NCBI GenBank assembly: GCA_027492255.1
Contig: JAPUFB010000003.1
Span: 77,889 to 141,888 of the forward strand
Direction: 5' to 3'
Source of the DNA: Candidatus Saccharimonadota bacterium
Lineage (GTDB): Bacteria; Patescibacteriota; Saccharimonadia; Saccharimonadales; Saccharimonadaceae
DNA length: 64,000 nucleotides
In this document: positions 1 through 64,000 of the stretch, piece after piece
How the letters are laid out: every line of letters begins with the position of its first letter
How positions within the stretch are numbered: the stretch's first letter is position 1
Translations under genes and position numbers: made by a program
Notes under the pieces: generated by a model
What the model was told of the DNA's origin: nothing
What the model saw: only the letters and a program-made list of their open reading frames with translations
Database searches by the model: none

Positions 1-1039
1 CATTAATACCGGCTACATTAATTGACGTAAAAGTATTATTGGTCAGCTCAATACGGGAACTCTCCTGTACGGCATGACAGGTCTGTATCCCGAATATATC
101 ATCGACACCCATATAGTTTGTTTGCGCTTGAATTGCCGCTCCCTGAATATCATGAAATGTCGTTGAGTCAACCGATAAATGTCCGCAATTATTTTGCGCG
201 CCAATGGTCATATTTCCTCCGCCAATAGACGAATTCGAAACATATATCGACCCTATAGATATCGTACTAAGTGGACATTCAGCGTTGAAAATACCAGTCT
301 TATAATCCGTTATGACGCTGTCTTTCACATATACTTTATCGTTCGCAAGATTACTCGTATGTGTAATAGCAGACCCTAAGCCTCCAGTACCATCCATGGT
401 CACATTAGAGATAGTAGTGTCACCAGGATTCGTCGCCGACTGATTGCTTACGTAAAATGATGCACCATTTGTACCGTGTATATTATTCAAAGTCGAAGTG
501 AGTGCATATGTCCCATCGTGACTAATAATCAGTTGTGATGCATTCAGAGCAATATGATGGACATTGAGACTCGCAGCCGCAAGTGCACTACTCATAAATA
601 CAATAACTGATGAACTACTGCTAAGTGAAAGATTTTCTATTTGCAGTACTGTCAATACAGGACTATTCGGTGTGGCGATAATAGAGCCCGCAACTATCGT
701 TGTCAAGTCAGCTCCTGCCCCCTGGATCGTCGTAGACTCGCCTACACTCGGTAGTGTTGGAGTTACCATCTGAGATACATCATATAATCCAGCCGGAATC
801 ACGACCGTATCAACAGCGCTTGTAGCTGGATCGCCTGCAGCACATCCGTCAACCGCTACATTCGTATTTGCCGCCGCAAGCGCATCTGGCAAAGAACATT
901 CGGTCGAAACACCATTGCCATCAGCTTGATTTGTCATGTTCGTAGTATCCACTGCAATCGTGGCTGCATATGCAAAATCTACCCGCACGCCGCTGACGAC
1001 CAGTGTAGCAAAAACTAGAAAGCCTATAAGCCTTTTCAT
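1..1039 (-). CDS. Secreted CSLREA-like beta-helix surface protein (C-terminus cut off)
   Basis: Open minus-strand frame that runs off the left edge. It starts at ATG 1039, with a GGGAG ribosome-binding site about 12 nt upstream. The N-terminus is a signal peptide (MKRLIGF, hydrophobic stretch, cleavage likely after FAYA, around residue 25). Residues 30-65 contain CSLPDALAAANT, which resembles the CSLREA domain found at the start of secreted right-handed beta-helix proteins. The remainder is Ser/Thr/Asn/Gly-rich with repeating short beta-strand-like phrases, typical of a parallel beta-helix. It is probably exported and surface-bound; anchor and partner are not visible because the C-terminus is outside the window. 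Function is unknown; adhesion or host contact is an inference. Confidence 0.75.
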   Translation of the reverse strand, partial: MKRLIGFLVFATLVVSGVRVDFAYAATIAVDTTNMTNQADGNGVSTECSLPDALAAANTNVAVDGCAAGDPATSAVDTVVIPAGLYDVSQMVTPTLPSVGESTTIQGAGADLTTIVAGSIIATPNSPVLTVLQIENLSLSSSSSVIVFMSSALAAASLNVHHIALNASQLIISHDGTYALTSTLNNIHGTNGASFYVSNQSATNPGDTTISNVTMDGTGGLGSAITHTSNLANDKVYVKDSVITDYKTGIFNAECPLSTISIGSIYVSNSSIGGGNMTIGAQNNCGHLSVDSTTFHDIQGAAIQAQTNYMGVDDIFGIQTCHAVQESSRIELTNNTFTSINVAGIN

Positions 1040-1173
1040 TCGCGTCTCACGCTCCCTTTTTATATCTGTTTGTTATTGCACTTTTTATGTACTTGGAGGA
1101 ATATCTTTTATTATAGCATAAGCGTTCTGCTGTACACATCGGCTCTCAACCGTCATGGTACAATGAAACAAGC

Positions 1174-1830
1174 ATGGAAGCATTTATCACCTTTATTACT
1201 GGATTCGGTATCTTCGCTATACTGTTCGTGATATTTGCTGAATCAGGTCTTTTAATTGGATTTTTCTTCCCTGGCGATAGTCTATTGTTTACCGCAGGGT
1301 TTCTTGTTCAGCAAGGTATTCTGACTATCAATATCCATCTATTCGTCCTCTTACTCTTTCTTGCAGCCACACTCGGGCAAAGCACTGGCTATTTCTTTGG
1401 CAAGAAGATTGGGCGTACGTTATTTGAACGAAAAAACACCCGTCTTTTCCGCAAAGAAAACCTCATAAGAACAGAGCAATTCTATGAAAAACACGGTCCA
1501 ATCGCGATTGTTCTCGCGTGTTTTATTCCTATTATCCGGACATTTGTCCCAATAGTCGCTGGTGTCAGTAAGATGACGTATCGCCAATTTCTACCCTACA
1601 ATATTATCGGTGCCGCAAGCTGGACAGCAACATTCACCTATCTCGGCTATTTCGCCGGTAATATTCTTCATAAACTTGGTATCAATGTCGAAATTGCCGC
1701 ACTTATTATCATCTTCCTTAGTATTTCACCAATGCTGTGGCATACGTTAAAAGATGCTAATCGACGTAAGTCTCTCTGGGAAGGCACGAAACGCGAAGTA
1801 CGCATCCTTCTGCGTCGCGAAGCTCGTTAA
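1174..1830 (+). CDS. DedA/SNARE-associated family membrane protein
   Basis: 218 aa, the usual DedA length. DedA proteins are multi-pass inner-membrane proteins linked to undecaprenyl-phosphate or phospholipid flipping and membrane homeostasis. Visible family features: [13 protein letters not shown] around residues 30-43, the YFFGKKIGR loop near residue 75, and a C-terminal block of [13 protein letters not shown] followed by Ala/Gly/Trp-rich helices (residues 125-165). The start at 1174 has no Shine-Dalgarno sequence. A TACAAT hexamer ends 9 nt upstream, so transcription probably begins at or near the start codon. The stop codon overlaps the convergent uvrA stop by a few bases, with no spacer or terminator between them. 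Confidence 0.85.
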
Positions 1831-4637
1831 AGCATCGTCTTTAGGTATCGACCAGTATAACTTTTTATCGTCTTAGCGATTAATTCTGGTGTACCCTCAG
1901 CGACAATCTGGCCGCCGCCATCACCACCCTCCGGACCCATATCAATAACATGGTCGGCGCATTTAACAACATCTAGATTATGTTCAATAATTACCATACT
2001 ATTCCCGGTATCGACAAGTGCTTGTAAGACGTGCAGTAACTTCTTCACGTCAGCCGCATGCAGGCCTGTCGTCGGTTCGTCAAGAATATACAATGTACGT
2101 CCAGTAGCACGACGCGATAATTCAGTGGCTAGTTTTATGCGTTGCGCCTCACCGCCAGAAAATGTCGTGGCAGGCTGGCCTAACTTGATATATCCGAGAC
2201 CCACTTCAACAAGCGTATCCATCTTCCGCTTAATCGATGGTTGATTCTCGAAGAAACCTGCCGCTTGCTCAACTGTCATATCAAGCACGTCAGAAATGTT
2301 CTTTCCCTTATACGTAATCTCAAGTGCCTCACGGTTATAGCGTCGACCGTGACAAACTTCACACTGCACATACACATCTGGTAGAAAATGCATTTCAATT
2401 TTGATAACGCCATCTCCCTGACAGTTTTCACAGCGTCCACCTTTGACATTAAAACTGAAACGCCCGGCTTTATAGCCACGAACACCCGCCTCGGGCGTAC
2501 TGGCGAATAGCTCGCGGACTGGAGTAAAGACACCCGTATAGGTTGCGGGATTAGACCGTGGGGTTCGTCCAATTGGAGACTGGTCTATAACGATTACTTT
2601 ATCGAGCTCTTCAATACCCTCAATCGCATCATGCTTACCAGCCACTTCCTGTGCACGATGAAGACGGGCCGCAAGCTCCTTAGCAAGGATATCATTGACG
2701 AGCGTCGACTTGCCAGAGCCGCTTACACCGGAAACGATTGTGAGTTTGCCAAGCGGAATATCAACGGAAATATTTTTTAAATTATGCTCTCGAGCGCCTT
2801 GGATAGTTAGGTATTTACCGTTACCTTTTCGGCGTTTAGTCGGCGTCTCGATCTTTAATGCACCACTGAGATATTGTCCCGTAATACTATTGGCATTACG
2901 CGCAACCTCTTCGGGGGTCCCTGCAGCACAAACCTCGCCGCCATGCACACCAGCGCCAGGACCAATATCAAGCAAGTAGTCTGCGGAACGTATAGTATCC
3001 TCGTCATGCTCAACCACTAATACGGTATTACCAAGATCACGGAGATGTTTTAGTGTTGCAATAAGTCGGTCATTATCACGCTGATGAAGACCGATTGATG
3101 GTTCATCAAGAACATACAGAACACCCTGTAGTCCAGAACCGATCTGCGTCGCAAGACGAATTCTCTGAGCCTCTCCGCCAGATAGCGTGTTCGCGGCTCG
3201 GCTCAGCTCAAGATAATTTAATCCGACATCGTTCATAAAACCCAGTCGGGCCATAATTTCCTTTACGATTTGCCGTGCGATCTCAATTTCTTTTTCGCTG
3301 AATACGAGCGTCTTCGTGAATAACTCAACAGCTTGTTCAACACCAAGATCGCAGATATCCATAATATTCAGCCCATGTACGGTAACAGCAAGCACTTCAG
3401 GCTTTAGTCGTTTACCTTTGCAGGTATAGCACTTACGTTCACGCATAAATCTCTCGATATCCCGACGCATAAATTCACTATCGGTTTCCTTATGACGGCG
3501 CTCTAGATTTGGAATCACGCCCTCGTATGCCGTATCGTAGTACCTCCCTACACCAAGCAATACTCGATATTTCTGAGCACCTGTGCCATATAGGATTTTC
3601 TCAAGATCTTCTTTCGCAAGCTCTCTGACAGGTACTTTGAGTGAAAATCCGTGCGCTTCTGCGACTGCCGCCATCTTTTTCATCCACCACGCATCGGAGT
3701 TGACGCGGTTATATGGACGGATTGCACCCTCTGCAATCGTGAGATTCGCGTTGAACACAAGCTCCGGATCAACTTCAAGACGAACACCCAACCCCGTACA
3801 GATTGGGCACGCGCCTTGTGGTGCATTAAAACTAAACAAACGAGGTTCAAGCTCTGGTATTACAACATCTGGATGGTTATGGCATGCATAGCGCTGCGAA
3901 TAGAGATGTTCAGTTTCTGCATCAACATCCACCATCACGACTGTCCCACCAGCAATATCAAGTGCTTGCTCAACTGACTGGGCAATACGGCTTCGGCTCT
4001 CTTCATTATTGACGACACGATCAACGACAATATCAATCGAGTGCTTGTATTTCTTATCCAGTTCCGGAAACTCATCAAGTGCATACGTGATTCCATCAAC
4101 GCGTGCTCGCGCAAAACCCTGCCTGATATATTGCTCAGGAATATGCGCAAACTCACCTTTCTTATCGCTCACGATTGGTGCAAGCAGCATCAAACGAACT
4201 CCGTCTCCGTGGCTTACTATCTCATCGACAATTGCTTGTGGTGTTCGACGTGTCACTGGCTCGCCACACACTGGACAGTGTGGAATTCCGATACGAGCAA
4301 AGAGCAAGCGGAGGTAGTCATAAATTTCTGTCACTGTCGCAACAGTTGAACGCGGGTTACGGCTGGCAGATTTTTGATCAATCGAAATTGCTGGACTGAG
4401 TCCGTCTATCTGATCAACATCAGGTTTTTCCATGAGTCCTAGAAACTGACGCGCATAACTGGAGAGACTCTCAACGTAGCGTCGCTGCCCCTCGGCGTAG
4501 ATAGTATCAAACGCTAGACTTGATTTTCCTGAGCCGCTCAGACCAGTAATAACCACTAATTTATCGCGCGGTATTTCTACGTCGATATTCTTAAGATTGT
4601 GCTCCCTGGCTCCTGTCACACGTATCGCTTCTGACAT
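1827..4637 (-). CDS. uvrA: Excinuclease ABC subunit A
   Basis: 936 aa, full length for UvrA, the damage-recognition ATPase of nucleotide excision repair that loads UvrB. Two ABC ATPase units are visible: Walker [10 protein letters not shown] near residue 33 and GVSGSGKST near residue 640, each followed by an (L/F)SGGEAQRI signature. Cys-rich zinc modules are intact, including [15 protein letters not shown] and the late [16 protein letters not shown] pair. The ATG at 4637 is preceded by TATAAT (4646-4651 on the opposite strand) with only 8 nt between, so the message is probably leaderless. No uvrB or uvrC lies in the window. Convergent with dedA, overlapping its stop. Confidence 0.97.
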
Positions 4638-4760
4638 AGCCCTCGATTATAGCAAAAAACAGCGGTTTTGTCTTGTATCCATATCGCATTATTACTCCAT
4701 ATATTCTATTTTTTATATTTATATATTGACTTATAATCAAATTTGTGTTAATATGCAAAT

Positions 4761-5096
4761 ATGAATCATAAAGCACTGTTCACCACCGGTACTTTTATTG
4801 CCCTTGCCGGCTGCTTTATCGTCTCTCCTCAACTCCTTAACGACCTTTTTGCACTGATATTTACTGGTGTGATCCCTTTCACGAACTTCACAATACCGCC
4901 GATCTTTATCCTCTTTGGCTATCCGCTTATCATCGTCGCCATTATTCTTTGGCTGGCTCGTCAACCACTCTTTATTCACGATAAGACAAAGCAAGATCGA
5001 GTATATCGCTCGCAAGCCCGAAAAAAAGTTATTAAACAGACAACTACTCCGCAAAAGCAGCAAACCCGTCGGCATTACCGCCGAGTCGAGGCATAA
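4761..5096 (+). CDS. Small membrane protein, unknown
   Basis: 111 aa, not recognised. Two to three hydrophobic segments (about residues 5-25, 28-45 and 50-67) are followed by a strongly basic, Lys/Arg/Gln-rich cytoplasmic-looking tail. A TTGACT box and a TTAATA-like hexamer lie just before the ATG, giving a very short or absent leader. It stands alone, divergent from uvrA, and ends directly at a rho-independent terminator. No function can be assigned. The basic tail would fit binding to membrane lipid head groups or nucleic acid, but this is speculation. Confidence 0.6.
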
Positions 5097-5122
5097 AAGA
5101 AGCCCCTTGGGGCTTTTTTTAT
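5094..5122 (+). terminator. Rho-independent terminator
   Basis: AAGCCCC / GGGGCTT stem followed by a run of seven T, immediately after the stop of the small membrane protein. The opposite strand also ends in T-rich sequence, so it may serve the convergent sbcB as well; the sbcB stop lies inside it. Confidence 0.85.
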
Positions 5123-6513
5123 TCGATCGGAGCGATACTTTCCGCCCATAATTGTAGTTCCTCGAGAACAAACGTATCGGCGGTAGTGTGACTTAATTTT
5201 ACGAGCATATCCATATAGACTGGCAATTGGGCACGAAGTTTTCGAGAGCGATAATTCTCCCAGGCAACGCGCTCATCATCACTGAGGCTTCCGCTGTACC
5301 AACGACCCTTATAGCGAAGGAGTAGTTCGCTGAGACGCTCATCAGCGAAATCGGGATGAAAGTCAGCTAACTGTTCCGGATTAGCATTCCTCACTGCCGC
5401 CATCCGCGGCTTATCCTTGTCGTTCAGGAATCCATCATAGAGTTGCGCCTCAGGATCTGTTTGCGGCTCATATGGTTCTCGCATCTCAAATGCAGTACGT
5501 ACCGCATCGCCAAATGCCGGATTTGATAGGAGCAGCTTGAGATGACGGGCAATGAGCTCTTTTTCAAGATGAAGGCGCTCACGGTCCTCGTCCCTTAGTA
5601 CGCTCTCCGGTGCTACCGCTGGACAACGATTGAGGCTTATCTCTTTCACGGGCAAGCGCGGAGCATCCTGTGTTTTTTTCGAGAACATCACTTCCGCTAA
5701 CGCCTGAGGAGTAGCTTGAAGAAATGGCGTCGGATCTTCGCGCAGATCATAAACAAGCACCGACCCTGGCTTTGTCCCAGGCGCAATCGGAAATGCAAGC
5801 GTCGTTTTCTCATACTTCACGTCATATCTTCCGCTACAGTACACAAACGGCCGTGGGTCATCGAGTGAAACGAGTGCTGCCACTTTTTTCTTATCGCGGA
5901 TACCGAGAAGGTACTCAAACATCTTCGGCTGCTTGTCGCGGACTAATTTTGCAACTTGAATTAATGCTTCAACATCACTAAGTGCATCATGCGCCTTTGT
6001 ATGCAATAACTCATTTTCCTTTGCAATTGGTTCGAGTTTATTAACCGCCTTTCCTTCACTGTCAAATGGCCATCGTATCCCATCAGGACGCAGTGCGCGT
6101 ACCATTCGAACAACATCGAGAAGATCCCAGCGGCTTCTTCCCTCACTCCAGCTCCACTCGTACGGATCATAAAAATTACGCCAAAAGGTATGCCGTATAA
6201 ACTCATCATCAAACCGCACATTATTAAATCCAACAATTGTCGTATCAGGCGTGAAAATTTCTTCCTGAATATACCGACAGAACTCCGGCTCATTGAGACC
6301 ATCCGTTAGCGTCGCCTGAGGGGTAATGCCCGTCACCATAATCGCTGCAGGATCAGGAAGCGTATCATCACTCATCTTTACGAGCAGATTAATTGGCTCA
6401 CTAATCGTCTCAAGATTCATATCTGTACGAATCCCAGCAAACTGCATAATACGGCCAAACCGCGAATTTAAACTGCTTGTTTCAAGATCATAAAAGAAAA
6501 ATGTCTGGGCCAT
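5119..6513 (-). CDS. sbcB: Exodeoxyribonuclease I (DnaQ-like 3'-5' exonuclease)
   Basis: 464 aa, close to the E. coli enzyme (about 475 aa). Exonuclease I degrades single-stranded DNA 3' to 5' and acts in mismatch repair and recombination. The DEDDh exonuclease residues are visible: FFFYDLETSS (residues 4-13), NNVRFDDEFIRH (about 95-106) and HDALSDVEALIQ (about 165-176). The C-terminal half matches the SH3-like and helical extension of ExoI, including ALPVKEISLNRCP-type sequence. I chose ATG 6513 because the longer open frame upstream is GC-rich shadow sequence from the neighbouring peptide gene and lacks the family N-terminus. A TATGCT hexamer 6 nt upstream suggests a leaderless message. Confidence 0.93.
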   Translation of the reverse strand: MAQTFFFYDLETSSLNSRFGRIMQFAGIRTDMNLETISEPINLLVKMSDDTLPDPAAIMVTGITPQATLTDGLNEPEFCRYIQEEIFTPDTTIVGFNNVRFDDEFIRHTFWRNFYDPYEWSWSEGRSRWDLLDVVRMVRALRPDGIRWPFDSEGKAVNKLEPIAKENELLHTKAHDALSDVEALIQVAKLVRDKQPKMFEYLLGIRDKKKVAALVSLDDPRPFVYCSGRYDVKYEKTTLAFPIAPGTKPGSVLVYDLREDPTPFLQATPQALAEVMFSKKTQDAPRLPVKEISLNRCPAVAPESVLRDEDRERLHLEKELIARHLKLLLSNPAFGDAVRTAFEMREPYEPQTDPEAQLYDGFLNDKDKPRMAAVRNANPEQLADFHPDFADERLSELLLRYKGRWYSGSLSDDERVAWENYRSRKLRAQLPVYMDMLVKLSHTTADTFVLEELQLWAESIAPIE

Positions 6514-6540
6514 ATAGTTAGCATAGCATATATACCTTGT

Positions 6541-6596
6541 CCAAAATAAAACAGTGGTTAGGGCGCTCTTGGAAGACCAAGAACACCCTAACCACT
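6541..6596 (-). terminator. Long-stem terminator of the Cys-rich peptide gene
   Basis: On the minus strand an 11-bp stem (AGTGGTTAGGG / CCCTAACCACT), a small internal loop and a further 6-bp stem (TCTTGG / CCAAGA) with a 4-nt loop, then GTTTTATTTT. It lies 24 nt after the stop codon of the 6620-6826 gene. It is far longer than the other terminators in the window. Confidence 0.9.
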
Positions 6597-6619
6597 CATG
6601 ACCCTGGAGTGCTACTTGT

Positions 6620-6826
6620 TCAGTAGGGGTAGCACTTCGTGATCGGCTGCCAGAAGTTCCACCAGGGCCGCGTCGTGACGCAGTAGGTGTCCGGCAGACA
6701 GACCCCGTTGCTGTAGCAGGTCCAGCCCGACGAGACGGGCGCGGCCTGGCTCGGAGCCGCCGGAACGACGACCATCGCGGCGGCAAGTACTGCTGCGGCG
6801 GCGAATCGTGCGAGACGCATCTTCAT
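6620..6826 (-). CDS. Small secreted Cys-rich peptide, unknown
   Basis: 68 aa. The start ATG 6826 is set by a strong AGGAGAGGA ribosome-binding site 8 nt upstream. Residues 1-28 form a textbook signal peptide: KMRLAR, then an Ala/Val-rich hydrophobic core, cleavage after PSQA. The mature part is about 40 residues with four Cys in the pattern C-x5-C-x5-C-x15-C and an aromatic patch TRPWWNFWQP, which suggests two disulfides. GC-rich codons (GCC, GCG, GTC, CTC) contrast with neighbouring sbcB. It has its own promoter and a very long terminator. Not recognised as any family. A secreted toxin, bacteriocin-like peptide or host-contact effector is possible but is inference only. Confidence 0.8.
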   Translation of the reverse strand: MKMRLARFAAAAVLAAAMVVVPAAPSQAAPVSSGWTCYSNGVCLPDTYCVTTRPWWNFWQPITKCYPY

Positions 6827-6884
6827 GAGAATTCCTCTCCTAGGCGCCAATCCTATGATTAGGATCAGTCGGTCTTGCTACGAT

Positions 6885-6913
6885 ACAATAACATTTATTG
6901 TTTTATTTGTCTA
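6885..6913 (-). promoter_or_regulatory. Sigma-70-type promoter of the Cys-rich peptide gene
   Basis: Minus-strand TAGACA (6908-6913), 17-nt spacer, TATTGT (6885-6890). The predicted leader is about 50 nt and contains a small ATCCTA/TAGGAT hairpin before the ribosome-binding site. It does not match the AGTATTGAC cassette of the next three units. Confidence 0.6.
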
Positions 6914-6934
6914 CAAACTCTTTATCAAGAATAC

Positions 6935-6955
6935 AAAAACACCCCTTTGAGGGTG
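6935..6955 (-). terminator. Terminator of the 305-nt RNA
   Basis: Minus-strand CACCC / GGGTG stem with a 6-nt loop followed by TTTTTG. The hairpin is nearly identical in length and sequence to the one ending the 1-kb RNA at 7310-7331. Confidence 0.85.
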
Positions 6956-7239
6956 CAGACTTTAAAAAGAAATATTTTGGCATACCAGAGTGGACGCGAG
7001 CCGAGGAGTCACTACCGGGCAGGGGGACATGATGTCACCCCTGCCCGGCGAATAGACGCGGCGGCCCGGAAAGACGGGGTGATTATGGCTCAGCCCGCAA
7101 AGCCTAGTATCGGATTGTGGCTCCGAAGGGGCCCCTTCCCGTTAGGGTCTCAATCGCTTCACTACGGAAGTCCTTCCCTGGTATGCCAATGTTCATATTT
7201 CGTCGTCGCTACCTTTTAGTGGTACGCGTCGAAATACTT
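6935..7239 (-). ncRNA. Candidate structured noncoding RNA, about 305 nt
   Basis: No convincing ORF on either strand, yet it has its own promoter (7246-7273) and terminator. A perfect 12-bp helix, 6977-6988 with 7178-7189 (core GGCATACCAG), closes a GC-rich domain. Before it lies a 5' hairpin at 7196-7236 (TATTTCG/CGAAATA and TACC/GGTA). Inside is a near-perfect 34-nt hairpin at 7015-7048 (stem CCGGGCAGGGG). I found no RNase P, tmRNA or SRP signature: no GAGGAAAGTCC block, no tRNA-like 3' end, no SRP tetraloop motif. The RNA family is unknown to me. The architecture (5' hairpin, closed multibranch domain, terminator) matches that of the larger RNA next door. Confidence 0.75.
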
Positions 7240-7245
7240 AATAAC

Positions 7246-7273
7246 ATTGTATCATAGATTATACATTATGTCA
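7246..7273 (-). promoter_or_regulatory. Promoter of the 305-nt RNA (shared cassette)
   Basis: Minus-strand TTGACA (7268-7273), 16-nt spacer, TACAAT (7246-7251) preceded by TATG. The -35 sits in AAGTATTGACA and the -10 in TATGaTACAATG, words shared with the promoters of the 1-kb RNA and of the 201-aa protein gene. Confidence 0.85.
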
Positions 7274-7290
7274 ATACTTTTTTATAATAT
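7268..7290 (-). repeat. Upstream promoter repeat, copy 1 (copy 2 at 8334-8356)
   Basis: A 23-bp AT-rich segment including the -35 box of the 305-nt RNA is repeated at 8334-8356, upstream of the 1-kb RNA, with one mismatch. A weaker version precedes the 201-aa protein gene at 9199-9220. It looks like a conserved UP-element plus -35 block. Confidence 0.8.
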
Positions 7291-7309
7291 TCTCCTTAGT
7301 GCGCTACAA

Positions 7310-7331
7310 CAAAAAACACCCATCTAGGGTG
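7310..7331 (-). terminator. Terminator of the 1-kb RNA
   Basis: Minus-strand CACCC / GGGTG stem, 6-nt loop, then six T. Same hairpin design as 6935-6955. Confidence 0.88.
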
Positions 7332-8304
7332 CGAACGTCATGATTATTCTTGACAGTCAGATAGAGAATTGAAGGTGAACCACGGGCCCGGGAGAAACTG
7401 AATGTCTCCCGGGCCCTTCATCATCAAAGTAAAGAACACAACACCTGTCATATCTGGATTCTCACCCAAGATGCACAGGTTACTCTATTCTTTTATTCTG
7501 AAGTTGTGGTGTTCGGTAAAGCGGTTGGTGTCGGACCGTCACTTGTTTCTCTTCCGTCTGTTGGTTGGAAGGTACTCTCTGCGGTCCCCTAGGGGGCGAA
7601 GTCTGCCCACGTGGGTGTGCTAGTTACCGTTATTTTTCGGAGTGTGGCGTTGACGCCTTAAGACTCCGAGGCAGTAACTGCTGAATCCCACCGTCCCAAT
7701 AGCACCGGTGCCCTTCTCAGGGCGCGCTGCTACGCTACGCTAGCGTAACAGCACCTAGGTGAAGCCCATGGGCTCCTTTTTCCGTAGGTGGTTGGCAGTT
7801 GATGCACAGTGCTTTTTCATCAAGGTGCAGGCTCAGAGGCCCCTGCGCAAACCTTGTCCTCGTCGTATTCGCGTCTCGCCGGTCGAAACCATGCGTGAGC
7901 CGAACGTGACTCTTGCTAGCTTTTGGCTGGGGCGTGCTAGCGCCCTATCTACAGATCTTCACGAATCTCCTTTCAGGAGCCGACTTTTGACGCCGTGAGT
8001 GGGTGGCAGTTTTTGTAAAAGCTACGGCGGATGCATGCACCCGTCCTTTCGCGTCACGGCTACTATTGTCTTTTACAACAAGTACTAGCCTGCGGATAAG
8101 CACCTACAGTGTTGGCGAGCGAGCTCTCGATGACGGTTAGTGACCGTCAGTGGCTCGCGCCCCTGCGCCAGTCGGTTGTTGCTGGCCTGAATAGGAAGAA
8201 GCTATTTCTTCTCATTCAGGCCAGAACAATCCCTGAAATCTCTATCTGACTTGTCAATGTATCGTTTGACTAGCGCGGCGAAAGCCAGTAGCAATCAAAC
8301 GCAT
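7310..8304 (-). ncRNA. Candidate giant structured noncoding RNA, about 1 kb
   Basis: A promoter with perfect spacing (8311-8339) and a terminator frame about 1,000 nt without a plausible ORF. An 18-bp helix closes nearly the whole molecule: 8239-8257 pairs with 7350-7367 with a single bulged base. Nested helices are easy to see: 8182-8192 with 8214-8224 (extended by 8176-8180/8225-8229 and 8195-8200/8206-8211); 8013-8021 with 8070-8078; 8115-8120 with 8153-8158 plus 8132-8137/8143-8148; 7622-7627 with 7674-7679 enclosing 7638-7643/7663-7668; and a 12-bp GC hairpin at 7384-7416. A CGTTTGA hairpin lies at the 5' end. Such size and complexity recall GOLLD, ROOL or OLE RNAs, but I cannot identify it with any of them. 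Strand is set by promoter and terminator. Confidence 0.82.
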
Positions 8305-8310
8305 GAAAGC

Positions 8311-8339
8311 ATTTTAGCATAGATTGGATTTATTGTCAA
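8311..8339 (-). promoter_or_regulatory. Promoter of the 1-kb RNA (shared cassette)
   Basis: Minus-strand TTGACA (8334-8339), exact 17-nt spacer, TAAAAT (8311-8316) preceded by TATG. Predicted start near 8304. Confidence 0.9.
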
Positions 8340-8377
8340 TACTTATTTATAATATTAATACTTTATCTGCTAGATAA

Positions 8378-8402
8378 CAAAAAAACACCTTTGCGCGGTG
8401 TT
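8378..8402 (-). terminator. Terminator of the 201-aa protein gene
   Basis: Minus-strand AACACC / GGTGTT stem, 7-nt loop, then a T run. It shares the CACC...GGTGTTTTT ending of the other accessory units. Confidence 0.87.
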
Positions 8403-8444
8403 GTCTTTTAAAGGGATAAACTGTAATAACTAGGGGTAAATCTT

Positions 8445-8479
8445 GGCGGGGAGAGATGAAAAAGATATCTCTCCCCGCC
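8445..8479 (-). other. GC-rich 3'-UTR hairpin ahead of the terminator
   Basis: A perfect 13-bp stem (GGCGGGGAGAGAT) with a 9-nt loop lies between the stop codon at 8499 and the terminator at 8402. No T run follows, so it is not itself a terminator. It could protect the 3' end or bind a protein. Confidence 0.8.
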
Positions 8480-8498
8480 GGTACACCATGTGCGAGCG

Positions 8499-9104
8499 CT
8501 AGCTCGCCTTGACCGTCTTACTGCGGGACGTCACCTTCTTGGGCGAAGGAGTGATCGCCGACGGAAGATCCGTGACCGTGGCAGCCTTGGCCTGGCTCGG
8601 ACCCGTGGGCTTGTCGCCCGGGACGATGCGCAGACGCGGAACCTTGACATCTCCCTGCTCAGCCGCGCGCTCCGCGAGGAGCCGCTGGCCGAAGAAGAAC
8701 CCGTCCTCGATCACGACACCGTGGTCGGCGGCGAGCCTCAGTCCGTTCTCGAACTTGTCGAGCACGAGGTTGCGCGTCGCGGGGTCGAGCTTCGGCAGGT
8801 CCTTGTCGGTCTTGCAGAGGAGGCCCTCTGCGAAGTCCTTGACGATGAGGATGAAGGTCGTGCTCCACTTCTTCTGGATCGCTGTCTTGGCGACGGCTCC
8901 GAGGAAGTTTTTGCCGAAGAATTTGAGATCATCGACGTGCTTCTGCGCGATGCGAGCGAGCCTTGCGGCCTCGCTGGCCTCGGCAGTGAGCTTGGCCTGC
9001 TCGGCCTCGGCGAGTCGCCTCTGCTCGGCGAGCGTGGCCTGCATGGCCTCGCGGGTCTGGGCCTCGGCGAACGCGGCGGCGAACGGATCGGTGGAAATGG
9101 TCAT
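8499..9104 (-). CDS. GC-rich coiled-coil protein, unknown
   Basis: 201 aa. ATG 9104 is chosen over an upstream alternative because GGAAGGAG sits 5-7 nt before it and a sigma-70 promoter lies at 9176-9204. Residues 10-50 are Ala/Glu/Gln/Arg-rich heptads (AEAQTREAMQATLAEQRR), predicted coiled coil. Residues 55-150 look globular (FFGKNFLGAVAKTAIQKKW, then LDPATRNLVLDKFENG). The C-terminal 45 residues are Pro/Ser/Thr/Lys-rich and end in a basic tail. There is no signal peptide or membrane segment. Codon use is strongly GC-biased compared with flanking genes, suggesting transfer or special expression. No family recognised. It belongs to the same transcription-unit class as the two RNAs beside it. 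Confidence 0.8.
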   Translation of the reverse strand: MTISTDPFAAAFAEAQTREAMQATLAEQRRLAEAEQAKLTAEASEAARLARIAQKHVDDLKFFGKNFLGAVAKTAIQKKWSTTFILIVKDFAEGLLCKTDKDLPKLDPATRNLVLDKFENGLRLAADHGVVIEDGFFFGQRLLAERAAEQGDVKVPRLRIVPGDKPTGPSQAKAATVTDLPSAITPSPKKVTSRSKTVKAS

Positions 9105-9175
9105 GATTGCTCCTTCCGAGCAAATTGCATGGATGTGGTGTACTGTACCGAGCACAGGGGCTCGATCACGGCAAC

Positions 9176-9204
9176 ATAATAACATAAGTATGATAAATAG
9201 TCAA
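9176..9204 (-). promoter_or_regulatory. Promoter of the 201-aa protein gene (shared cassette)
   Basis: Minus-strand TTGACT (9199-9204), 17-nt spacer, TATTAT (9176-9181) preceded by TATG. The words AGTATTGAC and TATGnTAnnATG match the two RNA promoters. The leader is about 65 nt and has a GAGC/GCTC hairpin before the ribosome-binding site. Confidence 0.85.
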
Positions 9205-9297
9205 TACTGATGTTTATATACTCACACATCAACCGTCCTCTATCTCCTATAAAAATACTATTTTACTTTTTTGTACACGTGTTCTATAATGTTTTAT

Positions 9298-9849
9298 ATG
9301 GAAACACGAACGACAATTGATATGGCGTTAAAGATAATTGGGAGCGAAGGACTCAGTGGGCTGGAATGCGAGGCCAGCACACTTCCTGGTCTCCTCCACC
9401 ATTTTGGGCTCGGAGATACTCTCACACCTGAGCGAATCGCAAAAGTCAGTGCCGAGTTACATCGCCAGCATCTCGTGAAGATTACAAAGAAAAAACATGG
9501 CATCAAAGTACAGCCGACCGTCAAGGCAATTCATCGCCTGCAAAAGTCAGTTATTAATGATATCCAGATTCGTCCCCTTGCCCAGTGGGATCGCACCTGG
9601 CGTATGGTTACCTACGATGTTCCGCGAGCCCAAAGTGCGCAGCGAATCGTATTTACCCGCCAGCTTGTTCGTCTTGGTTTTACGATGGTGCGAGAGAGTG
9701 TCTGGTTTCATCCGCAACCATGTTTTGAGGCGGTAGCAGAAATCGTACAGTACTGCGGACTACAGCGCCACGTCACCTATGCAGAGGTAGGACGCCTCGA
9801 CGGCAATACCGTTGAAAAACTGCGCCGCGCCTATCCTGAAATTGTCTAA
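9298..9849 (+). CDS. PaaX/Cas2-fold transcriptional regulator-like protein
   Basis: 183 aa from ATG 9298. The C-terminal half (WRMVTYDVPRAQ, then LVRLGFTMVRESVWFHPQ) has the hallmark pattern of the PaaX central domain, which shares the Cas2 ferredoxin fold. The N-terminal 70 residues look like a winged-helix DNA-binding unit (Thr-Ile-Asp-Met helix, then HLVKITKKKHGIKV). No cas genes or repeats are nearby, so a CRISPR role is unlikely. TATAAT at 9285-9290 lies 7 nt before this ATG, giving a leaderless start and favouring it over ATG 9289. It is transcribed away from the accessory island and could regulate it, but this is only positional inference. Confidence 0.72.
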   Translation: METRTTIDMALKIIGSEGLSGLECEASTLPGLLHHFGLGDTLTPERIAKVSAELHRQHLVKITKKKHGIKVQPTVKAIHRLQKSVINDIQIRPLAQWDRTWRMVTYDVPRAQSAQRIVFTRQLVRLGFTMVRESVWFHPQPCFEAVAEIVQYCGLQRHVTYAEVGRLDGNTVEKLRRAYPEIV

Positions 9850-9852
9850 AAA

Positions 9853-11139
9853 TTATTGCTCGTAAAACGTAAATGCCTGACTACCCTCAATAGTGATCAG
9901 GCTATCACTCTTGACACCCTGACGCCTGAGTTCATGAGTAATACCCATCTTGCGCATGATGTCCCGGAGACGATCAAGACTATCAAATTGCTCATAATTA
10001 GTTCGCCGAGCAAAGCGTTCGATCTTTGCACCACGGACTAAGAAACCTTGTTTGGTCGACTCTACGCTCCATCCAGCGTCTTTTTCGGTGTCGGTGAGAG
10101 TAATCAGTGGGATTTCCTCTTCTACCTCTTCACTCATCTCAAGTTCAGATTGGCGCACGTCAGCTACTTTTTCAACGAGAGCACGAAGCACTTCCTGTAA
10201 GCCTTTATGGGATTGTGATGAGATTGCAAAGAGAGGCGTCCCTGTAGGTGCAACGGCACGAATAGCATCTAACTGCAAGGCAACAATATCATCATCAAGG
10301 CCTTCGATTTTCGTAAGCGCAATAACCTCTGGAAGAGAGGCGATCTTTTCACTGTATTTACTCAGTTCTCCTCTGATGGTAGTGTATGCAAGCGCTGGAT
10401 CGTTTTGATAGGCATCAATAAGGTGCAATATAACGGCCGTTCGCTCGATATGACGAAGAAAAGCGTCGCCGAGACCCTTGCCTTCACTCGCGCCTTCGAT
10501 AAGGCCTGGAATATCGGCAATTAAGAGACTAGTGCTATCAATATCAGCAACACCGAGATTCGGAGTAAGGGTTGTAAATTCATAATTGGCAATCTCAGGC
10601 CGAGCATTACTGACAACGCTAAGGAATGTTGATTTACCGGCGTTTGGAAATCCAACAAGTCCAACATCAGCAAGTAACTTCAGCTCGAGGAACGCATCAA
10701 ACTGATCGCCCATCTCTCCTTTTTCGGCAATTCGTGGAGCCTGACGAGTCGAGCTCTTAAAATGAGCATTTCCGAAACCGCCGTCACCACCAGAGGCAAT
10801 AACAACCGCTTGTCCATTTTCGGTAAGATCAGCAACAACTTCGCCGTCACGCTTCACCACGGTACCAACTGGCACTTTCACGATAAGATCCTTGCCATTA
10901 CGCCCGTGTTTCTGGCGTTTATCACCTGGCTCACCAGGTTCGGCGCTCAATTCCTGTTTCATACGGAAGTTAATAAGTGTGTTGATATTCGGGTCAGCAA
11001 AAAATACGACATTGCCGCCACGACCGCCGTCACCCCCATCAGGACCACCTTTTTCAATAAATTTTTCGTGTCGAAAACTCATTCGGCCATCTCCGCCGCG
11101 GCCGGCTATAAGTGTCACATGAGCTGTATCGACAAACAT
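9853..11139 (-). CDS. obg: Obg/CgtA GTPase
   Basis: 428 aa with the three-domain Obg layout. The Gly-rich Obg fold spans residues 1-157 (DGGDGGRGGNVVF, GEPGDKRQKHGRNGKD). The GTPase domain has GFPNAGKST, the DIPGLIEGAS switch and the LTKIEG base motif. A C-terminal OCT domain covers about residues 345-423. Obg is an essential GTPase of 50S ribosome assembly and stress response. TATAAT lies 8 nt before the ATG, another leaderless-type start. Convergent with the PaaX-like gene, stops 3 nt apart. Confidence 0.96.
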   Translation of the reverse strand: MFVDTAHVTLIAGRGGDGRMSFRHEKFIEKGGPDGGDGGRGGNVVFFADPNINTLINFRMKQELSAEPGEPGDKRQKHGRNGKDLIVKVPVGTVVKRDGEVVADLTENGQAVVIASGGDGGFGNAHFKSSTRQAPRIAEKGEMGDQFDAFLELKLLADVGLVGFPNAGKSTFLSVVSNARPEIANYEFTTLTPNLGVADIDSTSLLIADIPGLIEGASEGKGLGDAFLRHIERTAVILHLIDAYQNDPALAYTTIRGELSKYSEKIASLPEVIALTKIEGLDDDIVALQLDAIRAVAPTGTPLFAISSQSHKGLQEVLRALVEKVADVRQSELEMSEEVEEEIPLITLTDTEKDAGWSVESTKQGFLVRGAKIERFARRTNYEQFDSLDRLRDIMRKMGITHELRRQGVKSDSLITIEGSQAFTFYEQ

Positions 11140-11196
11140 TAGGGATTATTATACCGTATATCGTTCAAATCTGATAATCAGTACGGTCCTAGAGGA

Positions 11197-12390
11197 CTAG
11201 TGAATAAAATTATAGCTAGCCGCTTGACCAGCTGAGAGCACTCGTGTTGAATAGACATTCCAACCGGCATAGTTCATCTCGGAGATGCTAATACTGCCGT
11301 CTGCACCGACAGATTCAACAACTGCAACGTGGCCGTACCCGCCTGCACTATAACTATCCTGCATCACGTCACCAATTTGAGGGTTAGCCGTTGTTCGCGT
11401 TGCAGGACCCGAAACAGTATACCCACTATAGATAGCGTTATATGCCCATGTACTCGCATTGCCCCAGAAGCTACCAACAGGACGAGCAAGCGCAGCACGA
11501 CGGTTGTAGACATACCATGTACAGTATCCGTAATCATAACGATTACCTACCACTGCAGCACTTGTTGCTCCCCCGTATGATACATACGATGATGCGCGAA
11601 CGACTGTCGTTCGAGGCGCAACATACCCAGGACGCTCCGCTTCGGGTAGGACGCCACTAGGAACGATGATTTTAGTGCTTGGAACAACACCTGATATCTC
11701 AAGATCATTGTAGGCTATTAATCGCGATACTTCTGCGCTGTATCGTTTCGCGATCGAGTCCGCGGTGTCGCCATTTTTGACTGTATACACAACACCATCC
11801 ACTGCAGGAATCGTAAGAGCCCTATCTGGCTCTAAAGCATCAGATGTCAAGTTATTTGCCCAGCGGACGGTCTCGGAACTAACACCATACAAAGCAGCAA
11901 CAGCTGGAACGGTATCACCTGTTTTGGTTGTGTATGTTTTGAGTCCGCGAGACTCAGTTGCTTCAAAAATCTGAGGCTTAGAGATAATCTGTTCATCTGT
12001 TTGCGCCATATCTGTCTTAGCATTCAATGAAATCGACATGTTCGATACATTCGTTGCAACAGATAGGTCAGCTGTTTGAGCCGTGGCGGCTGCGAGGTCC
12101 GCCACCGCTATCTGATCCACGGATGGTTTAATAATTTCTAGAGAAGATGCGCTTCCTGTATCATTCTGCGATAAAGAAAGCTGCTGCTGTACAGGCGACT
12201 GATAGCCTATAGAGGCAATAGCAACAATAAGCAGCATTATTGAAACATAGACCACACCCAGCATAGTCTTATGGCGGGTTCTAGCTTTTGATGAGCTTTT
12301 GGAAACATTCTGTCCTGAAAATTGTGTCGCAGTAGCGGCAATCGACTGAACAGATGTTAAAAGAGCGTTACTAATAGGTGTATTCTCCAT
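11197..12390 (-). CDS. LysM-CHAP cell-wall hydrolase, membrane-anchored
   Basis: 397 aa. One transmembrane helix (about residues 44-64, VVYVSIMLLIVAIASIGY) is followed by a Ser/Thr linker. Then come two LysM repeats (TYTTKTGDTVPAVAALYGVS, about 152-200, and VYTVKNGDTADSIAKRY, about 205-250) and a C-terminal CHAP domain (about 275-397). CHAP catalytic residues are present: Cys in YGYCTWYVYNRR and His in GGYGHVAVVE. CHAP enzymes cut peptidoglycan peptide or amide bonds; LysM binds glycan. It faces outwards and could remodel its own wall or that of a host cell. It lies downstream of mltG, separated by 263 nt. Confidence 0.9.
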   Translation of the reverse strand: MENTPISNALLTSVQSIAATATQFSGQNVSKSSSKARTRHKTMLGVVYVSIMLLIVAIASIGYQSPVQQQLSLSQNDTGSASSLEIIKPSVDQIAVADLAAATAQTADLSVATNVSNMSISLNAKTDMAQTDEQIISKPQIFEATESRGLKTYTTKTGDTVPAVAALYGVSSETVRWANNLTSDALEPDRALTIPAVDGVVYTVKNGDTADSIAKRYSAEVSRLIAYNDLEISGVVPSTKIIVPSGVLPEAERPGYVAPRTTVVRASSYVSYGGATSAAVVGNRYDYGYCTWYVYNRRAALARPVGSFWGNASTWAYNAIYSGYTVSGPATRTTANPQIGDVMQDSYSAGGYGHVAVVESVGADGSISISEMNYAGWNVYSTRVLSAGQAASYNFIH

Positions 12391-12653
12391 ACATGAGTAC
12401 TGTTTCCAGTATTCGAATACCGTATATGCCTTGCTTACTTTACGTAGAAAGAAGGTAGGATGCGCATCGACCTTATAGGTTAATTAATAATATCTATCAG
12501 TTGTTGAGCATCTTTTTGGCACTTGAACGGTACGCCAGACACTACAGCGAGATGCATTCCTGACCTCTGTTTCAGTGATCAGACCAGCACTCTCGCATAG
12601 GCATGGTTATCACTTATGATAACAAATATTGCGTTTAAGGTCAATTTATTGTA
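12391..12653 (-). other. 263-nt leader/intergenic region, no ORF
   Basis: Long untranslated stretch between mltG and the LysM-CHAP gene. On the minus strand it contains a perfect 7-bp GTTATCA/TGATAAC hairpin (12606-12623) soon after the mltG stop. A pairing-prone segment around 12540-12600 has CTGATC...GAGGTCAG. No T run follows the hairpin. It could be a regulatory leader; I recognise no known riboswitch. Confidence 0.4.
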
Positions 12654-13826
12654 CTACTGGCACAATTTCTGGCAATGTAGTGCAACGGCAGCATTGTGTT
12701 CGGCTTCGGTACGGGAAAAATATGTTTTTCCGTCGTCCCCGGCAACAAAATAGAGGTAGTCACTAGTCGCGGGATGAGCAACCGCCTCGATAGCACTATA
12801 ATTCATATTGGCGATAGGCCCGGGAGGCAGCCCGCTATATTTACGGGTATTATAGGGTGAATCGATCGAAACATCAGGGGCAACGCCCGCTATCTTTGCA
12901 GCGTAAATAAACGTGACATCCGAACCTAGTATCATGCCCTCTCTGAGGCGTTTTAAAAATACCTGCGCCACCTGAGGCTGTACCGCTGAATCACTTACCT
13001 CTTTTTGAACGATTGAAGCCAGTGTTAATCCCTGATGAATATTTAATCCCTGGGATCTCAATGCCTCAATAGTACCGTCGGCATTCATCTTGTTGTACAA
13101 TTCAGTAAACGTACGCTCAAACAGCGTAACAAGAGTACTGTCGGCATTCATACGATATGTTTCAGGATAGATATACCCTTCAAGCGTAGAGCCTAAGGGC
13201 TTATCAGCTAAAAGCGGTGAAGTATACGTATGTTCAAACGCTGCAGTGATTTCTGCATCACTAAACCCATCCTTTTGAAAACTCTCACGTATCCCAATAA
13301 GTGAGAGACCAGGCGGAATTGTAATACTATACTCATCCGTTTTTCCACTTGAGAGATGATCGATAATTTGTGCAACTGACTGCTGTGATGATACAACATA
13401 TCCGCCACTACGTAGTTTTGTATTTGCGCCTATAAGCCGCGCATATAGCTGAAATGCAAAAGCGCTTCGAATTACCCCATGCTCCTCGAGGCGTTTGGCA
13501 ACAACAGTTCCACCCTCTCCTTGTTCGATAACAATACGCGTATGTAGCGCACTATCGCCCCGAGGCGAAAGTGCCCAAAAAAACCAACCAGCTACAAGCA
13601 ATACTATCAGGGAGAGTACGCTAATAGTGATCAGAAGAGGTAATCGCCATGTATGCTTCTTTGCTATGCGTGATTGGGGGGCGGCGACTGTATCGATCTC
13701 CGGAACTGAAATCTTAACTGATGACTGGACATCAGCTGACTGTACTGGATCAACGGATGGAAGTATCTCGGGAGCTTGTGTTATTGTCTGGGGCTTCTTC
13801 CAGCCCTTTGGCGGCCTAATGTCCAT
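12654..13826 (-). CDS. mltG: Endolytic murein transglycosylase MltG (YceG-like)
   Basis: 390 aa from ATG 13826, which has GGAGGAG 5 nt upstream; the longer frame has no site. An N-terminal cytoplasmic Pro-rich segment, one transmembrane helix (about residues 70-92) and a YceG domain follow. The catalytic Glu is in LASIVQKEVSD, and the family block YSGLPPGPIANMNYSAIEA is present. MltG cleaves nascent glycan strands and sets glycan length. It overlaps ruvX by 11 nt, a frequent bacterial pairing (ruvX-mltG), and closes the pilM / 544-aa / ruvX / mltG operon. Confidence 0.94.
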   Translation of the reverse strand: MDIRPPKGWKKPQTITQAPEILPSVDPVQSADVQSSVKISVPEIDTVAAPQSRIAKKHTWRLPLLITISVLSLIVLLVAGWFFWALSPRGDSALHTRIVIEQGEGGTVVAKRLEEHGVIRSAFAFQLYARLIGANTKLRSGGYVVSSQQSVAQIIDHLSSGKTDEYSITIPPGLSLIGIRESFQKDGFSDAEITAAFEHTYTSPLLADKPLGSTLEGYIYPETYRMNADSTLVTLFERTFTELYNKMNADGTIEALRSQGLNIHQGLTLASIVQKEVSDSAVQPQVAQVFLKRLREGMILGSDVTFIYAAKIAGVAPDVSIDSPYNTRKYSGLPPGPIANMNYSAIEAVAHPATSDYLYFVAGDDGKTYFSRTEAEHNAAVALHCQKLCQ

Positions 13827-14229
13827 ACCGCTCCTCCAGATAGTCACCGAGGATAATTGCGGCCGCATGCGCGTCGATATCACCCTTCTCGTAAGGTTTT
13901 CCCAGCGAACGGAGATAGTTCTCTGCATGTACTGATGTAAGTGATTCGTCCTGAAGGACAATTTCAAGACCCTGTGATCGCAACCGTTCAACAAAATCCA
14001 AGACATACGCACTTTGCTGGGTTGCCTCACCTGACTGATTGCGTGGAAATCCTACGACAAGTTTATTTGCGCCATGTTCTTCCATCTGTTTATATACATT
14101 TTCGAACACGTGTTCATCCATGTTTATCCAGGTCAATGCAAAAGGAAACTTTGTATCGGTGTCGGCTTTAGCTAACCCAATTCGTTTTTCGCCCACATCA
14201 AGCGCTAGTATCGTCTGGTGAGTGATCAT
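13816..14229 (-). CDS. ruvX: RuvX/YqgF Holliday junction resolvase-like RNase
   Basis: 137 aa, the standard length of the RNase H-fold RuvX/YqgF family involved in 16S rRNA 5' maturation and implicated in recombination. Motifs: ALDVGEKRIGLA (residues 9-20), VVGFPRNQSGEAT (about 58-70), QDESLTSVHAENYL (about 95-108) and KGDIDAHAAAIILGDYL near the C-terminus, supplying the acidic catalytic residues. ATG 14229 overlaps the upstream gene's stop by 4 nt, indicating translational coupling. Confidence 0.94.
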   Translation of the reverse strand: MITHQTILALDVGEKRIGLAKADTDTKFPFALTWINMDEHVFENVYKQMEEHGANKLVVGFPRNQSGEATQQSAYVLDFVERLRSQGLEIVLQDESLTSVHAENYLRSLGKPYEKGDIDAHAAAIILGDYLEERYGH

Positions 14230-15860
14230 TGTTTATTGAGGACAAATTTCACCGTTATCTTTTTGGCATCACCGGGCGCGTTCATTACCCAGAATGGTGA
14301 GAGTTTTACGTCAACACTTTCAACACCTTGAATCATTGTAATAGACTGCTGTATTTCACCTGAGCGCTTCCCTTTGGCCTGCTCAGCAATAGTAGCTTCA
14401 TTGATATTTGGACCAATCTGTCCGGCTGCGGTTGCTTTTACGGTATAGCCCTTGTCAGTCTCCTCGAATTGCGAGAATTGTGTTGTTTTTTCACCTGTGT
14501 CATAGATTTTTTGCGATCCATCCGATTTAAGCTGGGTTTTGAGATAATCTTCATGTACCTTCTTCAGATCACCGCTTGCTATACCGACTATCGTATAGGT
14601 TGTCTCAGAGGTTAGCTTTGCGGTCGCACCCGCTTCTTGATCGACTGCAGGAGCACTCGTTGGTGTACCGGGATCAACTCTAAAGCTATCAGAGATAACT
14701 ATATCGGTTGCACTAAATTGTTTTTGTAATTCAGTCTTTACTTCATTTGAATCCTGCGCCTTAAGTTGGTCTGTTGCCTTTGCAATATCATCAGCTGTCA
14801 CAACAGTAATTGTCTTGTCTGTTCCGCCAGTCGTCGCATCGGTAAATGCCACAGATGAAACGCCCGCAGTAGTCATAGTAGCTGCTCCAGCTGCACCGTT
14901 GAATGAACTTCCACTCGCAGAAGCCGTAACACCAACAGTAATACCTGAAAGTGTCGTTCCGTCACCCTTCGGAAAGGTAGCGGCCGCATCGGTCGTATAG
15001 GTCTTGCCACTGCTTGAAGTTACGATACTACCTGCAGGAACCGTAAGGCCGGTAAGTAGAATTGTTTCTGCAGTCGTCTTTATCTTTACTTTGCTAATGG
15101 ATTTTTCGCCAACATCCTTTTTACCTGTAGGCGTGAAATCAACGGATGCGGTCTTCTTTACTTGCTTCACGACTGGCGGCAAAATATTCTGAGCTGTGTC
15201 AACTGTACCATCTTTAATGAGCTGAAGACTCTTATCAATGTTTGCAATATTTGTCTTGGCGGTAATCGCAATCGAAGCTTGCGGCGCAAAGAATAACGCC
15301 CACACAAAGAACGAGATAAGTAGAACTGCGAGACCACTGATAAGAAAAATCTTTTTACGTGCATTGTCAAAATTTGGAATTTTTGTTGTACGCCTAGGAG
15401 CTAGTGCTGCAGCGCCTAATGCGACAGGGGTTCCGTCTTCAGATATTGGAGCGACGACATCGTCTGGACCTTCAACATAGTTTCTGGTATTCGTTGACGG
15501 CATAGGGCTTGTATCAGGTACATCACCGACAGGCAGATTTTCACCCTCGATAACATCCTCGTCGTCCAGATTAAGCGCAGCTACTTCAGGAATCTCTGGT
15601 TTGCTTTGTAGATTCTTGGCAACTGGAATTGATACTCCTGCCGCGAGTCCGGTCAGAGCAGTGTCGTTTGTAATAAGAACAACTCGTTTACCAGCATTTT
15701 TCGCCGCTTTATTAAGCAGTTTTAAGTTGACTATACTCTGTAGCATCCCGACACGTTTTGGCGGAACAAGAGCAACAATAGACGATTTCGCGTCTTTCAC
15801 TTTTTCGATGATTGAGGTGATATCGTCTTCGATATCAATATAGATAACGTCTTTTTTCAT
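14226..15860 (-). CDS. Single-pass membrane protein with extracellular repeats, unknown
   Basis: 544 aa. The N-terminal 80 residues form an alpha/beta unit (VIYIDIEDDITSIIEKV, then KRVVLITND). An acidic, Pro-rich linker leads to one transmembrane helix (about 175-195, KKIFLISGLAVLLISFFVW). About 345 extracytoplasmic residues rich in Thr/Ser/Ala/Gly follow, with baseplate J-like character (VPAGSIVTSSSGKTYTT). Four-nt overlaps with pilM upstream and ruvX downstream place it in that operon. It probably forms the periplasmic or outward arm of a PilM-linked membrane apparatus, analogous to PilN/PilO, but it is far larger. I do not recognise a named family. Confidence 0.75.
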   Translation of the reverse strand: MKKDVIYIDIEDDITSIIEKVKDAKSSIVALVPPKRVGMLQSIVNLKLLNKAAKNAGKRVVLITNDTALTGLAAGVSIPVAKNLQSKPEIPEVAALNLDDEDVIEGENLPVGDVPDTSPMPSTNTRNYVEGPDDVVAPISEDGTPVALGAAALAPRRTTKIPNFDNARKKIFLISGLAVLLISFFVWALFFAPQASIAITAKTNIANIDKSLQLIKDGTVDTAQNILPPVVKQVKKTASVDFTPTGKKDVGEKSISKVKIKTTAETILLTGLTVPAGSIVTSSSGKTYTTDAAATFPKGDGTTLSGITVGVTASASGSSFNGAAGAATMTTAGVSSVAFTDATTGGTDKTITVVTADDIAKATDQLKAQDSNEVKTELQKQFSATDIVISDSFRVDPGTPTSAPAVDQEAGATAKLTSETTYTIVGIASGDLKKVHEDYLKTQLKSDGSQKIYDTGEKTTQFSQFEETDKGYTVKATAAGQIGPNINEATIAEQAKGKRSGEIQQSITMIQGVESVDVKLSPFWVMNAPGDAKKITVKFVLNKQ

Positions 15861-17128
15861 ATCCGAAGCATTCGATTAATTTTATCTTTGAGCGTGTCGT
15901 CATCGCCTGTCGTTACCATGGTATCATACCCTACTCTGAGCAATCCCATAGCAGTAACGAACGTGTGGTCATTGGCTCTATCTGTTTCATCAAGGATACC
16001 GACAACATCTTTTGGCGAGATGAGTTGTACGCTCGGTTTTTTTGTAAACGGCAAATCTTTATGCCAATCATCCGTTTCAAGTCGTTCGACAAGCTTTTTA
16101 AGGCTGGCACCTCCACCACATAATAAAATCCTGTTCGGCAGATGATCAACAGAATCAAATTCACTGAGTGCAAGCTCGACTCCAGCGATCCATACATCGA
16201 GCGTTTTATCGAGTGCCTCGCGCACATCGCGCGCAACACTTTCTTTAATATTCGGGTCATCGACGTTGACTTTCAGTTTTTCAGCATCGGTATAATCCAG
16301 CCCCATTTCTGATGAAATAGTTCGCGTAAAACTACGCCCTCCGATACCGAACATTTTCGTCCCCTCAACACCGCCGTCGTTCACAACAGCAATATCGGTC
16401 GTACCACCGCCAACATCGGCGAGGATTGCCGTAAAATTACTGCTTGCATCTGTGCCAAGAACGCTGCGCGATACTGCAAATGGTTCAGCTGCGACTGCAA
16501 TAAGATCAAGATCAAGCTCTCCGGCCGTTCGTTCAATCGCGCCGATATGTACCATTGGCGCAAAAGCGGTGTAGATCTGGATTGCAACGTCTTTTCCTTG
16601 GAACCCAATTGGATTAACAACCTTGTAGCCGTCGATATGAATTGAAACGATCGCAGAGTTCACGAGTTTTACTTCTACGTCTTCATTTCCGGTCTCAAGT
16701 GCTATCTGTTTTTGCGCCTTAATCTGGGCTCGTTCATGGACCTTTTCGATAATATATTCCATTTCATTGATGTCAAGCGCGCGGTCTGGTTGAGGTCGTT
16801 TGTAGCGAATAGTACTTGTTAACCCCTTCACAAGCTCACCAGCGATACCGATCACAACCTTCTTACCCTGTACTCCAGCCTGTTCTTCGGCTTGCGCAAG
16901 CGCTTCTTCGCAGTTACGAACTACGCCACCTATATCTGATATAGCACCCGAATGCATATCATCAAGTGATTGCCGTGCACGGCCAACGCCAATAATTTTG
17001 ATTGTGTCGCCTTCGAGACGAGCAACAAGAGCTTTCACGAATTCAGTCCCTATATCAAGACCGACGAACACAGGATCTTTGTCTGCCCTGTCTTTCTTGA
17101 GCGACTGTTTAATTTTATCGAGAATCAT
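15857..17128 (-). CDS. pilM: PilM/FtsA-like actin-fold ATPase
   Basis: 423 aa. It shows the actin/FtsA phosphate-binding pattern: VGLDIGTEFVKALVA (phosphate 1, residues 23-37), ILADVGGGTTDIAVV (phosphate 2, about 238-252) and ILLCGGGASLKKLVE (adenosine motif). An SHS2-like insert lies between. PilM is the cytoplasmic ATP-binding anchor of type IV pilus inner-membrane complexes; FtsA is the alternative. The following gene, a bitopic membrane protein, favours a PilM-like role. TATAAT lies 10 nt before the ATG (17139-17144). No pilin or PilB/C/T genes are in the window, so the assignment to type IV pili is inferred. Confidence 0.8.
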   Translation of the reverse strand: MILDKIKQSLKKDRADKDPVFVGLDIGTEFVKALVARLEGDTIKIIGVGRARQSLDDMHSGAISDIGGVVRNCEEALAQAEEQAGVQGKKVVIGIAGELVKGLTSTIRYKRPQPDRALDINEMEYIIEKVHERAQIKAQKQIALETGNEDVEVKLVNSAIVSIHIDGYKVVNPIGFQGKDVAIQIYTAFAPMVHIGAIERTAGELDLDLIAVAAEPFAVSRSVLGTDASSNFTAILADVGGGTTDIAVVNDGGVEGTKMFGIGGRSFTRTISSEMGLDYTDAEKLKVNVDDPNIKESVARDVREALDKTLDVWIAGVELALSEFDSVDHLPNRILLCGGGASLKKLVERLETDDWHKDLPFTKKPSVQLISPKDVVGILDETDRANDHTFVTAMGLLRVGYDTMVTTGDDDTLKDKINRMLRI

Positions 17129-17195
17129 GCTGGCATCTATTATATAACATAAGCAGGACGAGTGACAGCCCGTTACTCGCTAAAGAAATACTTTC

Positions 17196-19103
17196 CTAGA
17201 CGAGAACAGCTTTTATTCGACGTATGCCCGCTGAACTAGACTCTTCTTTGGTAATCTTGAAGTGCTTACCGCCCTCGGCCAGCTGTCCAGTGTGGTCAAC
17301 GTGTGGACCACCACAGATTTCAAGACTCACTATATGCTCGTCAGTCCCCATCTGGTACACCTTGACGGTTTCATTGTAGCGTTCGCCAAATGGACCGATT
17401 GCACCCATATCAAGCGCTTCCTGCGTAGGATACAGCGTAAATTTCACTGGATTGTCTTCGGCGATCCAGTTGTTTACCAGTTCCTCGGCCTTTGCAATCT
17501 CCTCTGGAGTCATCTTACGGTCAAGGCTAAAATCAAATCGTAGTCGCTCTCCAGTGATATTACTTCCATGCTGACGAATCGTGTCACCAAATAGTTGGCG
17601 AAGCGCTGACTGTAAGAGGTGGGTAGCAGTGTGATACTTGAGGTGAATATCATCATGACCTTCGAGCCCGCCCTTGAAGGTACCCTTGCTAGCAGTTTGA
17701 GAACGTTCGCGTTGTTCTTGCATTTTTGCATCAAACTCTTCCCGCCAGTTTTCTGACAGCACAAGCCCTTGCCTAAACACCTCTTCTGTCGATAGCTCGA
17801 CAGGGAACCCATAGGTGTCATAAAGCTTAAATATCTCATCGCCACTCATCTTAGGAACAAGTGTAATATTTTTATCAAGTTTTATTGTGGCTTTATTAAA
17901 TTCTCCTAGCCCTTTTCGGAGTGTCTGTCGAAACGCTTTTTCTTCCTTCACAAGCACAGCGATAATTGTCTCGCGATTTTCAGCGACTTCAGGAAAGTCA
18001 CCGACGTACATATCAGCAATTACTGGCACAAGTGCCTCAAGGAAATTCTGTTCGATACCAAGATCAAAACTGTAGCGGATGGCACGTCGAATCAGCCGGC
18101 GCATGACATAGCCCTGTTCTTTGTTGCTTGGCACACAACCGTCCACGGCGAGAAATGTCGCTGCACGCAAGTGATCAGCAATAACCCGCATACTCTCGGT
18201 GTGACTTTCGTATTTTTTACCGCTTAATTCTTCAAGTTTGGTAATAATTGGCCAAATAAGGCTGATTTTGAAGATATCTGGATCATTCAGCGCAGCGGCG
18301 GCAATGCGCTCAAGGCCGGAACCGTGATCAATATTTGGTTTCTCAAGCGGTTCAAAGACGCCTTCCGCCACTTTTTTGTAGGCCATAAAGACATTGTTAC
18401 CGATTTCCATGAAACGGCCGCAGTCACAGTTCGGGTGACATTTTTCGCCGTAGGCAGGATTGTGCGGAACATCAAACTCATAGAACATTTCGCTATCTGG
18501 ACCGCATGGATCCCCGACTGGGGTCGTTGCTGGTGCACCGTTTCGACTCCACCAGTTTTTACTTCCGTCATAGTAGAAAATTCGTTCTCCTGGGTTGATG
18601 CCTCGTTTCGAGCCAGCTTCCTGTGAGCCAATCTCGACATCCTCAGCCTCAAGATCTTTACTCTTGAATAATTCTTTCCAGACCATTGCCGCATCAGTAT
18701 CTTTCGGAATATTGTACTGTGGCGCACCAATATAGCAGGTTATATAGAGCTTTTCAGGATTCAGTCCAACAACTTCAGTTAAAAACTCCCACATCCATTT
18801 GATTTGCTGTTCTTTGAAATAATCACCCATACTCCAGTTACCAAGCATTTCAAAAAATGTCGTGTGTCGGTTATCTCCGATATCATCAACGTCTTGGGCA
18901 CGCAGACAAGTTTGTGAATCAACAATCCGTTTGCCTTTCGGATGTGGCTCACCAAGTAAATATGGAATCATCGGCTGCATGCCTGATCCGGTGAATAGTG
19001 TGGTTGGATCACCGGTGAGGACCAAGGGTGCACGGTTAATCACCGCGTGGCCGCGTTTTTCAAAAAAATCTAGGTAAGCGTTTCGAATATCTTGAGCGTT
19101 CAT
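17196..19103 (-). CDS. alaS: Alanyl-tRNA synthetase, short form
   Basis: 635 aa against about 870 for typical bacterial AlaRS. The class II aminoacylation core (residues 1-250, with GSGMQPMIPYLLG and RAQDVDDIGDNRHTTFFEMLGNW) and tRNA-recognition region are present. So is the editing domain, with HTATHLLQSAL (HxxxH zinc/editing motif) and CGGPHVDHT. The protein stops right after the editing domain: the DHHA1/C-Ala part that aids tRNA elbow binding and oligomerisation is missing. There is no frameshift; the stop follows a normal-looking terminus. TATAAT lies 8 nt upstream of ATG 19103, so it may be transcribed separately although it follows the 620-aa gene by only 19 nt. Confidence 0.95.
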   Translation of the reverse strand: MNAQDIRNAYLDFFEKRGHAVINRAPLVLTGDPTTLFTGSGMQPMIPYLLGEPHPKGKRIVDSQTCLRAQDVDDIGDNRHTTFFEMLGNWSMGDYFKEQQIKWMWEFLTEVVGLNPEKLYITCYIGAPQYNIPKDTDAAMVWKELFKSKDLEAEDVEIGSQEAGSKRGINPGERIFYYDGSKNWWSRNGAPATTPVGDPCGPDSEMFYEFDVPHNPAYGEKCHPNCDCGRFMEIGNNVFMAYKKVAEGVFEPLEKPNIDHGSGLERIAAAALNDPDIFKISLIWPIITKLEELSGKKYESHTESMRVIADHLRAATFLAVDGCVPSNKEQGYVMRRLIRRAIRYSFDLGIEQNFLEALVPVIADMYVGDFPEVAENRETIIAVLVKEEKAFRQTLRKGLGEFNKATIKLDKNITLVPKMSGDEIFKLYDTYGFPVELSTEEVFRQGLVLSENWREEFDAKMQEQRERSQTASKGTFKGGLEGHDDIHLKYHTATHLLQSALRQLFGDTIRQHGSNITGERLRFDFSLDRKMTPEEIAKAEELVNNWIAEDNPVKFTLYPTQEALDMGAIGPFGERYNETVKVYQMGTDEHIVSLEICGGPHVDHTGQLAEGGKHFKITKEESSSAGIRRIKAVLV

Positions 19104-19122
19104 TGAAAGCTATTATAACAGA

Positions 19123-20985
19123 TTAGCGCGGCATGGTCGAAAGACCGCCCCACTCAACGACCGTAAAGCCCTTGCGCACAAAACTATGCAGTGTTTGACT
19201 CGGAAGCGTCGTGGGCTTATCCAGCCCGCTCATATCAAGGAAGATACGTTGTACCGTGTCGGGTTTCGGCGAAATAACGAGTGGTGCTAATTGGTCAAGT
19301 TCGGCAGATCCAAACCAGGTAAGACGTACGTACGCTGTATTTGGAATCTTTGGAGCCCAGAAGGCCATGAAATCTGCTGTCTCATTAGAATTTAAGCCCT
19401 GCTGAACTAATTGTTGGTACATCGTATGTTCCGCCTCGGCACGACGTACTACAATTCCGTGTGTAATGCTTGGGTATTCGCCAACCCCTGGCCCTTCCCA
19501 GAAAAGTGAACTGTAGTTCTTGCCCTGATATATTAGCTGACCGTCAGGTCGAGCTATGACGTTCTTCCAACCACCGTCTGGGTAGAGCGGATCAGATACC
19601 AAGACTGTCGCTCCGACACGGACATTAACTGCCGTTTCGAATGTTGGATACAGGTACATAACAGGTTTCGCACATCCATACTGCGGCGCTAGCTGAGAGC
19701 GTGCATACACCAGAAATTCGCCGTGTGCATTTTCAATAATAACCAGGCCATGAGATGCCTGGAACTCACTCTCTGATTTAGGGGTTCCGAGATCTGACGA
19801 AACTATAAAATCAGCATATTCTTTATAGGCTTTTTGGAACAATGCATTATTTGTATCTTTAAGAATATAAACACTACGCCCTGTGTCAGTTTTACCGGCT
19901 ACGCTTAAATCGCTTTTTTTCAGGGTATCGCCTCGGGTTGCCGAAACCGAAAAGCCACCACATCCTCTTGTAATTGGACGTAGCTCGTCGTATACCATTT
20001 GACCGCTGTAGTCTTTATAGGTAGAGATATCACCGTTGGTCCATATGTAAGATTTGAGTGCGAGTGTGTTGGGTTGATAATCAAGATTGATCGATGTACC
20101 AATCGGAAGCGTCAATTCATAACTGATACTCGTCAGTGCCGTATCAGGAAATTTCTTTTCAACGCGGTAGAGTTTGCTTGTTTTTGTCTCAAGAACCAGT
20201 GTTTTAGTCGCTTCACTCTGCGTCCCGGTCCATGAGCTCAACCCAAGATACTGCGGGCGATTCACAACTTCACCCTTAGCGAGTTTTATTGTTGCCGGTA
20301 GACTCAGCGAATCATAGTGGGTCGTGAGATCCAAATCGGTCACCTTTGTACTCATAAGCTCAGAGCGCATCGTCCAAGGATCATCCTGACTATAATCTGC
20401 AGTTGATTGAGGATGGGCGATATAGCGGATTTTTGCACCATCACTGCTTTTTTCAAATAGAAACCAACCACCAGCAATACCCCATTGAGGAGTAAAGACG
20501 GTATATATCGTATTACCAGCGCGTGACCCAACTTCGGTATATTTTGCATCTGTTTCATCTTTTAGCCAACCCTGGGCGGCGATTACTCTTGGAGTCGATA
20601 GCCACGTTTCGCCTGTCGTCGGTCGAGCAAATAATTCGAATTGAGGATCAGTTTGTTTTACTACTTCATCTGCAGTCGAAGTCGTTGCTTGATTGCTCGT
20701 ATTAGCCTGTGAAGCATTATCTTTATAGAGGAATTGGTCACGGGCCCAGAATATCCATACTAAAGCCAGTAGAACAACGACAACCAAAATACCGACCAGC
20801 CACCAGACGCTGAATCGTCTTTTAGGTTTTGAGGATGATGTCTTTTTCGGGTCGAGCGTCACCTTATCGGGTTCGGCTACGACACTATTATTAACCTCTA
20901 TTTCGTCCTTACCGTCGACAGATATTTCACTCGCGACTTGCTCTTCAATCGCAGTCTCGGCGGCTACCGTATTTTTATCCTTCAT
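19123..20985 (-). CDS. Bitopic membrane protein with large extracytoplasmic domain, unknown
   Basis: 620 aa from ATG 20985, set by GGGGGG 4 nt upstream. The cytoplasmic 70 residues are acidic, then Lys/Arg-rich. One transmembrane helix (about 75-97, VWWLVGILVVVVLLALVWIF) follows, then about 520 exported residues. Cys pairs (ITRGCGGFS; PQYGCAKPVMYLYP) suggest a disulfide in the outer domain. AKPVMYLYPT followed by GGWKNVIARPDGQL and SSLFWEGPG is a conserved-looking pattern seen in uncharacterised exported proteins of candidate phyla. It follows mnmA directly and precedes alaS. Function unknown. Confidence 0.72.
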   Translation of the reverse strand: MKDKNTVAAETAIEEQVASEISVDGKDEIEVNNSVVAEPDKVTLDPKKTSSSKPKRRFSVWWLVGILVVVVLLALVWIFWARDQFLYKDNASQANTSNQATTSTADEVVKQTDPQFELFARPTTGETWLSTPRVIAAQGWLKDETDAKYTEVGSRAGNTIYTVFTPQWGIAGGWFLFEKSSDGAKIRYIAHPQSTADYSQDDPWTMRSELMSTKVTDLDLTTHYDSLSLPATIKLAKGEVVNRPQYLGLSSWTGTQSEATKTLVLETKTSKLYRVEKKFPDTALTSISYELTLPIGTSINLDYQPNTLALKSYIWTNGDISTYKDYSGQMVYDELRPITRGCGGFSVSATRGDTLKKSDLSVAGKTDTGRSVYILKDTNNALFQKAYKEYADFIVSSDLGTPKSESEFQASHGLVIIENAHGEFLVYARSQLAPQYGCAKPVMYLYPTFETAVNVRVGATVLVSDPLYPDGGWKNVIARPDGQLIYQGKNYSSLFWEGPGVGEYPSITHGIVVRRAEAEHTMYQQLVQQGLNSNETADFMAFWAPKIPNTAYVRLTWFGSAELDQLAPLVISPKPDTVQRIFLDMSGLDKPTTLPSQTLHSFVRKGFTVVEWGGLSTMPR

Positions 20986-21007
20986 ACACCCCCCTTGGCT
21001 TATGGTT

Positions 21008-22057
21008 TTAGTATATGCCGTCGCTGACGATTCCGCCACCTAAAACCACGTCACCTCTATATAATACGGCCGACTGACCAGAGGCAATCGCCCGTTCTTG
21101 ATCATCAAGATGAAGCCTTGCATCCGTGATAGTACATCGCAGCAGTTTGCCGCGATGACGCAGACGTGCGAGCAGCGGTTCGTCCTCCTTGGGGGGTTCA
21201 TTAATCCAATGTATATCCGTTAGTTGAAGCGTGTTTTGCCACATTGAAGTATCGTTTAGGTTGTGACTTACATACACTTCATTTTTTTCCATATCTTTTC
21301 CTACGACATAGTACGGCAGACCGCCGCCAACATTGAGACCGTGCCGCTGCCCAAGCGTGTAATATATTGCCCCTTCATGATATCCGACTACTAATCCTGA
21401 TTCTTTTTCCTTAATTTCCCCAGGACTTGTCGTGATGAACTCGCTCAAGAACTCCTTAATTCCGACCGAACCAACAAAGCATATCCCTTGACTATCCCGC
21501 TTAAAAGCAGTGGCAAGCCCGCGTTTTTCTGCCATTTTGCGCACGTGTTCTTTTGTGTATATACCGAGTGGAAAAAGGGTTTTTTCTAGGGCATCAGCCG
21601 AAACCCGATACAAAAAGTAGGTTTGATCCTTGACAGCATCAACCGGTCGCAATAGTTTTCGATTATTCACATCACTTCTCGCGTAGTGCCCTGTTGCAAT
21701 CATCTCAGCACCATCTGCGAGTGCCGTTTCAAGGAATAATTTAAATTTTACTTCCTGATTACACATAATATCGGGATTTGGCGTTCGTCCTGCCTGGTAT
21801 TCGCCGAGCATATAATCGACCACTTTCGCGCGATACTCATCTTGAAAATCGTAGACCTTAAAGGGAATTCCCAGCTGGACGGCAACACGCTTTGCGTCAG
21901 ATAGATCATCGGCCCACGGACAACGCATCCCTGGCATATCCTGTGTCCAGTTTTTCATATACACGCCCGTTACATCGTATCCCTGTTCAACCAAGAGTGC
22001 GGCAGTCAATGAACTGTCTACACCCCCACTCATACCGACAAAAACTTTAGTACCCAT
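21008..22057 (-). CDS. mnmA: tRNA-specific 2-thiouridylase MnmA
   Basis: 349 aa, standard length. MnmA adenylates and thiolates U34 of tRNA-Lys, -Glu and -Gln. The PP-loop FVGMSGGVDSS is at residues 6-16. The catalytic Cys pair is in MCNQEVKFK (about 100-108) and GICFVGSVG (about 195-203). The TGHYAR motif and C-terminal beta-barrel are present. Its ATG directly abuts the stop of the ydcF-like gene. Two genes upstream is a cysteine desulfurase, the expected sulfur donor, so the operon supplies its own sulfur relay. Confidence 0.96.
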   Translation of the reverse strand: MGTKVFVGMSGGVDSSLTAALLVEQGYDVTGVYMKNWTQDMPGMRCPWADDLSDAKRVAVQLGIPFKVYDFQDEYRAKVVDYMLGEYQAGRTPNPDIMCNQEVKFKLFLETALADGAEMIATGHYARSDVNNRKLLRPVDAVKDQTYFLYRVSADALEKTLFPLGIYTKEHVRKMAEKRGLATAFKRDSQGICFVGSVGIKEFLSEFITTSPGEIKEKESGLVVGYHEGAIYYTLGQRHGLNVGGGLPYYVVGKDMEKNEVYVSHNLNDTSMWQNTLQLTDIHWINEPPKEDEPLLARLRHRGKLLRCTITDARLHLDDQERAIASGQSAVLYRGDVVLGGGIVSDGIY

Positions 22058-22666
22058 CTAGGAACCTTGCCCGCTGGCTGTGAGAAGGATTTTTATAAAT
22101 TCACCTAGCGCTAGCCACCATCCACCGGGCGTTAACCACCATCCACTCGACCATTGTTTATCCTGAGCGACGGGATGATTAATAATTGTCACGTTTTCAC
22201 CAAGCCATTTTGTAAATTCCATATTCGCTCGTCGTTGATGGTATGCGGAGGTTACTAATATAACCCTGTGAAGATTGAGTTCATTAACAAGAACTGAGGT
22301 ATTTTCTGCGTTTTCTGCTGTCGTACGACCATACTCTTCAGTGAAAATAAATTTCTCCTCAATACCGGCAGCAACAGCTTGTTTTTTCATCGCCGCAGCA
22401 TTTGATGGTCCACTTGTATCTTGAGCTGCCCCAGAAAAAATAATAATTGACGCCCAGCCATCGTTATATAATTTGATTGCTTCCGCCGCACGCGCCGCAG
22501 TATCCCCTCCACTTACAGCAATAATTGCATCAGCGGACTGACATTTTGTTGTTTCACTCGGTTTTGAACAGCCGCGTAAATCATCAGGACCTAGAAACCA
22601 AGATAAGAAAATAGTGAACACTACAGGTAAGGCTATCGCCAAGGTGATAATAATTTTCCATTTCAT
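22058..22666 (-). CDS. YdcF/DUF218 family membrane-anchored protein
   Basis: 202 aa. One N-terminal transmembrane helix (residues 4-26) is followed by a DUF218 alpha/beta domain: DAIIAVSGGDTAARAAEAIKL, IIIFSGAAQDTSGPSNA, EYGRTTAENAENT and ILVTSAYHQRRA. The family includes ElyC/SanA, linked to envelope and undecaprenyl-carrier homeostasis; the biochemical role is unresolved. It overlaps the iscS stop by 4 nt and ends exactly where mnmA starts. A Trp-rich tail (WWLTPGGWWLALGEF) may touch the membrane. Confidence 0.85.
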   Translation of the reverse strand: MKWKIIITLAIALPVVFTIFLSWFLGPDDLRGCSKPSETTKCQSADAIIAVSGGDTAARAAEAIKLYNDGWASIIIFSGAAQDTSGPSNAAAMKKQAVAAGIEEKFIFTEEYGRTTAENAENTSVLVNELNLHRVILVTSAYHQRRANMEFTKWLGENVTIINHPVAQDKQWSSGWWLTPGGWWLALGEFIKILLTASGQGS

Positions 22667-23814
22667 CGTCCTAACTCCTCATTGATAATCCTTGCAATCA
22701 CTTTTGCAGCCTGTTTAACCTGGGGAAGATTATTCAGCCGCCCTATTGTAATGCGAAGACTGCCATCCGCCTGTTCTGCACTCATTCCAATCGCCTCAAG
22801 AGTTTTTGAACGAGTCTGTTTATTAGCAGCACACGCTGCTCCGGTCGAAAGTGCAATTCCTTCACTATCAAGCCGGAAAACGACCCGTTCAGCGTCAAGA
22901 CCAAGGATACTTACGTGTAAATGCCCAGGCAGGTGTTTTTTAGGATGACCGTCAATAACTATTCTCGGTACTTCACGGCTCAGAATCTCTGCCATAGCTC
23001 TACGCATAAGCCCTGTCTCTCGTAGCACCTCCTGTCTATGTTGCGTTGCGTTTTCAACCGCTGTCGCAAAACCAACTGCATTCGCGACATTCTCCGTCCC
23101 GCTTCTCAGTCCACGCTCTTGTCCTCCACCACTAAATAGTGGGGACAATTTTATGCCAGAACGAATCCATAATAATCCCGCTTGCTTCGGTCCATAGCAT
23201 TTCGCTGCATTGAGCGTAAGGAGATCAACCCCAAGACGAGCAATACTAAGATCTAATGCACCCGCAGCCTGCGAGCCGTCACTATGAAAATACAATGGGG
23301 TATTATTACCATCCTTCAACCGCTGCGCCCTGACATTATCAAGTTCCCGTGCAATATCTGCAATCGGTTGTACGGTACCAAGTTCACTATCGGCAAGCGC
23401 AATAGTCACAAGACGTGTGTCATCTTGAATCGCCCTCCTAACAGCTTCGGGTGTTATATAACCGGTTTTATCGACTTGTGTAATTGTATGAGAATACGGC
23501 TCAACCGCTGCTCGAACCGAGTCGTGTTCAGTGGCGCCAATCACAACGTGACCGCCCTCCGTCATAAGCCCATGTACTGCCAGATAAATAGATTCCGTCG
23601 CGCCGGCAGTAAGGATGATATCGTTCGGCTTAGCACCAAGCACGCGCGCCAACCGAGCACGGGACTGCTCAAGGGCAACACGAGCCTCTCTTCCACCGGC
23701 ATGTGAAGATGAAGGGTTATAGAATATATTACTAAAAAACGGCCGCATAGCCTTAAAGGCACGGTCGTCAAGCGGTGTTGCCGCAGCATGGTCGAGATAT
23801 ACTTTTATGCCCAT
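22663..23814 (-). CDS. iscS: Cysteine desulfurase (NifS/IscS type)
   Basis: 383 aa PLP enzyme that converts Cys to Ala and passes persulfide sulfur on. Features: YLDHAAATPLD at residues 6-16; ATEHDSVRAAVEP; the PLP lysine in LNAAKCYGPKQAG (the usual His before Lys is Ala here); GGGQERGLRSGTENVA; and the active-site Cys in STGAACAANKQ. No iscU/sufU scaffold is adjacent. With mnmA two genes downstream, the clearest role is sulfur supply for tRNA 2-thiolation, possibly also Fe-S assembly. TACAAT precedes the start by 10 nt inside the end of the previous gene, so an internal promoter is possible. Confidence 0.93.
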   Translation of the reverse strand: MGIKVYLDHAAATPLDDRAFKAMRPFFSNIFYNPSSSHAGGREARVALEQSRARLARVLGAKPNDIILTAGATESIYLAVHGLMTEGGHVVIGATEHDSVRAAVEPYSHTITQVDKTGYITPEAVRRAIQDDTRLVTIALADSELGTVQPIADIARELDNVRAQRLKDGNNTPLYFHSDGSQAAGALDLSIARLGVDLLTLNAAKCYGPKQAGLLWIRSGIKLSPLFSGGGQERGLRSGTENVANAVGFATAVENATQHRQEVLRETGLMRRAMAEILSREVPRIVIDGHPKKHLPGHLHVSILGLDAERVVFRLDSEGIALSTGAACAANKQTRSKTLEAIGMSAEQADGSLRITIGRLNNLPQVKQAAKVIARIINEELGR

Positions 23815-23817
23815 CTA

Positions 23818-24249
23818 CTATTCTATTGTAGCAGGTGGCGTCGCTGTGAGGGGCTCACCTGTCACAGGATCACGCTTATAGACGCTACGCATAATTTGTT
23901 CATAATACAAACGAACAGCGATAGTGAGATTTTTAAGCTCCTCACCTTCGATGTATTTATATACTTTGCCATCTTGCGCTTTCAGGATGCCGTTCGGATG
24001 AACTTCGTAGCGTGTTGTTGACATTCGTTTTTGCCCTCCATCATCAGTCCATGTTTCGTGCCACACCCAAGTATTCTGATCGAGACAGAAAAAATCACGA
24101 GTATGGCCTTCAGGAATCGGCCCAAACAATGTCTTGCCAATCTCACTCTCAAGTTCGATGAGTTGCCGTTCGGTTAGTTGTTTTAACGGACGCTTATCCT
24201 TAGGTGGCGTTCCAGTAATTAGTTCTATTGCTTTAGAAATAAGAGACAT
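23818..24249 (-). CDS. Conserved hypothetical protein
   Basis: 143 aa from ATG 24249, with AAGGAG well placed upstream. Soluble; no signal peptide or membrane segment. A Trp/His-rich centre (CLDQNTWVWHETWTDDG) and repeated Glu-rich helices (LTERQLIELESEIG) are visible. VHPNGILKAQDGKVYKYIEG reads like two beta hairpins. It sits between a 114-aa unknown gene and iscS (3-nt gap) in the long operon. Not recognised. Confidence 0.65.
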   Translation of the reverse strand: MSLISKAIELITGTPPKDKRPLKQLTERQLIELESEIGKTLFGPIPEGHTRDFFCLDQNTWVWHETWTDDGGQKRMSTTRYEVHPNGILKAQDGKVYKYIEGEELKNLTIAVRLYYEQIMRSVYKRDPVTGEPLTATPPATIE

Positions 24250-24274
24250 TGTAACTTCTCCTTTATGAACACCT

Positions 24275-24619
24275 TTACGCAGCAAGCATACTGTCGCTAT
24301 GATTCATCGCTGCTTGGCGAAGTTTTGGTATAGCAACACTATGCGCTGCGATCAGTTCGCGACATTGCTCACTTGTGTATGACTCGAAATCATACTGATG
24401 AAGAGTACCCTTTTCAACCGGCTGAGTATCGGCGTCAAGATAGGCTGGTGCCGTAACGTCATCGTCTTTATTTAAATCAAATTCTGGAGTCTGCGTAACA
24501 AGCGCAAGTTCATGACGAGCACCTTCAATTGCCGCCTGTGAAAGCGGTTGTGTTTCTAGTAATGGGGTTTCTCTCTGAAATGCAGCGATTTGCATTGAGT
24601 TGAGTTGCTCTTGAGACAT
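24275..24619 (-). CDS. Small acidic hypothetical protein
   Basis: 114 aa from ATG 24619, with AGAGG 6 nt upstream. Acidic, soluble and mostly helical by composition (SQAAIEGARHELALV; SEQCRELIAAHSVAIPKLRQAA). It lies 41 nt after tatD and 25 nt before the 143-aa unknown, in the same direction, so they likely share a transcript. No family recognised. Confidence 0.6.
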   Translation of the reverse strand: MSQEQLNSMQIAAFQRETPLLETQPLSQAAIEGARHELALVTQTPEFDLNKDDDVTAPAYLDADTQPVEKGTLHQYDFESYTSEQCRELIAAHSVAIPKLRQAAMNHSDSMLAA

Positions 24620-24660
24620 ATAAACCTCTGCCACCCTTGTTTTTGGTAGATGTTAACGGT

Positions 24661-25458
24661 TTATTTTTTTGTGTTGAAAAAGAGTGTTTGCGCATTCCGC
24701 TCGGTTGCACGCGATAGCTCCTGAGGAGTGATAGACCGGAGGTCGCATATGTACTGTGCAACGTGCGTCACGAATGCTGGCTCATTTACCTTACCACGAT
24801 GTGGAGCAGGCGTCAAGAAGGGAGCGTCAGTTTCAAGAAGTAATGACTCAAGGGGAATTGTTGAATATACCTCCTTTTTATCCTTCGCGAAGGTAGAAAT
24901 ACCGTTTACGCCAATATATAGCCCTTTTGAAACAGCTTTTAAGAGATTAGGGACAGTATCGGTATAGCTATGAAGCACACCACGTAGACCCTTATATGAC
25001 TCAAAGATAGGCCAAAAATCGTCAAACGCTTCCCGTACATGAAAGGAGATCGGCAGATTATGTAACCGGGCGAGTTCAATCTGTAGCCTAAGAAGCGCTA
25101 CCTGGTCTTCACGAGGAGAGTGGGTATAGTAATAATCCAAGCCAATTTCACCGATACCAACTATCTTGCTTGAGCGGGATGCTAGTTGTTCTAGTTTCAC
25201 TAGTTGCCCGGCTTCTTTCTTGGCTTCGTGAGGATGAATCCCAATAATCGCCCACGCATTATCGTGTGTCTCTGCGAATTCAACTGCTTCATATGAACTT
25301 TTTATATCAGTTCCGACACAGAGTATTTGGTGAATACCCGCGTCGAGCGCGCGAATATAGGCATGTTCGCTTTCTTCATAACTTTCTTCATGAATATGGC
25401 AGTGGGTGTCTGTAAATACTACCCTGTTCGTTGATTTCTCGTTTGAGAGTGAACGCAT
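24661..25458 (-). CDS. tatD: TatD family metal-dependent DNase
   Basis: 265 aa, the typical length. TatD is a TIM-barrel hydrolase with 3'-5' DNase activity. Metal and catalytic residues: DTHCHIHEE (residues 17-25), GIGEIGLDYYY, SFHVREAFDDF, GVLHSYT and LLLETDAPFLTP. It is separated from the metG stop by 4 nt, a pairing (metG-tatD) common in bacteria and part of the metG-tatD-rpf-ksgA cluster of Actinobacteria. Confidence 0.94.
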   Translation of the reverse strand: MRSLSNEKSTNRVVFTDTHCHIHEESYEESEHAYIRALDAGIHQILCVGTDIKSSYEAVEFAETHDNAWAIIGIHPHEAKKEAGQLVKLEQLASRSSKIVGIGEIGLDYYYTHSPREDQVALLRLQIELARLHNLPISFHVREAFDDFWPIFESYKGLRGVLHSYTDTVPNLLKAVSKGLYIGVNGISTFAKDKKEVYSTIPLESLLLETDAPFLTPAPHRGKVNEPAFVTHVAQYICDLRSITPQELSRATERNAQTLFFNTKK

Positions 25459-25462
25459 TGAG

Positions 25463-26941
25463 CTATTTCCTACGAGGATCAGTACTGTGTAGATATATCT
25501 TTGGGAACATCACACCCGGATCACCGCGTACAACACCGTCTTTAAACAATGCGATAATTCGTGCCGATGTATCTGGTAAGAAAGGAATTAGTTGCGTAGC
25601 GATTTGTAATAATACGCCAACAGCATGGGCAAGCACCTCAGCAAGATGAGCTTCTGCATCAGGATCAGTTTCTTGCTGTTTCGCAATCATCCACGGCTTA
25701 ACCTCCTCGAGATACTGATTGAGCGATCTAACACTCAGCCATACTTCGTCAATTGCACGATTAAACTCGAAACTTCTCATTGCATCATGATATGGTTTTG
25801 AATCGTGCTCAGCCTGAATACCGTCACCGACAACACCAGCCTGATAACTTATAACCATCTTTGAGATGCGTGACACAAGATTACCTAACTCATTGGCGAG
25901 TTCATTATTGTAGGCGGTTTCAAATTTTTCCCACGTAAAGTCGCCGTCATCAAGCGCTGGCACGTGACGTGAGAAATAGTAGCGAAATGCATCCACGCCG
26001 TAATTTGTGATGATCTCAATCGGATCAACAACGTTACCGACACTCTTACTCATCTTGGCACCGCCGACATGAACGTGACCATGAACGAGAAGTTTTTTCG
26101 GCAATGGCAACTCAAGACCAAGTAACATCGCCGGCCATATTGCCGCATGAAATCTCAAGATATCTTTACCAACTACCTGTACGTCAGCTGGCCAATACTC
26201 TCGCCAACCTTCTTGATCTGGATATCCAAGAACCGTGAGATAGTTGCTGAGCGCATCAATCCAGACATACATAACCTGCGTGTCATCACCCGGAACTGGT
26301 ATGCCCCATGACAAGTTTTTCTTTGAACGCGAAACACTGATATCTTGCAGACCACTCTCGATAAGGGCGAGTATTTCATTTTTACGAAATTCTGGAACGA
26401 TATCAAACTTATGAGTTTCGAGTGCTTCTTTGATTGCGGGGCCGAATTCACTTAGCTTAAAGTAGTAGTTTTCTTCGCTAATGCGTTGATAAGGTTGTTG
26501 GTGATCAGGGCATACACCATCAGTTTCCGCAGCCTCGCGATCAGTAAAGAAGGCTTCATGACCCACACAGTACCAGCCCTCATATGATTTTTTATAGAGG
26601 TACGGCTGTAGTTTTTCCCAGATATACTGTACGGCTGCACGATGATGAACGTCTGTAGTACGTATAAAATCAGTGTATTCAGCGTTAACAGCCTTCATCA
26701 TGTCAGTAAATCTACTAAGCATACTGTCGACAAATTCCTGAGGTGTTTTTCCTTCTTCAGCTGCTTTGGCGGCAATCTTGTTACCATGCTCGTCAGTTCC
26801 TACTTGAAAACGAACGTCTTGACCATTTTGTTTTTGATACCGCGTCCAAATATCTGCCAAAAGATAATCAATCGCGTTCCCAATATGTGGTTTCGCGTTC
26901 GCGTATGGAATTGCAGTGGTGATATAGAGTTTCTTACCCAT
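25463..26941 (-). CDS. metG: Methionyl-tRNA synthetase, short form
   Basis: 492 aa. Class I synthetase with the HIGH-type sequence PYANAKPHIGNA (residues 12-23), a connective peptide with a reduced zinc knuckle, and GGAKMSKSVGNVVDP (KMSKS). The anticodon-binding helical domain ends the protein. The C-terminal tRNA-binding/dimerisation domain of the longer E. coli type (about 677 aa) is absent, as in many short MetRS. TACACT lies 8 nt upstream of ATG 26941. Directly followed by tatD. Confidence 0.96.
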   Translation of the reverse strand: MGKKLYITTAIPYANAKPHIGNAIDYLLADIWTRYQKQNGQDVRFQVGTDEHGNKIAAKAAEEGKTPQEFVDSMLSRFTDMMKAVNAEYTDFIRTTDVHHRAAVQYIWEKLQPYLYKKSYEGWYCVGHEAFFTDREAAETDGVCPDHQQPYQRISEENYYFKLSEFGPAIKEALETHKFDIVPEFRKNEILALIESGLQDISVSRSKKNLSWGIPVPGDDTQVMYVWIDALSNYLTVLGYPDQEGWREYWPADVQVVGKDILRFHAAIWPAMLLGLELPLPKKLLVHGHVHVGGAKMSKSVGNVVDPIEIITNYGVDAFRYYFSRHVPALDDGDFTWEKFETAYNNELANELGNLVSRISKMVISYQAGVVGDGIQAEHDSKPYHDAMRSFEFNRAIDEVWLSVRSLNQYLEEVKPWMIAKQQETDPDAEAHLAEVLAHAVGVLLQIATQLIPFLPDTSARIIALFKDGVVRGDPGVMFPKIYLHSTDPRRK

Positions 26942-26962
26942 TGCCTTCTAGTGTAACAGATG

Positions 26963-27697
26963 TTAGCGCATCATGGCGAGCAACGCCATCCGTCCTGTTT
27001 TGTCACCACCGGCATGCGAGAAGTAGTGCTCGTTGCGCATCGTATTAACCGGTGAAATAAAGATATGACTAGAGGGAATACCGCCTTCAATAAACTGCTG
27101 TTTATTGTGTCCTTGCATGTCAAGATAATACACTCCATCACGATACTCATAGAAGCCCTGCCACTCGGGTTCATTCTCGTGTGTAAAAAACTCCAGAGCG
27201 TAAGAATCTTTTTGAGCACTTGGACTCATCCACACTGTTACGTCGCGCAGATTACTACCCATTTCGGTAAAATAGCGCGTAAGCTTTGGTATAAGCCCTG
27301 CAAGACTCGAATGTCGTCCAAGATGGGCAACTGCAAGAAATTGCTTTTTCTCGTCATACATAACCGTTGCGACACAGTCTCCAACCGGAAGTAATATGCC
27401 AACATGTTTCTTTCGGGTAAACAGCGCATCTGCCATAATTTCACTTGTAAATGCAGTTGTTGAACGGGAATCAATTTCAGCTATAAGATTGTACGTACCA
27501 CGCTCGTCATATATGATCCGCTGATACGCAACATCACCGTAACTGACGCCTTGCGAATCGCAGAATTTCGTTCTATTGGTGACAATACTTGGATTATGTA
27601 TTCCGACAGCACGATCAAGAACTGTCCCATCATCTTTCGAGGAAAATGCGACTACTACGTTCGATGGAAAGCAGGTGGCTTGATCAGTAAGAATCAT
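26963..27697 (-). CDS. YfiH/PgeF family multicopper-fold polyphenol oxidase or purine nucleosidase
   Basis: 244 aa. The family (DUF152) has been reported as a laccase-like or purine nucleoside phosphorylase enzyme and affects peptidoglycan editing in E. coli. Recognisable blocks: ADALFTRKKHVGILLPVGDC, then AVAHLGRHSSLAGLIPKL, holding the Cys and His ligands of the metal/active site. The first His of the site is likely in the C-terminal or early region and is less clear. TATGCT precedes ATG 27697 by 6 nt. Between rsmA and metG, with gaps of about 21 nt on both sides. Confidence 0.82.
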   Translation of the reverse strand: MILTDQATCFPSNVVVAFSSKDDGTVLDRAVGIHNPSIVTNRTKFCDSQGVSYGDVAYQRIIYDERGTYNLIAEIDSRSTTAFTSEIMADALFTRKKHVGILLPVGDCVATVMYDEKKQFLAVAHLGRHSSLAGLIPKLTRYFTEMGSNLRDVTVWMSPSAQKDSYALEFFTHENEPEWQGFYEYRDGVYYLDMQGHNKQQFIEGGIPSSHIFISPVNTMRNEHYFSHAGGDKTGRMALLAMMR

Positions 27698-27719
27698 ATA
27701 TCCAGCATAACACGCATAT

Positions 27720-28496
27720 CTAGTGTGCCACCCTGTACGCTTCCGTTAATGCTTTCCATTGCAGTATGGAAAGTTCTTGTGCGCGCTGATTACTATCGAC
27801 TCCTGCTTTCTCGCATACCATAACGGCATTTTCCTTCGTAATACCCAACCCTCCACTTAGGCTGGAGTGTAATTTCTTGCGAGGAGCGCTAAAACCAGCA
27901 CGAATTATTTGCAAAAAATCATTTTCATGTTCTAGTGAAACTAGGGGAGTGCTTCTTTGCCTCAAGATGATTGTTTGAGAATCGACTTTTGGTGGAGGAG
28001 TAAACATACTTCTATGAACACGTGTTCCAATGTGTACAAAATATTGATTCTGTAACCGTACAGAAAGTTCGGTCATAGCACCCTGGCTGGCCGCAAGCTT
28101 CTCAGCCACTTCTTGCTGAATAAGAAGCACTGCAGTGTGAGGCGGGTTACCTCCTGAAAGAAAATGGTTGATAATCTTCCCTGTTATGTAATATGGGACA
28201 TTCGCAACAAGTTTGTAACCAGACGGAAGACGAGCAAGGTTAAATTGCAAAAAATCTCCATGTATAACTTCGAGATCCTTACCAGGAAATTGCCCTGGAA
28301 GCTTTCTTGCGAGTGCCTCGTCATATTCAACTGCTATAACTTTTTTCGCAGACCTCAGTAGTGAGCTCGTCAGCGTCCCAAGACCCGGACCAATCTCAAG
28401 CACAATATCAGTAGGCAGTAGATCTGCCTCAGCCGCTATAGATGAAAGGGTTATAGGATCTTTTAACCAATGTTGTCCGAGTGACTTATTTGGCAT
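27720..28496 (-). CDS. rsmA: 16S rRNA dimethyladenosine transferase
   Basis: 258 aa. RsmA/KsgA dimethylates A1518 and A1519 of 16S rRNA during 30S maturation. Motifs: NKSLGQHWLKDP (residues 3-14, usual Gln-Asn-Phe variant), LEIGPGLGTLTSSLL (SAM-binding motif I) and NVPYYITGKI (catalytic motif IV). ATG 28496 is 2 nt past the stop of the rpf-like gene; GTG 28499 is an alternative. The rpf-ksgA neighbour pair matches that in Actinobacteria. Confidence 0.95.
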   Translation of the reverse strand: MPNKSLGQHWLKDPITLSSIAAEADLLPTDIVLEIGPGLGTLTSSLLRSAKKVIAVEYDEALARKLPGQFPGKDLEVIHGDFLQFNLARLPSGYKLVANVPYYITGKIINHFLSGGNPPHTAVLLIQQEVAEKLAASQGAMTELSVRLQNQYFVHIGTRVHRSMFTPPPKVDSQTIILRQRSTPLVSLEHENDFLQIIRAGFSAPRKKLHSSLSGGLGITKENAVMVCEKAGVDSNQRAQELSILQWKALTEAYRVAH

Positions 28497-28498
28497 CA

Positions 28499-29776
28499 CT
28501 AATGGCTCGCGAGGATATTGTAGGCGAACTGAATACGTCTGCTTTCAACGCAGATACCACACTTCTCGTATCCATTTTGAAAGGCGACTACAGAGGCCTC
28601 AACGGTTACTGACGACTGAATCCTCGCAAGAGTTGAACTATATCCACCACTAAGCTCGGACCATAAGAAGTTCAGCTGAGTAGTAATATTATATGGATCC
28701 TCCATCGCCATAAGCTTTGCTTTTCGTGACCCTGTCCACTGTGCTAGCCCATCACCCGTCGTATTAAAGCCATGCTCCTGCATGAGATTACCCATAATCC
28801 CCGCGGTTTGTTCACGCGTTAATCCTTTAGCGATCAAGAAATTCCAGGTCATTATTTCATTTTCACTTGGAGTCGTGTAGGCACCCATCACTTTAGCGCC
28901 AATAGCCACAACTTCTTTCACCGGCTCGAGTGTTGTAACGCTTGCGATCGCATTTCGCGAAACTTCTACACCATCACGCATCTCAATTTCATACGTCACG
29001 TTACGTTTGCCGTCCTGACCAACAGTCTTTACTTCGCGCCAACCAGAGGCATGATCCATATCTTTCTGTTCTTCGATTGGTTTTACGATCACTTCTTCTT
29101 GGGTTATTGTCTGTTTCCCATTACGCCATACGGCCACTTTCATGCCGGCGGTGATTTGGGTAGTAAGCGGTGCCGAGGTAGCATCGTTCGGTCCTAGAAT
29201 TATTTGTTTTTCTTTAAGCATCTCCCCAAGTGTCGTAGCCTGTGTTCGTGCTTCGTATGTTTTACCGTACTGAGTAAACGTTACTGGCATTGCGCGATCA
29301 ATCGTCATCTTGAGTCCAGCACCGCCATCCTGAATAACATCCGTTATTGGCTCAACTTTGGCAGTATCTTCATCGTAATAGGTCAGCTGAGCGGCTTTGG
29401 CAATCTGTTTTGGCGACTGCGCTGCAGTCATAATACGAAGTTGCTTAGTGCCATCAACCACAACGACAGGACGAGCACGATAGACATTTACTTTATAGTC
29501 CTTTGCCACAAGTGTTTCGCTCAATTTTGGTTCAACGATATCTGCCGGATCAATCACGACATCTGCTTGCTCAAGCGCATCTTTTACCGTTAGTGCCTTC
29601 GTGATAATTGCTTTTTGAGTGCCGTTATCATAGATAGTAACAATACGGGTATCAGGACTTTCGGTTTTATCAGCCCGGGCTTGCGAAGTAAAAATAAAGC
29701 CAAGCGTAAAAATAAAGCCAAGCGCTATGAGAAGCGTTGACTTTCGCATCAAAAAACTGTGGTGTGTATCAAACAT
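28499..29776 (-). CDS. Resuscitation-factor-like protein: DUF348, G5 and lysozyme-like domains
   Basis: 425 aa from ATG 29776. Signal peptide or membrane anchor at residues 10-36 (STLLIALGFIFTLGFIF, then SQARA). Two DUF348-like ubiquitin-fold repeats (about 44-110 and 170-225) come next, then a G5-type beta segment (about 235-305). A C-terminal phage-tail-lysozyme-type domain (about 315-420) contains GIMGNLMQEHGFNTTGDGLAQW. This order resembles RpfB/YabE, with a different catalytic domain. It probably cleaves peptidoglycan outside the cell. First gene of the long operon and directly upstream of rsmA, as rpfB is in Actinobacteria. A hairpin ends two bases before the start codon. Confidence 0.85.
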   Translation of the reverse strand: MFDTHHSFLMRKSTLLIALGFIFTLGFIFTSQARADKTESPDTRIVTIYDNGTQKAIITKALTVKDALEQADVVIDPADIVEPKLSETLVAKDYKVNVYRARPVVVVDGTKQLRIMTAAQSPKQIAKAAQLTYYDEDTAKVEPITDVIQDGGAGLKMTIDRAMPVTFTQYGKTYEARTQATTLGEMLKEKQIILGPNDATSAPLTTQITAGMKVAVWRNGKQTITQEEVIVKPIEEQKDMDHASGWREVKTVGQDGKRNVTYEIEMRDGVEVSRNAIASVTTLEPVKEVVAIGAKVMGAYTTPSENEIMTWNFLIAKGLTREQTAGIMGNLMQEHGFNTTGDGLAQWTGSRKAKLMAMEDPYNITTQLNFLWSELSGGYSSTLARIQSSVTVEASVVAFQNGYEKCGICVESRRIQFAYNILASH

Positions 29777-29778
29777 AT

Positions 29779-29820
29779 GTAACGTCTTTCTCACTCTTTT
29801 ATTTTTGAGTAAACGTTACC
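29779..29820 (-). promoter_or_regulatory. 5'-UTR hairpin next to the rpf-like start codon
   Basis: GTAACGT pairs with ACGTTAC across about 26 nt, with an inner ACTC/GAGT helix. The structure ends 2 nt before ATG 29776. TACGAT with TTTGCA 18 nt upstream lies just beyond it, so the transcript should begin with this hairpin. It may control translation or bind a regulator. Confidence 0.55.
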
Positions 29821-29855
29821 ATCTATCGTACAAAATCTGGAGTATAAATGCAAAC

Positions 29856-32003
29856 TTAAGTAATCTTTTTCAGGGGTGCGAATGAAAGACTCAATGTCTT
29901 CGTCCCGAAGCGCGAAAAGCTGACTTTCACGATACTATCGTCGAAAGCAACAACATGTCCACGCCCAAATTTTGGATGCTCAACCATATCACCTTCCGAA
30001 AGATCAAGCTCTTCCATAACTACCCGCGGTTCATTCGGTAGTGTCATAGAAGGAGCGTTAAATACTGGTTGAGGAGGCTGCGCAATCGCTACTTCCATAT
30101 CAGATAAAAAGCGTGACGGTGGATTATACTGGCGTGTCCCAAAACTAAACCGCGAACTGGCAGTCAAAAGATAGAGCTCTTCTCGAGCGCGCGTCATACC
30201 GACGTAACAAAGACGTCGTTCCTCTTCAAGTTCGCTTTGGTCATATAGGGCTCTTGTTCCTGGAAAAAGCCCTTCTTCCATTCCAACCATAAAAACAACC
30301 GGAAATTCGAGACCTTTTGCAGCATGAAGGGTCATAAGCGTCACCGCTGCATCGCCGGCAGACTCGTCCGCCGCACTAACCAGAGCTACCTCTTCGAGAT
30401 ACATCTGCAGATCAACATCAGGTCTTTGTTCGGCGTCAGAGACCATCTCCTTAACATTTTGTTGCCGCTCTTCACTCTTAATCGTTCCGTCATTCAAATA
30501 TTCAAGATATTTAAACCGTTTAATGACTAATTCAATTAGCTTCGCAAGACCTAGATCCTGCATTTCTTCTTGAAGTTTTTTGAGACCGTTTCCTAGATCC
30601 TTCAGACTGTTCTTGGCTCGTGGCGTCAATGGTGCGCACAGTTCCGCCGCATTCATTGCTTCAACGAGCGTCATTCCCGTCTGCTCCCACCAGCCCAAAA
30701 ACTTTTCGACGCTTGCTGGACCAATTCCTCTAGTTGGTACATTGACAATACGAGTAAAGCTCGCACGATCAGAAGGCTGATACAAGAGACGCAAGTAGCT
30801 CAGAATATCCTTTACCTCAGCGCGATCATAAAAACGTGTACCCCCAACCATCTTGTACGGAATAGCGTACCGCATAAATACTTCTTCGATTGCTCGGCTC
30901 TGGGCGTTTGTCCGATAGAGTACAGCAAAATCGCTTTCAGTTCTTGTCCGCATCTGCACGGCTGTTTTTACACGGGTGGCGATTGTTTCCGCCTCATGCA
31001 TCTCACTCTGAACCTGCATAATTTGTACCGGCAGCCCACCAGTCTGATCAGTTGTCAGCTTTTTATCCGAGCGCTGCGTATTTTTCGTAATAACATTGTG
31101 AGCGGCGTCAAGAATCGGCTTTGTGGAACGATAATTTTTTTCGAGTTTAATCACTGTTGCTCCAGAAAAATCACGTTCGAAATTTAAAATATTAGTAAAG
31201 TCTGCCCCCCGCCATGAATATATCGATTGCCAGTCGTCGCCAACAACACAAATGTTCTGGACTTCACCGACAAGTAATTTCATAAGTCGGTACTGTACGG
31301 CATTTGTATCCTGATACTCATCAATCATGATATGGGCAAAATTACGGACCCATTTGGCTCGAATCTCAGGTACTTCTCGAAGAAGACGGGCTGTCTCGAG
31401 AAGTAAGTCGTCAAAATCAAGTGCTTTGGCATTTTTACGCATCGATTCATAACGTGGATATATGTCTGCTGTGGCTTGCTGAAGAGGTAACGACGCAGTA
31501 AGTGCATACTCCTCAGCCGAAACATCGGCGTTTTTTGCACTACTAATAAGACTCGCGACTGCCCGTGGAGTGACTGTTTTCTCGGAAATAGCCAGTTGCT
31601 TCATCGCCTGCTTTATAAGCCCCATCCTGTCTGATTCATCGAGAATGACAAAATTATGTGGAACCCCGATCTGTTCGCCATCTATACGTAACAGACGAAC
31701 GCAGATGCCATGAAACGTCCCCATCCATGGCATAAAGCTTCGTGGTACTTCTGGCGATACTCCTGGCTGGCCTACAAGCTTCCATAGCCGTTCTCGCATT
31801 TCTTTCGCAGCCTTATTTGTAAAGGTAACTGCCAGAATGCTCGTCATCGGAATATGCTGTTCTGCTATAAGATATGCAATTCTATGTGTCAGCGTCTTTG
31901 TTTTACCTGATCCAGCACCTGCCAATAAAAGAAGCGGCCCCTCACCATGCAGGACAGCTTGTTTTTGCGCGTCATTAAGACCTTTCAGTAGCTCATCAGA
32001 CAT
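29856..32003 (-). CDS. pcrA: UvrD/PcrA-type SF1 DNA helicase
   Basis: 715 aa. A 3'-5' helicase for repair and rolling-circle replication. SF1 motifs in order: LLAGAGSGKTKTLTHRI (I), FTNKAAKEMRERL (Ia), MIDEYQDTNAVQYRL (II), VVGDDWQSIYSWRGAD (III), LEKNYRST (IV), MTLHAAKGLEFPVVF (V) and LCYVGMTRARE (VI). The C-terminus has the small beta domain of PcrA that contacts RNA polymerase (GDMVEHPKFGRGHVVAFD). TACAAT lies 7 nt before ATG 32003. Monocistronic or the last gene after the tpiA pair. Confidence 0.96.
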   Translation of the reverse strand: MSDELLKGLNDAQKQAVLHGEGPLLLLAGAGSGKTKTLTHRIAYLIAEQHIPMTSILAVTFTNKAAKEMRERLWKLVGQPGVSPEVPRSFMPWMGTFHGICVRLLRIDGEQIGVPHNFVILDESDRMGLIKQAMKQLAISEKTVTPRAVASLISSAKNADVSAEEYALTASLPLQQATADIYPRYESMRKNAKALDFDDLLLETARLLREVPEIRAKWVRNFAHIMIDEYQDTNAVQYRLMKLLVGEVQNICVVGDDWQSIYSWRGADFTNILNFERDFSGATVIKLEKNYRSTKPILDAAHNVITKNTQRSDKKLTTDQTGGLPVQIMQVQSEMHEAETIATRVKTAVQMRTRTESDFAVLYRTNAQSRAIEEVFMRYAIPYKMVGGTRFYDRAEVKDILSYLRLLYQPSDRASFTRIVNVPTRGIGPASVEKFLGWWEQTGMTLVEAMNAAELCAPLTPRAKNSLKDLGNGLKKLQEEMQDLGLAKLIELVIKRFKYLEYLNDGTIKSEERQQNVKEMVSDAEQRPDVDLQMYLEEVALVSAADESAGDAAVTLMTLHAAKGLEFPVVFMVGMEEGLFPGTRALYDQSELEEERRLCYVGMTRAREELYLLTASSRFSFGTRQYNPPSRFLSDMEVAIAQPPQPVFNAPSMTLPNEPRVVMEELDLSEGDMVEHPKFGRGHVVAFDDSIVKVSFSRFGTKTLSLSFAPLKKIT

Positions 32004-32070
32004 AGCTTCTATTGTACGGTACTACAGTGTTTGTTATCGTTGTGATTTTGCGCTTTTGTTTATACTTCTT

Positions 32071-33150
32071 TTAGATTAAGTGGTTCACGAAGACGATATA
32101 CCCTACACCACACCCGATTGCAACCATAACAAGCGCCAGAATGACATAGAGGAGGATATGATTTTTTGATTTTCTTACCTCAGCAACAAGAGGTTGATGA
32201 TATTGAGCAGTGTCATAAAGAGAGTGTGCTGTGTCGCTGTCGCTCGTCACGTCGTTTGAGGAGGTGTATTGTTGCGTAATAGAGGTTGCCGCAGCACCTG
32301 CTGCTGGTTCGTCTTCTACTGCTTCGGCCTCACTTTCCTCAACCGCTACTACTTCCTGGCCTAGTTCGGGCTGTGGAGTGTCTACTTGGGCTGTCTCGGA
32401 CACATTTTTTTCTTCATTCTGAGTATCACTGGTATCACTATCCTCAGTCGTGTTGGCGCCTAGTGGGCGTTTTTCGATTGGCGCATTGGCAAGAAATGGA
32501 GTCGTCTGTGTTTCGACCGGATCTGCTTCAGGAGTCTCGACAGGCATTGATAAATCTTCTGATTCTTTCGGTGAATCAGTAGAGATATTATTCCCTGTAG
32601 TACTGCCGTCTTCTGGGTGATCAGTGGTATCTGGTACGGTGTCGCTATTATCGAGAAGATCGAGCGGATCAGGCCATTCACGTTCAATATTAGGTGTTTC
32701 ACTATACTGGTCAGTGTTTGCGAGTGTAGCGGGCATCTCCGTAGAAGTGGCTGAGGTAGTTTTAAAAGGCATTTCCCCGTCAGCTTCTGATGCTTGAGTG
32801 GGACCCATCGATGACCCAGTGTCATCATGTGATATTTCTGGAAGAGTATTGTGCTGTTCAACAGGACTGATGGGCGCTATATTCAACGCTTCACGCCGAG
32901 GCACTGGAGCAACTGTGCCTGGCCGATTAACCATGTCCGATGATGGATGTACGACATCCATAAACTGACCGCGGCGTTTTGTCGCGATAACCGAACCTGA
33001 TCGACCCATATCAGCCACATCTTCGGAAGATATTACCGGCAACGGCGCGTCCTGGGTAGCGGTTTGATCTGCTTCATTTGCCACTGAAGGTTGCGATTGC
33101 ATCACTTGATTAACCGCTTGATCGAGTTCTTCGAAATTGATGTCTGTCAT
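32071..33150 (-). CDS. Acidic, disordered, tail-anchored membrane protein
   Basis: 359 aa. Residues 1-325 are very rich in Asp, Glu, Ser, Thr and Pro with no predicted fold. A single C-terminal transmembrane helix (about 333-355, HILLYVILALVMVAIGCGVGY) is preceded by Arg/Lys, so the long acidic part is probably cytoplasmic. ATG 33150 overlaps the tpiA stop by 4 nt, so it is co-translated with a glycolytic enzyme. Not recognised. It could tether cytoplasmic partners to the membrane. Confidence 0.7.
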   Translation of the reverse strand: MTDINFEELDQAVNQVMQSQPSVANEADQTATQDAPLPVISSEDVADMGRSGSVIATKRRGQFMDVVHPSSDMVNRPGTVAPVPRREALNIAPISPVEQHNTLPEISHDDTGSSMGPTQASEADGEMPFKTTSATSTEMPATLANTDQYSETPNIEREWPDPLDLLDNSDTVPDTTDHPEDGSTTGNNISTDSPKESEDLSMPVETPEADPVETQTTPFLANAPIEKRPLGANTTEDSDTSDTQNEEKNVSETAQVDTPQPELGQEVVAVEESEAEAVEDEPAAGAAATSITQQYTSSNDVTSDSDTAHSLYDTAQYHQPLVAEVRKSKNHILLYVILALVMVAIGCGVGYIVFVNHLI

Positions 33151-33944
33151 TTTTCACCCCTCATTAGTTCTTTCTTGTCTTCATTCACCTGCGAGCCAGC
33201 AACTGCAACGATTGCGGCAAATGATTCCGCCTGCAAACTCGCGCCTCCTATCAATAGTCCGTCAACACCAGGGATAGCGAGAAAATTAGCAGCATTATCG
33301 GATGTCACGCTTCCACCGTAGAGAAAACGAACAGCCTCACTGGCAGCTTTTCCATAATTAACCTCAACAAAACTACGAACTATCTTTTCGATATCAGCGA
33401 TATGGCTGGGGGTTGAACTATGACCTGTACCGATCGCCCACAGTGGTTCATAGGCAATAGTAATATCAGTAACCTCTTCACTCGTCACATTCGCAAGTCC
33501 ACTCGTCAGTTGATCGTGAATAACATGCTTCGTTTCTTTGTCGGCTCTCTCCTGAGCGGTTTCACCAACACATAAAATCGGTTTCATCTGATTGCGAATT
33601 ACTGCTTGTACTTTATTGCGGATGTCTTTATCGTTCTCTCCAAAAGTATGCCGACGTTCTGAATGACCGACGATAACATACTGTACGACACCACGAAGCA
33701 TTGTTGCGGAAACCTCCCCAGTATACGGACCCTCATCTCTCCAGTAACAGTTCTGTGCGCCCAGCTTAAATTGCCGATGATCTACCTGTAGACTCAGGGA
33801 TTGCAGGGAGAGGACACTTGGGCAGAGTACCATCTCAACACCCTTTTTCACCTCTATTTTACCCGCTAATTTATGCAGAAATAAACTTGCCTGATGGGTA
33901 TTCAGGAACATTTTCCAGTTAGCGACAATTAATTTCTTTCTCAT
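33147..33944 (-). CDS. tpiA: Triosephosphate isomerase
   Basis: 265 aa TIM barrel. Active-site residues are all visible: ANWKMF (Lys near residue 12), VGHSERR (His), AYEPLWAIGTG (Glu and flexible loop 6) and LYGGSV (phosphate loop). It interconverts dihydroxyacetone phosphate and glyceraldehyde 3-phosphate. Followed with a 4-nt overlap by the acidic tail-anchored protein. Upstream pgk and pyk run in the same direction, giving a glycolytic block pyk-pgk-tpiA. No gapdh or enolase is present here. Confidence 0.97.
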   Translation of the reverse strand: MRKKLIVANWKMFLNTHQASLFLHKLAGKIEVKKGVEMVLCPSVLSLQSLSLQVDHRQFKLGAQNCYWRDEGPYTGEVSATMLRGVVQYVIVGHSERRHTFGENDKDIRNKVQAVIRNQMKPILCVGETAQERADKETKHVIHDQLTSGLANVTSEEVTDITIAYEPLWAIGTGHSSTPSHIADIEKIVRSFVEVNYGKAASEAVRFLYGGSVTSDNAANFLAIPGVDGLLIGGASLQAESFAAIVAVAGSQVNEDKKELMRGEK

Positions 33945-33986
33945 ATAATGCTTATGTCTATACTTAAAAGTGTACTCGACTTCTGC

Positions 33987-35216
33987 TCATGAGTCCATAA
34001 GGGCTTCTATGCCTGGTAATTTTTTTCCACACAACAACTCAAGTGCTGCTCCACCACCTGTCGAAATATGAGAAAAACTTCTTCCATCTCTTGCATCCCA
34101 TCCAAGCACAAAGTCGGTCGTATCACCTCCACCGACTACTGAACTAATCTTTGGATTTGTCGCAAGTGAAAGCGCAAGACGAGCTGAGCCGTGGGCAAAA
34201 TTAGGCAACGTCGCAACCCCTAGTGTTCCATTCCAAAGCACAGTATGTGCCCGCCCTACCGCTTTAATCATTTCATTAATTGATCGAGAGCCAATATCGA
34301 GGATGATATCATCTGGTTGAACCTGACTAATCTCTTTCTCTACGCGTTTGGTTGTTGCTGTTATCGCATGACCAACCGCAACATCTTGAGGCAAAAGGCA
34401 GTAATTATCAATATTATCGCGTCCAACCTTTTTTTCTATTATCCGATACAGTTGCTCGATAACAGCTTCTTGATCGGGTTCGTATATGCTTTTTCCTATT
34501 GGATAGCCTCTATAGGCCAGAAACGTATTTGCCATTGCTCCACCTATGATAATCTGGTCAGCAACTGTGACGAATTTTTTAATCAGACCAATTTTATCCG
34601 ACACCTTTACACCACCAATAGCCGCTACTAAAGGTAGTTGAGGATGAGAGCTTAGCTCTGTAAGCATTTGCCACTCTTTCTCGATAAGCAACCCAGCCGC
34701 ACTCGGTAGCCAGTGTGTAATCGCATCAGTTGATGCATGTTTTCGATGTACTACACCAAATCCATCTTGGACAAAATAATCCGCGTATGAATTTCGGGCT
34801 AGTTGCCGAGCAAATACATCGTCATTTCGCTCTTCACCTGTATGAAAACGAAGGTTTTCAAGGAGAGCTATCTGCCCAGGCCGCATTTTCTTCGTTATAA
34901 CACTCACCTTATCCCCTATAGAAGCAGGAGTGAAGATAACCGGTCTAGCGAGTAACTCACTTAATCGCAACGCGACTGGCTCAAGACTATATGCGGCATC
35001 CGCACCATTAGGCCTTCCAAGATGGGCGCACAGCACAATTGAGCACCCCCTCGCAAGAAGATACTTTAGTGTTGGTAAACTTGCACGAATACGGTAGTCA
35101 TCGTGAATAATTCCGTTCTCAAATGGCACATTATAATCAACACGAACAAGTACACGACACCCATCAAGTGGCATATCGCGCATGCACTTCTTCCCCAGCC
35201 CCACCCGATATTTCAT
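33987..35216 (-). CDS. pgk: Phosphoglycerate kinase
   Basis: 409 aa. N-domain substrate motifs: VRVDYNVPFENG (residues 23-34) and LCAHLGRPNG, where the common Ser-His is Ala-His. Nucleotide-domain motifs: IGGAMANTFLAYRG and VVGGGDTTDF near the C-terminus. It transfers phosphate from 1,3-bisphosphoglycerate to ADP, the main substrate-level ATP step for an organism with reduced respiration. TATATT precedes ATG 35216 by 6 nt, which supports this start even though it makes the N-terminus about 12 residues longer than usual. Confidence 0.96.
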   Translation of the reverse strand: MKYRVGLGKKCMRDMPLDGCRVLVRVDYNVPFENGIIHDDYRIRASLPTLKYLLARGCSIVLCAHLGRPNGADAAYSLEPVALRLSELLARPVIFTPASIGDKVSVITKKMRPGQIALLENLRFHTGEERNDDVFARQLARNSYADYFVQDGFGVVHRKHASTDAITHWLPSAAGLLIEKEWQMLTELSSHPQLPLVAAIGGVKVSDKIGLIKKFVTVADQIIIGGAMANTFLAYRGYPIGKSIYEPDQEAVIEQLYRIIEKKVGRDNIDNYCLLPQDVAVGHAITATTKRVEKEISQVQPDDIILDIGSRSINEMIKAVGRAHTVLWNGTLGVATLPNFAHGSARLALSLATNPKISSVVGGGDTTDFVLGWDARDGRSFSHISTGGGAALELLCGKKLPGIEALMDS

Positions 35217-35238
35217 CTTACTAATATACTATCAGAAA

Positions 35239-36663
35239 TTAAGCACGAGCACCTAATGTACGGACACGAATCGTATCTGTTCCACCCATAATACCTGGTT
35301 GACGGCCGCTTACGAGTACGACAGTCGCACCTTCGCTTAACATTCCTTGTTCAACAAGTTCTTTCGCAAGATCATACCCGGCACGCTCTCCATCGGGACG
35401 CAGAAAACTTTTCGTTGCATACAGAAGACAAAGTTGATTTGCTACTCTCTCATCACTCGTGACACTCATGATAGGCATATTTGGGCGATGAGCGGCAATC
35501 GCCACTGCTGTTGCACCACTTTTTGTCTCCGCAATAATTGCCTCAGCATTTGCCTCAATCGCTACTGCAATCGCTGCCTTGCAAATCGCGGAGGCATTCG
35601 TTCCCGGTACTATTGGTATTGCAAGTGGCTGACTATCAACATTCTCCTGCGTATAAAGAATAGTGCTCTTCATGACGCGAATAGCTTCAAGTGGGAAGCT
35701 TCCCGTAGCTGTTTCGTCGCTCAGCATTATACAGTCTGCTCCGGTAATAACAGCATTGGCAACGTCACTGATTTCAGCACGAGATGCCTGCGGGCTATCC
35801 ACCATACTTCCAAGTACCTGGGTTGCGACAATACTAATTTTGGAGTGCTTTTGGCAGAGCGCGATAATTTGCCTTTGCACAGAGGGAACAACTTCCGGCC
35901 CTACTTCACTTGCGAGGTCTCCACGAGCCACCATCACCGCATCACTTGCCTCGATAATTCGCTCAAGTTCATCAGGCTCGATCGCCGTCTTAGTCTCCAC
36001 CTTCGCCATAACGAGCGCTCTTGAACCTTTTTCTGCAAGATAACCACGAAGCATCTCAACATCGGAAGCTCGGTGTACAAAGCTTAATCCGACGAAGTCG
36101 ATATCTTGGTGTGCACCGTAATCAATGTCGCGAAAATCCTTATCAGTAAGTACACTGCCAGAGAAATCAGTATCAGGTAAATTTAATCCTTTGCGGCTCA
36201 TGAGGATACCGTCATTTTCGACCCTCACGCGCACAACTGCGCCTTCGACTGATTCGACAACTGACCGTACTTTGCCGTCAAAGATAAATATGACATGACC
36301 AGGCTTAACAGCGGCACTAAGGTCATATTGCACAGGAAGATGTAGTCCTCCATTGTGCTCGATATCGTATTCAAGTTCAAGAATATCGCCAGTATGAACC
36401 TCAATCTGCATATCGTCCTTTAGATTACCTAGACGCACTTTTGGACCCTGAAGGTCTTGATAGATTGCGACAGGCTTGCCTAGCTTCTTTGATGCTTGAC
36501 GTACCCAGATAATTTGCTGATCTCTTTCTTCGTGTGTGCCATGCGAAAAATTAAGCCGAAACCCGTTGACGCCCGAGTCCAGCATTGATTCAATCATCTC
36601 GTAGGAATTTGTGGCTGGCCCGAGTGTTGCCAAAATTTTTGCCCGCTTAAAAATACGATTCAT
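35239..36663 (-). CDS. pyk: Pyruvate kinase
   Basis: 474 aa. TIM-barrel pyruvate kinase with KILATLGPATNSYEM (residues 8-22), RLNFSHGTHEE, the B-domain, MAKVETKTAIE (catalytic Lys, Glu), VARGDLASEVG and MLSDETATGSFP. The C-terminal allosteric domain is present, without an extra PEP-utiliser domain. TATACT lies 8 nt before ATG 36663, so the message is probably leaderless. First gene of the pyk-pgk-tpiA run. Confidence 0.96.
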   Translation of the reverse strand: MNRIFKRAKILATLGPATNSYEMIESMLDSGVNGFRLNFSHGTHEERDQQIIWVRQASKKLGKPVAIYQDLQGPKVRLGNLKDDMQIEVHTGDILELEYDIEHNGGLHLPVQYDLSAAVKPGHVIFIFDGKVRSVVESVEGAVVRVRVENDGILMSRKGLNLPDTDFSGSVLTDKDFRDIDYGAHQDIDFVGLSFVHRASDVEMLRGYLAEKGSRALVMAKVETKTAIEPDELERIIEASDAVMVARGDLASEVGPEVVPSVQRQIIALCQKHSKISIVATQVLGSMVDSPQASRAEISDVANAVITGADCIMLSDETATGSFPLEAIRVMKSTILYTQENVDSQPLAIPIVPGTNASAICKAAIAVAIEANAEAIIAETKSGATAVAIAAHRPNMPIMSVTSDERVANQLCLLYATKSFLRPDGERAGYDLAKELVEQGMLSEGATVVLVSGRQPGIMGGTDTIRVRTLGARA

Positions 36664-36736
36664 GTCCTAGCAGTATACCAACAGATATGAATCTCTCCAA
36701 ATCAGGTAATTTTTAAAAAGTGTAATAATTGTGCTA

Positions 36737-36764
36737 TTGCATTTTTCGCAAAAAGGTGTAGAAT
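36737..36764 (+). promoter_or_regulatory. Promoter of the 698-aa surface protein
   Basis: TTGCAT (36737-36742), 16-nt spacer, TAGAAT (36759-36764) with an upstream TG. Predicts a leader of about 70 nt, unlike the leaderless core genes. Confidence 0.6.
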
Positions 36765-36842
36765 TCCCCAATCAATGCGAGAGGTGTGTTGAAAAAAATG
36801 ACTTTGACAATTAATTATTAAAGGGTGGGATAAGGAGTGTGT

Positions 36843-38939
36843 ATGCAAAAGCTCTCAAGAACATTTAAAGTCCTGCTTGCGATGTTCCTCGCGGTTTTTT
36901 CGAGCGGACTAGTACAGCTGTATCAATCACCGCTTGCCGCAGCAGCGCCTGATGATAATAAAAAGGTTTTTGTCTGTAAATATGTTTCAACACCCGGTGG
37001 CGATGAAGTTCCTAGTAGCGTCATATCAGTTGGCGTCGGTAGTCACAATTATCAGCCCGGCGACCTCTTTGTTGATGCGCAGGGAATGTCATACGTGCTT
37101 GCCATAGATAGCGGCCAGCCAAAACCTAGTATCAGTACCTGTCCAATATTCACAACCCCTCCACTGGCTCCAACTTGGACCGACCCTTGTAACCCCGTTA
37201 CAACCCCTATGATAAGTAACATTTACTGGAATACCTCTAGCTATAGTAATACTTCGAAATATACGTGGACACTGGGTGCTAATAATTCCCTTACCGTTAC
37301 AGCCGTCACAGGTTATTTATTCAAAACATCATCGACGACCTATGTCGATCATATTACCTACCTTCTCCCAGCTGACAGCGGTGTTGTTTGCGCGAATGTC
37401 GTCGTTCCTATCCCAGCTACTCCAAGCATCCTTGATCCATGTAACGCAATTGATGTCGTCAGTAATGCAAGCTGGGTTGTTCCGGCTAATACAATCTCAA
37501 TTACCTGGACACTCGCCGGCGGGGTGCTCACCGCTACTACAAACACTGGGTATGTCTTTACAGATGGTAGTACTGCAAAATCATTCGGTGTAGCTGTTGA
37601 TAGCGGTATTAAATGCCCAGTCGCAACTCCAACCGCAGCTGCTTCTACAGTTTGCGATAGCGCAAAGATCGGCATCACAAATGGTAGTGCAAGTGTAGTT
37701 ATTACAAATATCGATGACACCTACAACGCATCCGCCTCCTACTCGTGGACACTTTCGCAGAATAGTCTCACCCTACAAAGCGGTTCAACTGCTGTTGTAG
37801 CCGACGGCGGAACAACGACAGTGGCTTTGAATAGTCTTGTCGCTGGTACCTACGACTTCTCGATAGTAGGGAGTGACGGTTCTTCTGCTACGATCCAGAT
37901 AACAATCCCTCAGTGTGAACCCGAAGTAGTTATCGCAACTCCACCTACGCCATTTGACCTGTGTTACAACAATAACGACTACATCATTATCCCTGCTACA
38001 CCGGGCGTAGAGTATCAAATAAATGGCAGCCCAGTAATGGGATCTATCGCCTACACCGGAGATCCAATCGTCGTCACGGCTATTGCCCTTCCTGGCTATG
38101 TCATTAGCGGTGATTCAAGCTGGACCTACGACAGTGAAGCCTTTACGAACAAGGAGTGTGTTACTCTCACGAAAAGTGCCGAGAAGCCCGTCGATACTAA
38201 TAAAGATGGAGTTATCGGAGTTGGCGACACCTTGTCATGGACAATTACTGTGACAAATAATGGCTCAACTGATGTAGATGAATCATTCCTCATAAGTCTC
38301 CTCGATGAAGGTGCTACCTTTACCGACGAAGTCCCGGACTTCATCGGGGCCGGTGAAACAATTACCCTTCATGTCACAAAACCGATCAGTGTCGTCGAGG
38401 CAAAGGCTTGTAAAGCAACCAACACCGCCTCTCTCGTTGTTTGGCTTAATGGCTTCGAGGACAGGTTTAGTGACAACATGGGTGCTAACAAATACCTCTC
38501 AGCAACTGCAGACGCGGCTATTGATTGTCTTCATACGATCGAACCGGCTGCTCCGACCGTCACGCCTATTACAGCCTGTGGAACATATGGCAAGATCGTC
38601 TTCGCCGCCACTGAGGGAGTTGTCTATACGCTTACGAGCGGCGACGGCAAGCAGGGTACTTATGTCGTCACAGCAACTGCACAGCCAGGGTATGAATTTA
38701 CCGATGGAAGCACAACTGCAACCTTCACTGGTACGCTTGGAAGCTTTTCAGGCTGCGTACTTGGAGAAAGTACTGTTGTTACAACCCCTCCAAAGTTAAC
38801 ACTTCCTGCTACTATCCCAGCTACAGGGCCTGCCGATGTCAGCGCAGTGCGTAGCTTTATTACTGCAGGACTGCTCGCAGTCATCGCTTACGGCGCAGTC
38901 TACTTTGCCCAAGGCCGTCGTTACGCTGAAGAAAATTAA
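36843..38939 (+). CDS. Large sortase-type surface protein
   Basis: 698 aa from ATG 36843 with AAGGAG 5 nt upstream. Signal peptide at residues 1-35 (LLAMFLAVFSSGLVQLY, then LAAAA). Six or more short modules share the phrase 'C-x-ATPG/TNTGYVFTDGST', i.e. repeated ~80-residue beta modules. A DUF11-like domain (LTKSAEKPVDTNKDGVIGVG, about 440-560) also occurs. The C-terminus has the order expected of a sorting signal: LPATIPATGPAD, one transmembrane helix, and a short basic tail (QGRRYAEEN). It is probably linked to or held at the surface by a sortase such as the one at 59251-59907. Adhesion to a host cell is inference. Confidence 0.83.
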   Translation: MQKLSRTFKVLLAMFLAVFSSGLVQLYQSPLAAAAPDDNKKVFVCKYVSTPGGDEVPSSVISVGVGSHNYQPGDLFVDAQGMSYVLAIDSGQPKPSISTCPIFTTPPLAPTWTDPCNPVTTPMISNIYWNTSSYSNTSKYTWTLGANNSLTVTAVTGYLFKTSSTTYVDHITYLLPADSGVVCANVVVPIPATPSILDPCNAIDVVSNASWVVPANTISITWTLAGGVLTATTNTGYVFTDGSTAKSFGVAVDSGIKCPVATPTAAASTVCDSAKIGITNGSASVVITNIDDTYNASASYSWTLSQNSLTLQSGSTAVVADGGTTTVALNSLVAGTYDFSIVGSDGSSATIQITIPQCEPEVVIATPPTPFDLCYNNNDYIIIPATPGVEYQINGSPVMGSIAYTGDPIVVTAIALPGYVISGDSSWTYDSEAFTNKECVTLTKSAEKPVDTNKDGVIGVGDTLSWTITVTNNGSTDVDESFLISLLDEGATFTDEVPDFIGAGETITLHVTKPISVVEAKACKATNTASLVVWLNGFEDRFSDNMGANKYLSATADAAIDCLHTIEPAAPTVTPITACGTYGKIVFAATEGVVYTLTSGDGKQGTYVVTATAQPGYEFTDGSTTATFTGTLGSFSGCVLGESTVVTTPPKLTLPATIPATGPADVSAVRSFITAGLLAVIAYGAVYFAQGRRYAEEN

Positions 38940-38960
38940 TCTGTCTGAATATAAAACTTA

Positions 38961-38995
38961 AGAAAACCCCCTCTTTGACAGGGGTTTTCTTTTGC
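38961..38995 (+). terminator. Rho-independent terminator of the surface protein gene
   Basis: Perfect 10-bp AGAAAACCCC/GGGGTTTTCT stem followed by TTTTG. Confidence 0.9.
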
Positions 38996-39098
38996 TATAG
39001 ACATTTTATAAAACTTGTGTTAAAATGATTACAGTAGTTATCAATAAAACCAAAAACTACTGGATGAATACTTGCTTTTAGTGTCTGTATACTCAACA

Positions 39099-39137
39099 CT
39101 TTCTCGTCGTTCATCATGCATTAACGTACGAGAAAGG
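39099..39137 (+). promoter_or_regulatory. Hairpin masking the helicase ribosome-binding site
   Basis: CTTTCTCGT (39099-39107) pairs over 9 bp with ACGAGAAAG (39128-39136), which contains the GAGAAAGG ribosome-binding site of the DEAD-box gene. TATACT at 39088-39093 would start transcription right at the hairpin. A helicase-sensitive or temperature-sensitive translational switch is a reasonable inference. Confidence 0.6.
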
Positions 39138-39144
39138 TATTTAC

Positions 39145-40374
39145 ATGCAACATCGATCATTTAGCGGCGCTCGTCGTCGCTCCCCTGGCGCCCCAGGAAA
39201 TCAGGGCCGCAACTTTTCAGCCCGCCGCCCGAGTTCTCCTCGAGGCAAACAATTTATTCACCCTAGTAAATTTATTAATCGTGCTGTCGAAAACGAAACT
39301 ATTCCGGACTACGTGCCAACGCACGCTTTTACGGACTTTGCGCTCAGCACTCAACTCCAGCAAACTCTTGCTTATCTTGGATTTACAAAACCAAGTGCAA
39401 TTCAAGACCAGGCAATCGAGCCTATCCTCGAAGGCAAAGATATTATTGGCCTCGCCAACACTGGTACCGGCAAAACAGCTGCGTTCCTCTTGCCTATTAT
39501 CGAGAAGTTAACCTACGAACGCGTCCCAAATAGTGTCCTTATCCTCGCGCCAACCCGCGAACTCGCGCAACAGATTGATGCTGAATTCCGTCGTTTTGCG
39601 GCTGGTCAAAAACTCTATTCAGCCGTCTGTGTAGGTGGGGCAAATATTGTCCGCCAGATTAAAGAATTAAAACGTGGCCCTCACGTTATCATCGGAACCC
39701 CGGGTCGACTGAAGGATCTTATCCAACGACGTGCCCTCATCTTGAGTGCGACTACTTTCGTCCTTGACGAAGCTGACCGTATGCTTGATATGGGCTTCGT
39801 TGTCGATATCCGTGCCATCGCTGCACTCCTTCCCAATGAACGCCAGACGCTTTGTTTTAGCGCGACGATTACACCGGCTATTGAAAAAATCGTCAATGAC
39901 TTCATGAAAGATCCAGTCACTGTATCTGTCCGTCGTGGCGCAACTGCCGATCATATTGATCAAGACGTTGTTGTCGCCCATGACAAGATGCATAAGCTTG
40001 AAATTCTCACAGAACTCCTCGCCGGCAAAGAATTTGAGAAGGTACTTGTATTTGGTGAAACAAAATTCGGTGTACAACGCCTCGCCGACAGTCTCACGAA
40101 GAGTAATCTTCCAGCTGTCGCTATTCACGGAAACAAATCACAAGGCCAACGAGAACGGGCACTGCGCTCGTTCAAGAACGATGAAGTGAAGATTATGGTG
40201 GCAACTGACGTCGCTGCTCGTGGTCTCGATATCCCTGATGTTAGTCATGTTATCAACTTCGACCAGCCCAACACCTACGAAGACTATGTTCACCGTATCG
40301 GTCGAACCGGCCGCGCCGGTAAAAAGGGTAAAGCCCTCACCTTCGTTCCGCCGCACAACGACTACCGCAATTAA
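39145..40374 (+). CDS. DEAD-box RNA helicase
   Basis: 409 aa. A basic N-terminal tail rich in Arg/Ser/Gly/Pro (residues 1-45) precedes the helicase core. Motifs: FTKPSAIQDQAI (Q motif), ANTGTGKTAAF (I), APTRELAQQ (Ia), TPGRLKD (Ib), VLDEADRMLDMG (II), FSATI (III), ATDVAARGLDIP (V) and HRIGRTGRAGKKG (VI). The protein ends soon after motif VI, so it lacks the C-terminal RNA-binding domains of DeaD or DbpA; the basic N-tail may replace them. Likely role: ribosome assembly or mRNA unwinding, especially in the cold. The start is confirmed by GAAAGG, which lies in a hairpin. Confidence 0.95.
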   Translation: MQHRSFSGARRRSPGAPGNQGRNFSARRPSSPRGKQFIHPSKFINRAVENETIPDYVPTHAFTDFALSTQLQQTLAYLGFTKPSAIQDQAIEPILEGKDIIGLANTGTGKTAAFLLPIIEKLTYERVPNSVLILAPTRELAQQIDAEFRRFAAGQKLYSAVCVGGANIVRQIKELKRGPHVIIGTPGRLKDLIQRRALILSATTFVLDEADRMLDMGFVVDIRAIAALLPNERQTLCFSATITPAIEKIVNDFMKDPVTVSVRRGATADHIDQDVVVAHDKMHKLEILTELLAGKEFEKVLVFGETKFGVQRLADSLTKSNLPAVAIHGNKSQGQRERALRSFKNDEVKIMVATDVAARGLDIPDVSHVINFDQPNTYEDYVHRIGRTGRAGKKGKALTFVPPHNDYRN

Positions 40375-40392
40375 GCTATACTTTTTAAGTAA

Positions 40393-40902
40393 ATGCGCCG
40401 AATCATTGTTGATGAACCCTACCAATCTGGCTACAGCTATACGCTCAGTCGTCCGGTTGGCAAGGATTTTGACCCAGGATTTTCTCCTGATCTCACGCCA
40501 AGTGAAATGCTTCATCTTGGTATATTTGGCGGCGATTACTTCACGCAAGTACCGCGCGAATTTCCTGCCGAGTGGTTTGATGGAGTCGCGCTTAGTGCTC
40601 CTGGAGTAGGCGCACAAAAACAGCTGAATTATTTCGGTGTCAATGCCTCTCAACCGCTTGCCGAATGGCAGCGTAAGGGCTGGATTTACGATGAAGATCC
40701 ACACGGCTGGTTCCTCTGGTATTGCCGTTACTTTATGGGACGCCGGATCCCCGAAGAGGATACTAGGCAAATCAAACGATGGCGCAATATGCGGCGACAC
40801 CTGTCGCAACTTCAATCACACTGCATGGTGGGTGACATCACCTGCCAGCCACGCCGACGTCAGGCGCTATTACATTGGGCCTATGACACTCGAAAATACT
40901 AG
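40393..40902 (+). CDS. Conserved hypothetical protein
   Basis: 169 aa, soluble. Aromatic-rich: GIFGGDYFTQVPREFPAEWF and GWIYDEDPHGWFLWYCRYFMGRR, followed by a basic Arg/His/Gln-rich tail. The phrase DPxGWFxWYCRYFxGRR looks like a conserved signature of an uncharacterised family found in several phyla, but I cannot name it. TATACT precedes the ATG by 10 nt. It follows the helicase gene by 18 nt and could also be read from it. Confidence 0.7.
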   Translation: MRRIIVDEPYQSGYSYTLSRPVGKDFDPGFSPDLTPSEMLHLGIFGGDYFTQVPREFPAEWFDGVALSAPGVGAQKQLNYFGVNASQPLAEWQRKGWIYDEDPHGWFLWYCRYFMGRRIPEEDTRQIKRWRNMRRHLSQLQSHCMVGDITCQPRRRQALLHWAYDTRKY

Positions 40903-41035
40903 GTACTGATTATCCTCATATTCACGGAATTTCGCCATATCCACCGCCTAATGCAACGTTTACTTCTCTCGAGGTTAGGTGTATAACGATAGGTACAAGG
41001 ATCTGTTTGCAATAAACGGTACGAAGGAGGTGTAT

Positions 41036-41626
41036 ATGGAAGATCAAAAACCAGAAAAGGTGCCTGAGGCGGTACCTCAAACACCAGTTCAAGAACCAAA
41101 GCCATCAGTAAAACCAGAACCACCAGTCAGTGGCCCACTCTCAAGCTTTGAAGCATGGCTGTACGATATGCTCGTCGTCAAAGCTCCCTATCAACTACCA
41201 AAAGCCGCAAAAGAGTGGATTGTGCGATATAGCCCATGGATTACGCTTGTTATCGGTGTCATCCTCGCGCTGACAGTTATTCCTGTCCTTATGGCTGCTA
41301 TGGCCGTAAGCAGCTATTCGTCTGCCGTCCTTGGTAGCGTCTACAGTGCGGCAGTTGCCACTAGTGTTGGACCAATGTTCTATCTCTCACTTGCCGTCCT
41401 GGCTGTGCAGCTTGTCGTCATGTTTATGTCGGTTCCAATGCTCTTGAAACGCCAGCGTAAAGGATGGATGCTCGTATTTTATTCAAATATCGTCAGCCTT
41501 GTGTATAGCGTGTTCAATACATTTACCTATGGCTACTTCAATATCGGAAGCCTCTTCCTCGGTCTTGTGAGTGCTGCGGTCGGACTATATGTGATTTTCC
41601 AGGTACGGTCGTATTATAAGAGTTAA
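41036..41626 (+). CDS. Four-helix membrane protein, unknown
   Basis: 196 aa from ATG 41036, placed by a strong AAGGAGGTG site. Residues 1-35 are Pro/Glu/Lys-rich and cytoplasmic. Four hydrophobic segments follow (about 65-95, 110-135, 140-165 and 170-190). No catalytic motif. It is followed by a perfect bidirectional terminator. Not recognised as a named family. Confidence 0.68.
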   Translation: MEDQKPEKVPEAVPQTPVQEPKPSVKPEPPVSGPLSSFEAWLYDMLVVKAPYQLPKAAKEWIVRYSPWITLVIGVILALTVIPVLMAAMAVSSYSSAVLGSVYSAAVATSVGPMFYLSLAVLAVQLVVMFMSVPMLLKRQRKGWMLVFYSNIVSLVYSVFNTFTYGYFNIGSLFLGLVSAAVGLYVIFQVRSYYKS

Positions 41627-41639
41627 TTACTGGCTTACA

Positions 41640-41678
41640 ACTTTAAAATACCCCTTTTCATGAGGGGTATTTTAAAGT
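41640..41678. terminator. Bidirectional terminator
   Basis: Perfect 15-bp stem ACTTTAAAATACCCC with a 9-nt loop; A/T-rich arms give T runs on both strands. Confidence 0.85.
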
Positions 41679-41713
41679 CGTGAATTCAACGACTCTTATC
41701 CTGATAAAATATC

Positions 41714-41741
41714 TTAGATCCTTATGCTTGCAATGTATGAT
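41714..41741 (+). promoter_or_regulatory. Promoter of the plus-strand 250-nt RNA
   Basis: TTAGAT (41714-41719), 16-nt spacer, TATGAT (41736-41741). Moderate match; start predicted at about 41747. Confidence 0.5.
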
Positions 41742-41743
41742 AC

Positions 41744-41998
41744 GGGGTGCTAGTATTCTTTTACGATTCTGGGAGCCCTTGGTGCACCAAGGGGCAGAAA
41801 AGGGATAGAGCCTTCACGGTCTTGAACTGAGTCCAGTTTAATAGCTAAAGGCTCCGATATTTGCCTTAGCGTAGGGGTGGACGATGATGTGCGACTGGAT
41901 GTCGCATTATCGCAAATCGTCCACCCCGCTCTAATTTCTTTATGTCGGATAGCTTATTAATACCCCGTCACCGCTTTATGCGTGACGGATCATTTTTT
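41744..41998 (+). ncRNA. Candidate structured noncoding RNA, about 250 nt
   Basis: No ORF. Hairpins in order: a GCCCCTTG-type stem around 41774-41796; GAGCCTT (from 41808) pairing with AAGGCTC (to about 41854); and a long compound hairpin at 41874-41927 (GGGGTGGACGAT/ATCGTCCACCCC enclosing TGCGAC/GTCGCA). A terminator hairpin CCGTCAC/GTGACGG (41965-41988) is followed by ATTTTTTATT. The GGGGT near 41744 can pair with ACCCC at 41962-41966. No RNase P, tmRNA or SRP signature seen. It could be a 6S-like or novel RNA; identity is unknown. Confidence 0.6.
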
Positions 41999-42052
41999 AT
42001 TGACCGAAAACTAAGAAATACTTATTGAGCCCTAGGATCAAATAATATATTT

Positions 42053-42122
42053 TGGTGATCCCGCGGAGAAGGCGGTCGCTTCGCTCCCTATTTCCGCTCG
42101 CTTTGCTCGCTACACGAACTCC
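42053..42122 (-). repeat. Broken tRNA-Glu 3' copy with 44-bp insert in the T-loop
   Basis: The last 18 nt of tRNA-Glu, including CCA, are repeated at 42053-42070. The matching T-stem strand (CGAACTCC) is at 42115-42122. Between them, in place of one T-loop base, sits a 44-bp insert (42071-42114) built from GAGCGAAGC-type words. The same insert, 42 of 44 identical, lies in a tRNA-Gly 3' copy at 63095-63138. The copy continues into two short hairpins (CGAACTCC/GGAGTTCG, GACTTG/CAAGTC) instead of tRNA sequence. Confidence 0.85.
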
Positions 42123-42154
42123 TTTCGGAGTTCGGACTTGCTGCGCAAGTCCAT

Positions 42155-42200
42155 CCAAAGAAAAAAGTCCAAGCTTTAGAGCCTGAACTTTTTTCTTTGG
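42155..42200 (-). terminator. tRNA-Glu terminator that includes the CCA end
   Basis: 14-bp stem CCAAAGAAAAAAGT/ACTTTTTTCTTTGG; its first three bases are the tRNA CCA. Confidence 0.88.
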
Positions 42201-42272
42201 TGATCCCGCGGAGAATCGAACTCCGGTTGCCAGGATGAAAACCTGGTGTCCTAACCGTTAGACGACGGGACC
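42198..42272 (-). tRNA. tRNA-Glu (UUC)
   Basis: Full cloverleaf on the minus strand: acceptor GGTCCCG/CGGGATC, D-arm, anticodon stem CCAGG/CCTGG with loop TTTTCAT (anticodon TTC), T-arm GGAG-TTCGATT-CTCC, encoded CCA. It is read from a promoter at 42347-42375 through a leader of about 70 nt. U34 is a predicted MnmA target. Confidence 0.96.
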
Positions 42273-42296
42273 TTATGTTAACTCTCGCTATAGCCT

Positions 42297-42348
42297 GCGG
42301 CGTAGCTCAAGTTGGAGAACAGCGCTCTTCTTCATAGAGCAAGGAGAT
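42297..42348 (+). other. tRNA-like fragment opposite the tRNA-Glu leader
   Basis: Plus-strand GTAGCTCAAGTTGGAGAAC resembles a tRNA D-arm and is followed by a perfect 5-bp, 7-nt-loop hairpin (GCTCT-TCTTCAT-AGAGC) like an anticodon arm. No acceptor or T-arm, and position 33 is C, so it is not a working tRNA. It lies antisense to the tRNA-Glu precursor leader. Confidence 0.4.
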
Positions 42349-42375
42349 TATAGCAGATATTAACAGATGTGAAAA
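42347..42375 (-). promoter_or_regulatory. tRNA-Glu promoter
   Basis: Minus-strand TTTTCA (42370-42375), 17-nt spacer, TATAAT (42347-42352). Confidence 0.7.
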
Positions 42376-42382
42376 GGGTAAA

Positions 42383-42403
42383 AGAAAAACACCTAACGGT
42401 GTT
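42383..42403 (-). terminator. Terminator of the GC-rich two-gene unit
   Basis: AACACC/GGTGTT stem with a TAAC-type 4-nt loop, then TTTTTC. Same CACC...GGTGTTTTT style as the 6.5-9.2 kb island. Just before it, 42415-42453 forms a 10-bp GAGTGGGGAG hairpin. Confidence 0.85.
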
Positions 42404-42464
42404 TACGCCCACCTGAGTGGGGAGAAGATCACGTAGACCTCTACTCCCCACTCAAGCGGATATG

Positions 42465-42584
42465 TCAGTGCCGACTTCGGCGTCGGCTCCCCTTGCCATG
42501 TTCCTTCGGGGTGTTCGCCCTCTTGCGACGAGCTTCCTTGATCTCAGCCGCCCTCTGGGCGCCCGACTTGTGGCTGTCACTCAT
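42465..42584 (-). CDS. Basic 39-aa microprotein, unknown
   Basis: 39 aa: starts MSDSHKSGAQRAAEIKEARR and ends GKGSRRRSRH. About one third Lys/Arg, no hydrophobic core, probably nucleic-acid or ribosome binding (inference). Its ATG (42582-42584) overlaps the TGA of the 165-aa gene by 4 nt, the usual sign of coupled translation. Codons are as GC-rich as the upstream gene. The stop is followed by a GC hairpin and terminator, so the pair forms a compact dicistron. Not recognised. Confidence 0.65.
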   Translation of the reverse strand: MSDSHKSGAQRAAEIKEARRKRANTPKEHGKGSRRRSRH

Positions 42585-43078
42585 GCGACACACACCTGAC
42601 CAATCGTGGCCATGCTGCCAGAGCCAGTACCAGCAGCAGTCTCATGCAACTCCTCGTCCAAAGCTCCGAAGCGGATCGTTTCGAGATGCTTCGGCTTCTC
42701 GCCGGTCACCCAAGCATCGGTTGTGATAACCGGCTTGTCGTTCGATCTGCTCTTGATCTTGGCCTCTGCCTTCTTGCGAGCCTTTCCCCAAAACTTCTCA
42801 CTCGCGTGGCATGCCTGAACTTCGGGCCACATCCGTCCGCTCACACGTCCTGTCGTGAAGTCAGTGCTGATGTACTTGAGCTTCACTCCCTTCTTGAGCA
42901 GATCGACGGCAACTCCCGCGACCGGCCACTGGTAGGCGCGGCACATCTCCAGCAGCTCTTGCTGTTCGCCGCTTGAGTTATGCGGGTCCATCGCGATCAT
43001 GTTGATCAGATCCTCACGACGCTGACGAGGATCGGCATCGTTCTGAGGGGCTGCCGTTGGGATAACGAACTGAGTCAC
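42581..43078 (-). CDS. GC-rich accessory protein, unknown
   Basis: 165 aa from GTG 43078 with GGAAGG about 8 nt upstream. Soluble; no signal peptide. The N-terminal part has a helical Arg/Glu-rich region (DPRQRREDLINMIAMD; SGEQQELLEMCRAY). Then comes a Lys-rich middle (FWGKARKKAEAKIKSRS) and an acidic, Gly/Ser-rich tail. GC-biased codons differ from the neighbouring umuC and membrane genes. It has its own promoter with operator-like dyads and is coupled to a 39-aa basic protein. No family recognised. Confidence 0.75.
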   Translation of the reverse strand: MTQFVIPTAAPQNDADPRQRREDLINMIAMDPHNSSGEQQELLEMCRAYQWPVAGVAVDLLKKGVKLKYISTDFTTGRVSGRMWPEVQACHASEKFWGKARKKAEAKIKSRSNDKPVITTDAWVTGEKPKHLETIRFGALDEELHETAAGTGSGSMATIGQVCVA

Positions 43079-43109
43079 TCGGAAACCTTCCGTTGTAGGT
43101 ACTCACCTA

Positions 43110-43199
43110 TATTATGACATTCCATAATACGACGAGACCATATATGGTCATTCGTCTCAGTGATAGAACGGTTATACTCTCCTTGACAAAGTACGTCAA
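43110..43199 (-). promoter_or_regulatory. Promoter and dyads of the GC-rich two-gene unit
   Basis: Minus-strand TTGACG (43194-43199), 17-nt spacer, TATAAC (43171-43176). Three symmetric sequences: CTTGAC/GTCAAG over the -35 (43182-43200), the 14-bp palindrome GACCATATATGGTC (43136-43149) and TATTATG/CATAATA (43110-43129), both in the leader. This suggests repressor binding or a structured leader. Confidence 0.6.
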
Positions 43200-43291
43200 G
43201 TGGTGTCATATATGGCGTTTTATGTTATCTTTAGTACGCTACATATAGCGTAACTATCTACGAGAAAAGGTATAGGAGCTATCAATAGCGC

Positions 43292-44554
43292 TTATGGGGA
43301 GAGAAGAGGAAGCTCACTAAATGACGTCGTATAGCGGGGACTACGGAGCGCATGCTTACTGTGCCAACGCTGCTGTCCGAGATGTTCACTGGCAAAATAC
43401 ATGACGTAGCCGTATTTTTTATTGAGCATGTCAACTGACTGCATGAGAGAACTCCGAGCATCACGGTTAGGAATCGGTGAAACAAGCGATAATTGCCACG
43501 CATGACTATCGACGATGCCGCTAAGAATCACCCCTGCTTTCTTGTATGCCATAGATTCATCATATACAGTCGCTAGTGCTTCGATCGCTGCAGCAATAAT
43601 AACCCCTGTATCAGCTGTTGCCTCACCTAACCGCACCGCCTGATATAGTCGTCGTTGTACCTCGTCGTTTTTAGTGTATAGATATACGATAACATCACTA
43701 CACACCGAATCTTGAGCCCGCAAGCGAGCGGCAGCCTGTGCGCCAAAAGTTGCGAGTGCGCTCTCGAGTTCGTACGCGGCTCGAATCGTATGGCCGAAAC
43801 TGCGTGAACGCATGATCGTTTTCCGCTGCTCATGCGTATCGCCAAACGTAAGTCTAGGAGTTCCTTTTAGTTCATCAATCATCTTAAGGCCAGCTATGTT
43901 AAATTGTTGCTTAAGCCATGCGTCCGATGCCGATACGAGCTGCCATGCCGTTGAAATTCCTTTGTCGCGTAGCTTTGGTGCCATACGCCACCCAACCCCC
44001 CAGATATCTTCCACCGGCAGATCGCGGAGCAATAGCTCTCTGTGCTCGAGCGTATCAACAACTTCAACACCTTCGGGTCGCTTTTTTGCATGAGTAGAGG
44101 CAACTTTTGCAAGGGTTTTTGTCTCGGCAATCCCAATTGAAACAGGAAGTCCTACCTCTTGAAATATACGTTTTTTTAGCATAATTGCCCACGTGTTCCA
44201 ATTTGTATCTTCTGGCAATTCACTGAGATCGAGGAAACATTCATCGATACTATATACCTCGATAAGTGGTGTTACTTCGCGCAGTACACGCACAATGCGT
44301 TCCGAAATATCACCGTATAATTCAAAATTGGCGGAAAATAGTGTCACTCCCCCTTTCTTCACGATCTCATTCACTTTAAACAGCGGTGCACCCATAGGTA
44401 CCCCTAGAGCCTTCACTTCGGCGCTGCGAGCAATGATGCATCCGTCATTATTCGAAAGAACTGCGACAGGCTTGTTAGCAAGGTCAGGACGAAATATTCG
44501 CTCACAGCTTGCAAAGAAATTATTGCAATCAACTAACGCATAGAGATGTTTCAT
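43292..44554 (-). CDS. umuC: Y-family DNA polymerase V catalytic subunit
   Basis: 420 aa from ATG 44554. Translesion polymerase: ALVDCNNFFASCERIFRP (residues 5-22, first catalytic Asp), NNDGCIIARS, YSIDECFLDLS (catalytic Asp-Glu) and VSIGIAETKTLAKVA. A little-finger domain and the UmuC C-terminal extension follow. ATG overlaps the umuD stop by 4 nt. Expected to be SOS-induced, but I see no clear LexA box. Confidence 0.95.
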   Translation of the reverse strand: MKHLYALVDCNNFFASCERIFRPDLANKPVAVLSNNDGCIIARSAEVKALGVPMGAPLFKVNEIVKKGGVTLFSANFELYGDISERIVRVLREVTPLIEVYSIDECFLDLSELPEDTNWNTWAIMLKKRIFQEVGLPVSIGIAETKTLAKVASTHAKKRPEGVEVVDTLEHRELLLRDLPVEDIWGVGWRMAPKLRDKGISTAWQLVSASDAWLKQQFNIAGLKMIDELKGTPRLTFGDTHEQRKTIMRSRSFGHTIRAAYELESALATFGAQAAARLRAQDSVCSDVIVYLYTKNDEVQRRLYQAVRLGEATADTGVIIAAAIEALATVYDESMAYKKAGVILSGIVDSHAWQLSLVSPIPNRDARSSLMQSVDMLNKKYGYVMYFASEHLGQQRWHSKHALRSPRYTTSFSELPLLSP

Positions 44555-44919
44555 GACCGGTATCTTTCTATTGCCGCCGTTATGACACCCCATACGACTA
44601 TGGTGTCAGCAGCCTCAATTTCCCCAGACGGAGTCTTTAGTTTCTTATGTTGCACAATTCGTACGACAAACTCTTCATCGATGACCGCGACAACGAAGTC
44701 ACCTTCTTTGGGCTGCAGTGCTCTATCGACCACAACAATACTACCAGGAGCCCAATGAAGCTCAGGTATCCCTATATCATCGAGACGCCAAAAAAATGTA
44801 CTTGCATGGTGGCGGACCAGGAGGCTATCAAGACTCAGACTAATCCCATGCTGGTCCTCTCCGGCATTCGGAAAACCGGCATGATATACTAAACCATCTT
44901 CTGACAATCCCTTTTTCAT
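44551..44919 (-). CDS. umuD: UmuD/LexA-fold peptidase-like protein, catalytic dyad apparently lost
   Basis: 122 aa. It aligns with UmuD along its length: HAGFPNAGED corresponds to the cleavage-site region CGFPSPA, GSIVVVDRALQPKEGD to GDLLIVDSAITASHGD, and EEFVVRIVQ to GEFTVKKLQ. At the nucleophile Ser position (GDSM in E. coli) the sequence is DDIG, and at the Lys general base there is Arg. Thus neither dyad residue is visible, and self-cleavage may not occur. The protein could act as a fixed UmuC partner. TATACT lies 8 nt before the ATG. Confidence 0.85.
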   Translation of the reverse strand: MKKGLSEDGLVYHAGFPNAGEDQHGISLSLDSLLVRHHASTFFWRLDDIGIPELHWAPGSIVVVDRALQPKEGDFVVAVIDEEFVVRIVQHKKLKTPSGEIEAADTIVVWGVITAAIERYRS

Positions 44920-45077
44920 ATATACCTAGTATACCTCTTAACAGAGGTAATGAATACTCGTAAGCATAAGTGTAATATTAATTACACAACTAAGTTGACG
45001 TATGATAAGTAATTGTGTTAATGTTTGTATATTGGCGCACGAAGTAGGCGCTTCTAGTGTAGAGGCAAGGAGTTAAA

Positions 45078-46187
45078 ATGGCAGGGTATCACAATAAGTT
45101 CTGGATGACGCTTGGTGGTTTATTTATTCTTGCGAGTACTGTTGTAGTACTCAATGGAAATTTAAATATAGCCGCAGCTACTAGTAGCTGCGACAAAGTT
45201 AATATTGTACGATGCGGACTAAGCGGCTCGACTGCTCAGAGTTATATAGAATCAATTCAGCAGCTCAGTAGTACTGGCAGCGATGGCTACGGTAATTCAG
45301 ATCTAGGTTCTCTGCTGACATGGGGAGGATACTCCAGTAGTGTAGTGAATAGTATGAATACGAGTAACTCCAAAATTGGAACATTGTATCGTAACGGAGA
45401 AATATGGGTTGATGATACGAAGGTAGCAACTGCCGCATGGATTAGTGCCCGTTTTAGTGGAGGCTCAGGTTTTGAGGTTGTAAAAGATGGTGTCTGGGCG
45501 CGCCTCAGTACAACATCAATGCAAAATGCTTCCGATCAAGTACTCGTGACCTTCGATGGAAACGGTAAAGCTATAGCAGCAACAGTGATCCGCTGCGGCA
45601 ACATGCTCCGTTTTACGCCTGTCACACCCCCAGTCATCCCGCCTGCTCCCGCGGTTGAATGCACGAGTATTCAGACGCATCAGATTTCACGCACTGAATT
45701 CAGTTATGATGCTGCATCAAACCCAACAAATGGCGCAACTGTGACAGGCTATGTATTTTCAGCAAGCGGTCCTAATTTCTCAAAGAGCGTGAGTATTAGC
45801 TCCTCTGCGTCCTCAGTAAATTCAGGCATAATCACTTTCCCGAGTACTGGTACCTACACAGTAGCCGCAACCGTAAAAACATCACTCGGTGATAAAAGCG
45901 GCTCGAATTGTACAACGACAACAGTTGTTTTGCCTGAACCAACTCCCGAACAAGTAGTTGTCTGCGACAAAACGACCGGCAAAACAATTACTGTCAATAA
46001 AAAGGATGAGGACGCATACCTTCCTGTTGGCAGCACGGAATGTAAACCAAAAGTACTCCCGGCAGCAATTATTAAGACAGGTCCCACAGAAACACTTCTT
46101 GGACTTACTGGTATTAGCTCGCTAGGGTATGGCGCGTACGGATATCTTGCGTCCCGTCGTGCAGTCCGCACATCATCGCTTAAGTAA
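45078..46187 (+). CDS. Sortase-type surface protein
   Basis: 369 aa from ATG 45078 with AAGGAG 7 nt upstream. Signal peptide at about residues 1-35 (LGGLFILASTVVVLNGNLNIAAA). The N-domain (about 36-165) contains Cys pairs. A Pro-rich linker VTPPVIPPAPA leads to an Ig-like/PKD-like domain (TVTGYVFSASGPNFSKSVS) and a Pro/Thr stem. The C-terminus has LPAAIIKTGPTE, a transmembrane helix and a basic tail (SRRAVRTSSLK). The sorting signal aligns with that of the 698-aa surface protein. A TTGACG box 17 nt before a TTAATG hexamer (44995-45023) is the likely promoter. Confidence 0.82.
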   Translation: MAGYHNKFWMTLGGLFILASTVVVLNGNLNIAAATSSCDKVNIVRCGLSGSTAQSYIESIQQLSSTGSDGYGNSDLGSLLTWGGYSSSVVNSMNTSNSKIGTLYRNGEIWVDDTKVATAAWISARFSGGSGFEVVKDGVWARLSTTSMQNASDQVLVTFDGNGKAIAATVIRCGNMLRFTPVTPPVIPPAPAVECTSIQTHQISRTEFSYDAASNPTNGATVTGYVFSASGPNFSKSVSISSSASSVNSGIITFPSTGTYTVAATVKTSLGDKSGSNCTTTTVVLPEPTPEQVVVCDKTTGKTITVNKKDEDAYLPVGSTECKPKVLPAAIIKTGPTETLLGLTGISSLGYGAYGYLASRRAVRTSSLK

Positions 46188-46201
46188 CTATCGATGTATA
46201 T

Positions 46202-46229
46202 AAAAACCTTCTCAATATGGAAGGTTTTT
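46202..46229. terminator. Bidirectional terminator
   Basis: AAAAACCTTC/GAAGGTTTTT stem with an 8-nt loop between the convergent surface protein and histidine kinase genes; it touches the kinase stop codon. Confidence 0.8.
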
Positions 46230-48390
46230 ATATATTACGGGCCCGTGGTAAACGAAAACCAAATGTCGAACCCTTACCCTCTTTGCTCTCAAAGATAATA
46301 CTTCCACCATGTGCAATCACGGCTTTCTTCGCCATAAACAGACCTATGCCAGTTCCGTCTGGACGCTGCTTTTTAGCATTATCAGCACGGAAGAACTTTG
46401 TAAAAAGATGTGGACGCTGAGCCGTAGGAACACCAATACCTTGATCGATCACTTTGAACTCAATTGCATTCTTACTACAGGAAAGGATAACGTGCGCCTT
46501 ACCTCCCGCACGGGAATAATAAATTGCATTGTCGATAAAGTTCATCATCACTTGTCGTATCTTGTTCTCATCAAGCACTAATTCTGGAAATTGACTCGGT
46601 TTGTCATACTGAAGTGATACCTGACGGGCTTTTGCTGCAATCTGCAGCTGTTCGATCTCTTCGTTAAGGATATCCGCAAGATTACATGGGGACTTCTCTA
46701 ATTCAAATTTTCCAGTTTGAATACGTGATACGTTTAAAAAGTCTCCAATCAGATACACCATGCGCTGGGAGCTATTGAATGCCTCTTCAAGTAATTTACG
46801 CTGCTGCGGTGTTACTTCCCCGGCATCGCCTTCAAGCAACATACTTATATAGCCCTTAACCGTTGTAAGCGGTGTCCGCAGCTGATGGGACGCCATAGAT
46901 ATAAACTCATCTTTTGTTTTATCGAGTTCATGAAGTTTGCGGTTACTCGCTTTAAGTTCACTTGTTGCACCTTCAACTTTTTCCTGTAACGTTGTATTGA
47001 AGCTCTGAATTTCTTCGTAACGAAGACTGTTTTCGATCGCAACCGCGAGCTCATCCGCAATCACCGACACAAGATCGATGTCTTTTTGACGGTAGACAAC
47101 GCCGCTTCTTTTTTCGCCGAGAATAAGATAGCCACGAGCATTATTCGCTGTCGTCAGTCCAACCAATACCTCAGCGTGAATAGCTTGCATCAGCTGACGC
47201 CATGAATCATCCTGCTTCATCTGAGATATTGCTATTATCTGGGCCGGCAGCTGATGTTGCGCGGACAGTACTCGAATCAGTTCATCCTTAGGAACGCCTC
47301 CTTGTCCACTTGAACGGAGGTAGTTCATATCATCCGATTCATCCCTAATGATAAGCTGCGTAAACGCCGGTTTCATATATGTCATGATCAAGGCAAGCGA
47401 CTCCCGCGTCAGTGAGGCAAGCGGAGCTTTTTGTACAATAATCTTACCTAGTTTATCGAGCACCTCCTGAGAATTATAGTCATTTCGAAAGAAGATAGCG
47501 TCCGTCAGTTTATCAAAGAAATGTTTGATCGGCTGAAAGACGAGTGTCAAGCTTAAAGCCAGCCACATATTATAACTATTTGCTATCCCTTGAGCCTCTT
47601 GAGTCCCTTTTAGCAGTGTTGCAGAGACAAGATACGCGCAAATATAATACAGTCCTACAAGTGTCATGAGTGATGCAATATATGCGATGCTTCGTACGGC
47701 AGCCTGTCTGATATCAAGAAATTTATGTTTGCCGACGGCATAGATTAGTGTTGCTGCCCAGATAATTGTCGCTATGATTGAAAAACGTGACGGTGCCGTA
47801 CTCCCTAGAAGGTTTGGCAAAACTACATTTGTCGTCACACCCGCAACCGTACCAAGCAATAACCCGAAAAGAATCACACCCGTTTGTCGTTTTTGTAAGC
47901 CAACAGCGTGATGGCGCCAATAGGTAAAGATGACTCCAAGAGCATAAAGAAACATCGAGAGAATAATCATAAGAAAGATGAGATACCCACTCGTACGATG
48001 TGGTATGACGAATCCAGTAGCGCTCATATGTACACCATCCATCACAAAATTTTGAAAAATAAACCATATCATCACACCGCCAATCAGACCACTGATTGTC
48101 TTTGACGTAGTACGCAGTGGTCGCTCGATAAGTTCCCTCGAAAACCATACCAACAAGACACTTGCCGCAACCATCGCCGCAAATGCAGCCTTCGTGAGCA
48201 CGAGATTTTCATCAAGAGTGAGCGATTCACCAAGAAGATTAGCCGATAATGTCCAGAGTGACAACGCAATTAAAAAGGCAGATAGGTATTGGATGAGTTT
48301 GAGTCTGGTATTGCGGAGAAGAATAACGACTGCAAGCAGGACAACTAAGATATTAGTGCCAACAACAATAATAAACAGCGTATCGCTCAT
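46228..48390 (-). CDS. Membrane histidine kinase with GAF-like sensor
   Basis: 720 aa. Seven to eight N-terminal transmembrane helices (about residues 4-230) are followed by a GAF-like domain (about 310-450) and a coiled coil. The HisKA domain contains MASHQLRTPLTTVKGY (phospho-His); the ATPase domain has NFIDNAIYYSRAGG (N box) and FKVIDQGIGV, GTGIGLFMAKKA (G boxes). ATG 48390 is preferred over an upstream GTG. It detects an unknown membrane or cytoplasmic signal. Its likely partner is the stand-alone receiver at 49357-49728, two genes away. Confidence 0.93.
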   Translation of the reverse strand: MSDTLFIIVVGTNILVVLLAVVILLRNTRLKLIQYLSAFLIALSLWTLSANLLGESLTLDENLVLTKAAFAAMVAASVLLVWFSRELIERPLRTTSKTISGLIGGVMIWFIFQNFVMDGVHMSATGFVIPHRTSGYLIFLMIILSMFLYALGVIFTYWRHHAVGLQKRQTGVILFGLLLGTVAGVTTNVVLPNLLGSTAPSRFSIIATIIWAATLIYAVGKHKFLDIRQAAVRSIAYIASLMTLVGLYYICAYLVSATLLKGTQEAQGIANSYNMWLALSLTLVFQPIKHFFDKLTDAIFFRNDYNSQEVLDKLGKIIVQKAPLASLTRESLALIMTYMKPAFTQLIIRDESDDMNYLRSSGQGGVPKDELIRVLSAQHQLPAQIIAISQMKQDDSWRQLMQAIHAEVLVGLTTANNARGYLILGEKRSGVVYRQKDIDLVSVIADELAVAIENSLRYEEIQSFNTTLQEKVEGATSELKASNRKLHELDKTKDEFISMASHQLRTPLTTVKGYISMLLEGDAGEVTPQQRKLLEEAFNSSQRMVYLIGDFLNVSRIQTGKFELEKSPCNLADILNEEIEQLQIAAKARQVSLQYDKPSQFPELVLDENKIRQVMMNFIDNAIYYSRAGGKAHVILSCSKNAIEFKVIDQGIGVPTAQRPHLFTKFFRADNAKKQRPDGTGIGLFMAKKAVIAHGGSIIFESKEGKGSTFGFRLPRARNI

Positions 48391-48425
48391 GCTTATAGTA
48401 TCAAGCACAACGACAACTCACGCAA

Positions 48426-49337
48426 CTATCTTTTGAACTCAGGACGATCCTTTGCGAAATAATTCCTCACTGCCCACCTGAGCGCAACATCGCCGAGACT
48501 CACACTACGAGCCGGTACCACGAACTCTCCGCTCATCATTTCATCGGTGACTGGCTCAAGTTCTTGCCGTGTGCCTTTTTTCTGATTGCGATAACAGTTT
48601 GGTACATCAATAGCAAGCGGCACCTGCGGTCCCTTGAAGCCAGTAAACTCTACTGTTTGATTGCTCAGTTTTTGCAGAGCGTGCCCAAAAATACGTCGAT
48701 ACTTCTCAAATACACGAGGCTGTAGCCCACACACGAGAGTATTAATATTATTATCTAAGCAGTAGCGAAATACTTCTCGCAGCAATTTAATACTCACCAC
48801 ATCTTCGACTTTACGGTCACGTTTCGTTTCCCGGCCAAGATCAGCGATACTTCCTGGTGTTAATGAGCGGAGATGAGTCACTGTCTCGTCCGATAACTGT
48901 TCAAGCGGAAACGGCAAATCATCAATTGTAATATCTTTATGCCAAAACAACGTCGTTACCATGACTAGTTCTTTCGATGCGGAGTCGTGCGCAACAAAAT
49001 ACACTGTGCTCGGATCATCCTTATCGAGTTTGATTACCCGGGTCTCCGGATCGATATCAGTCTCCTCAACCTTACCGAGCTCGAGATATTTTTTTGCGAC
49101 AAATTGCTGAGCGCGCAATCGCCCCTCATCATCATGAGGTTCAAGAATAGCTACATGATATTTCTCGGGAAGATGCAGTATTTCACGCGTTGCCTCTCCG
49201 GCAATGCTTTTGCCCGCTCGAAACCATTTCCCTAGAGATGAGGCTTGTCCCGCCTGTTCATCGTGAATCGAATGACGCTCGTCTGGAAGTATATTTATTG
49301 CCATATGGTTTTGATGTTTATGCTTTCCTCTTACCAT
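48426..49337 (-). CDS. GNAT/autoinducer-synthase-fold acyltransferase-like protein
   Basis: 303 aa. The central part (FVAHDSASKELVMVTTLFWH, then GSIADLGRETKRDRKVEDVV and INTLVCGLQPRVFEKYRRIF) follows the strand-helix order of FeeM/LuxI-like N-acyltransferases: a strand ending in an Asp-Leu-Gly-Arg phrase, then two helices. Catalytic assignment is not possible by eye. It lies 35 nt upstream of the histidine kinase and is divergent from the receiver gene with a 19-nt gap, so the three probably work together. A start at 49304 is an alternative. Confidence 0.5.
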   Translation of the reverse strand: MVRGKHKHQNHMAINILPDERHSIHDEQAGQASSLGKWFRAGKSIAGEATREILHLPEKYHVAILEPHDDEGRLRAQQFVAKKYLELGKVEETDIDPETRVIKLDKDDPSTVYFVAHDSASKELVMVTTLFWHKDITIDDLPFPLEQLSDETVTHLRSLTPGSIADLGRETKRDRKVEDVVSIKLLREVFRYCLDNNINTLVCGLQPRVFEKYRRIFGHALQKLSNQTVEFTGFKGPQVPLAIDVPNCYRNQKKGTRQELEPVTDEMMSGEFVVPARSVSLGDVALRWAVRNYFAKDRPEFKR

Positions 49338-49356
49338 GATATAGTATCTTTATCAT

Positions 49357-49728
49357 ATGACCAAAATTGCAATCATTGAAGATGATCCTGTTATAAGCCA
49401 GATGTACCGTATGAAGTTTGAAGCTGACGGTTTCAAAGTTCAGGTTGCGGACAATGGCGCTGATGGTATAGTACTCGTCAAATCATTTTCTCCTGATATT
49501 GTCCTTCTTGATATGCAGATGCCTGGCATGAATGGGGATGAGGCGCTTGAAAAAATCCGCCAGGAATCATGGGGCAAAGAGGTACCAGTAATCGTCCTTA
49601 CTAATCTTGGCGAAGAAGAGGCTCCTAAAAACCTCCGTTCGCTCGGTATTCATAGTTATATCGTCAAAGCAGACTTCACGCCACGTCAAGTAGCAATGCG
49701 TGTCAAGTCAGCACTTAATCTTAAATAA
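49357..49728 (+). CDS. Stand-alone CheY-like response regulator
   Basis: 123 aa, receiver domain only. The acidic pair is in IEDDPVIS (residues 6-13), the phospho-acceptor Asp in DIVLLDMQMPGMNGDEAL, the Thr in IVLTNLG and the conserved Lys in YIVKAD. With no output domain it must signal by protein contact. It is divergent from the acyltransferase-like gene; an ATGATA/TATCAT dyad lies in the 19-nt intergenic region. It likely receives phosphate from the histidine kinase at 46228-48390. Confidence 0.93.
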   Translation: MTKIAIIEDDPVISQMYRMKFEADGFKVQVADNGADGIVLVKSFSPDIVLLDMQMPGMNGDEALEKIRQESWGKEVPVIVLTNLGEEEAPKNLRSLGIHSYIVKADFTPRQVAMRVKSALNLK

Positions 49729-49735
49729 ACCACCC

Positions 49736-50551
49736 TTAGTTGTTTGTTACAGAATTTCTCGCAGCTCGAATAACATTATCAAATAGCGCACAGACAGTGA
49801 GCGGGCCAACGCCACCTTTTTCTGGGGTTATTGTCAGATCATCCCTTGTTAATCGCACGTCAGCGGCAACATCACCGACAACCTTACCGCCTTCGCTTGC
49901 TGTTCCTGCATCAACGACAACCGCACCTTTTTTTAACATACTGCCCGTGATAAGCCCGGGTACGCCAGTCGCACTAACAACAATATCCGCTTCTTTGATC
50001 ACGCGTTCAATATTGTCTGTTTTTTCATCAACAACTTCTGCGAGTATGCCCGATTTCTGCCACATGCATGCGAGTGGTGCGCCAACTAATCGACCGGCCC
50101 CTACGATAACAACTTTCCTCTCTTTTAATTCGATATTGTACCCAGCAAGAAGCCAGTTGATCGCCATTGGTGTTGCTGCATCGAGTGTTGCGTTTTTTCC
50201 TAGTGCATCAACGTCTTTCGCAGGAATAACTGCATCTACTAGTTCATCTGTTCGTGAAATATCTGAAAGTGGCAGCTGCACGATAATACCGTGTACTGTG
50301 TCGTCAACATTAAGTCTCTGAATAAGCTCGACTGCCTCATCTTCGTTCGTCATATACTCATCAACATCAATGAGAATATCAGCACCGTATGCTTTTTTAA
50401 GACGGAGGTAAGTATCAATCACCTTACTATCATTCGTACGAATAATCGCAAGGCGTGGAAAAATAGCATTCGCCTGACGAAGTCCTCGAACCTGTTTTGC
50501 TTGACGCTCTTTTATAAAACCGGCAAGCTCTGAACCACTGAGTACTTTCAT
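49736..50551 (-). CDS. folD: Methylenetetrahydrofolate dehydrogenase/cyclohydrolase
   Basis: 271 aa. Bifunctional one-carbon enzyme. Catalytic Lys region DTYLRLKKAYGAD (about 46-58); substrate loop GIIVQLPLSD; DVDALG; NAD(P)-binding VVIVGAGRLVGAPLA; and C-terminal TPEKGGVGPLTVCALFDN. TACACT precedes the ATG by 6 nt. Convergent with the receiver gene (7-nt gap). Together with glyA at 56364-57644 it gives a minimal serine-to-folate one-carbon route. Confidence 0.95.
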   Translation of the reverse strand: MKVLSGSELAGFIKERQAKQVRGLRQANAIFPRLAIIRTNDSKVIDTYLRLKKAYGADILIDVDEYMTNEDEAVELIQRLNVDDTVHGIIVQLPLSDISRTDELVDAVIPAKDVDALGKNATLDAATPMAINWLLAGYNIELKERKVVIVGAGRLVGAPLACMWQKSGILAEVVDEKTDNIERVIKEADIVVSATGVPGLITGSMLKKGAVVVDAGTASEGGKVVGDVAADVRLTRDDLTITPEKGGVGPLTVCALFDNVIRAARNSVTNN

Positions 50552-50569
50552 ATTTCTAGTGTAACAGAT

Positions 50570-50950
50570 CTAGTTGAACAGTTTCGTATTCTTCTCGTAC
50601 CGTGCTTCAGTGAAGACTTTTAGAAACTTCAGCACTCGTAGTAAACGAATACCACGAAGAAGATCAAATGTCTCAGTAGGAATCGGTATCGCCGCTAACA
50701 AATAAAACCAGTGGTGATGGAAATATTTTCTTCGATCAACTGCATGATATAACTCAAACACAAACTCGCCTACAAAGATAAACGCGACGATAATCTCATA
50801 CGCATCGACCGCAAGAAGTTGCTGATGTGTTAGTTTTCCAAAATATTCCAGACCAAGAAAAACAAAACTTATAACAACGAGTGTGATCATTATCACTTCC
50901 TTCAGAAGAAGAAATAACTGTAATTTTTGTTGATTTTTTCGAGAACGCAT
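50570..50950 (-). CDS. Voltage-sensor-like four-helix membrane protein
   Basis: 126 aa from ATG 50950. Hydrophobic helices at about residues 20-42 and 52-75 and a third around 85-98. A terminal amphipathic helix LLRGIRLLRVLKFLKVF has Arg/Lys every three residues, the pattern of an S4 voltage sensor. VDRRKYFHHHWFYLLAAIPI resembles the S2-S3 loop and S3 of ion-transport proteins. There is no pore helix or selectivity filter; the protein ends after S4. It may be a stand-alone sensor or regulator. Moderate confidence. Confidence 0.65.
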   Translation of the reverse strand: MRSRKNQQKLQLFLLLKEVIMITLVVISFVFLGLEYFGKLTHQQLLAVDAYEIIVAFIFVGEFVFELYHAVDRRKYFHHHWFYLLAAIPIPTETFDLLRGIRLLRVLKFLKVFTEARYEKNTKLFN

Positions 50951-50982
50951 ACAGTTATAGTGTACCAGTAGCATGTAGATAG

Positions 50983-51011
50983 TTGCAAAAACAGAGGTAA
51001 TTTGCTAAAAT
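50983..51011 (+). promoter_or_regulatory. tRNA-Lys promoter
   Basis: TTGCAA (50983-50988), 17-nt spacer, TAAAAT (51006-51011); leader of about 55 nt. Confidence 0.75.
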
Positions 51012-51071
51012 TTCTCCGTTGTCCTCTTATGCGAGACATTCACAAAAATAGTCGTTCGTCTCGTCATCTGT

Positions 51072-51148
51072 GGGTCTGTAGCTCAGCTGGTTAGAGCACC
51101 TGCCTCTTAAGCAGGGTGTCGTGGGTTCAAGCCCCACCAGACCCTCCA
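51072..51148 (+). tRNA. tRNA-Lys (CUU)
   Basis: Cloverleaf complete: acceptor GGGTCTG/CAGACCC, anticodon stem CCTGC/GCAGG with loop CTCTTAA (anticodon CTT), T-arm GTGGG-TTCAAGC-CCCAC, encoded CCA. Followed directly by a terminator. Confidence 0.97.
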
Positions 51149-51190
51149 TAGAAAATAGCCTAGATATTTTGTCTAGGCTATTTTCTATTC
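51148..51190 (+). terminator. tRNA-Lys terminator
   Basis: Perfect 17-bp stem (ATAGAAAATAGCCTAGA) that begins at the last A of CCA; 3' arm rich in T. Confidence 0.88.
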
Positions 51191-51265
51191 CTGAAACATT
51201 GATGTCGTCTCATGGTGCGTAAGATCTAAAAATACAGTGACAGGCTAACCTGTTATACTTTCCTC

Positions 51266-52087
51266 ATGACAAAAATCAGCCAAAAACAGCTGTTGCTCGA
51301 TCGAATTTATAATTGGCCGGGTGGAGTGTTGTGGGTATTTATTATTCGGCAAGCCTGGGCAGCAATCTTTGCAGGATTACTCCTTGGGGCAATTATCTTC
51401 ACAAACTTCGTACACCTCCCGTGGCTAAGTCGTTATGACTGGCTATTTATCTTTGCAATCCTCATCCAGCTGTTATTACTTGCGACCAAGCTTGAAAGAC
51501 CGCGTGAGGTAATTACTATATTATTGTTTCATCTTGTTGGTCTTGGTATGGAACTTTTTAAAACATCCGAAGGAATTGGTTCATGGTCATATCCTGGCGA
51601 CGCATTTTTTCGGATTGCAACCGTCCCGCTTTTTTCAGGGTTTATGTACGCAGCGGTCGGCTCGTACATGGCTCGCGCCTGGAGGGTGATGGACTTTGAA
51701 TTTACGCATTATCCGAGACGACTATATACCATTATTTTTGCTGTTCTCGTCTATAGTAATTTCTTCACGCACCATTTTATCTATGACTTCCGGTATATCC
51801 TGTTTGTCTGTATGTTTCTCATCTATCGACGAACGGTCATTTATTATCGTGTCAATCGCCGGCAGCACTCTATGCCAATGCTGCTTGCGGCACTACTTAC
51901 AGCCTTTTTTATATGGATAGCGGAAAATATTGCCACATTCACAAAAACCTGGCTCTATCCTTCTCAGCTTGAGCAATGGCACGTAGTAAGCTTGGGAAAA
52001 TACGGCTCATGGCTACTACTCATGGCAATTAGCTTCATTATGATTGATCTATTGCACTATATGTATAACAAAAAACGTACGCTCTAA
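51266..52087 (+). CDS. DUF817 family membrane protein
   Basis: 273 aa with seven to eight transmembrane helices. GSWSYPGDAFFRIATVPLFSGFMYAAVGSYMARAW (here split in thirds) is the diagnostic DUF817 block: GSWSYPGDAFF, then VPLFSGFMYAAVGSYMARA. Function of the family is unknown. Extended -10 TGTTATACT ends 6 nt before ATG 51266, predicting a leaderless message. The stop overlaps the convergent 52084-53649 gene by 4 nt. Confidence 0.85.
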   Translation: MTKISQKQLLLDRIYNWPGGVLWVFIIRQAWAAIFAGLLLGAIIFTNFVHLPWLSRYDWLFIFAILIQLLLLATKLERPREVITILLFHLVGLGMELFKTSEGIGSWSYPGDAFFRIATVPLFSGFMYAAVGSYMARAWRVMDFEFTHYPRRLYTIIFAVLVYSNFFTHHFIYDFRYILFVCMFLIYRRTVIYYRVNRRQHSMPMLLAALLTAFFIWIAENIATFTKTWLYPSQLEQWHVVSLGKYGSWLLLMAISFIMIDLLHYMYNKKRTL

Positions 52088-53649
52088 AGCTGGTCTTTTT
52101 TACTCGAGATAAATGCGCTCCACTGACGAATAAGTCGTAGAACCGTCTTGAGTGGTAGTTCTATGAGCATATCGAGAACCATCGCAACGACGTTCATCTT
52201 GCTATACTTCTCACTCATCCAGCGCCCAACGACGACAAATGGCATATATATGAAGTCCCTTAGGACCGTCCAGCCGTTTTGCTGACTGTCGATCGATTCC
52301 AGCTCACGAATCATGCGCGAGAGGCGGAACCCGAGGAAGCTGGCACCTGAGAGGAAAACGAAGAAGATGACCAGGTGAACAATTTCAAATTCTGCAAATC
52401 GCCACAGCAGAAATGCAACGCCAAACAGTACGAGGATGAAAAAGAATGCGTAGGCAACATTGTAGCCCGTACCGAATTTATTCACACTACGGCGTACTAC
52501 ATCCCGACCTCTTTGTCCGTAGAAGATTTGTTGCACTTCACTCACAAGACGAGCGGTATTTGCGCTTGACGGAGGGAGAAGTGTTGCCCGAAGCAGCAAC
52601 ATATAAATCGGTGGGAATGCAAGATTTACAGCAAGCGGGAGCCAGTTGATCATCCCATGAACTACCATATCGTACGGTACCTCAATCGCCACACCAATAA
52701 GAACTTTGGTAATAATCAAAAAGAGGACGCTCTTCACGATACCTCTATTTATCCGCTGGCTGATGCTTTTGTATTCATTGTCAGTCTGCGTCTCAAACGA
52801 GCTAATAAAGTGTTTCTCGTCGGGCACTAATGTTTCAAGACGACTATTCTCATCAATCATACGCTTCACGATACGAAGTGGTGCACCCCGTCGATCAACT
52901 ATACGAAGCAGATCATCAAGCGTTGACGATGCAAGCAATGTATCAATCTGTTGATTTGCGTGAATATATGACACGCGGTCATTGGGTGTTGTACGGTAAC
53001 GGTCAAGAAGTGCAGCCCGTATCATAGGCTCATCTGATTTAAGAAGCGCTTTGTGAACGGCAACATAAAGCGCCGTCTCAATATCAATAGGTGTCTTACC
53101 GTTGAAAATTTTTGTAAAATCAAGCGATTTCTTAAAATGATCGAACGCCATTTGCGCAAAAATTTCGTTATATTCCTCTTCACCAACGAGTCTCTCGGCT
53201 CGCACCGACAGTACGTCGAGTGACCAGTGCTCGGCCGTCGTAGCACTTACCCCTTTTTCGTGCAGTAATCTATGAAAGGCACCTATATACTCTTCTGCAA
53301 GCGTATTGAGTTCCTGTACTGTTTGGTCGCTCACTGTATCATTTTTGATATATCCCGCAAACGTGAGTTCAGCAATCAATTCTTCACCACTTAACTTCAA
53401 GCCGTCTTCCCCGCTCGTCAATATTAACCGCCTATAAAACCGCTTAATTGCGTGTTGAATTAAGAGATGCTCTTCGGTATATTCGGCAGCATTGCGCAAT
53501 TGTTCATACGCGGCCGTCAATGTACCGCCCGCTCCAACAACATGAACTGTCTCGATATGCTCATTTTCCAATTTACGTTCAAGGAAATGCTGGCGCATGG
53601 CAGCAAGTGACCGCGCAAAAGATTGTCCAAGATTATTGAGTTCTGACAT
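52084..53649 (-). CDS. Large helical membrane protein, unknown
   Basis: 521 aa. Residues 1-290 are soluble and mainly helical, with many Glu/Leu/Arg heptads and His-rich motifs. Four hydrophobic segments follow in two pairs (about 300-345 and 390-435), then amphipathic C-terminal helices (about 465-515). No catalytic motif recognised. Convergent overlap with DUF817. Function unknown. Confidence 0.7.
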   Translation of the reverse strand: MSELNNLGQSFARSLAAMRQHFLERKLENEHIETVHVVGAGGTLTAAYEQLRNAAEYTEEHLLIQHAIKRFYRRLILTSGEDGLKLSGEELIAELTFAGYIKNDTVSDQTVQELNTLAEEYIGAFHRLLHEKGVSATTAEHWSLDVLSVRAERLVGEEEYNEIFAQMAFDHFKKSLDFTKIFNGKTPIDIETALYVAVHKALLKSDEPMIRAALLDRYRTTPNDRVSYIHANQQIDTLLASSTLDDLLRIVDRRGAPLRIVKRMIDENSRLETLVPDEKHFISSFETQTDNEYKSISQRINRGIVKSVLFLIITKVLIGVAIEVPYDMVVHGMINWLPLAVNLAFPPIYMLLLRATLLPPSSANTARLVSEVQQIFYGQRGRDVVRRSVNKFGTGYNVAYAFFFILVLFGVAFLLWRFAEFEIVHLVIFFVFLSGASFLGFRLSRMIRELESIDSQQNGWTVLRDFIYMPFVVVGRWMSEKYSKMNVVAMVLDMLIELPLKTVLRLIRQWSAFISSKKDQL

Positions 53650-53728
53650 AGTATTTCTCGAGATTCTTTGTAATAGTATAGCGCAACTTGAGGAAATTCA
53701 TCTACTCGCTCGCTATTGCATTGTCAAT

Positions 53729-53977
53729 TTAGACGTGCTGTTCAAGGACATCGATATCAGCACTAATATCTGAAAAACGCTCTTCAAACATCTTCTTAGC
53801 ATCGTGCAGTCCCATATTGTAGATGTCAGGCCCAAGATTCTGTTTCACGATCGATATGATGTCTTCAGCGGCAACGATTCCGATCTCAGAATCACCAATC
53901 TCCTGCACTCGTGTGATAACCTCGTCGACACATTTCCGTTCAAGATCTTTTGAGAGAGTATCAAATTTTCGAAGCAT
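53729..53977 (-). CDS. DUF2164 family small protein
   Basis: 82 aa from ATG 53977. The pattern SEIGIVAAEDIISIVKQNLG followed by PDIYNMGLHDAKKMFEERF matches DUF2164 (E-I-G, then G-P-x-I-Y-N-x-G). Soluble and helical; family function unknown. TACAAT lies 6 nt before this ATG, which decides it over an upstream in-frame start. Confidence 0.82.
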   Translation of the reverse strand: MLRKFDTLSKDLERKCVDEVITRVQEIGDSEIGIVAAEDIISIVKQNLGPDIYNMGLHDAKKMFEERFSDISADIDVLEQHV

Positions 53978-54048
53978 AGTCCTATTGTAGCAGGACATAT
54001 CACAACTAGCTCACAACTATAGAGGCAGTGCTAATGAATATGTGTGTA

Positions 54049-54089
54049 CCAAAGTAAAAAGGCTAGCACTGCTAACCTTTTTACTTTGG
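54049..54089 (-). terminator. tRNA-Arg terminator that includes the CCA end
   Basis: 14-bp stem CCAAAGTAAAAAGG/CCTTTTTACTTTGG with an inner GCTAGC-like helix; CCA forms its base. Confidence 0.87.
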
Positions 54090-54163
54090 TACACCCGGAA
54101 GGATTCGAACCTACGACCCTCTGTTCCGAAGACAGATGCTCTAATCCACTGAGCTACGGGTGC
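54087..54163 (-). tRNA. tRNA-Arg (UCG)
   Basis: Minus-strand cloverleaf: acceptor GCACCCG/CGGGTGT (G-U at the first pair), D-arm GCTC/GAGC, anticodon stem TCTGT/ACAGA with loop CTTCGGA (anticodon TCG), T-arm GTAGG-TTCGAAT-CCTTC with one T-T mismatch, encoded CCA. Confidence 0.93.
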
Positions 54164-54208
54164 TCATCCATATATACTACCATAAAAACAGAGGTCAAAG
54201 TGGAACGT

Positions 54209-54340
54209 CTTCGGTCCGAAGACAGAGTCACCTTCGGCGACCCCCGAACTTCGCTATTGAAAACAAGTTTTCATCGGAAGATTCGTTTCCGAACTGCCGC
54301 TGGCAGTTCTCACTCTAATCCACTGAGCTACGGGTGCTCA
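54209..54340 (-). repeat. tRNA-Arg 5'-half copy with a chain of small hairpins
   Basis: 28 nt of the tRNA-Arg 5' half are repeated at 54313-54340, and an 11-nt anticodon-arm match (CCGAAGACAGA) lies at about 54216-54226. Between them are small perfect hairpins: GTCACC/GGCGAC with TTCG loop, GAAAAC/GTTTTC, CGGAA/TTCCG and GAACTGCC/GGCAGTTC. It resembles the hairpin-rich tails next to the tRNA-Glu and tRNA-Gly copies but lacks the 44-bp insert. Confidence 0.7.
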
Positions 54341-54443
54341 CTACATGCTGAGAATACGTACAGGGGTATAGTATACAGCTCTCCTCTTGCGGAGGCAAGT
54401 AAGCGTAGTGTATACTCTAACCATAAATAATTAAAGGAGATGT

Positions 54444-55172
54444 ATGGATAACACACCCTTACAGAAGCAACCTGTGGTTGAGACTGCTGTTATGAATAGC
54501 AACCCACGAAACTTCTTAGTCACGTTTCTTCTAGCAACTTTCACTGGCGGACTTGCACTGCGCAATTTCTACGTTGGTGACAAAAAAATCGGCTGGCTCC
54601 GTCTTAGCCTCTATGTCGGTGGCCTTATCTGGGCATTCCTCTGGTTCCTTATGGGGCAATTTATTCTTGGATCTGTCGGCTACCTCGCAATGGCAGTTGC
54701 TGGTGTTTGGGCAATTGTTGACTTCTTTATTGTGTATTTCAAGGTTCGAACTGACGCCGAGGGGCAAGCTCTCACTACCACTCCTCGTGATATGAAGTGG
54801 GCAAAGGTTATCTTCCTTGTCACGATCATTCTCTGGGGTTTGTATGCATTAGGTATTTTGATTGTTGCAGTCAACGCAGAAAACTTTTCAAAATCAAATA
54901 TTTTTAATCGCAGCTCTAGTAGTAGTTTAAATAGCACGATCGATTCTACGTCATCAAATGAAACAAGTACATTGAATGCCGCCTACGCAAATATCACGAC
55001 TGGTATGAGCCGGGCAAATGTCGAAGACCTCCTTGGTTCACCAAGCGACAGCTGTTCTGATTATACGATCAGCTCAGATGTATACGCAACCTGTGCCTAT
55101 GGAAGCTACAGTACTGTTTATATTTCAATCAGCTACAAGAATGATGTAGTCGAAAGCAAAGCTAAGTACTAG
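54444..55172 (+). CDS. TM2-domain membrane protein with BamE-like C-terminus
   Basis: 242 aa. The TM2 domain occupies about residues 20-95 (FTGGLALRNFYVGDKKIGWLRL, cut here: FTGGLALRNFYVGDKK), with two helices, then a third helix (about 113-135). A Ser/Thr-rich linker leads to a small domain INTTGMSRANVEDLLG-type (ITTGMSRANVEDLLGSPSD) similar to SmpA/BamE folds, with two Cys. ATG 54444 has AAAGGAGATG upstream. Promoter TATACT at 54411-54416; a terminator follows. Function unknown; TM2 proteins are often of unknown role. Confidence 0.75.
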   Translation: MDNTPLQKQPVVETAVMNSNPRNFLVTFLLATFTGGLALRNFYVGDKKIGWLRLSLYVGGLIWAFLWFLMGQFILGSVGYLAMAVAGVWAIVDFFIVYFKVRTDAEGQALTTTPRDMKWAKVIFLVTIILWGLYALGILIVAVNAENFSKSNIFNRSSSSSLNSTIDSTSSNETSTLNAAYANITTGMSRANVEDLLGSPSDSCSDYTISSDVYATCAYGSYSTVYISISYKNDVVESKAKY

Positions 55173-55191
55173 ATTAAGTTCTATAGCAGAT

Positions 55192-55223
55192 AAAACCAGC
55201 CCATTCAGGGCTGGTTTTGCATT
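55192..55223 (+). terminator. Rho-independent terminator
   Basis: AAAACCAGCCC/GGGCTGGTTTT stem, 11 bp, then TGCATTTT. The murB -10 box begins only about 10 nt later. Confidence 0.9.
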
Positions 55224-55241
55224 TTACGTTATAATAACGGT

Positions 55242-56285
55242 ATGAAAATCCTCACCTCGATACCTCTCGCTAAGTATACCTCGCTACGCGTCGGTGGTCC
55301 GGCAGAGCACCTGATGCTATGTGAATCATATACAGATATACATAGAGCACTTCAAGATTTTCCTAAAAGCCATGTTCTTGGCTATGGATGTAACATACTT
55401 GTGAGCGACGATGGACTATCCGGTACGACCCTACTCTTCCAGGGAGGCTCAACTACAATAGAGGATACACTCGTCATCGCTGATGCAGGCGTATGGTGGG
55501 ATGATGTTGTGAAGATGGCGATCGATCATGGATTATGGGGCCTAGAGCTTATGAGTGCAGTTCCAAGTAGTGTAGGTGGTGCAGTCTTTGGAAATATCGC
55601 CTGTTATGGACAACAAATATCTGACACACTTGCATGGATCGATATCTTCGATACGGAAACTGGTGAAATTTCACGCCAGCCGAAAGAATCGTTTGTATTT
55701 GGATATCGTGAAAGTTCCCTACAAAAAGACAATTCAAAAATTATCGTCCGTGCAGCATTTCAACTATCGAGAAAACCGCTTCATGAGCTAAAGTATGATT
55801 CCGCGATTGCAATTGGTAAAGAATTAGGTATTGACCATACGACGCTCGAACACTGCCGGAATATTATCATAGAAACACGCCGGCGAGCTGGATCACTGTA
55901 TGATCCACATGATCCAGATCCAGAACGCACAGCCGGCTCATTTTTCAAAAACCCTATGGTGAGTAAGGAGCAGGCTGAAATGCTGGCCCGCTTCGACGAA
56001 ACAGGTAAGACCCTGGAGCGCATCTTAAGTCAGGCTAAGATTCATGGTGGCACAACCCAGCGAGCCTCAGCTGCACACATACTACTTGCTGCTGGTTATC
56101 ACCGAGGACAAACCTGGGACAAGGTCCGTCTTCACCCTTCACATGTACTGAAGCTTTCGACTCTCCCGGGCGCAACCGCCCAAGAAGTATATGATGTCTG
56201 CCAAGAAATTATTGCTACCGTTAAGAATAACCTCGACATAGACCTTGAACCAGAGGTCAAGTTTATAGGTACTTTCCGTCAGTAA
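55242..56285 (+). CDS. murB: UDP-N-acetylenolpyruvoylglucosamine reductase
   Basis: 347 aa. MurB reduces the MurA product to UDP-MurNAc using FAD/NADPH. Visible: SLRVGGPAEHL (residues 14-24), GYGCNILVSDDGL (FAD), MSAVPSSVGGAVFGNIACYG, FGYRESSLQ, RTAGSFFKNP (proton-donor Ser region) and a C-terminal Glu-containing segment. It is a type I-like enzyme. TATAAT ends 6 nt before the ATG (55230-55235), a clear leaderless start. murA lies 1.5 kb downstream, past the divergent glyA. Confidence 0.95.
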   Translation: MKILTSIPLAKYTSLRVGGPAEHLMLCESYTDIHRALQDFPKSHVLGYGCNILVSDDGLSGTTLLFQGGSTTIEDTLVIADAGVWWDDVVKMAIDHGLWGLELMSAVPSSVGGAVFGNIACYGQQISDTLAWIDIFDTETGEISRQPKESFVFGYRESSLQKDNSKIIVRAAFQLSRKPLHELKYDSAIAIGKELGIDHTTLEHCRNIIIETRRRAGSLYDPHDPDPERTAGSFFKNPMVSKEQAEMLARFDETGKTLERILSQAKIHGGTTQRASAAHILLAAGYHRGQTWDKVRLHPSHVLKLSTLPGATAQEVYDVCQEIIATVKNNLDIDLEPEVKFIGTFRQ

Positions 56286-56363
56286 TACTTATATCTGAGC
56301 AATAATATGCATATTAGTCTATGTGTGCGGATATGTATATTTATATATTCATAAACGATGTAC

Positions 56364-57644
56364 TTACGGCTTGTCGCTTGGCAACGGAAACTGAACTGCA
56401 AACGCTTCGACTTCTCTCTTCAGTTGCTGGAGTCTATCGAAATCATCTCTCGAATCTATTGCCTGTTTCATCCAGTCGGCGATGCGGGCCATATGCTCTT
56501 CACGTAGTCCGCGCGTAGTAATAGCAGGCGTTCCCAACCTAATCCCACTTGGTCGAAACGGCGGTAATGGATCATCCGGTACGGCATTCTTATTCAGTGT
56601 CAGCCCAATCGCATCAAGCGCTTTTTCGACAACTGACCCATCCACTCCAAAACTTTCCTGAACATTGGCAAGTATAAGATGGTTGCTTGTACCACCAGTC
56701 ACCAGCTGAAATCCTCTCAGCTTTAGTTCTTCAGCTAGGACAGATGCGTTCTTCACTATCTGCTGAGCATATTGCTTAAATTCTGGTCGCAACGCCTCAC
56801 CGAAAGCAACAGCTTTTGCGGCAATACTGTGCATATGTGGACCACCTTGCATTCCCGGAAAAACTGCTCGGTCAACAAGAGTCGGAATATTTTCTAACGT
56901 TTTTTCCGGCGCTCGAAGCGGATTACCCACCACGCCTTTCGACAAAATCAACCCGCCTCGTGGCCCCCTAAGGGTTTTGTGAGTTGTCGTCGTAATAATA
57001 TGAAACCCGTAGTCGAAAGGATTTTTTGCAACACCCCCTACGATAAGTCCGGCAACATGAGCCATATCGGCCATGAGAAGCGCGCCAACTTCATGTCCTA
57101 TTGCCGCAAATTTTGCGTAATCAAGTTCTCGGGGATATGCCGAGAAACCAGCAAGAATAATCTTGGGCTTATGCTCAAGAGCTAATGCTCGCAGCTCTTC
57201 ATAATCAATCTCACCAGTCGCTGGATCCTTCATCTTGTAGCGAATAAAGTTATAAAGATGAGCGCTCCGGGTCACAGGTGCTCCATGTGTGAGATGTCCG
57301 CCATGACTTAAGTCCATAGCAAGAATCGTATCGCCCGGCTGACACCAAGCACTGTAGACTGCCTCGTTCGCGGGAGCTCCAGAATGCGGCTGCACATTAG
57401 CATGATCGGCGCCAAAGAGTTGTTTTGCGCGATCAATTGCAAGCTGTTCGATCTTATCCGTAAATTCCTGTCCGCCGTAATACCGTTTCCCTGGGTATCC
57501 CTCGGAATATTTATTAGTAAAAATACTCCCCATCGCCGTCAGTACGTCGCGACTTACGTAATTCTCACTTGGGATGAGTTCAAGACCGCGCCGTTGGCGC
57601 TCTAATTCTTGCTGTATCAAATCCGCAACAGTCGTATCATTCAT
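56364..57644 (-). CDS. glyA: Serine hydroxymethyltransferase
   Basis: 426 aa PLP enzyme. It converts serine and tetrahydrofolate to glycine and methylene-THF. Features: ELIPSENYVS (residues 18-27), YPGKRYYGG, AMDLSHGGHLTHG, the DMAHVAGLI block, the PLP Lys in TTTTHKTLRGPRGG, and FPGMQGGPHMH. It has an AGGAG site 12 nt upstream. Divergent from the HTH-MurA gene; the 92-nt gap holds the TGTAAT dyads, so both genes may be under the same regulator. Confidence 0.96.
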   Translation of the reverse strand: MNDTTVADLIQQELERQRRGLELIPSENYVSRDVLTAMGSIFTNKYSEGYPGKRYYGGQEFTDKIEQLAIDRAKQLFGADHANVQPHSGAPANEAVYSAWCQPGDTILAMDLSHGGHLTHGAPVTRSAHLYNFIRYKMKDPATGEIDYEELRALALEHKPKIILAGFSAYPRELDYAKFAAIGHEVGALLMADMAHVAGLIVGGVAKNPFDYGFHIITTTTHKTLRGPRGGLILSKGVVGNPLRAPEKTLENIPTLVDRAVFPGMQGGPHMHSIAAKAVAFGEALRPEFKQYAQQIVKNASVLAEELKLRGFQLVTGGTSNHLILANVQESFGVDGSVVEKALDAIGLTLNKNAVPDDPLPPFRPSGIRLGTPAITTRGLREEHMARIADWMKQAIDSRDDFDRLQQLKREVEAFAVQFPLPSDKP

Positions 57645-57689
57645 GTTCAGATTAACTCCTCGTTCAATTACCTCTTATTATACTCTACG

Positions 57690-57732
57690 ATTACATTTCT
57701 CTTGTAATTATATCGTATGTGATATAATTACA
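57690..57732. promoter_or_regulatory. Operator-like dyads in the glyA-murA intergenic region
   Basis: A perfect inverted repeat, TGTAATTATATC (57703-57714) and GATATAATTACA (57721-57732), separated by 6 nt, ends 4 nt before the murA start codon. It contains the murA -10 box (TATAAT, 57723-57728). A third half-site ATTACA (57690-57695) forms a second dyad with TGTAAT (57703-57708). The glyA -10 (57677-57682) is adjacent. The XRE-type HTH encoded by the next gene is the natural candidate to bind it. Confidence 0.75.
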
Positions 57733-57736
57733 GCAT

Positions 57737-59254
57737 ATGCTATACAAAGAACGACTTGGAAAATTAATTCAAGAAACACGTAGTTCCCGTAATATGACGC
57801 AAGCTGACCTTGCGGAAGCGCTCGGTACTAGCCAAAGTGCAATCAACCGTATTGAAAAAGGCGGACAAAATGTCAGCCTTGAGATGCTCGCTCGTATAGG
57901 AGAGGTACTTTCCAGCGATATTATTTCAATTAATACAAGTGGCCCTAATCTTGAAATTGAAGGTGGCAAAAAATTATCCGGATCAATCGAGGTAAAGACG
58001 AGTAAAAATGCCGCGGTTGCCTTGCTGTGCGCGGCCCTCCTCAATAAAGGTACAACAACCCTTCGGCGAGTCGCTCGTATCGAAGAAGTTAATCGTATTA
58101 TTGAAGTCCTACAGAGTATTGGCGTAAAAACACGGTGGATCGACGACACAAATGATCTCATCATCACTCCCCCGGCACGCCTAAAACTTGAGGAAATTGA
58201 TGTCGAGGCAGCAGAGAAAACACGTACTGTTATTATGTTCCTGGGGCCACTCCTTTACCAATACCACGAATTCAAACTTCCTTACGCAGGTGGCTGCAAT
58301 CTAGGAACACGCACTGTTGAGCCGCATCTTTCTGGTCTCGCCCCATTTGGCATGTCAGTCGAAGCAAAAACGGGTGCATATCACATTTCTACCACGCCAA
58401 AAAATCCTTCTCGTCCTATTATTCTCACTGAACGAGGCGATACCGTAACTGAAAACGTCATTATGGCTGCAGCTCTTCACGACGGCGTCACAGTTATTCG
58501 TAACGCAAGCCCGAATTATATGGTACAAGATATCTGTTTCTTCCTTGAGAAACTCGGCGTAAAAATAGAGGGTATCGGTACGACACATCTGACGATTACT
58601 GGACTGAAAACTATCAAAAAAAATGTCGAATATTATCCTAGCGAAGACCCGATTGAGGCAATGAGTTTTATCGCAGCGGCTGTTGTTACTAACTCCGAGC
58701 TTACGATTTCGCGCTCACCAATAGAGTTTCTTGAACTTGAACTGGCGATCCTCGAAGAGATGGGGCTTGAGTACAGCTCAAGCGCTGAATACAAAGCCGC
58801 AAACGGAAAAACTCGACTTGTCGATATTACGATCAAGCCATCAAAGCTCAAAGCGCCGAAAGACAAATTACATCCGCTCCCATTCCCAGGTGTCAATATT
58901 GATAACTTGCCGTTTATGGGACTTATTGCAACAGTTGCTGAAGGACGGACGCTCGTTCACGACTGGCTGTATGAGAATCGCGCTATCTACTTTCTCGAGC
59001 TCACCAAGCTCAATGCAAATATCGAACTACTCGATCCACACCGGGTTTATATCAATGGTCCAACACATTGGCGGGCAGCTGACGTCGTGGCGCCACCCGC
59101 ACTACGTCCAACAGTCGTAATACTACTCGCGATGCTTGCCGCGCCCGGTGTATCTAAGCTTCGTAATGTCTATCAAATTGATCGTGGCTATGAACAATTA
59201 GCCGCCCGTCTCAATACTATTGGCGCCGAAATTCATCCCTTCAGGGATCTCTAG
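57737..59254 (+). CDS. murA: XRE helix-turn-helix fused to UDP-GlcNAc enolpyruvyl transferase
   Basis: 505 aa, versus about 420 for MurA. Residues 1-65 are a complete XRE/Cro HTH: MTQADLAEALGTSQSAINRIEKG. Residues 70-505 are MurA, which makes the first committed peptidoglycan precursor. Active-site features are conserved: KTSKNAAVALL (Lys, Asn), the reactive Cys in AGGCNLGTRTVEPHL, and the Asp region PGVNIDNLPFMG. So both halves look functional. The start is fixed by TATAAT about 8 nt upstream and lies 4 nt after a perfect operator-like dyad. This implies a cell-wall enzyme that can bind its own promoter. The frame is continuous, so it is not a sequencing merge. Confidence 0.92.
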   Translation: MLYKERLGKLIQETRSSRNMTQADLAEALGTSQSAINRIEKGGQNVSLEMLARIGEVLSSDIISINTSGPNLEIEGGKKLSGSIEVKTSKNAAVALLCAALLNKGTTTLRRVARIEEVNRIIEVLQSIGVKTRWIDDTNDLIITPPARLKLEEIDVEAAEKTRTVIMFLGPLLYQYHEFKLPYAGGCNLGTRTVEPHLSGLAPFGMSVEAKTGAYHISTTPKNPSRPIILTERGDTVTENVIMAAALHDGVTVIRNASPNYMVQDICFFLEKLGVKIEGIGTTHLTITGLKTIKKNVEYYPSEDPIEAMSFIAAAVVTNSELTISRSPIEFLELELAILEEMGLEYSSSAEYKAANGKTRLVDITIKPSKLKAPKDKLHPLPFPGVNIDNLPFMGLIATVAEGRTLVHDWLYENRAIYFLELTKLNANIELLDPHRVYINGPTHWRAADVVAPPALRPTVVILLAMLAAPGVSKLRNVYQIDRGYEQLAARLNTIGAEIHPFRDL

Positions 59255-59907
59255 ATCGTATCTTTTTGAATCTGCGGTTTGCCGTTTTCCCAAGTTACAA
59301 TACCGATTGGCTTGGCGATAACTACTTCGCGTCCCGCTACTGGACCGCTCAGTTGACAGCTATACATCGTCAATTGTGGATCGATCGTGCGTGCTTCAAT
59401 CTCAATAGCATTTTCTGGAACCTTCTTTTTCTCTGTCACTTCGTATGCATAGCGTGTGCCTTCATAATCAACATAGAGCTGATCGCCAATTTGTAATTTA
59501 TCGATATGATAAAACGGCGACTTAGCACGGGTTTGATCAGGAGTAAGTCCTAGATTAAAACGATGGGCTGCGAGAACATAATTGCCGCCATTTTTGGGAT
59601 TACCACTGCTTGGCGAACGATGTATCGCCCCTTTTTCAAGCGCAGTAGTCTCATCGCCATTAATTTCAACTGTCGCAACGTCAACATTAATCTGCGGAAT
59701 ATAAAGTCGATTTTCGGCCACAGTTGGTTTTTCAGCCATCAACTTCTTTGCAACCACGTCAGTCTGACCTTGAAAAATCTTCATCTCAGGTGAAAGCGTA
59801 TTTATAAGTAAGTATCCGCCCAGCAAAACACCAAACACTGGTATAGCTACAAGTAATTTGCGTGCCTTTGTTTGTTTTTGTATCCCATGACGAATTCGAT
59901 ACCTCAT
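59251..59907 (-). CDS. Sortase family transpeptidase
   Basis: 218 aa. N-terminal basic stretch and a single transmembrane helix (about residues 17-38), then the sortase beta-barrel: IPQINVDVATVEING, catalytic His in VLAAHRFNLG, catalytic Cys in QLTMYSCQL and Arg in GREVVIAKPIG. TATACT lies 10 nt before ATG 59907. It overlaps the convergent murA stop by 4 nt. Probable substrates in the window are the surface proteins at 36843-38939 and 45078-46187, which end in LPAxIxxTGP signals. Confidence 0.92.
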   Translation of the reverse strand: MRYRIRHGIQKQTKARKLLVAIPVFGVLLGGYLLINTLSPEMKIFQGQTDVVAKKLMAEKPTVAENRLYIPQINVDVATVEINGDETTALEKGAIHRSPSSGNPKNGGNYVLAAHRFNLGLTPDQTRAKSPFYHIDKLQIGDQLYVDYEGTRYAYEVTEKKKVPENAIEIEARTIDPQLTMYSCQLSGPVAGREVVIAKPIGIVTWENGKPQIQKDTI

Positions 59908-60023
59908 ATGCTTAGACAGTATACCATGCGTCCAAAGCTTGGAAAAATAGCCTCTGTTTGCTACAATTATCCCTGTTCATCGCATATGTTATCAAAAAAC
60001 ATCGCACTTTTTTAAAATCTTAT

Positions 60024-60101
60024 GGCGAACGTAGCTCAGTTGGTTAGAGCGCTGGTTTGTGGTACCGGAGGTCGTGGGTTCAAGACCCATCGTTCGCCCC
60101 A
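60024..60101 (+). tRNA. tRNA-His (GUG)
   Basis: Encoded G-1, acceptor GCGAACG/CGTTCGC with C73, anticodon stem CTGGT/ACCGG and loop TTGTGGT (anticodon GTG), T-arm GTGGG-TTCAAGA-CCCAT, encoded CCA. G-1/C73 is diagnostic of tRNA-His. Confidence 0.97.
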
Positions 60102-60139
60102 TAGAAAAAACCTACCGTTATGGTAGGTTTTTTCTATGG
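60099..60139. terminator. Shared terminator of two convergent tRNAs
   Basis: CCATAGAAAAAACCTACC pairs perfectly over 18 bp with its complement, 4-nt loop. The CCA of tRNA-His starts one arm and the CCA of tRNA-Arg starts the other. Confidence 0.9.
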
Positions 60140-60213
60140 TACCCCGGACACGATTTGAACGTGTGACCTTAGGCTTAGAAGTCCTCTGCTCTATCCAACT
60201 GAGCTACCGGGGC
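60137..60213 (-). tRNA. tRNA-Arg (UCU), anticodon stem with two mismatches
   Basis: Acceptor GCCCCGG/CCGGGGT, D-arm GCTC/GAGC, loop CTTCTAA (anticodon TCT), T-arm normal, encoded CCA. The anticodon stem reads GAGGA/GCCTA, giving only three canonical pairs; both terminal pairs are purine-purine (G-A and A-G). Confidence 0.9.
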
Positions 60214-60259
60214 GTACTACAGCTATATTTTAACAGATTAAAAGGTATAATAAGAGGTA

Positions 60260-62101
60260 ATGAATAAAATATTGTCTTTTTTTAAGCACTATACTATTTT
60301 TGCAGTAACAATTGCCGTAGCCGTCACGGCAAGCCTATTATATCTTTTCGGTTTTATTAGTATCGCCAAATGGTTTGTCACTGGGTATAGCCTTATTGTT
60401 GCACTTAAGATGTTTATTGAAATGGTAGATGAATTGCGGCATGGTGCGTGGGGTGTTGATATTCTCGCGATCGCCGCAATACTCGCAACCAATGCAGTGG
60501 GCGAATACTGGGCCGCGCTGGTTATCGTTCTTATGCTCACTGGCGGAGAAGCACTTGAGGATTTCGCTAGTAAGCGTGCTCAGGCCGAGCTTACTGCTCT
60601 CATGGAGCGTGCACCGAAGCTTGCACATATAGTAAAAAATAAGAAAACCGTCGATGTCGCAATCGACGAAGTTGTTATTGGCGATACGGTTCTTGTCCTA
60701 CCGGGTGAAGTTATTCCAATTGACGGCATTATTATCGACGGCAGCTCACTAGTCGACGAATCATCACTTACCGGTGAGAGTGAGCCGGTGGAGAAGAATG
60801 AGGATGCGGAAGTCTCGAGCGGTACTGTAAATGGCGAATCTCCTCTGACGCTTCGTACACTCCATGCCGCCAAAGATAGCCAATACGCACAGATTGTCGA
60901 ACTTGTTAAGGCAGCGAGCGATTCACGAGCACCCTTCGTTCGTCTCGCTGATCGTTATGCTGTCCCGTTTACGATCATCTCTTTTGTTATTGCCGGTATC
61001 GCATGGTATGTATCTGGTGAGGCAATTCGCTTCGCGGAAGTCCTTGTCGTTGCAACACCTTGCCCACTCCTTCTTGGGGCACCGATTGCGATGATCAGTG
61101 GAATGAGCCGGGCCGCGAAGCACGGAATCATCGTTAAAAGCGGTGCAGTCCTTGAACAACTCTCGCGCGTTAAGTCGGCCGCTTTTGACAAAACTGGAAC
61201 TCTCACGGAAAACCAGCTGAAAGTAGCTGAGATTATCCCCGCAAAAGGCGTCAAGGCAGTCGATGTCTTACGATTAGCTGCAAGTGTCGAACAGTTCTCT
61301 GTTCATATGACGGCAAAAGCTATGGTTGAAGAAGCAATGAAGCAAGGGATTACGTTGCTTGCTATTAATAACCCAGAAGAAACACCTGGCAAAGGTATTG
61401 TTGCGTTCCATAACAATAAAAAAGTTTTAGCAGGTAGACGCAATCTACTGAGTGATGAAGGAATTGTCGAAAGTGATATTCCTCATACTTCACACACCGC
61501 AACACATCTGGCTGTTGATGGTACGTATTATGGTGCTGTTACATTCTCTGACACTGTTCGCAGTAATAGTAAAAGTGTCCTCACACGCCTTAAGTCTCTT
61601 GGTATCACTCGTCTCGTAATGGTAACTGGTGACAATAAAGGTACAGCGGAAAAAGTGGCCTATGAGGTTGGCATCGATGAAGTTCATGCTGAATGTTTAC
61701 CAAAAGATAAAGTTAAAATCATACAAGAACTAAGCCCTAGTCCAACTATGATGACGGGAGATGGCGTGAACGATGCACCTGTTCTGGCTGTCAGTGATGT
61801 TGGTATCGCAATGGGTGCGCGTGGTGCAACCGCAGCTAGCGAATCAGCCGACGTCGTTATATTGCTCGACGATATCTCAAAGGCAGCTGATGCGGTATTC
61901 ATCGCTCAACGAACAATTCATGTTGCACTCCAGAGTATTCTAATAGGTATTGCGATCAGTGTTATCCTCATGCTTATTGCTGCCACAGGATTAATCCCAG
62001 CCGTCGTCGGTGCAGGTCTCCAGGAAGTTGTTGATGTTGTCGTAATTATCAATGCACTGCGTGCCCATGGTAGCTGGGGTAAAGAGGATATACTTGCATG
62101 A
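60260..62101 (+). CDS. P1B-type heavy-metal-translocating ATPase with TPCP motif
   Basis: 613 aa. P-type ATPase with VDESSLTGESEP (actuator), DKTGTLTENQ (phospho-Asp), VTGDNKGTAEK and MMTGDGVNDAPVLA. The membrane metal-site motif is ATPCPLLLGAP instead of the usual CPC, the TPCP type of P1B-5 proteins linked to Ni, Co or Fe export. There is no N-terminal metal-binding domain and no C-terminal hemerythrin. The usual SEHP motif is degenerate (FSVHMTAKA). TATAAT lies 8 nt upstream. It overlaps the ATP-grasp gene by 4 nt, so the two are co-translated. Confidence 0.88.
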   Translation: MNKILSFFKHYTIFAVTIAVAVTASLLYLFGFISIAKWFVTGYSLIVALKMFIEMVDELRHGAWGVDILAIAAILATNAVGEYWAALVIVLMLTGGEALEDFASKRAQAELTALMERAPKLAHIVKNKKTVDVAIDEVVIGDTVLVLPGEVIPIDGIIIDGSSLVDESSLTGESEPVEKNEDAEVSSGTVNGESPLTLRTLHAAKDSQYAQIVELVKAASDSRAPFVRLADRYAVPFTIISFVIAGIAWYVSGEAIRFAEVLVVATPCPLLLGAPIAMISGMSRAAKHGIIVKSGAVLEQLSRVKSAAFDKTGTLTENQLKVAEIIPAKGVKAVDVLRLAASVEQFSVHMTAKAMVEEAMKQGITLLAINNPEETPGKGIVAFHNNKKVLAGRRNLLSDEGIVESDIPHTSHTATHLAVDGTYYGAVTFSDTVRSNSKSVLTRLKSLGITRLVMVTGDNKGTAEKVAYEVGIDEVHAECLPKDKVKIIQELSPSPTMMTGDGVNDAPVLAVSDVGIAMGARGATAASESADVVILLDDISKAADAVFIAQRTIHVALQSILIGIAISVILMLIAATGLIPAVVGAGLQEVVDVVVIINALRAHGSWGKEDILA

Positions 62102-62889
62102 TCGGTGAGTTTATTGTCGATAGATATGCTCCAAAAATCGTCAGCGATCTTTGCGCTCAGCACGGCATTAGTGTCAAAACTTTTTCTGATGATTGGATCG
62201 TCAGGATGCAGAAAGATGATCACACGGAGTGGTTGATTGGATACAGTTTTAGCCTTAATAGTGCCGGCGGCAGTCGGATCGCCGAAGATAAGGTTGCCAC
62301 ATATCTGATATTACAAGACGCAAACCTCCCTGCTATCGACCACTATCTTACCCGGACATACCCTGGTGAAATGATCACTATGGACTATTTATCTGAAGTA
62401 CCAAAAGCCTCGGCATATGTTTTAAAACCACTCATGGGCTCAAGTGGACGCGGCATCATAAAACAGTCTTCGCTAGAGGAGGTTGTAAGCACGGTAAATA
62501 AATCTTCTAGCACGCGAGATGCTATTTCACCCTACTATGACATTCGAAGCGAAAAACGTTTTATCATACTTGACGGAGAACTGCTACTTGCAATTGAAAA
62601 AATAAATCCCCAAACCATTGATGGAGTCTTGTTCTACAACCTTGGCCAAGGTGCTGTACCCGTCACAATTGAAGCAACTGATTTCGAACTTGATCTTGCG
62701 CGCAATGCGGCGAAGGCCTGTTCTTTGCGCGTTGCGGCTGTTGATATCGTAACCTTAGCCGATGGATCGCAGCGCATACTTGAAGTTAATAGCGGATTTA
62801 TGCTCGAACATTACATGCGGCATAGCCCTGAAAATCTTGAGCGTGGACGTGATGTCTACGAAAAAATTATCGATCGACTGTTTGCATAG
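62098..62889 (+). CDS. ATP-grasp family ligase
   Basis: 263 aa. RimK/glutathione-synthetase-like ATP-grasp: SAYVLKPLMGSSGRGIIKQS (Lys and Gly-rich loop, about 103-122), RFIILDGELLLAIEKI, AAVDIVTLADGSQRILEVNSG (metal-binding Glu and Asn near the end). It would join an acid to an amine or thiol using ATP. The substrate is unknown. ATGA overlap with the metal-ATPase gene suggests a linked role, possibly making a metal chelator or modifying a protein; this is inference. Confidence 0.82.
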   Translation: MIGEFIVDRYAPKIVSDLCAQHGISVKTFSDDWIVRMQKDDHTEWLIGYSFSLNSAGGSRIAEDKVATYLILQDANLPAIDHYLTRTYPGEMITMDYLSEVPKASAYVLKPLMGSSGRGIIKQSSLEEVVSTVNKSSSTRDAISPYYDIRSEKRFIILDGELLLAIEKINPQTIDGVLFYNLGQGAVPVTIEATDFELDLARNAAKACSLRVAAVDIVTLADGSQRILEVNSGFMLEHYMRHSPENLERGRDVYEKIIDRLFA

Positions 62890-62925
62890 ATTTTACACTC
62901 ATGCATCTGATATACTAATTCTCAC

Positions 62926-63000
62926 GCGGGTGTAGTACAGCGGTTAGTATACAAGTTTTCCAAACTTGGGATCGGAGTTCGATTCTCCGCACCCGCACCA
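62926..63000 (+). tRNA. tRNA-Gly (UCC)
   Basis: Acceptor GCGGGTG/CACCCGC, anticodon stem CAAGT/ACTTG with loop TTTCCAA (anticodon TCC), T-arm CGGAG-TTCGATT-CTCCG, encoded CCA. TATACT at 62911-62916 gives a start about 4 nt before the tRNA. Confidence 0.96.
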
Positions 63001-63037
63001 ATTAAAGAATCGACCTTCTGGTCGGTTTTTTAATTGG
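62998..63037 (+). terminator. tRNA-Gly terminator that includes the CCA end
   Basis: CCAATTAAA/TTTAATTGG outer stem and CGACC/GGTCG inner stem with TTCT loop, T6 on the 3' arm. CCA forms its base. Confidence 0.86.
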
Positions 63038-63149
63038 TATGAGATAAGAATCGAACTCAGATCTTTTTGCGAAGCAAAAATAGATCGGGGTTCGTGTAGC
63101 GAGCGAAGCGAGCGGAAATAGTGAGCGAAGCGACCGCCTTCTCCGCACC
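63037..63149 (+). repeat. tRNA-like relic and tRNA-Gly 3' copy with 44-bp insert
   Basis: On the minus strand 63037-63066 reads as the 3' end of a tRNA (GAGTTCGATTCTT then ...CCA), apparently a relic. It is followed by a GATCT.../...AGATC hairpin. At 63087-63149 a copy of the tRNA-Gly T-arm and acceptor start (GGGGTTCG then TTCTCCGCACC) is interrupted in the T-loop by the 44-bp insert 63095-63138. That insert is 42/44 identical to 42071-42114 (reverse complement). Confidence 0.82.
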
Positions 63150-63199
63150 TATACAACAGAAGTTACCAAGTACTCCTTTTTATTTGCTATGATTATCCT

Positions 63200-63685
63200 A
63201 TGCCTTATTCGCAAAAATATACCATACTCGCATTCTTACAGCCTAAGATAGTCGGCGATGAATTTCAGATGACCGAATGGCCGCTGCATGTGACACTTGC
63301 AGACGTGTTTGCAATCAACATGACCGAGGATCTAAAAGCCGCATTAAGGACACTGCTCACAAATGAGTTGGCCGTTTCCACAAAAGCCAGTAGAGATACA
63401 ACACTTGGTGAAACATCTGTAGTATTACTTGAAAAAAATAAGGCACTACTTAGCCTCCATACTCGCATAATTGACTTACTGCAGTCTCATGGAGCAATAT
63501 TTAACAGTCCTGAATTTACTCGTGATGGTTTCCTACCTCACTGCACAATACAAAAATCAGCTCGACTACGTGAGGGTGATGTCGTTACTATTTCGACAAT
63601 ATCCCTCATAGATATGTTTCCTGATCGTGATTGGACGAAACGAAAAGTGCTGCAAAATTATACATTGAAACAAGAAAAGCATTAA
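63200..63685 (+). CDS. 2H phosphoesterase (2'-5' RNA ligase-like)
   Basis: 161 aa. The two catalytic H-x-T motifs of the LigT/2H fold are visible: WPLHVTLAD (about residues 28-36) and FLPHCTIQ (about 113-120). Such enzymes act on 2',3'-cyclic phosphates or 2'-5' linkages in RNA. TATGAT ends 6 nt before ATG 63200, a leaderless-type start. Convergent with the Clp gene. The substrate is unknown; location next to tRNA-Gly may be coincidence. Confidence 0.85.
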   Translation: MPYSQKYTILAFLQPKIVGDEFQMTEWPLHVTLADVFAINMTEDLKAALRTLLTNELAVSTKASRDTTLGETSVVLLEKNKALLSLHTRIIDLLQSHGAIFNSPEFTRDGFLPHCTIQKSARLREGDVVTISTISLIDMFPDRDWTKRKVLQNYTLKQEKH

Positions 63686-63708
63686 TAGCCGGGCTGTCTT
63701 CTGGAGAT

Positions 63709-64000
63709 TTACTTTACAGCTTCAGGTATATCTTTTTCGGTCAGATGAACGATTTCACCTGGTTGAACTTCGCCGGAGAGCATGCGTTTGGCTATCGTAT
63801 TTTCCACGACCTTCTGAACAATGCGGCGCATTGGACGGGCTCCAAGACGAGGATCGTTGCCTTTCGTAACCAGCCAACTACGAAGCGATGCATCAATAGT
63901 CACTTTCACTTTTTGCGGTTCGAGTGTTTCGTTTATACCTTCTAGTATTAGGTCAACGATCTGCTCTAACTCAACCGGCTTCAGTGGACGGAATAGAACA
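63709..64000 (-). CDS. ClpA/ClpB-family AAA+ ATPase, C-terminal end only
   Basis: 96 residues of an open frame entering from the right edge. VLFRPLKPVELEQIVDLIL (arginine-finger/sensor region) and NDPRLGARPMRRIVQKVVEN (sensor-2 Gly-Ala-Arg) are the C-terminal D2 small domain of Clp/Hsp100 unfoldases. Too little is visible to choose between ClpB (disaggregase) and ClpC (protease partner); no ClpP-binding loop can be judged. Confidence 0.88.
   Translation of the reverse strand, partial: VLFRPLKPVELEQIVDLILEGINETLEPQKVKVTIDASLRSWLVTKGNDPRLGARPMRRIVQKVVENTIAKRMLSGEVQPGEIVHLTEKDIPEAVK

Follow-up and report, generated by a model that had tools for sequence, protein, structure and literature searches.

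Large structured RNAs of bacteria are few, and OLE RNA is a long, stable one with an architecture of its own that is conserved. ROOL and GOLLD, as summarized in PMC12286853, are large noncoding RNAs of bacteria and phages with an elaborate structure and a function that is unknown. Rfam records no large structured RNA for the locus upstream of sbcB, and the sole Rfam structured RNA in the Saccharibacterial neighbourhoods analysed here was lysM-TM7 RNA (RF03005), which is cis-regulatory, lies at other positions in the loci and does not overlap the units described below. Saccharibacteria are tiny bacteria living on other bacteria, and the host-interaction factors of such host-dependent bacteria are little known. 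Here we analysed a 64-kb stretch of a Saccharibacterial genome (64,000 nt, hereafter the window) and found a 305-nt element that looks like one of a group of previously unlisted, fast-changing, end-sealed RNAs beside the DNA-repair gene sbcB; the open-licence PMC literature, at the level of abstracts, yielded nothing on such RNAs in Saccharibacteria.

A preliminary description had drawn the element at 6935-7239 as a plus-strand RNA with promoter, terminator and structure. All three were confirmed, and the folding exceeds chance, but the signals lie on the minus strand, and the scan for promoters and terminators indicated that the folded RNA gene is read from this strand. The intrinsic terminators around the element are all on the minus strand (6956-6939 for the element itself, 7332-7316 for a neighbouring RNA of about 1 kb, 8402-8384 and 6596-6553 for the small protein genes p228 and p76), and so are the strong extended -10 promoters (7274-7246, 8339-8311, 9204-9176 and 6913-6885, in the same order). 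The element thus has its own promoter, as had been said, on the other strand: TTGACA-17-TACAAT with a TG extension at 7246-7274. The usual promoter of this genome has the form TTGACA-17-TGnTAYAAT, which matched 86 times, whereas its reversed pattern matched 14 times.

With the start inferred at 7 nt past the -10 box and the end set at the U-tract, the predicted RNA covers 6932-7239 (minus), based on promoter, terminator, folding and the layout finder described below. Its 5' hairpin, an AUUUCG...CGAAAU rod at 7196-7236, had been taken for the terminator hairpin. The closing helix follows, with its 5' strand TTGGCATACCAGGG at 7176-7189, beginning inside ACATTGGCA, and its 3' strand CTCTGGTATGCCAA at 6977-6990. 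This helix was present as described, but its length was not the perfect 12 bp noted: it has 14 pairs, 13 Watson-Crick and one G-U, and joins both ends of a compact domain. The 34-nt GC hairpin was borne out at 7048-7015, toward the 3' side of the closed domain. The intrinsic terminator, GCACCCTCAAAGGGGTGT-TTTTG, occupies 6932-6956, and its hairpin (6956-6939) is what had been read as the 5' hairpin. The distance from the -10 box to the closing helix is 56 nt, that from the helix end to the terminator 21 nt, and the helix score is 15.5. No credible ORF was found in the 305-nt RNA (best GC3 log10P -0.5).

The element is the third of four consecutive one-gene minus-strand units, namely a 201-aa ORF, the ~1-kb RNA, the 305-nt RNA and a 68-aa ORF. 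The island is bounded by a PaaX-like gene (9271-9849, plus; Pfam PaaX_M, 3.4e-18), which is the island flank in this genus, and by the exonuclease I gene sbcB (6513-5119, minus; Pfam Exonuc_X-T_C, 4e-61). The 201-aa ORF p228 (8499-9104, minus, counted from ATG) has a GC3 of 0.87, and the 68-aa ORF p76 (6620-6826, minus, also from ATG) has a signal-peptide-like N-terminus, a TGA stop and a GC3 of about 0.85. Neither had a Pfam or NCBIfam match. G102, which belongs to another genus, encodes a 38%-identical homologue of p228 just before sbcB; blastp found no similarity between p228 and the 204-aa cargo ORF of G024, the phage and plasmid searches gave at most matches to the AT-rich promoter, and the viral-contig search gave none.

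The ~1-kb RNA (7310-8304, minus) was matched by the finder and has syntenic homologues at L055 and L056. Its closing helix pairs 8251-8239 with 7367-7355, and it contains no credible ORF (best GC3 log10P -1.2). The preliminary description had given the two RNAs the same architecture, and this held: they share layout and strand, and the finder matches both. The near-identity claimed for their terminator hairpins holds between the actual terminators (GCACCCTCAAAGGGGTGTTTTTG vs GCACCCTAGATGGGTGTTTTTTG) and between the promoters (80% identity across 46 bp), but not between the other two hairpins. Given this promoter identity, the 305-nt unit probably consists of duplicated ends of the 1-kb unit around a different, shorter core.

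The minimum free energy of the interval 6935-7239 was well below that of shuffled sequences on both strands (plus, z = -4.9; minus, z = -6.8). For the closed core, z was -9.7 sense (minus) and -5.1 antisense (20 shuffles), and in the set of sbcB-upstream units described below the sense core folded lower than the antisense core in 19 of 24. We then ran, on both strands, a finder that accepts a unit only if it has a promoter, a terminator and a helix that connects its two ends. Over the whole window it gave exactly two matches, the 305-nt RNA and the 1-kb RNA, both minus, while two control sequences for the window gave one and none. About 380 kb more of the same genome gave three marginal matches with scores of 12.8-13.8 (controls 0), one of which overlaps a tRNA (L184).

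Three other features of the window were seen along the way. A candidate structured RNA at 41736-42010 (plus) has a -10-like TATGAT, a helix ACGGGGT../..ACCCCGT, a long GC hairpin at 41872-41932 and a plus-strand terminator near 41967-42000; it has no Rfam match and holds ATGTCGGATAG, a sequence shared with the closing strand of a congener RNA. Downstream of a 165-aa gene at 42581-43078 (minus, GC3 0.67) come a long GC hairpin and a terminator on the minus strand, an arrangement that in style resembles the protein units on the sbcB side; the gene belongs to no NCBIfam or PHROGs family. The 3' part of tRNA-Glu (TTTGGTGATCCCGCGGAGA) is repeated about 140 bp apart, at 42056-42075 and 42195-42214, as at an integration site.

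Among 151 genomes of the taxonomic family, sbcB was found in 148; up to 4 kb upstream of it was collected from 80 of these and added to the window and two congeners to give 83 stretches. With the strict finder, 20 of the 83 had units oriented like sbcB (22 units, from 13 genera by handle), against 2 with units in the opposite orientation; a looser setting gave 32 vs 9. Because the settings had been chosen on this set, a held-out set of 40 stretches, which leaves out some genomes near contig ends, was scanned with the unchanged strict finder, and 6 of 40 had units on the sbcB strand and none on the opposite strand. Two of these positives (G094 and G108) are without the motif described below and may be false. 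Of all 123 stretches, 26 had sbcB-strand units by the strict finder and 2 had units facing the other way. Two fragments, one in G171 and one in G185, resemble further members and are not in these counts.

The units occupy an intergenic spot that many genomes leave empty. In 91 of the 123 stretches obgE is encoded on the same strand as sbcB; in 28 of these the gap is shorter than 190 bp and all 28 are unit-negative, while the 22 unit-positive stretches with obgE have a gap of at least 448 bp. Tandem units, two or more, were detected by the finder in G098 and by eye in G100 and G150, and in many genomes the terminator of the last unit ends about 20 nt before sbcB. As a separate observation, sbcB seems leaderless in many loci (e.g., L096, L099 and L081), with a -10-like TTATGCT box about 6 nt before the ATG and directly 3' of the RNA terminator.

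Lengths of the 28 units range from 211 to 995, and the helix begins 36-59 nt past the -10 box in 26 of them. Their closing helices differ in sequence, yet are paired, and the 99% pairing is partly by construction, because units were chosen for good helices. A motif recurs on the 5' strand, ACAUUGACAAGUUGGAUA; the motif ACATTGACAAGTTGGATA reached at least 11/18 in 16 of the 28 units vs 1.3 expected in shuffles, and the held-out G105 has it at 17/18. Of 27 leaders, 8 have a hairpin with an asymmetric UUG/C loop by a strict definition, where 0.14 would be expected from shuffles. These shared end elements are short, and the leader hairpins were aligned poorly by MAFFT. Between related units (G039/G047 and G090/G142) only the two ends align well and the middle cannot be aligned, and across genera the cores are unalignable. 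Outside the locus, the motif pattern matched at about the control rate, and among 25 matches a promoter and closing helix accompanied it only at sbcB; the two other matches with good helices were inside protein-coding sequence and were rejected.

The 305-nt RNA shares the intergenic location before sbcB and the orientation of that gene. It has an extended -10 promoter and an intrinsic terminator of its own, and its helix falls within the limits set for the units: at least 12 bp, a start 36-59 nt past the -10 box and an end no more than about 30 nt from the terminator. From this location, strand, promoter, helix position, terminator and folding, we consider it quite likely that by layout it belongs to the sealed-end units upstream of sbcB. 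It is the smallest of the strict units at the locus, one doubtful unit aside. With respect to the motif, it keeps ACATTGrCA alone, and its best score is 10/18, out of register; 12 of the 28 units, this one among them, score below 11/18. Its leader has a hairpin without the UUG/C loop; since that loop in strict form occurs in 8 of 27 leaders only, members need not have it. Also absent is the long first internal hairpin, and the GC hairpin stands about 25 nt off the closing strand, not adjacent to it.

Gene order (sbcB, PaaX-like gene, obgE) is conserved in the two congeners. In both, the same gap (870 and 680 bp) contains a single large RNA that is oriented like sbcB. The ends of these RNAs match those of the 1-kb RNA, with CATTGACA(A/T)(A/G)TC(A/G)GATAGA paired with TCTATC(C/T)GA.., and among the three species several pairs of the closing helix change on both sides, e.g., G-C / A-U / G-C. 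Pairing was no selection criterion here, since the homologues were located by synteny. Neither congener has a counterpart of the 305-nt RNA in the gap or, by blastn, elsewhere in its genome, so the "paired system" of the preliminary description found no support. Across genera the spot holds 0, 1, 2 or more units, so the window's two RNAs represent one configuration of an array that varies and are not an obligatory pair.

No homologue of the 305-nt core was found in anything searched, and phage-collection and plasmid searches with the RNA cores gave AT-rich promoter matches at most. Several matches were inspected and set aside: those of blastn in ten other genomes of the family covered the promoter part (9) or the leader (1) at unrelated genes and were judged by eye not to be homologues, and two from the viral-contig scan were judged to be chance.

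Our leading reading, which we hold with moderate confidence from sequence data, is that the 305-nt element is an independently transcribed, ORF-less, functional noncoding structured RNA encoded on the minus strand of a modular accessory locus. In such an RNA the sealed ends (5' hairpin, closing helix and terminator hairpin) would shield the transcript from exonucleases and so let it accumulate, and the leader hairpin and the ACAUUGACA.. strand could be the parts that a common partner recognises. The core may then be exchangeable cargo that works as RNA, as a scaffold or decoy, or that carries a mini-ORF in other species.

An unlikely but real rival is that the unit has decayed, either from a duplicate of the 1-kb unit or from a former ORF cassette, and that it has lost its cargo and is drifting, with a transcript that is perhaps still made and idle. 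It is a real rival because ACATTGrCA alone is kept, neither the first long hairpin nor the UUG/C loop is present and no orthologue was found. The small size, the absence from both congeners and the promoter identity with the neighbour would all fit such a relic. The 14-pair helix with its 13 Watson-Crick pairs, the core z of -9.7 and the intact promoter and terminator, however, would be unexpected after long drift.

Some relatives of the 305-nt RNA do carry an ORF. When units were screened for an ORF of 28-204 codons in the middle, with a Shine-Dalgarno sequence and a GC3 of at least 0.85, 11 of 40 had one in sense and 2 of 40 in antisense, and the stop was TGA in 11/11; the 40 units include 16 stretches added by eye. 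A test on GC3 only was weaker (13 sense vs 7 antisense of 40). In the last 1.8 kb before sbcB of the 123 genomes, such an ORF was found in 14 genomes on the sbcB strand (13 TGA stops and 1 TAG) and in 2 on the opposite strand. Two species of one genus, G017 and G121 (L105 and L110), have homologous 43-aa high-GC3 ORFs, MHGPTKQAQRTRGSTTTG.. and MHAPKQAHRTRGSTTTG.., and this is a conserved cargo peptide. p76 and p228 are of the same high-GC3 kind (0.84-0.87), whereas native genes of the window genome have a mean GC3 of 0.43 (n=376) and stop with TAA in 190 cases, TAG in 109 and TGA in 67. We also saw, in another genus, a GC-rich ORF unit with a similar AT-rich promoter and 3' GC hairpin style (L007, G183:C22).

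These ORFs raise the second rival, that the 305-nt unit is a structured mRNA whose short peptide was missed, as in the ORF-bearing relatives. The strand bias and the TGA stops of the mini-ORFs speak for it, both in the 40 units and in the 123 stretches, but no high-GC3 ORF of this type was found in the 305-nt RNA, the 1-kb RNA or the RNAs of the two congeners, and we regard it as rather improbable. A third rival, that the RNA is a cis-acting leader or attenuator of the downstream p76 or sbcB, could draw on the strand shared with sbcB and on the many last terminators close to that gene. We judge it very unlikely: every unit is self-terminated, and obgE stands directly beside sbcB, without an RNA, in many relatives. 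For the 305-nt RNA in particular, its own terminator and the p76 unit in between, which has a promoter and terminator of its own, mean that it is not the sbcB leader. The plus-strand RNA of the preliminary description is hardly credible: its fold also beats shuffles, as any strong inverted repeat would, but it folds more weakly than the minus strand, has no upstream promoter and no U-tract past 7239, behind the hairpin once taken for its terminator, and nearly all relatives with this layout lie on the sbcB strand. A diverged housekeeping RNA, for which the size range and nothing else speaks, has a negligible chance, because RNase P, tmRNA and 6S, the classes singled out in the preliminary description, and SRP had no Rfam match in the window at gathering scores or in 6500-9300 at E<=5, and the related units gave one tmRNA alignment of 14.3 bits (cut-off 47) and no other housekeeping match.

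For the locus as a whole, a far more speculative idea, which we think has little chance of being right, is that the obgE-sbcB units are nuclease-proof, sealed-end transcripts for use outside their own translation regime, e.g., delivered to the actinobacterial host. In this view some units carry mini-ORFs and genes for secreted proteins, and the ORF-less ones, among them the 305-nt and 1-kb RNAs, would act as RNA effectors or decoys. High GC3 and TGA stops are typical of actinobacteria, and the cargo ORFs have a GC3 of 0.85-1.0 vs the genome mean of 0.43 and TGA in 13/14 vs 67/366 native stops. The signal-peptide-like products, the extreme folding and the hypervariable cores would also be compatible with delivery. 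A plainer reading would be that host genes were taken up, or that selection favoured very stable mRNAs. Genes with GC3 of 0.78-0.86 also occur elsewhere in the genome (L182 14563-14910, minus; L186 6181-7044, plus; L188 5766-6401, plus), so the sbcB locus is not alone in its high GC3; two of these genes resemble, by eye, membrane or type IV secretion proteins.

Returning to the noncoding, minus-strand reading of the 305-nt RNA, the locus shows an unusual kind of RNA evolution, in which ends and location persist while the core changes almost wholly between related genera and can be noncoding or else a tiny ORF whose codon usage looks foreign. The family is directly testable, because some Saccharibacteria are in culture. 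Among known classes, the 305-nt element had no Rfam match in the window at gathering scores and is a structured RNA outside the Rfam classes; ROOL, GOLLD and OLE had no match at gathering scores in the window or in 20 related loci. OLE and the 305-nt RNA are both structured, but OLE comes from a different taxon and shows no Rfam match here, and to our knowledge its neighbour genes differ from those of the sbcB-upstream units. Nearest in kind to these units, as far as the summary in PMC12286853 describes them, are ROOL and GOLLD, which are likewise large, noncoding and elaborately structured. They differ in sequence and setting: the sbcB units are chromosomal, between obgE and sbcB, and their conserved parts are unlike those given for ROOL and GOLLD in that source, since the ends are conserved around a core that is unalignable even between related genera.

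Follow-up and report, generated by a model that had tools for sequence, protein, structure and literature searches.

Which kind of RNA, if any, is made from the GC-rich island between the ExoI gene and obgE in a Candidatus Saccharimonadota genome? The window, that is, the whole stretch of 64,000 nucleotides analysed here, has 46% GC, and between the ExoI gene (5119-6513, minus strand) and a PaaX-domain gene with obgE it carries an island of mostly 52-67% GC, flanked by AT-rich spacers. There the initial annotation had placed a highly structured noncoding RNA of about 1 kb, RNA1, and the 1-kb minus-strand element is confirmed to be real as described. What it is for was approached through its counterparts in related genomes and the content of its interior.

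Results

Transcription signals and fold of RNA1

RNA1, delimited by sequence signals from the promoter to the T-run of the terminator, would extend over 7311-8304 of the minus strand, on which all features below lie unless stated. Its promoter, TTGACA-17-TAAAAT with an extended -10 (TG before the -10), is found at 8339-8311, with precisely the 17-nt spacing that had been annotated, and its intrinsic terminator at 7332-7311. The 5′-terminal hairpin P0 (8263-8301), at whose equivalent place a hairpin is also predicted in relatives, is followed by the linker ATACATTGACAAG (8250-8262), the stretch with the highest sequence conservation, whose consensus ACATTGACAAGTTGGATA continues into the closing helix P1. 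P1 joins the two ends of RNA1 through pairing of TTGACAAGTCAGATAGAGA with TCTCTATCTGACTGTCAA (8257-8239 with 7350-7367), in 18 pairs with one bulged A in the 5′ strand, and the same bulge can form in three relatives (G006, G040 and G048). The long hairpin P2 (8176-8229) stands immediately 3′ of the P1 5′ strand, and the GC-rich 3′ hairpin P3 (7384-7416) ahead of the returning strand P1′. The end-joining 18-bp helix, nested hairpins and the terminator proposed at the outset were borne out. The minimum free energy of RNA1 was −391.9 kcal/mol against a mean of −314.4 for dinucleotide shuffles (z −7.9), and none of 20 shuffles folded as low.

Searching RNA1 against all of Rfam 15, whose models include GOLLD, ROOL, OLE, tmRNA, RNase P and group I and II introns, gave no match at the gathering threshold and none meaningful at E values up to 10, and 20 loci of relatives likewise matched no Rfam family, which supports an undescribed family of structured RNA. 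A tmRNA, suspected from GGTTTCGAC, was rejected, the tmRNA being located on another contig of the genome. Retrons, group II introns and DGRs were rejected as well, since they require a reverse transcriptase and PF00078 was found in none of six genomes, namely that of the window and the unit-bearing G001, G002, G025, G048 and G109. Elsewhere in the window's genome, RF00028 (group I intron) was matched with 78 bits at L027:17415-17647 (-), and a locus at L032:11255-11890 (+) combines TTGACA-17-TATAAT with a GC-rich structured stretch of ~620 nt, without a convincing long ORF, an Rfam match or a clear P1.

A second, smaller unit of like build, RNA2, stands in tandem with RNA1 at 6934-7240 (fold z −6.7), and comprises a promoter (7274-7246), P0 (7195-7238), P1 (7178-7189 with 6977-6988), P3 (7015-7049), a terminator (6956-6934) and a possible mini-ORF, MKRLRP* (7162-7142), without a long P2. 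In the window, one plus-strand promoter-like site (7260-7288) lies inside an AT-rich spacer. The adjoining sequence also holds a GC-rich orphan ORF of ~200 aa (8499-9104, GC3 0.84) that has a promoter of its own (9204-9176), a long hairpin on the 3′ side (8445-8479), a terminator (8402-8384) and UTRs that can pair over 8 bp (9143-9136 with 8488-8481), which alone is no better than chance. A small GC-rich ORF of ~70 aa (6620-6835), with a signal-peptide-like start, several cysteines and a promoter-like site (6913-6885), lies directly ahead of ExoI. The orphan protein neighbouring RNA1 had no relatives within the genus and one weak match within the family.

Units of the same build at the obgE-ExoI locus

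A DNA search with the whole RNA1 sequence returned only short matches at its ends and almost nothing else; one further match (L004, query 281-315) looks like coding sequence of a ribosomal-protein region and was taken as chance. The gene order obgE-(PaaX)-gap-ExoI-UvrA is conserved among relatives, and the obgE-ExoI gap of other genomes contains units that share the build but hardly any BLAST similarity, or none. P1 and the terminator served to recognise units; P0, P2, P3, the linker, the Shine-Dalgarno (SD) sequences and the mini-ORFs were not used for this. The units analysed come from 28 genomes including that of the window (18 in a first set and 10 in a second); the 27 further members occupy the same obgE-ExoI place in the window's GTDB family, and one outlier in another family was analysed as well. 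The RNA of the family is about 0.35-0.9 kb long. The upstream region was retrieved for about 90 genomes of this family, and in many of them the unit is absent and the obgE-ExoI gap short. No unit was found at this place in other families of the order, where the gaps are mostly 12-181 nt. Additional to the 28, G128 (L190, about 951-2260) apparently has two tandem units upstream of ExoI, like the window, and an inverted repeat in G089 was dropped as a unit, lacking a promoter, P2 and P3.

The outlier (G100, L016:10682-12085) begins with a 5′ end near-identical to that of the window, ACAAGTCAGATAGA...GGATTGTTCTGGC, and its P1 arms almost equal those of the window; it lies away from ExoI, and its closing helix of 15 bp surrounds a gene for an LPXTG-type secreted protein with a GC3 of 0.89.

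Wider searches led back to the same locus. Because MAFFT aligned P0 poorly, a signature pattern replaced the covariance model of the 5′ domain. This signature alone gave 43 places in 393 genomes; among the 30 loci retrieved, a high-scoring P1 followed by a terminator occurred only at the obgE-ExoI locus, in each case in a genome already in the unit set. The end-motif pattern was absent from viral contigs, and in genome contigs it hit the known outlier and two unrelated MAGs, the latter taken as chance. In a closing-helix scan of 494 kb of the window's genome, the two window units topped the list and the rest scored near the swapped control.

Covariation of the closing helix

The units share a recurring order of promoter, P0, ACATTGACAAG linker, P1, P2, interior, P3, P1′ and terminator. 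In 17 genomes, 98.4% of the cells of an 11-pair P1 core were paired, against 63.8% in shuffles and about 30% in slid controls, and compensatory cells numbered 67 versus 16; since P1 helped to recognise the units, this pairing is partly selected and not fully independent. The compensatory changes in homologues that a conserved structure calls for were found, all 11 core pairs being changed on both sides. The P1 arms of one unit scored 24-33 with each other, against a mean of 12.4 when arms were swapped between genomes. At the P2 position a mean of 23 pairs can form over the 28 units, weakly in G161 and G172. The proposed family thus combines covarying P1, P2, P3, the linker motif and the obgE-ExoI location.

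Whole units fold with z values from −5 to −17, whereas for interiors without the ends the values lie between +0.5 (protein-coding members) and −5.3, RNA1 having −3.4. Much of the structure thus resides in the ends. In the related units of G120 and G161 (L205 and L203), the apical core of P3 is seemingly kept as AAGTGG..GAG.CTCCCCCC.GA..CTCAC.GCCCAC, while the stem below changes sequence.

Interiors are replaced between conserved ends

Pairwise comparisons at an E value of 1e-3 locate the conservation. The sister units of G040 and G048 align over the first 149 nt (81%) and the last 67 nt (85%), with nothing between; those of G120 and G161 align at the ends only, over 83 nt (77%) and 68 nt (74%); and those of G019 and G180 over 65 nt at the 5′ end, without alignment of the interior. 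At the level of sequence, these comparisons show that the ends, P0-P1-P2 on one side and P3-P1′-terminator on the other, are kept, and that the interior, unalignable between genomes, is replaced. This departs from the initial comparison with GOLLD, ROOL and OLE, which are large, highly structured bacterial RNAs whose functions are unknown or poorly understood and whose elaborate structures are conserved (PMC12286853), whereas in the present family, to which none of their models fits, only a frame is conserved. A constant frame with exchangeable cargo recalls, by analogy only, integron gene cassettes, but here the frame consists of RNA structure, and the promoter and terminator signals lie inside the unit. 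To our knowledge, no known bacterial RNA class keeps only a closed covarying frame around an interior that is coding in some members and not in others and is replaced between species, and the open-licence literature yielded no published account of an RNA of this kind from these bacteria.

Inverted ends that enclose exchanged interiors, variable presence at one locus, and an outlier in another family with nearly the same arms could also be read as a mobile DNA element with the P1 arms as its terminal inverted repeats. We regard this as highly improbable, because the arms differ between genomes yet stay complementary, where a transposase would keep the sequence of its ends. Sequence-conserved ends at several places of a genome were not found, the examined genome parts showed no multiple copies, the unit has no transposase, and the genome has no reverse transcriptase.

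Small ORFs in the interiors

The commonest interior motif is the Shine-Dalgarno sequence GAAAGGA, found 14 times versus 0.9 expected. Mini-ORFs, defined by a strong SD, an ATG or GTG start and a stop within 10 codons, numbered 24 in 16 of the 28 units (two of which are starts nested in one frame), compared with 1.76 in shuffles (maximum 6) and one on the reverse strand, and their stop was UAG in 17 of 24 versus about 30% in shuffles. RNA1 itself has three: MGFT* (7755-7769), with AAAGGAG at 7773-7779; MKICR* (7945-7962), with a GTG start after AAAGGAG; and the weakest, MHPP* (8022-8036), after AAAGGA. The early claim that RNA1 contains no ORF therefore holds for long ORFs and fails for these short SD-led ones.

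MGFT* also belongs to a second motif, Gly-Phe-(Thr/Val/Ile)-stop, encoded by GGN TTY RYC stop. It was observed 8 times in the first 18 units against 0.04 expected, a figure to be read with the fact that the choice of the motif and the recognition of units were made on the data they describe, and with which the shuffles and the second genome set agree. The first genomes gave MGFT*, MLHPEAGFT*, MHYSGFT*, MYTSGFI*, MEYTAGFV*, MIHVRGFT*, MWSAGFV* and MNFTSGFI*, and the second MHTSGFT* and MVRSGFT*. Third codon positions vary at Gly and Phe, by which the peptide is indicated as much as the RNA, and the mini-ORF peptides of 4-9 residues are candidate products.

Other members contain orphan or secreted ORFs of 18-168 aa, two of them with signal-peptide-like starts; nine interior ORFs scanned had no credible Pfam match, and a plasmid search with two cargo proteins gave none. 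A convincing small ORF is missing from some units, those of G120 and G161 among them. The label noncoding, apt for RNA1 as regards long ORFs, is therefore doubtful for the family, whose interiors frequently carry SD-led small ORFs and some of whose members are plainly mRNAs.

Nine of the interior ORFs, most of those in these other members, have a GC3 of 0.73-1.00, versus 0.31-0.49 for obgE of the same genomes where measurable, and prefer C-ending codons with few AGG, TTG and GGG. Such usage may be called host-like from general knowledge of codon usage at high GC. The units could accordingly be imagined as messages for a partner cell, that is, armoured, nuclease-resistant RNAs with host-adapted codons that would be passed into a high-GC host for translation in that cell, the cargo being exchanged as both partners coevolve. 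C-ending codons with a GC3 up to 1.00 against 0.3-0.5 in the core genes of unit-bearing genomes, ends whose protection would suit transfer, and hypervariable cargo all fit this scenario, which we nevertheless hold to be quite improbable: in several members the codons of the mini-ORFs are ordinary ones, genes recently acquired from a host would show equal codon usage, and GC-rich orphan genes exist in the window's genome outside the obgE-ExoI locus as well, making acquisition from a high-GC organism the simple explanation of interior codon usage. As a separate observation, about twenty isolated stretches of high GC (58-71%; L019, L020, L033-L035 and L037) were seen in 494 kb of this 45% GC genome, and many of them are ORFs for orphan, secreted or membrane proteins, for example an LPXTG-like one at L037:860-1858 and one with DUF350 at L034:181-1044.

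Discussion

Based on the recurring transcription signals, the coevolving P1, the end hairpins, the replaced interiors and the SD-led small ORFs, all shown here by comparison of sequences, we propose, with confidence slightly above even, that RNA1 belongs to a new RNA family of end-armoured, cargo-exchanging transcripts, probably long-lived mRNAs that encode small, hypervariable peptides. That the units are expressed, stable and translated is what we infer from these features. First, the strong promoter at the obgE-ExoI locus would drive a transcript cassette closed from 5′ to 3′. With its ends paired and guarded by terminal hairpins, the RNA could then withstand ribonucleases that depend on a free end and so persist for long. 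The interior would be cargo open to exchange, and most of it would be translated into peptides that are small or very short. Such peptides would diversify fast, as expected for products aimed at a changing partner, either a host or competitors. The cargo of RNA1 would be a structured one with mini-ORFs only, MGFT* among them, and its above-shuffle interior structure is as compatible with a functional RNA as with a message.

Ranked next, and credited with a minor though real share of the probability, is a regulatory or dual-function RNA, in which the interior would act through base pairing or by binding proteins, with the mini-ORFs serving only to recruit ribosomes, for example so as to protect, time or titrate the RNA. 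The nearest known RNA in overall kind is RNAIII of S. aureus, with 514 nt, 14 stem-loops, three long-distance helices and an encoded small peptide (PMC3861533), and the family shares with it, as sequence features, a peptide ORF in a structured RNA with long-distance end pairing. The closed ends, the strong promoter, the structured interiors of several noncoding members (z −3.4 in G000, −3.4 in G017 and −5.3 in G044) and SDs that are strongly selected ahead of ORFs too short for obvious proteins would all suit such a function. However, the fold of RNAIII is a single conserved one, with UCCC loops for pairing to the SDs of its targets, whereas here the interiors are unalignable even between sister genomes, the C-rich anti-SD motifs through which RNAIII pairs show no enrichment (CCTCC 9 versus 14.3 expected; TCCCC 17 versus 15.1), and some members are clear protein-coding mRNAs.

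End-to-end pairing in an mRNA with a small ORF is also known from the type I toxins hok and aapA, whose 5′-3′ long-distance interaction gives a highly stable mRNA (PMC6733600), kept silent until it is processed, and several cargo ORFs of 30-50 aa would be of fitting size. In these mRNAs the SD is hidden in the pairing, but the P1 arms of the present units hold no SD, which is internal, after P2, and the cargo differs from genome to genome. RNA1 moreover has no ORF for a small hydrophobic toxin, and a type I toxin mRNA appears very improbable. As regards an antisense antitoxin RNA, the window has the plus-strand promoter-like site at 7260-7288, and a non-exhaustive search found no conserved antisense gene. 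The 5′ and 3′ UTRs of icaR mRNA likewise pair within one bacterial transcript and block the SD through UCCCCUG (PMC3868564), whereas P1 of the family is longer, outermost and covaries across genomes.

In conclusion, the reading of RNA1 as an end-armoured message predicts an unusually stable transcript and translated ORFs of ≤10 codons, and the GF[TIV]-stop mini-ORFs pose a further puzzle of their own. The family RNA may be a long-lived vehicle dedicated to small messages that change fast, and through the family one can begin to address how small, fast-evolving products are deployed by these reduced bacteria.

Follow-up and report, generated by a model that had tools for sequence, protein, structure and literature searches.

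The locus considered here raises the question of why an enzyme of peptidoglycan synthesis should carry a DNA-binding domain, and what that domain may bind. MurA commits the cell to wall synthesis and is the target of fosfomycin, and the control usually described for it consists of metabolite inhibition and protein degradation. In the window, which is the whole stretch of 64,000 nucleotides that was analysed from a Candidatus Saccharimonadota bacterium, one reading frame joins a helix-turn-helix (HTH) to a MurA domain. The protein is called HTH-MurA below, and its gene has the following parts.

57737..59254, + strand: HTH-murA gene, 505 aa, ATG start, no internal stop.
57749..57916, + strand: XRE/Cro-type HTH, about residues 5-60; Pfam HTH_3 at residues 12-58, model helices at 3-17, 22-29, 33-40 and 48-58.
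57923..57940, + strand: flexible linker, residues 63-68; pLDDT below 50, least conserved stretch.
57947..59251, + strand: MurA domain (EPSP_synthase fold), residues 71-505; assigned by profile matches, active-site residues and model fold.

Both domains were recognized well above the Pfam cut-offs. HTH_3 matched with an E value of 3.4e-12 (46.7 bits, cut-off 23), and EPSP_synthase matched residues 75-489 with an E value of 3e-41 (142 bits, cut-off 22.8). An in-frame stop lies at 57725, four codons 5' of the ATG. Between this ATG and the MurA domain, no start codons occur other than Met20 and Met50, which both cut through the HTH; ATG 57737 is therefore the only plausible start. The linker contains no start codon. 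A start after the HTH, which the initial annotation had named as one of two findings that would refute its reading, was thus not found in any plausible form, and an artefact or a late start could be ruled out. In the AlphaFold2 model (mean pLDDT 89), residues 3-58 fold into a four-helix HTH that a low-confidence linker joins to a MurA fold; the top PDB folds were MurA. Among homologues, the HTH was conserved as well as the MurA domain (0.705 vs 0.72), compared to 0.467 for the linker, and the region of the recognition helix, around TSQSAINRIE, was the best conserved part of the HTH (0.789). The fusion is real: one open reading frame encodes a complete HTH, a short linker and a complete MurA, as the initial reading of a full HTH before an intact-looking enzyme had it.

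The protein passed the NCBIfam MurA model PRK09369 (330, cut-off 297) and missed the strict equivalog TIGR01072 (317.5, cut-off 392.7), which indicated a divergent MurA subfamily. Lys90, Asn91, Arg163, Cys187, Arg192, Asp389 and Arg483 correspond to Lys22, Asn23, Arg91, Cys115, Arg120, Asp305 and Arg397 of the E. coli enzyme, and the conserved Lys, Asn, Cys and Asp noticed at the outset are among them. Asp369 of E. coli is replaced by Ala455 (about 59099-59101), and the aligned subfamily carries Ala or Gly at this position, whether or not a member has the HTH. One paper attributes fosfomycin interaction to Asp369 and Leu370, and links product release and deprotonation to Cys115 and Asp305 (PMC4062475). 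The source genome (854,584 bases, 99.45% complete) encodes a single EPSP-family protein, HTH-MurA, together with five Mur-ligase matches, and murB lies 1.5 kb upstream of the gene. Judged by its place as the sole family member beside MurB and the Mur ligases, HTH-MurA is very probably the MurA enzyme of the source cell. Canonical MurA (E. coli, Bacillus; EC 2.5.1.7) shares its fold and most catalytic residues, but is only about 25-34% identical, retains Asp369, has neither the HTH nor the operator described below, and is set apart from the HTH-MurA clade in the tree by a long, fully supported branch.

A survey of the class gave a match in 381 of 392 genomes. The HTH was included in all listed matches from the source family and in the full-length listed matches from a second family, and in a different order of the class, the members that were searched had an HTH-less MurA at 30-35% identity. 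On these sequences, the fusion appears near-universal in the sampled Saccharimonadales, an order whose members are ultra-small parasites of reduced genome size. HTH-MurA occurs also in Streptomyces, as MurA2, and in a few Paceibacteria, and no relative was found in the viral contigs searched. The early view of MurA as normally a lone enzyme thus holds for canonical MurA, whereas the fusion is no isolated oddity and forms a family in these three groups.

Directly 5' of the ATG we found a perfect inverted repeat, TGTAATTATATC-N6-GATATAATTACA (57703-57732), with 12-bp arms at 57703-57714 and 57721-57732. Two features were assigned to it.

57708..57727, no strand: proposed auto-operator TTATATCGTATGTGATATAA, the inner part of the inverted repeat, conserved in homologues.
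57720..57728, + strand: extended -10-like element TGATATAAT, read from the sequence; part of the right arm, ending 8 nt 5' of the ATG.

A generic promoter scan listed neither a murA promoter nor the TGATATAAT element. With 8 nt separating this element from the ATG, the mRNA may have almost no leader. The TTATATCGTATGTGATATAA 20-mer had one good site in the source genome. A wider regulon in this genome was considered and rejected: only one further site appeared at up to 3 mismatches, the same level as for a control pattern. The gene glyA (serine hydroxymethyltransferase, 56364-57644, - strand) and HTH-murA diverge from a 92-bp interval, an arrangement in which the operator might in principle act on glyA as well. 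On the other side, a gene for a sortase-family protein (59251-59907, - strand) is convergent with HTH-murA.

An 18-bp dyad, TATMTCR-N4-YGAKATA, recurred 5' of HTH-MurA genes in Saccharimonadales, Actinomycetota (the Streptomyces MurA2 family) and Paceibacteria. It takes the form TATATC..GATATA in Saccharimonadales and TATCTCA..TGAGATA in Actinomycetota, with a hybrid in Desertihabitans. In the 75 nt upstream of the gene, TATMTCRNNNNYGAKATA was matched without mismatch in 36 of 46 Saccharimonadaceae genes and with at most 1 mismatch in all 11 actinobacterial genes fetched by protein. The latter count covers these 11 loci alone; treating all 33 actinobacterial sites as independent was abandoned, since the other 22 loci had been fetched with the operator pattern. 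Shuffled upstream regions never came below 2 mismatches to TATMTCRNNNNYGAKATA. Of 2033 random windows taken from other parts of these loci, 4 matched exactly; one locus has tandem sites. At one locus (L234), two operator-like dyads, TATCTCATAGTTGATATA and TATATCACATGTGATATA, stand in tandem upstream of HTH-murA, which suggests that binding may be cooperative in some members.

The right arm of many Saccharibacteria contains TGnTATAAT, and the conserved sequence could thus be merely a strong extended -10 promoter in which the palindrome is incidental. Part of the right-arm conservation is indeed promoter conservation, since the arm coincides with the -10 box. The left arm lies in the spacer, and it was examined at sites anchored on the right half alone. 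Its complementarity in register was 4.98 of 7 pairs; shifts of 1-4 bases lowered this to 3.17 or less, and in 1000 re-dealings of left arms the value was never reached. Compensated variants of the dyad were also found (ATACCA..TGGTAT, TATAGC..GCTATA and TATCTCA..TGAGATA). A left arm that is conserved, complementary in register and compensated, a dyad kept in GC-rich Streptomyces with the different core TGAGATA, and the lack of the dyad in HTH-less relatives make a promoter with an incidental palindrome very improbable.

An exact operator in all members was not borne out: the strict 18-mer was present in just 43 of 157 class genomes, and the arms were degenerate or altered in some genera. Most g3/g8-like Saccharibacteria (L189-L217) combine the usual right arm with a different left arm, TATTCATCC-YGTGATATAAT, in which TATTCATCC is conserved and non-palindromic, and many f6 members have degenerate dyads. 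With arms so altered or degenerate, the interaction between HTH and operator may have drifted or changed in both groups.

The Streptomyces genomes offered a second view of the site. The exact actinobacterial dyad was present in 22 of 26 genomes and in a single copy in 19 of those 22 (roughly 7-11 Mb each), while the reversed pattern used as a control gave 0 in the 26. In 22 of 22 genomes the exact site ended 11-12 nt 5' of the HTH-MurA ATG. HTH-MurA is also encoded in the remaining four genomes, where the corresponding position is taken by a near-variant in three and contains unread bases in the fourth. Nothing like the dyad was found at the canonical murA1 loci in the six Streptomyces genomes checked. 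The Desertihabitans member is 62% identical to the window protein, and the Streptomyces members are 69-71% identical to the Desertihabitans member. Streptomyces MurA2 (the SCO5998 family) thus belongs to the same family, as a full-length HTH-MurA whose ATG is preceded by a dyad of the same 18-bp geometry. Streptomyces has canonical MurA1 in addition, whereas HTH-MurA is the only MurA of the source genome. A plasmid of Streptomyces anthocyanicus (L290) carries a different MurA paralogue, only 28% identical, beside a class II aldolase gene.

According to published work, SCO5998 of S. coelicolor is MurA2, one of two MurA enzymes, with a predicted DmdR1 site (PMC12161575), and is SigB-dependent (PMC8346170). 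The passages of these two papers that we drew on mention neither an HTH nor autoregulation of SCO5998. Its membership of the HTH-MurA family is probable through the Streptomyces genomes searched rather than through its own sequence.

In Paceibacteria, presence and absence of the HTH could be compared. The fusion occurred in 3 of 188 genomes, each with an exact operator, and 18 close HTH-less relatives had at least 4 mismatches to the operator in the 300 nt upstream. In the tree, each of the three HTH members paired with an HTH-less sister, and in 3/3 pairs the operator went with the HTH; these pairs are too few for significance alone (sign test, p 0.25). These data bear on the idea that some other regulator uses the dyad as its operator and that the MurA-fused HTH has a different DNA target or none. 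Such a regulator would agree with the left arm changing in some genera while the region of the recognition helix stays similar. It would, however, need to track HTH, phylum and site pattern alike, given that the operator is gained or lost together with the HTH in Paceibacteria and accompanies the gene into a second phylum, almost only at this gene. We consider a separate regulator improbable.

HTH-MurA and its HTH-less Paceibacteria kin formed a fully supported clade on a long branch, and the actinobacterial MurA2 (L009, L114-L123, L148-L169) nested within Saccharimonadales. An arrangement with Saccharimonadales as one group without the actinobacterial MurA2 was rejected (p-AU 8.9e-5). Cultivated Saccharibacteria grow on host actinobacteria, as one study states (PMC10633639). 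Together with the nested position of MurA2, this makes a gene transfer out of the epibiont lineage and into the host phylum the simplest reading. The transfer is probable on the present tree, in which the long outgroup branch calls for caution, and it would have carried the regulatory site along with the gene.

Taken together, HTH-MurA is best read as a bifunctional protein, at once enzyme and single-target autorepressor, and it very probably regulates its own gene directly. In the proposed mechanism, the cell's MurA would dimerize on DNA through its N-terminal HTH, and two HTH heads would occupy the 18-bp dyad, which overlies the spacer and the -10 region of the murA promoter. Because the operator covers these elements, the bound dimer should exclude RNA polymerase, and the regulon would be approximately the murA gene alone. 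From the sequences we infer binding by the MurA-fused HTH, its dimerization, and repression rather than activation. Characterized MurA enzymes are usually monomers, so dimerization would have to come from the HTH or from the DNA. XRE-like helices can mediate protein contacts, and an HTH serving solely for protein-protein contact, dimerization or localization, with no regulatory role, would draw on this ability; the best conserved HTH part is the recognition-helix region and the operator correlates with the HTH, which leaves such a role with very little probability.

The remaining issue is whether an autorepressing HTH-MurA would respond to its substrates. It is possible, though speculative, that they modulate binding to DNA. 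It is also quite possible, if short of probable, that HTH-MurA is a plain autorepressor sensing its own concentration, with binding unaffected by MurA substrates. Simple homeostasis needs no more than a single-site regulon, and the variable, disordered linker provides no obvious allosteric path; on the other hand, plain autorepression gives no reason for fusing the HTH to MurA instead of encoding it in a separate gene, and the enzyme-repressors PutA and BirA are ligand-controlled. We advance only tentatively the fuller picture of a peptidoglycan-precursor sensor that reports active-site occupancy at its own operator, a module which would stem from Patescibacteria, have moved once from Saccharibacteria to Actinomycetota, and be kept in Streptomyces as MurA2 with a single operator. 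The coupling of synthesis to transcription proposed in the initial annotation is therefore supported in its DNA-binding part, by a conserved, cognate-looking operator at the protein's own promoter and for one gene, while control by metabolites as in BirA or PutA is an analogy.

The conserved operator at HTH-murA is new here. No earlier description of HTH-MurA or of MurA autoregulation was found in the open-access literature, so novelty is not proven, and the main text of a published Saccharibacteria transposon study does not discuss murA or peptidoglycan. If MurA does repress its own gene, as is very likely, it would represent an enzyme-repressor of a new kind, placed at the entry to peptidoglycan synthesis, and the Streptomyces relatives make autorepression directly testable in a tractable laboratory organism.

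Among known systems, PutA and BirA are comparable in that one polypeptide combines enzyme activity with repression of genes of its own pathway (PMC6978683); group II biotin ligases also have an N-terminal HTH (PMC4016012). HTH-MurA likewise has an enzyme and a DNA-binding domain in one chain. The catalytic folds are unrelated, and BirA and PutA control operons, whereas HTH-MurA apparently controls only itself. The best NCBIfam match of the HTH was the couple_hipB subfamily, at 48.5 bits and below the cut-off of 71.65. The HipB operator is TATCC-N8-GGATA. It resembles the HTH-MurA dyad in its 18-bp span and its TAT/ATA ends; in contrast to HipB and other XRE-type repressors, HTH-MurA has no toxin partner and is fused to an enzyme.
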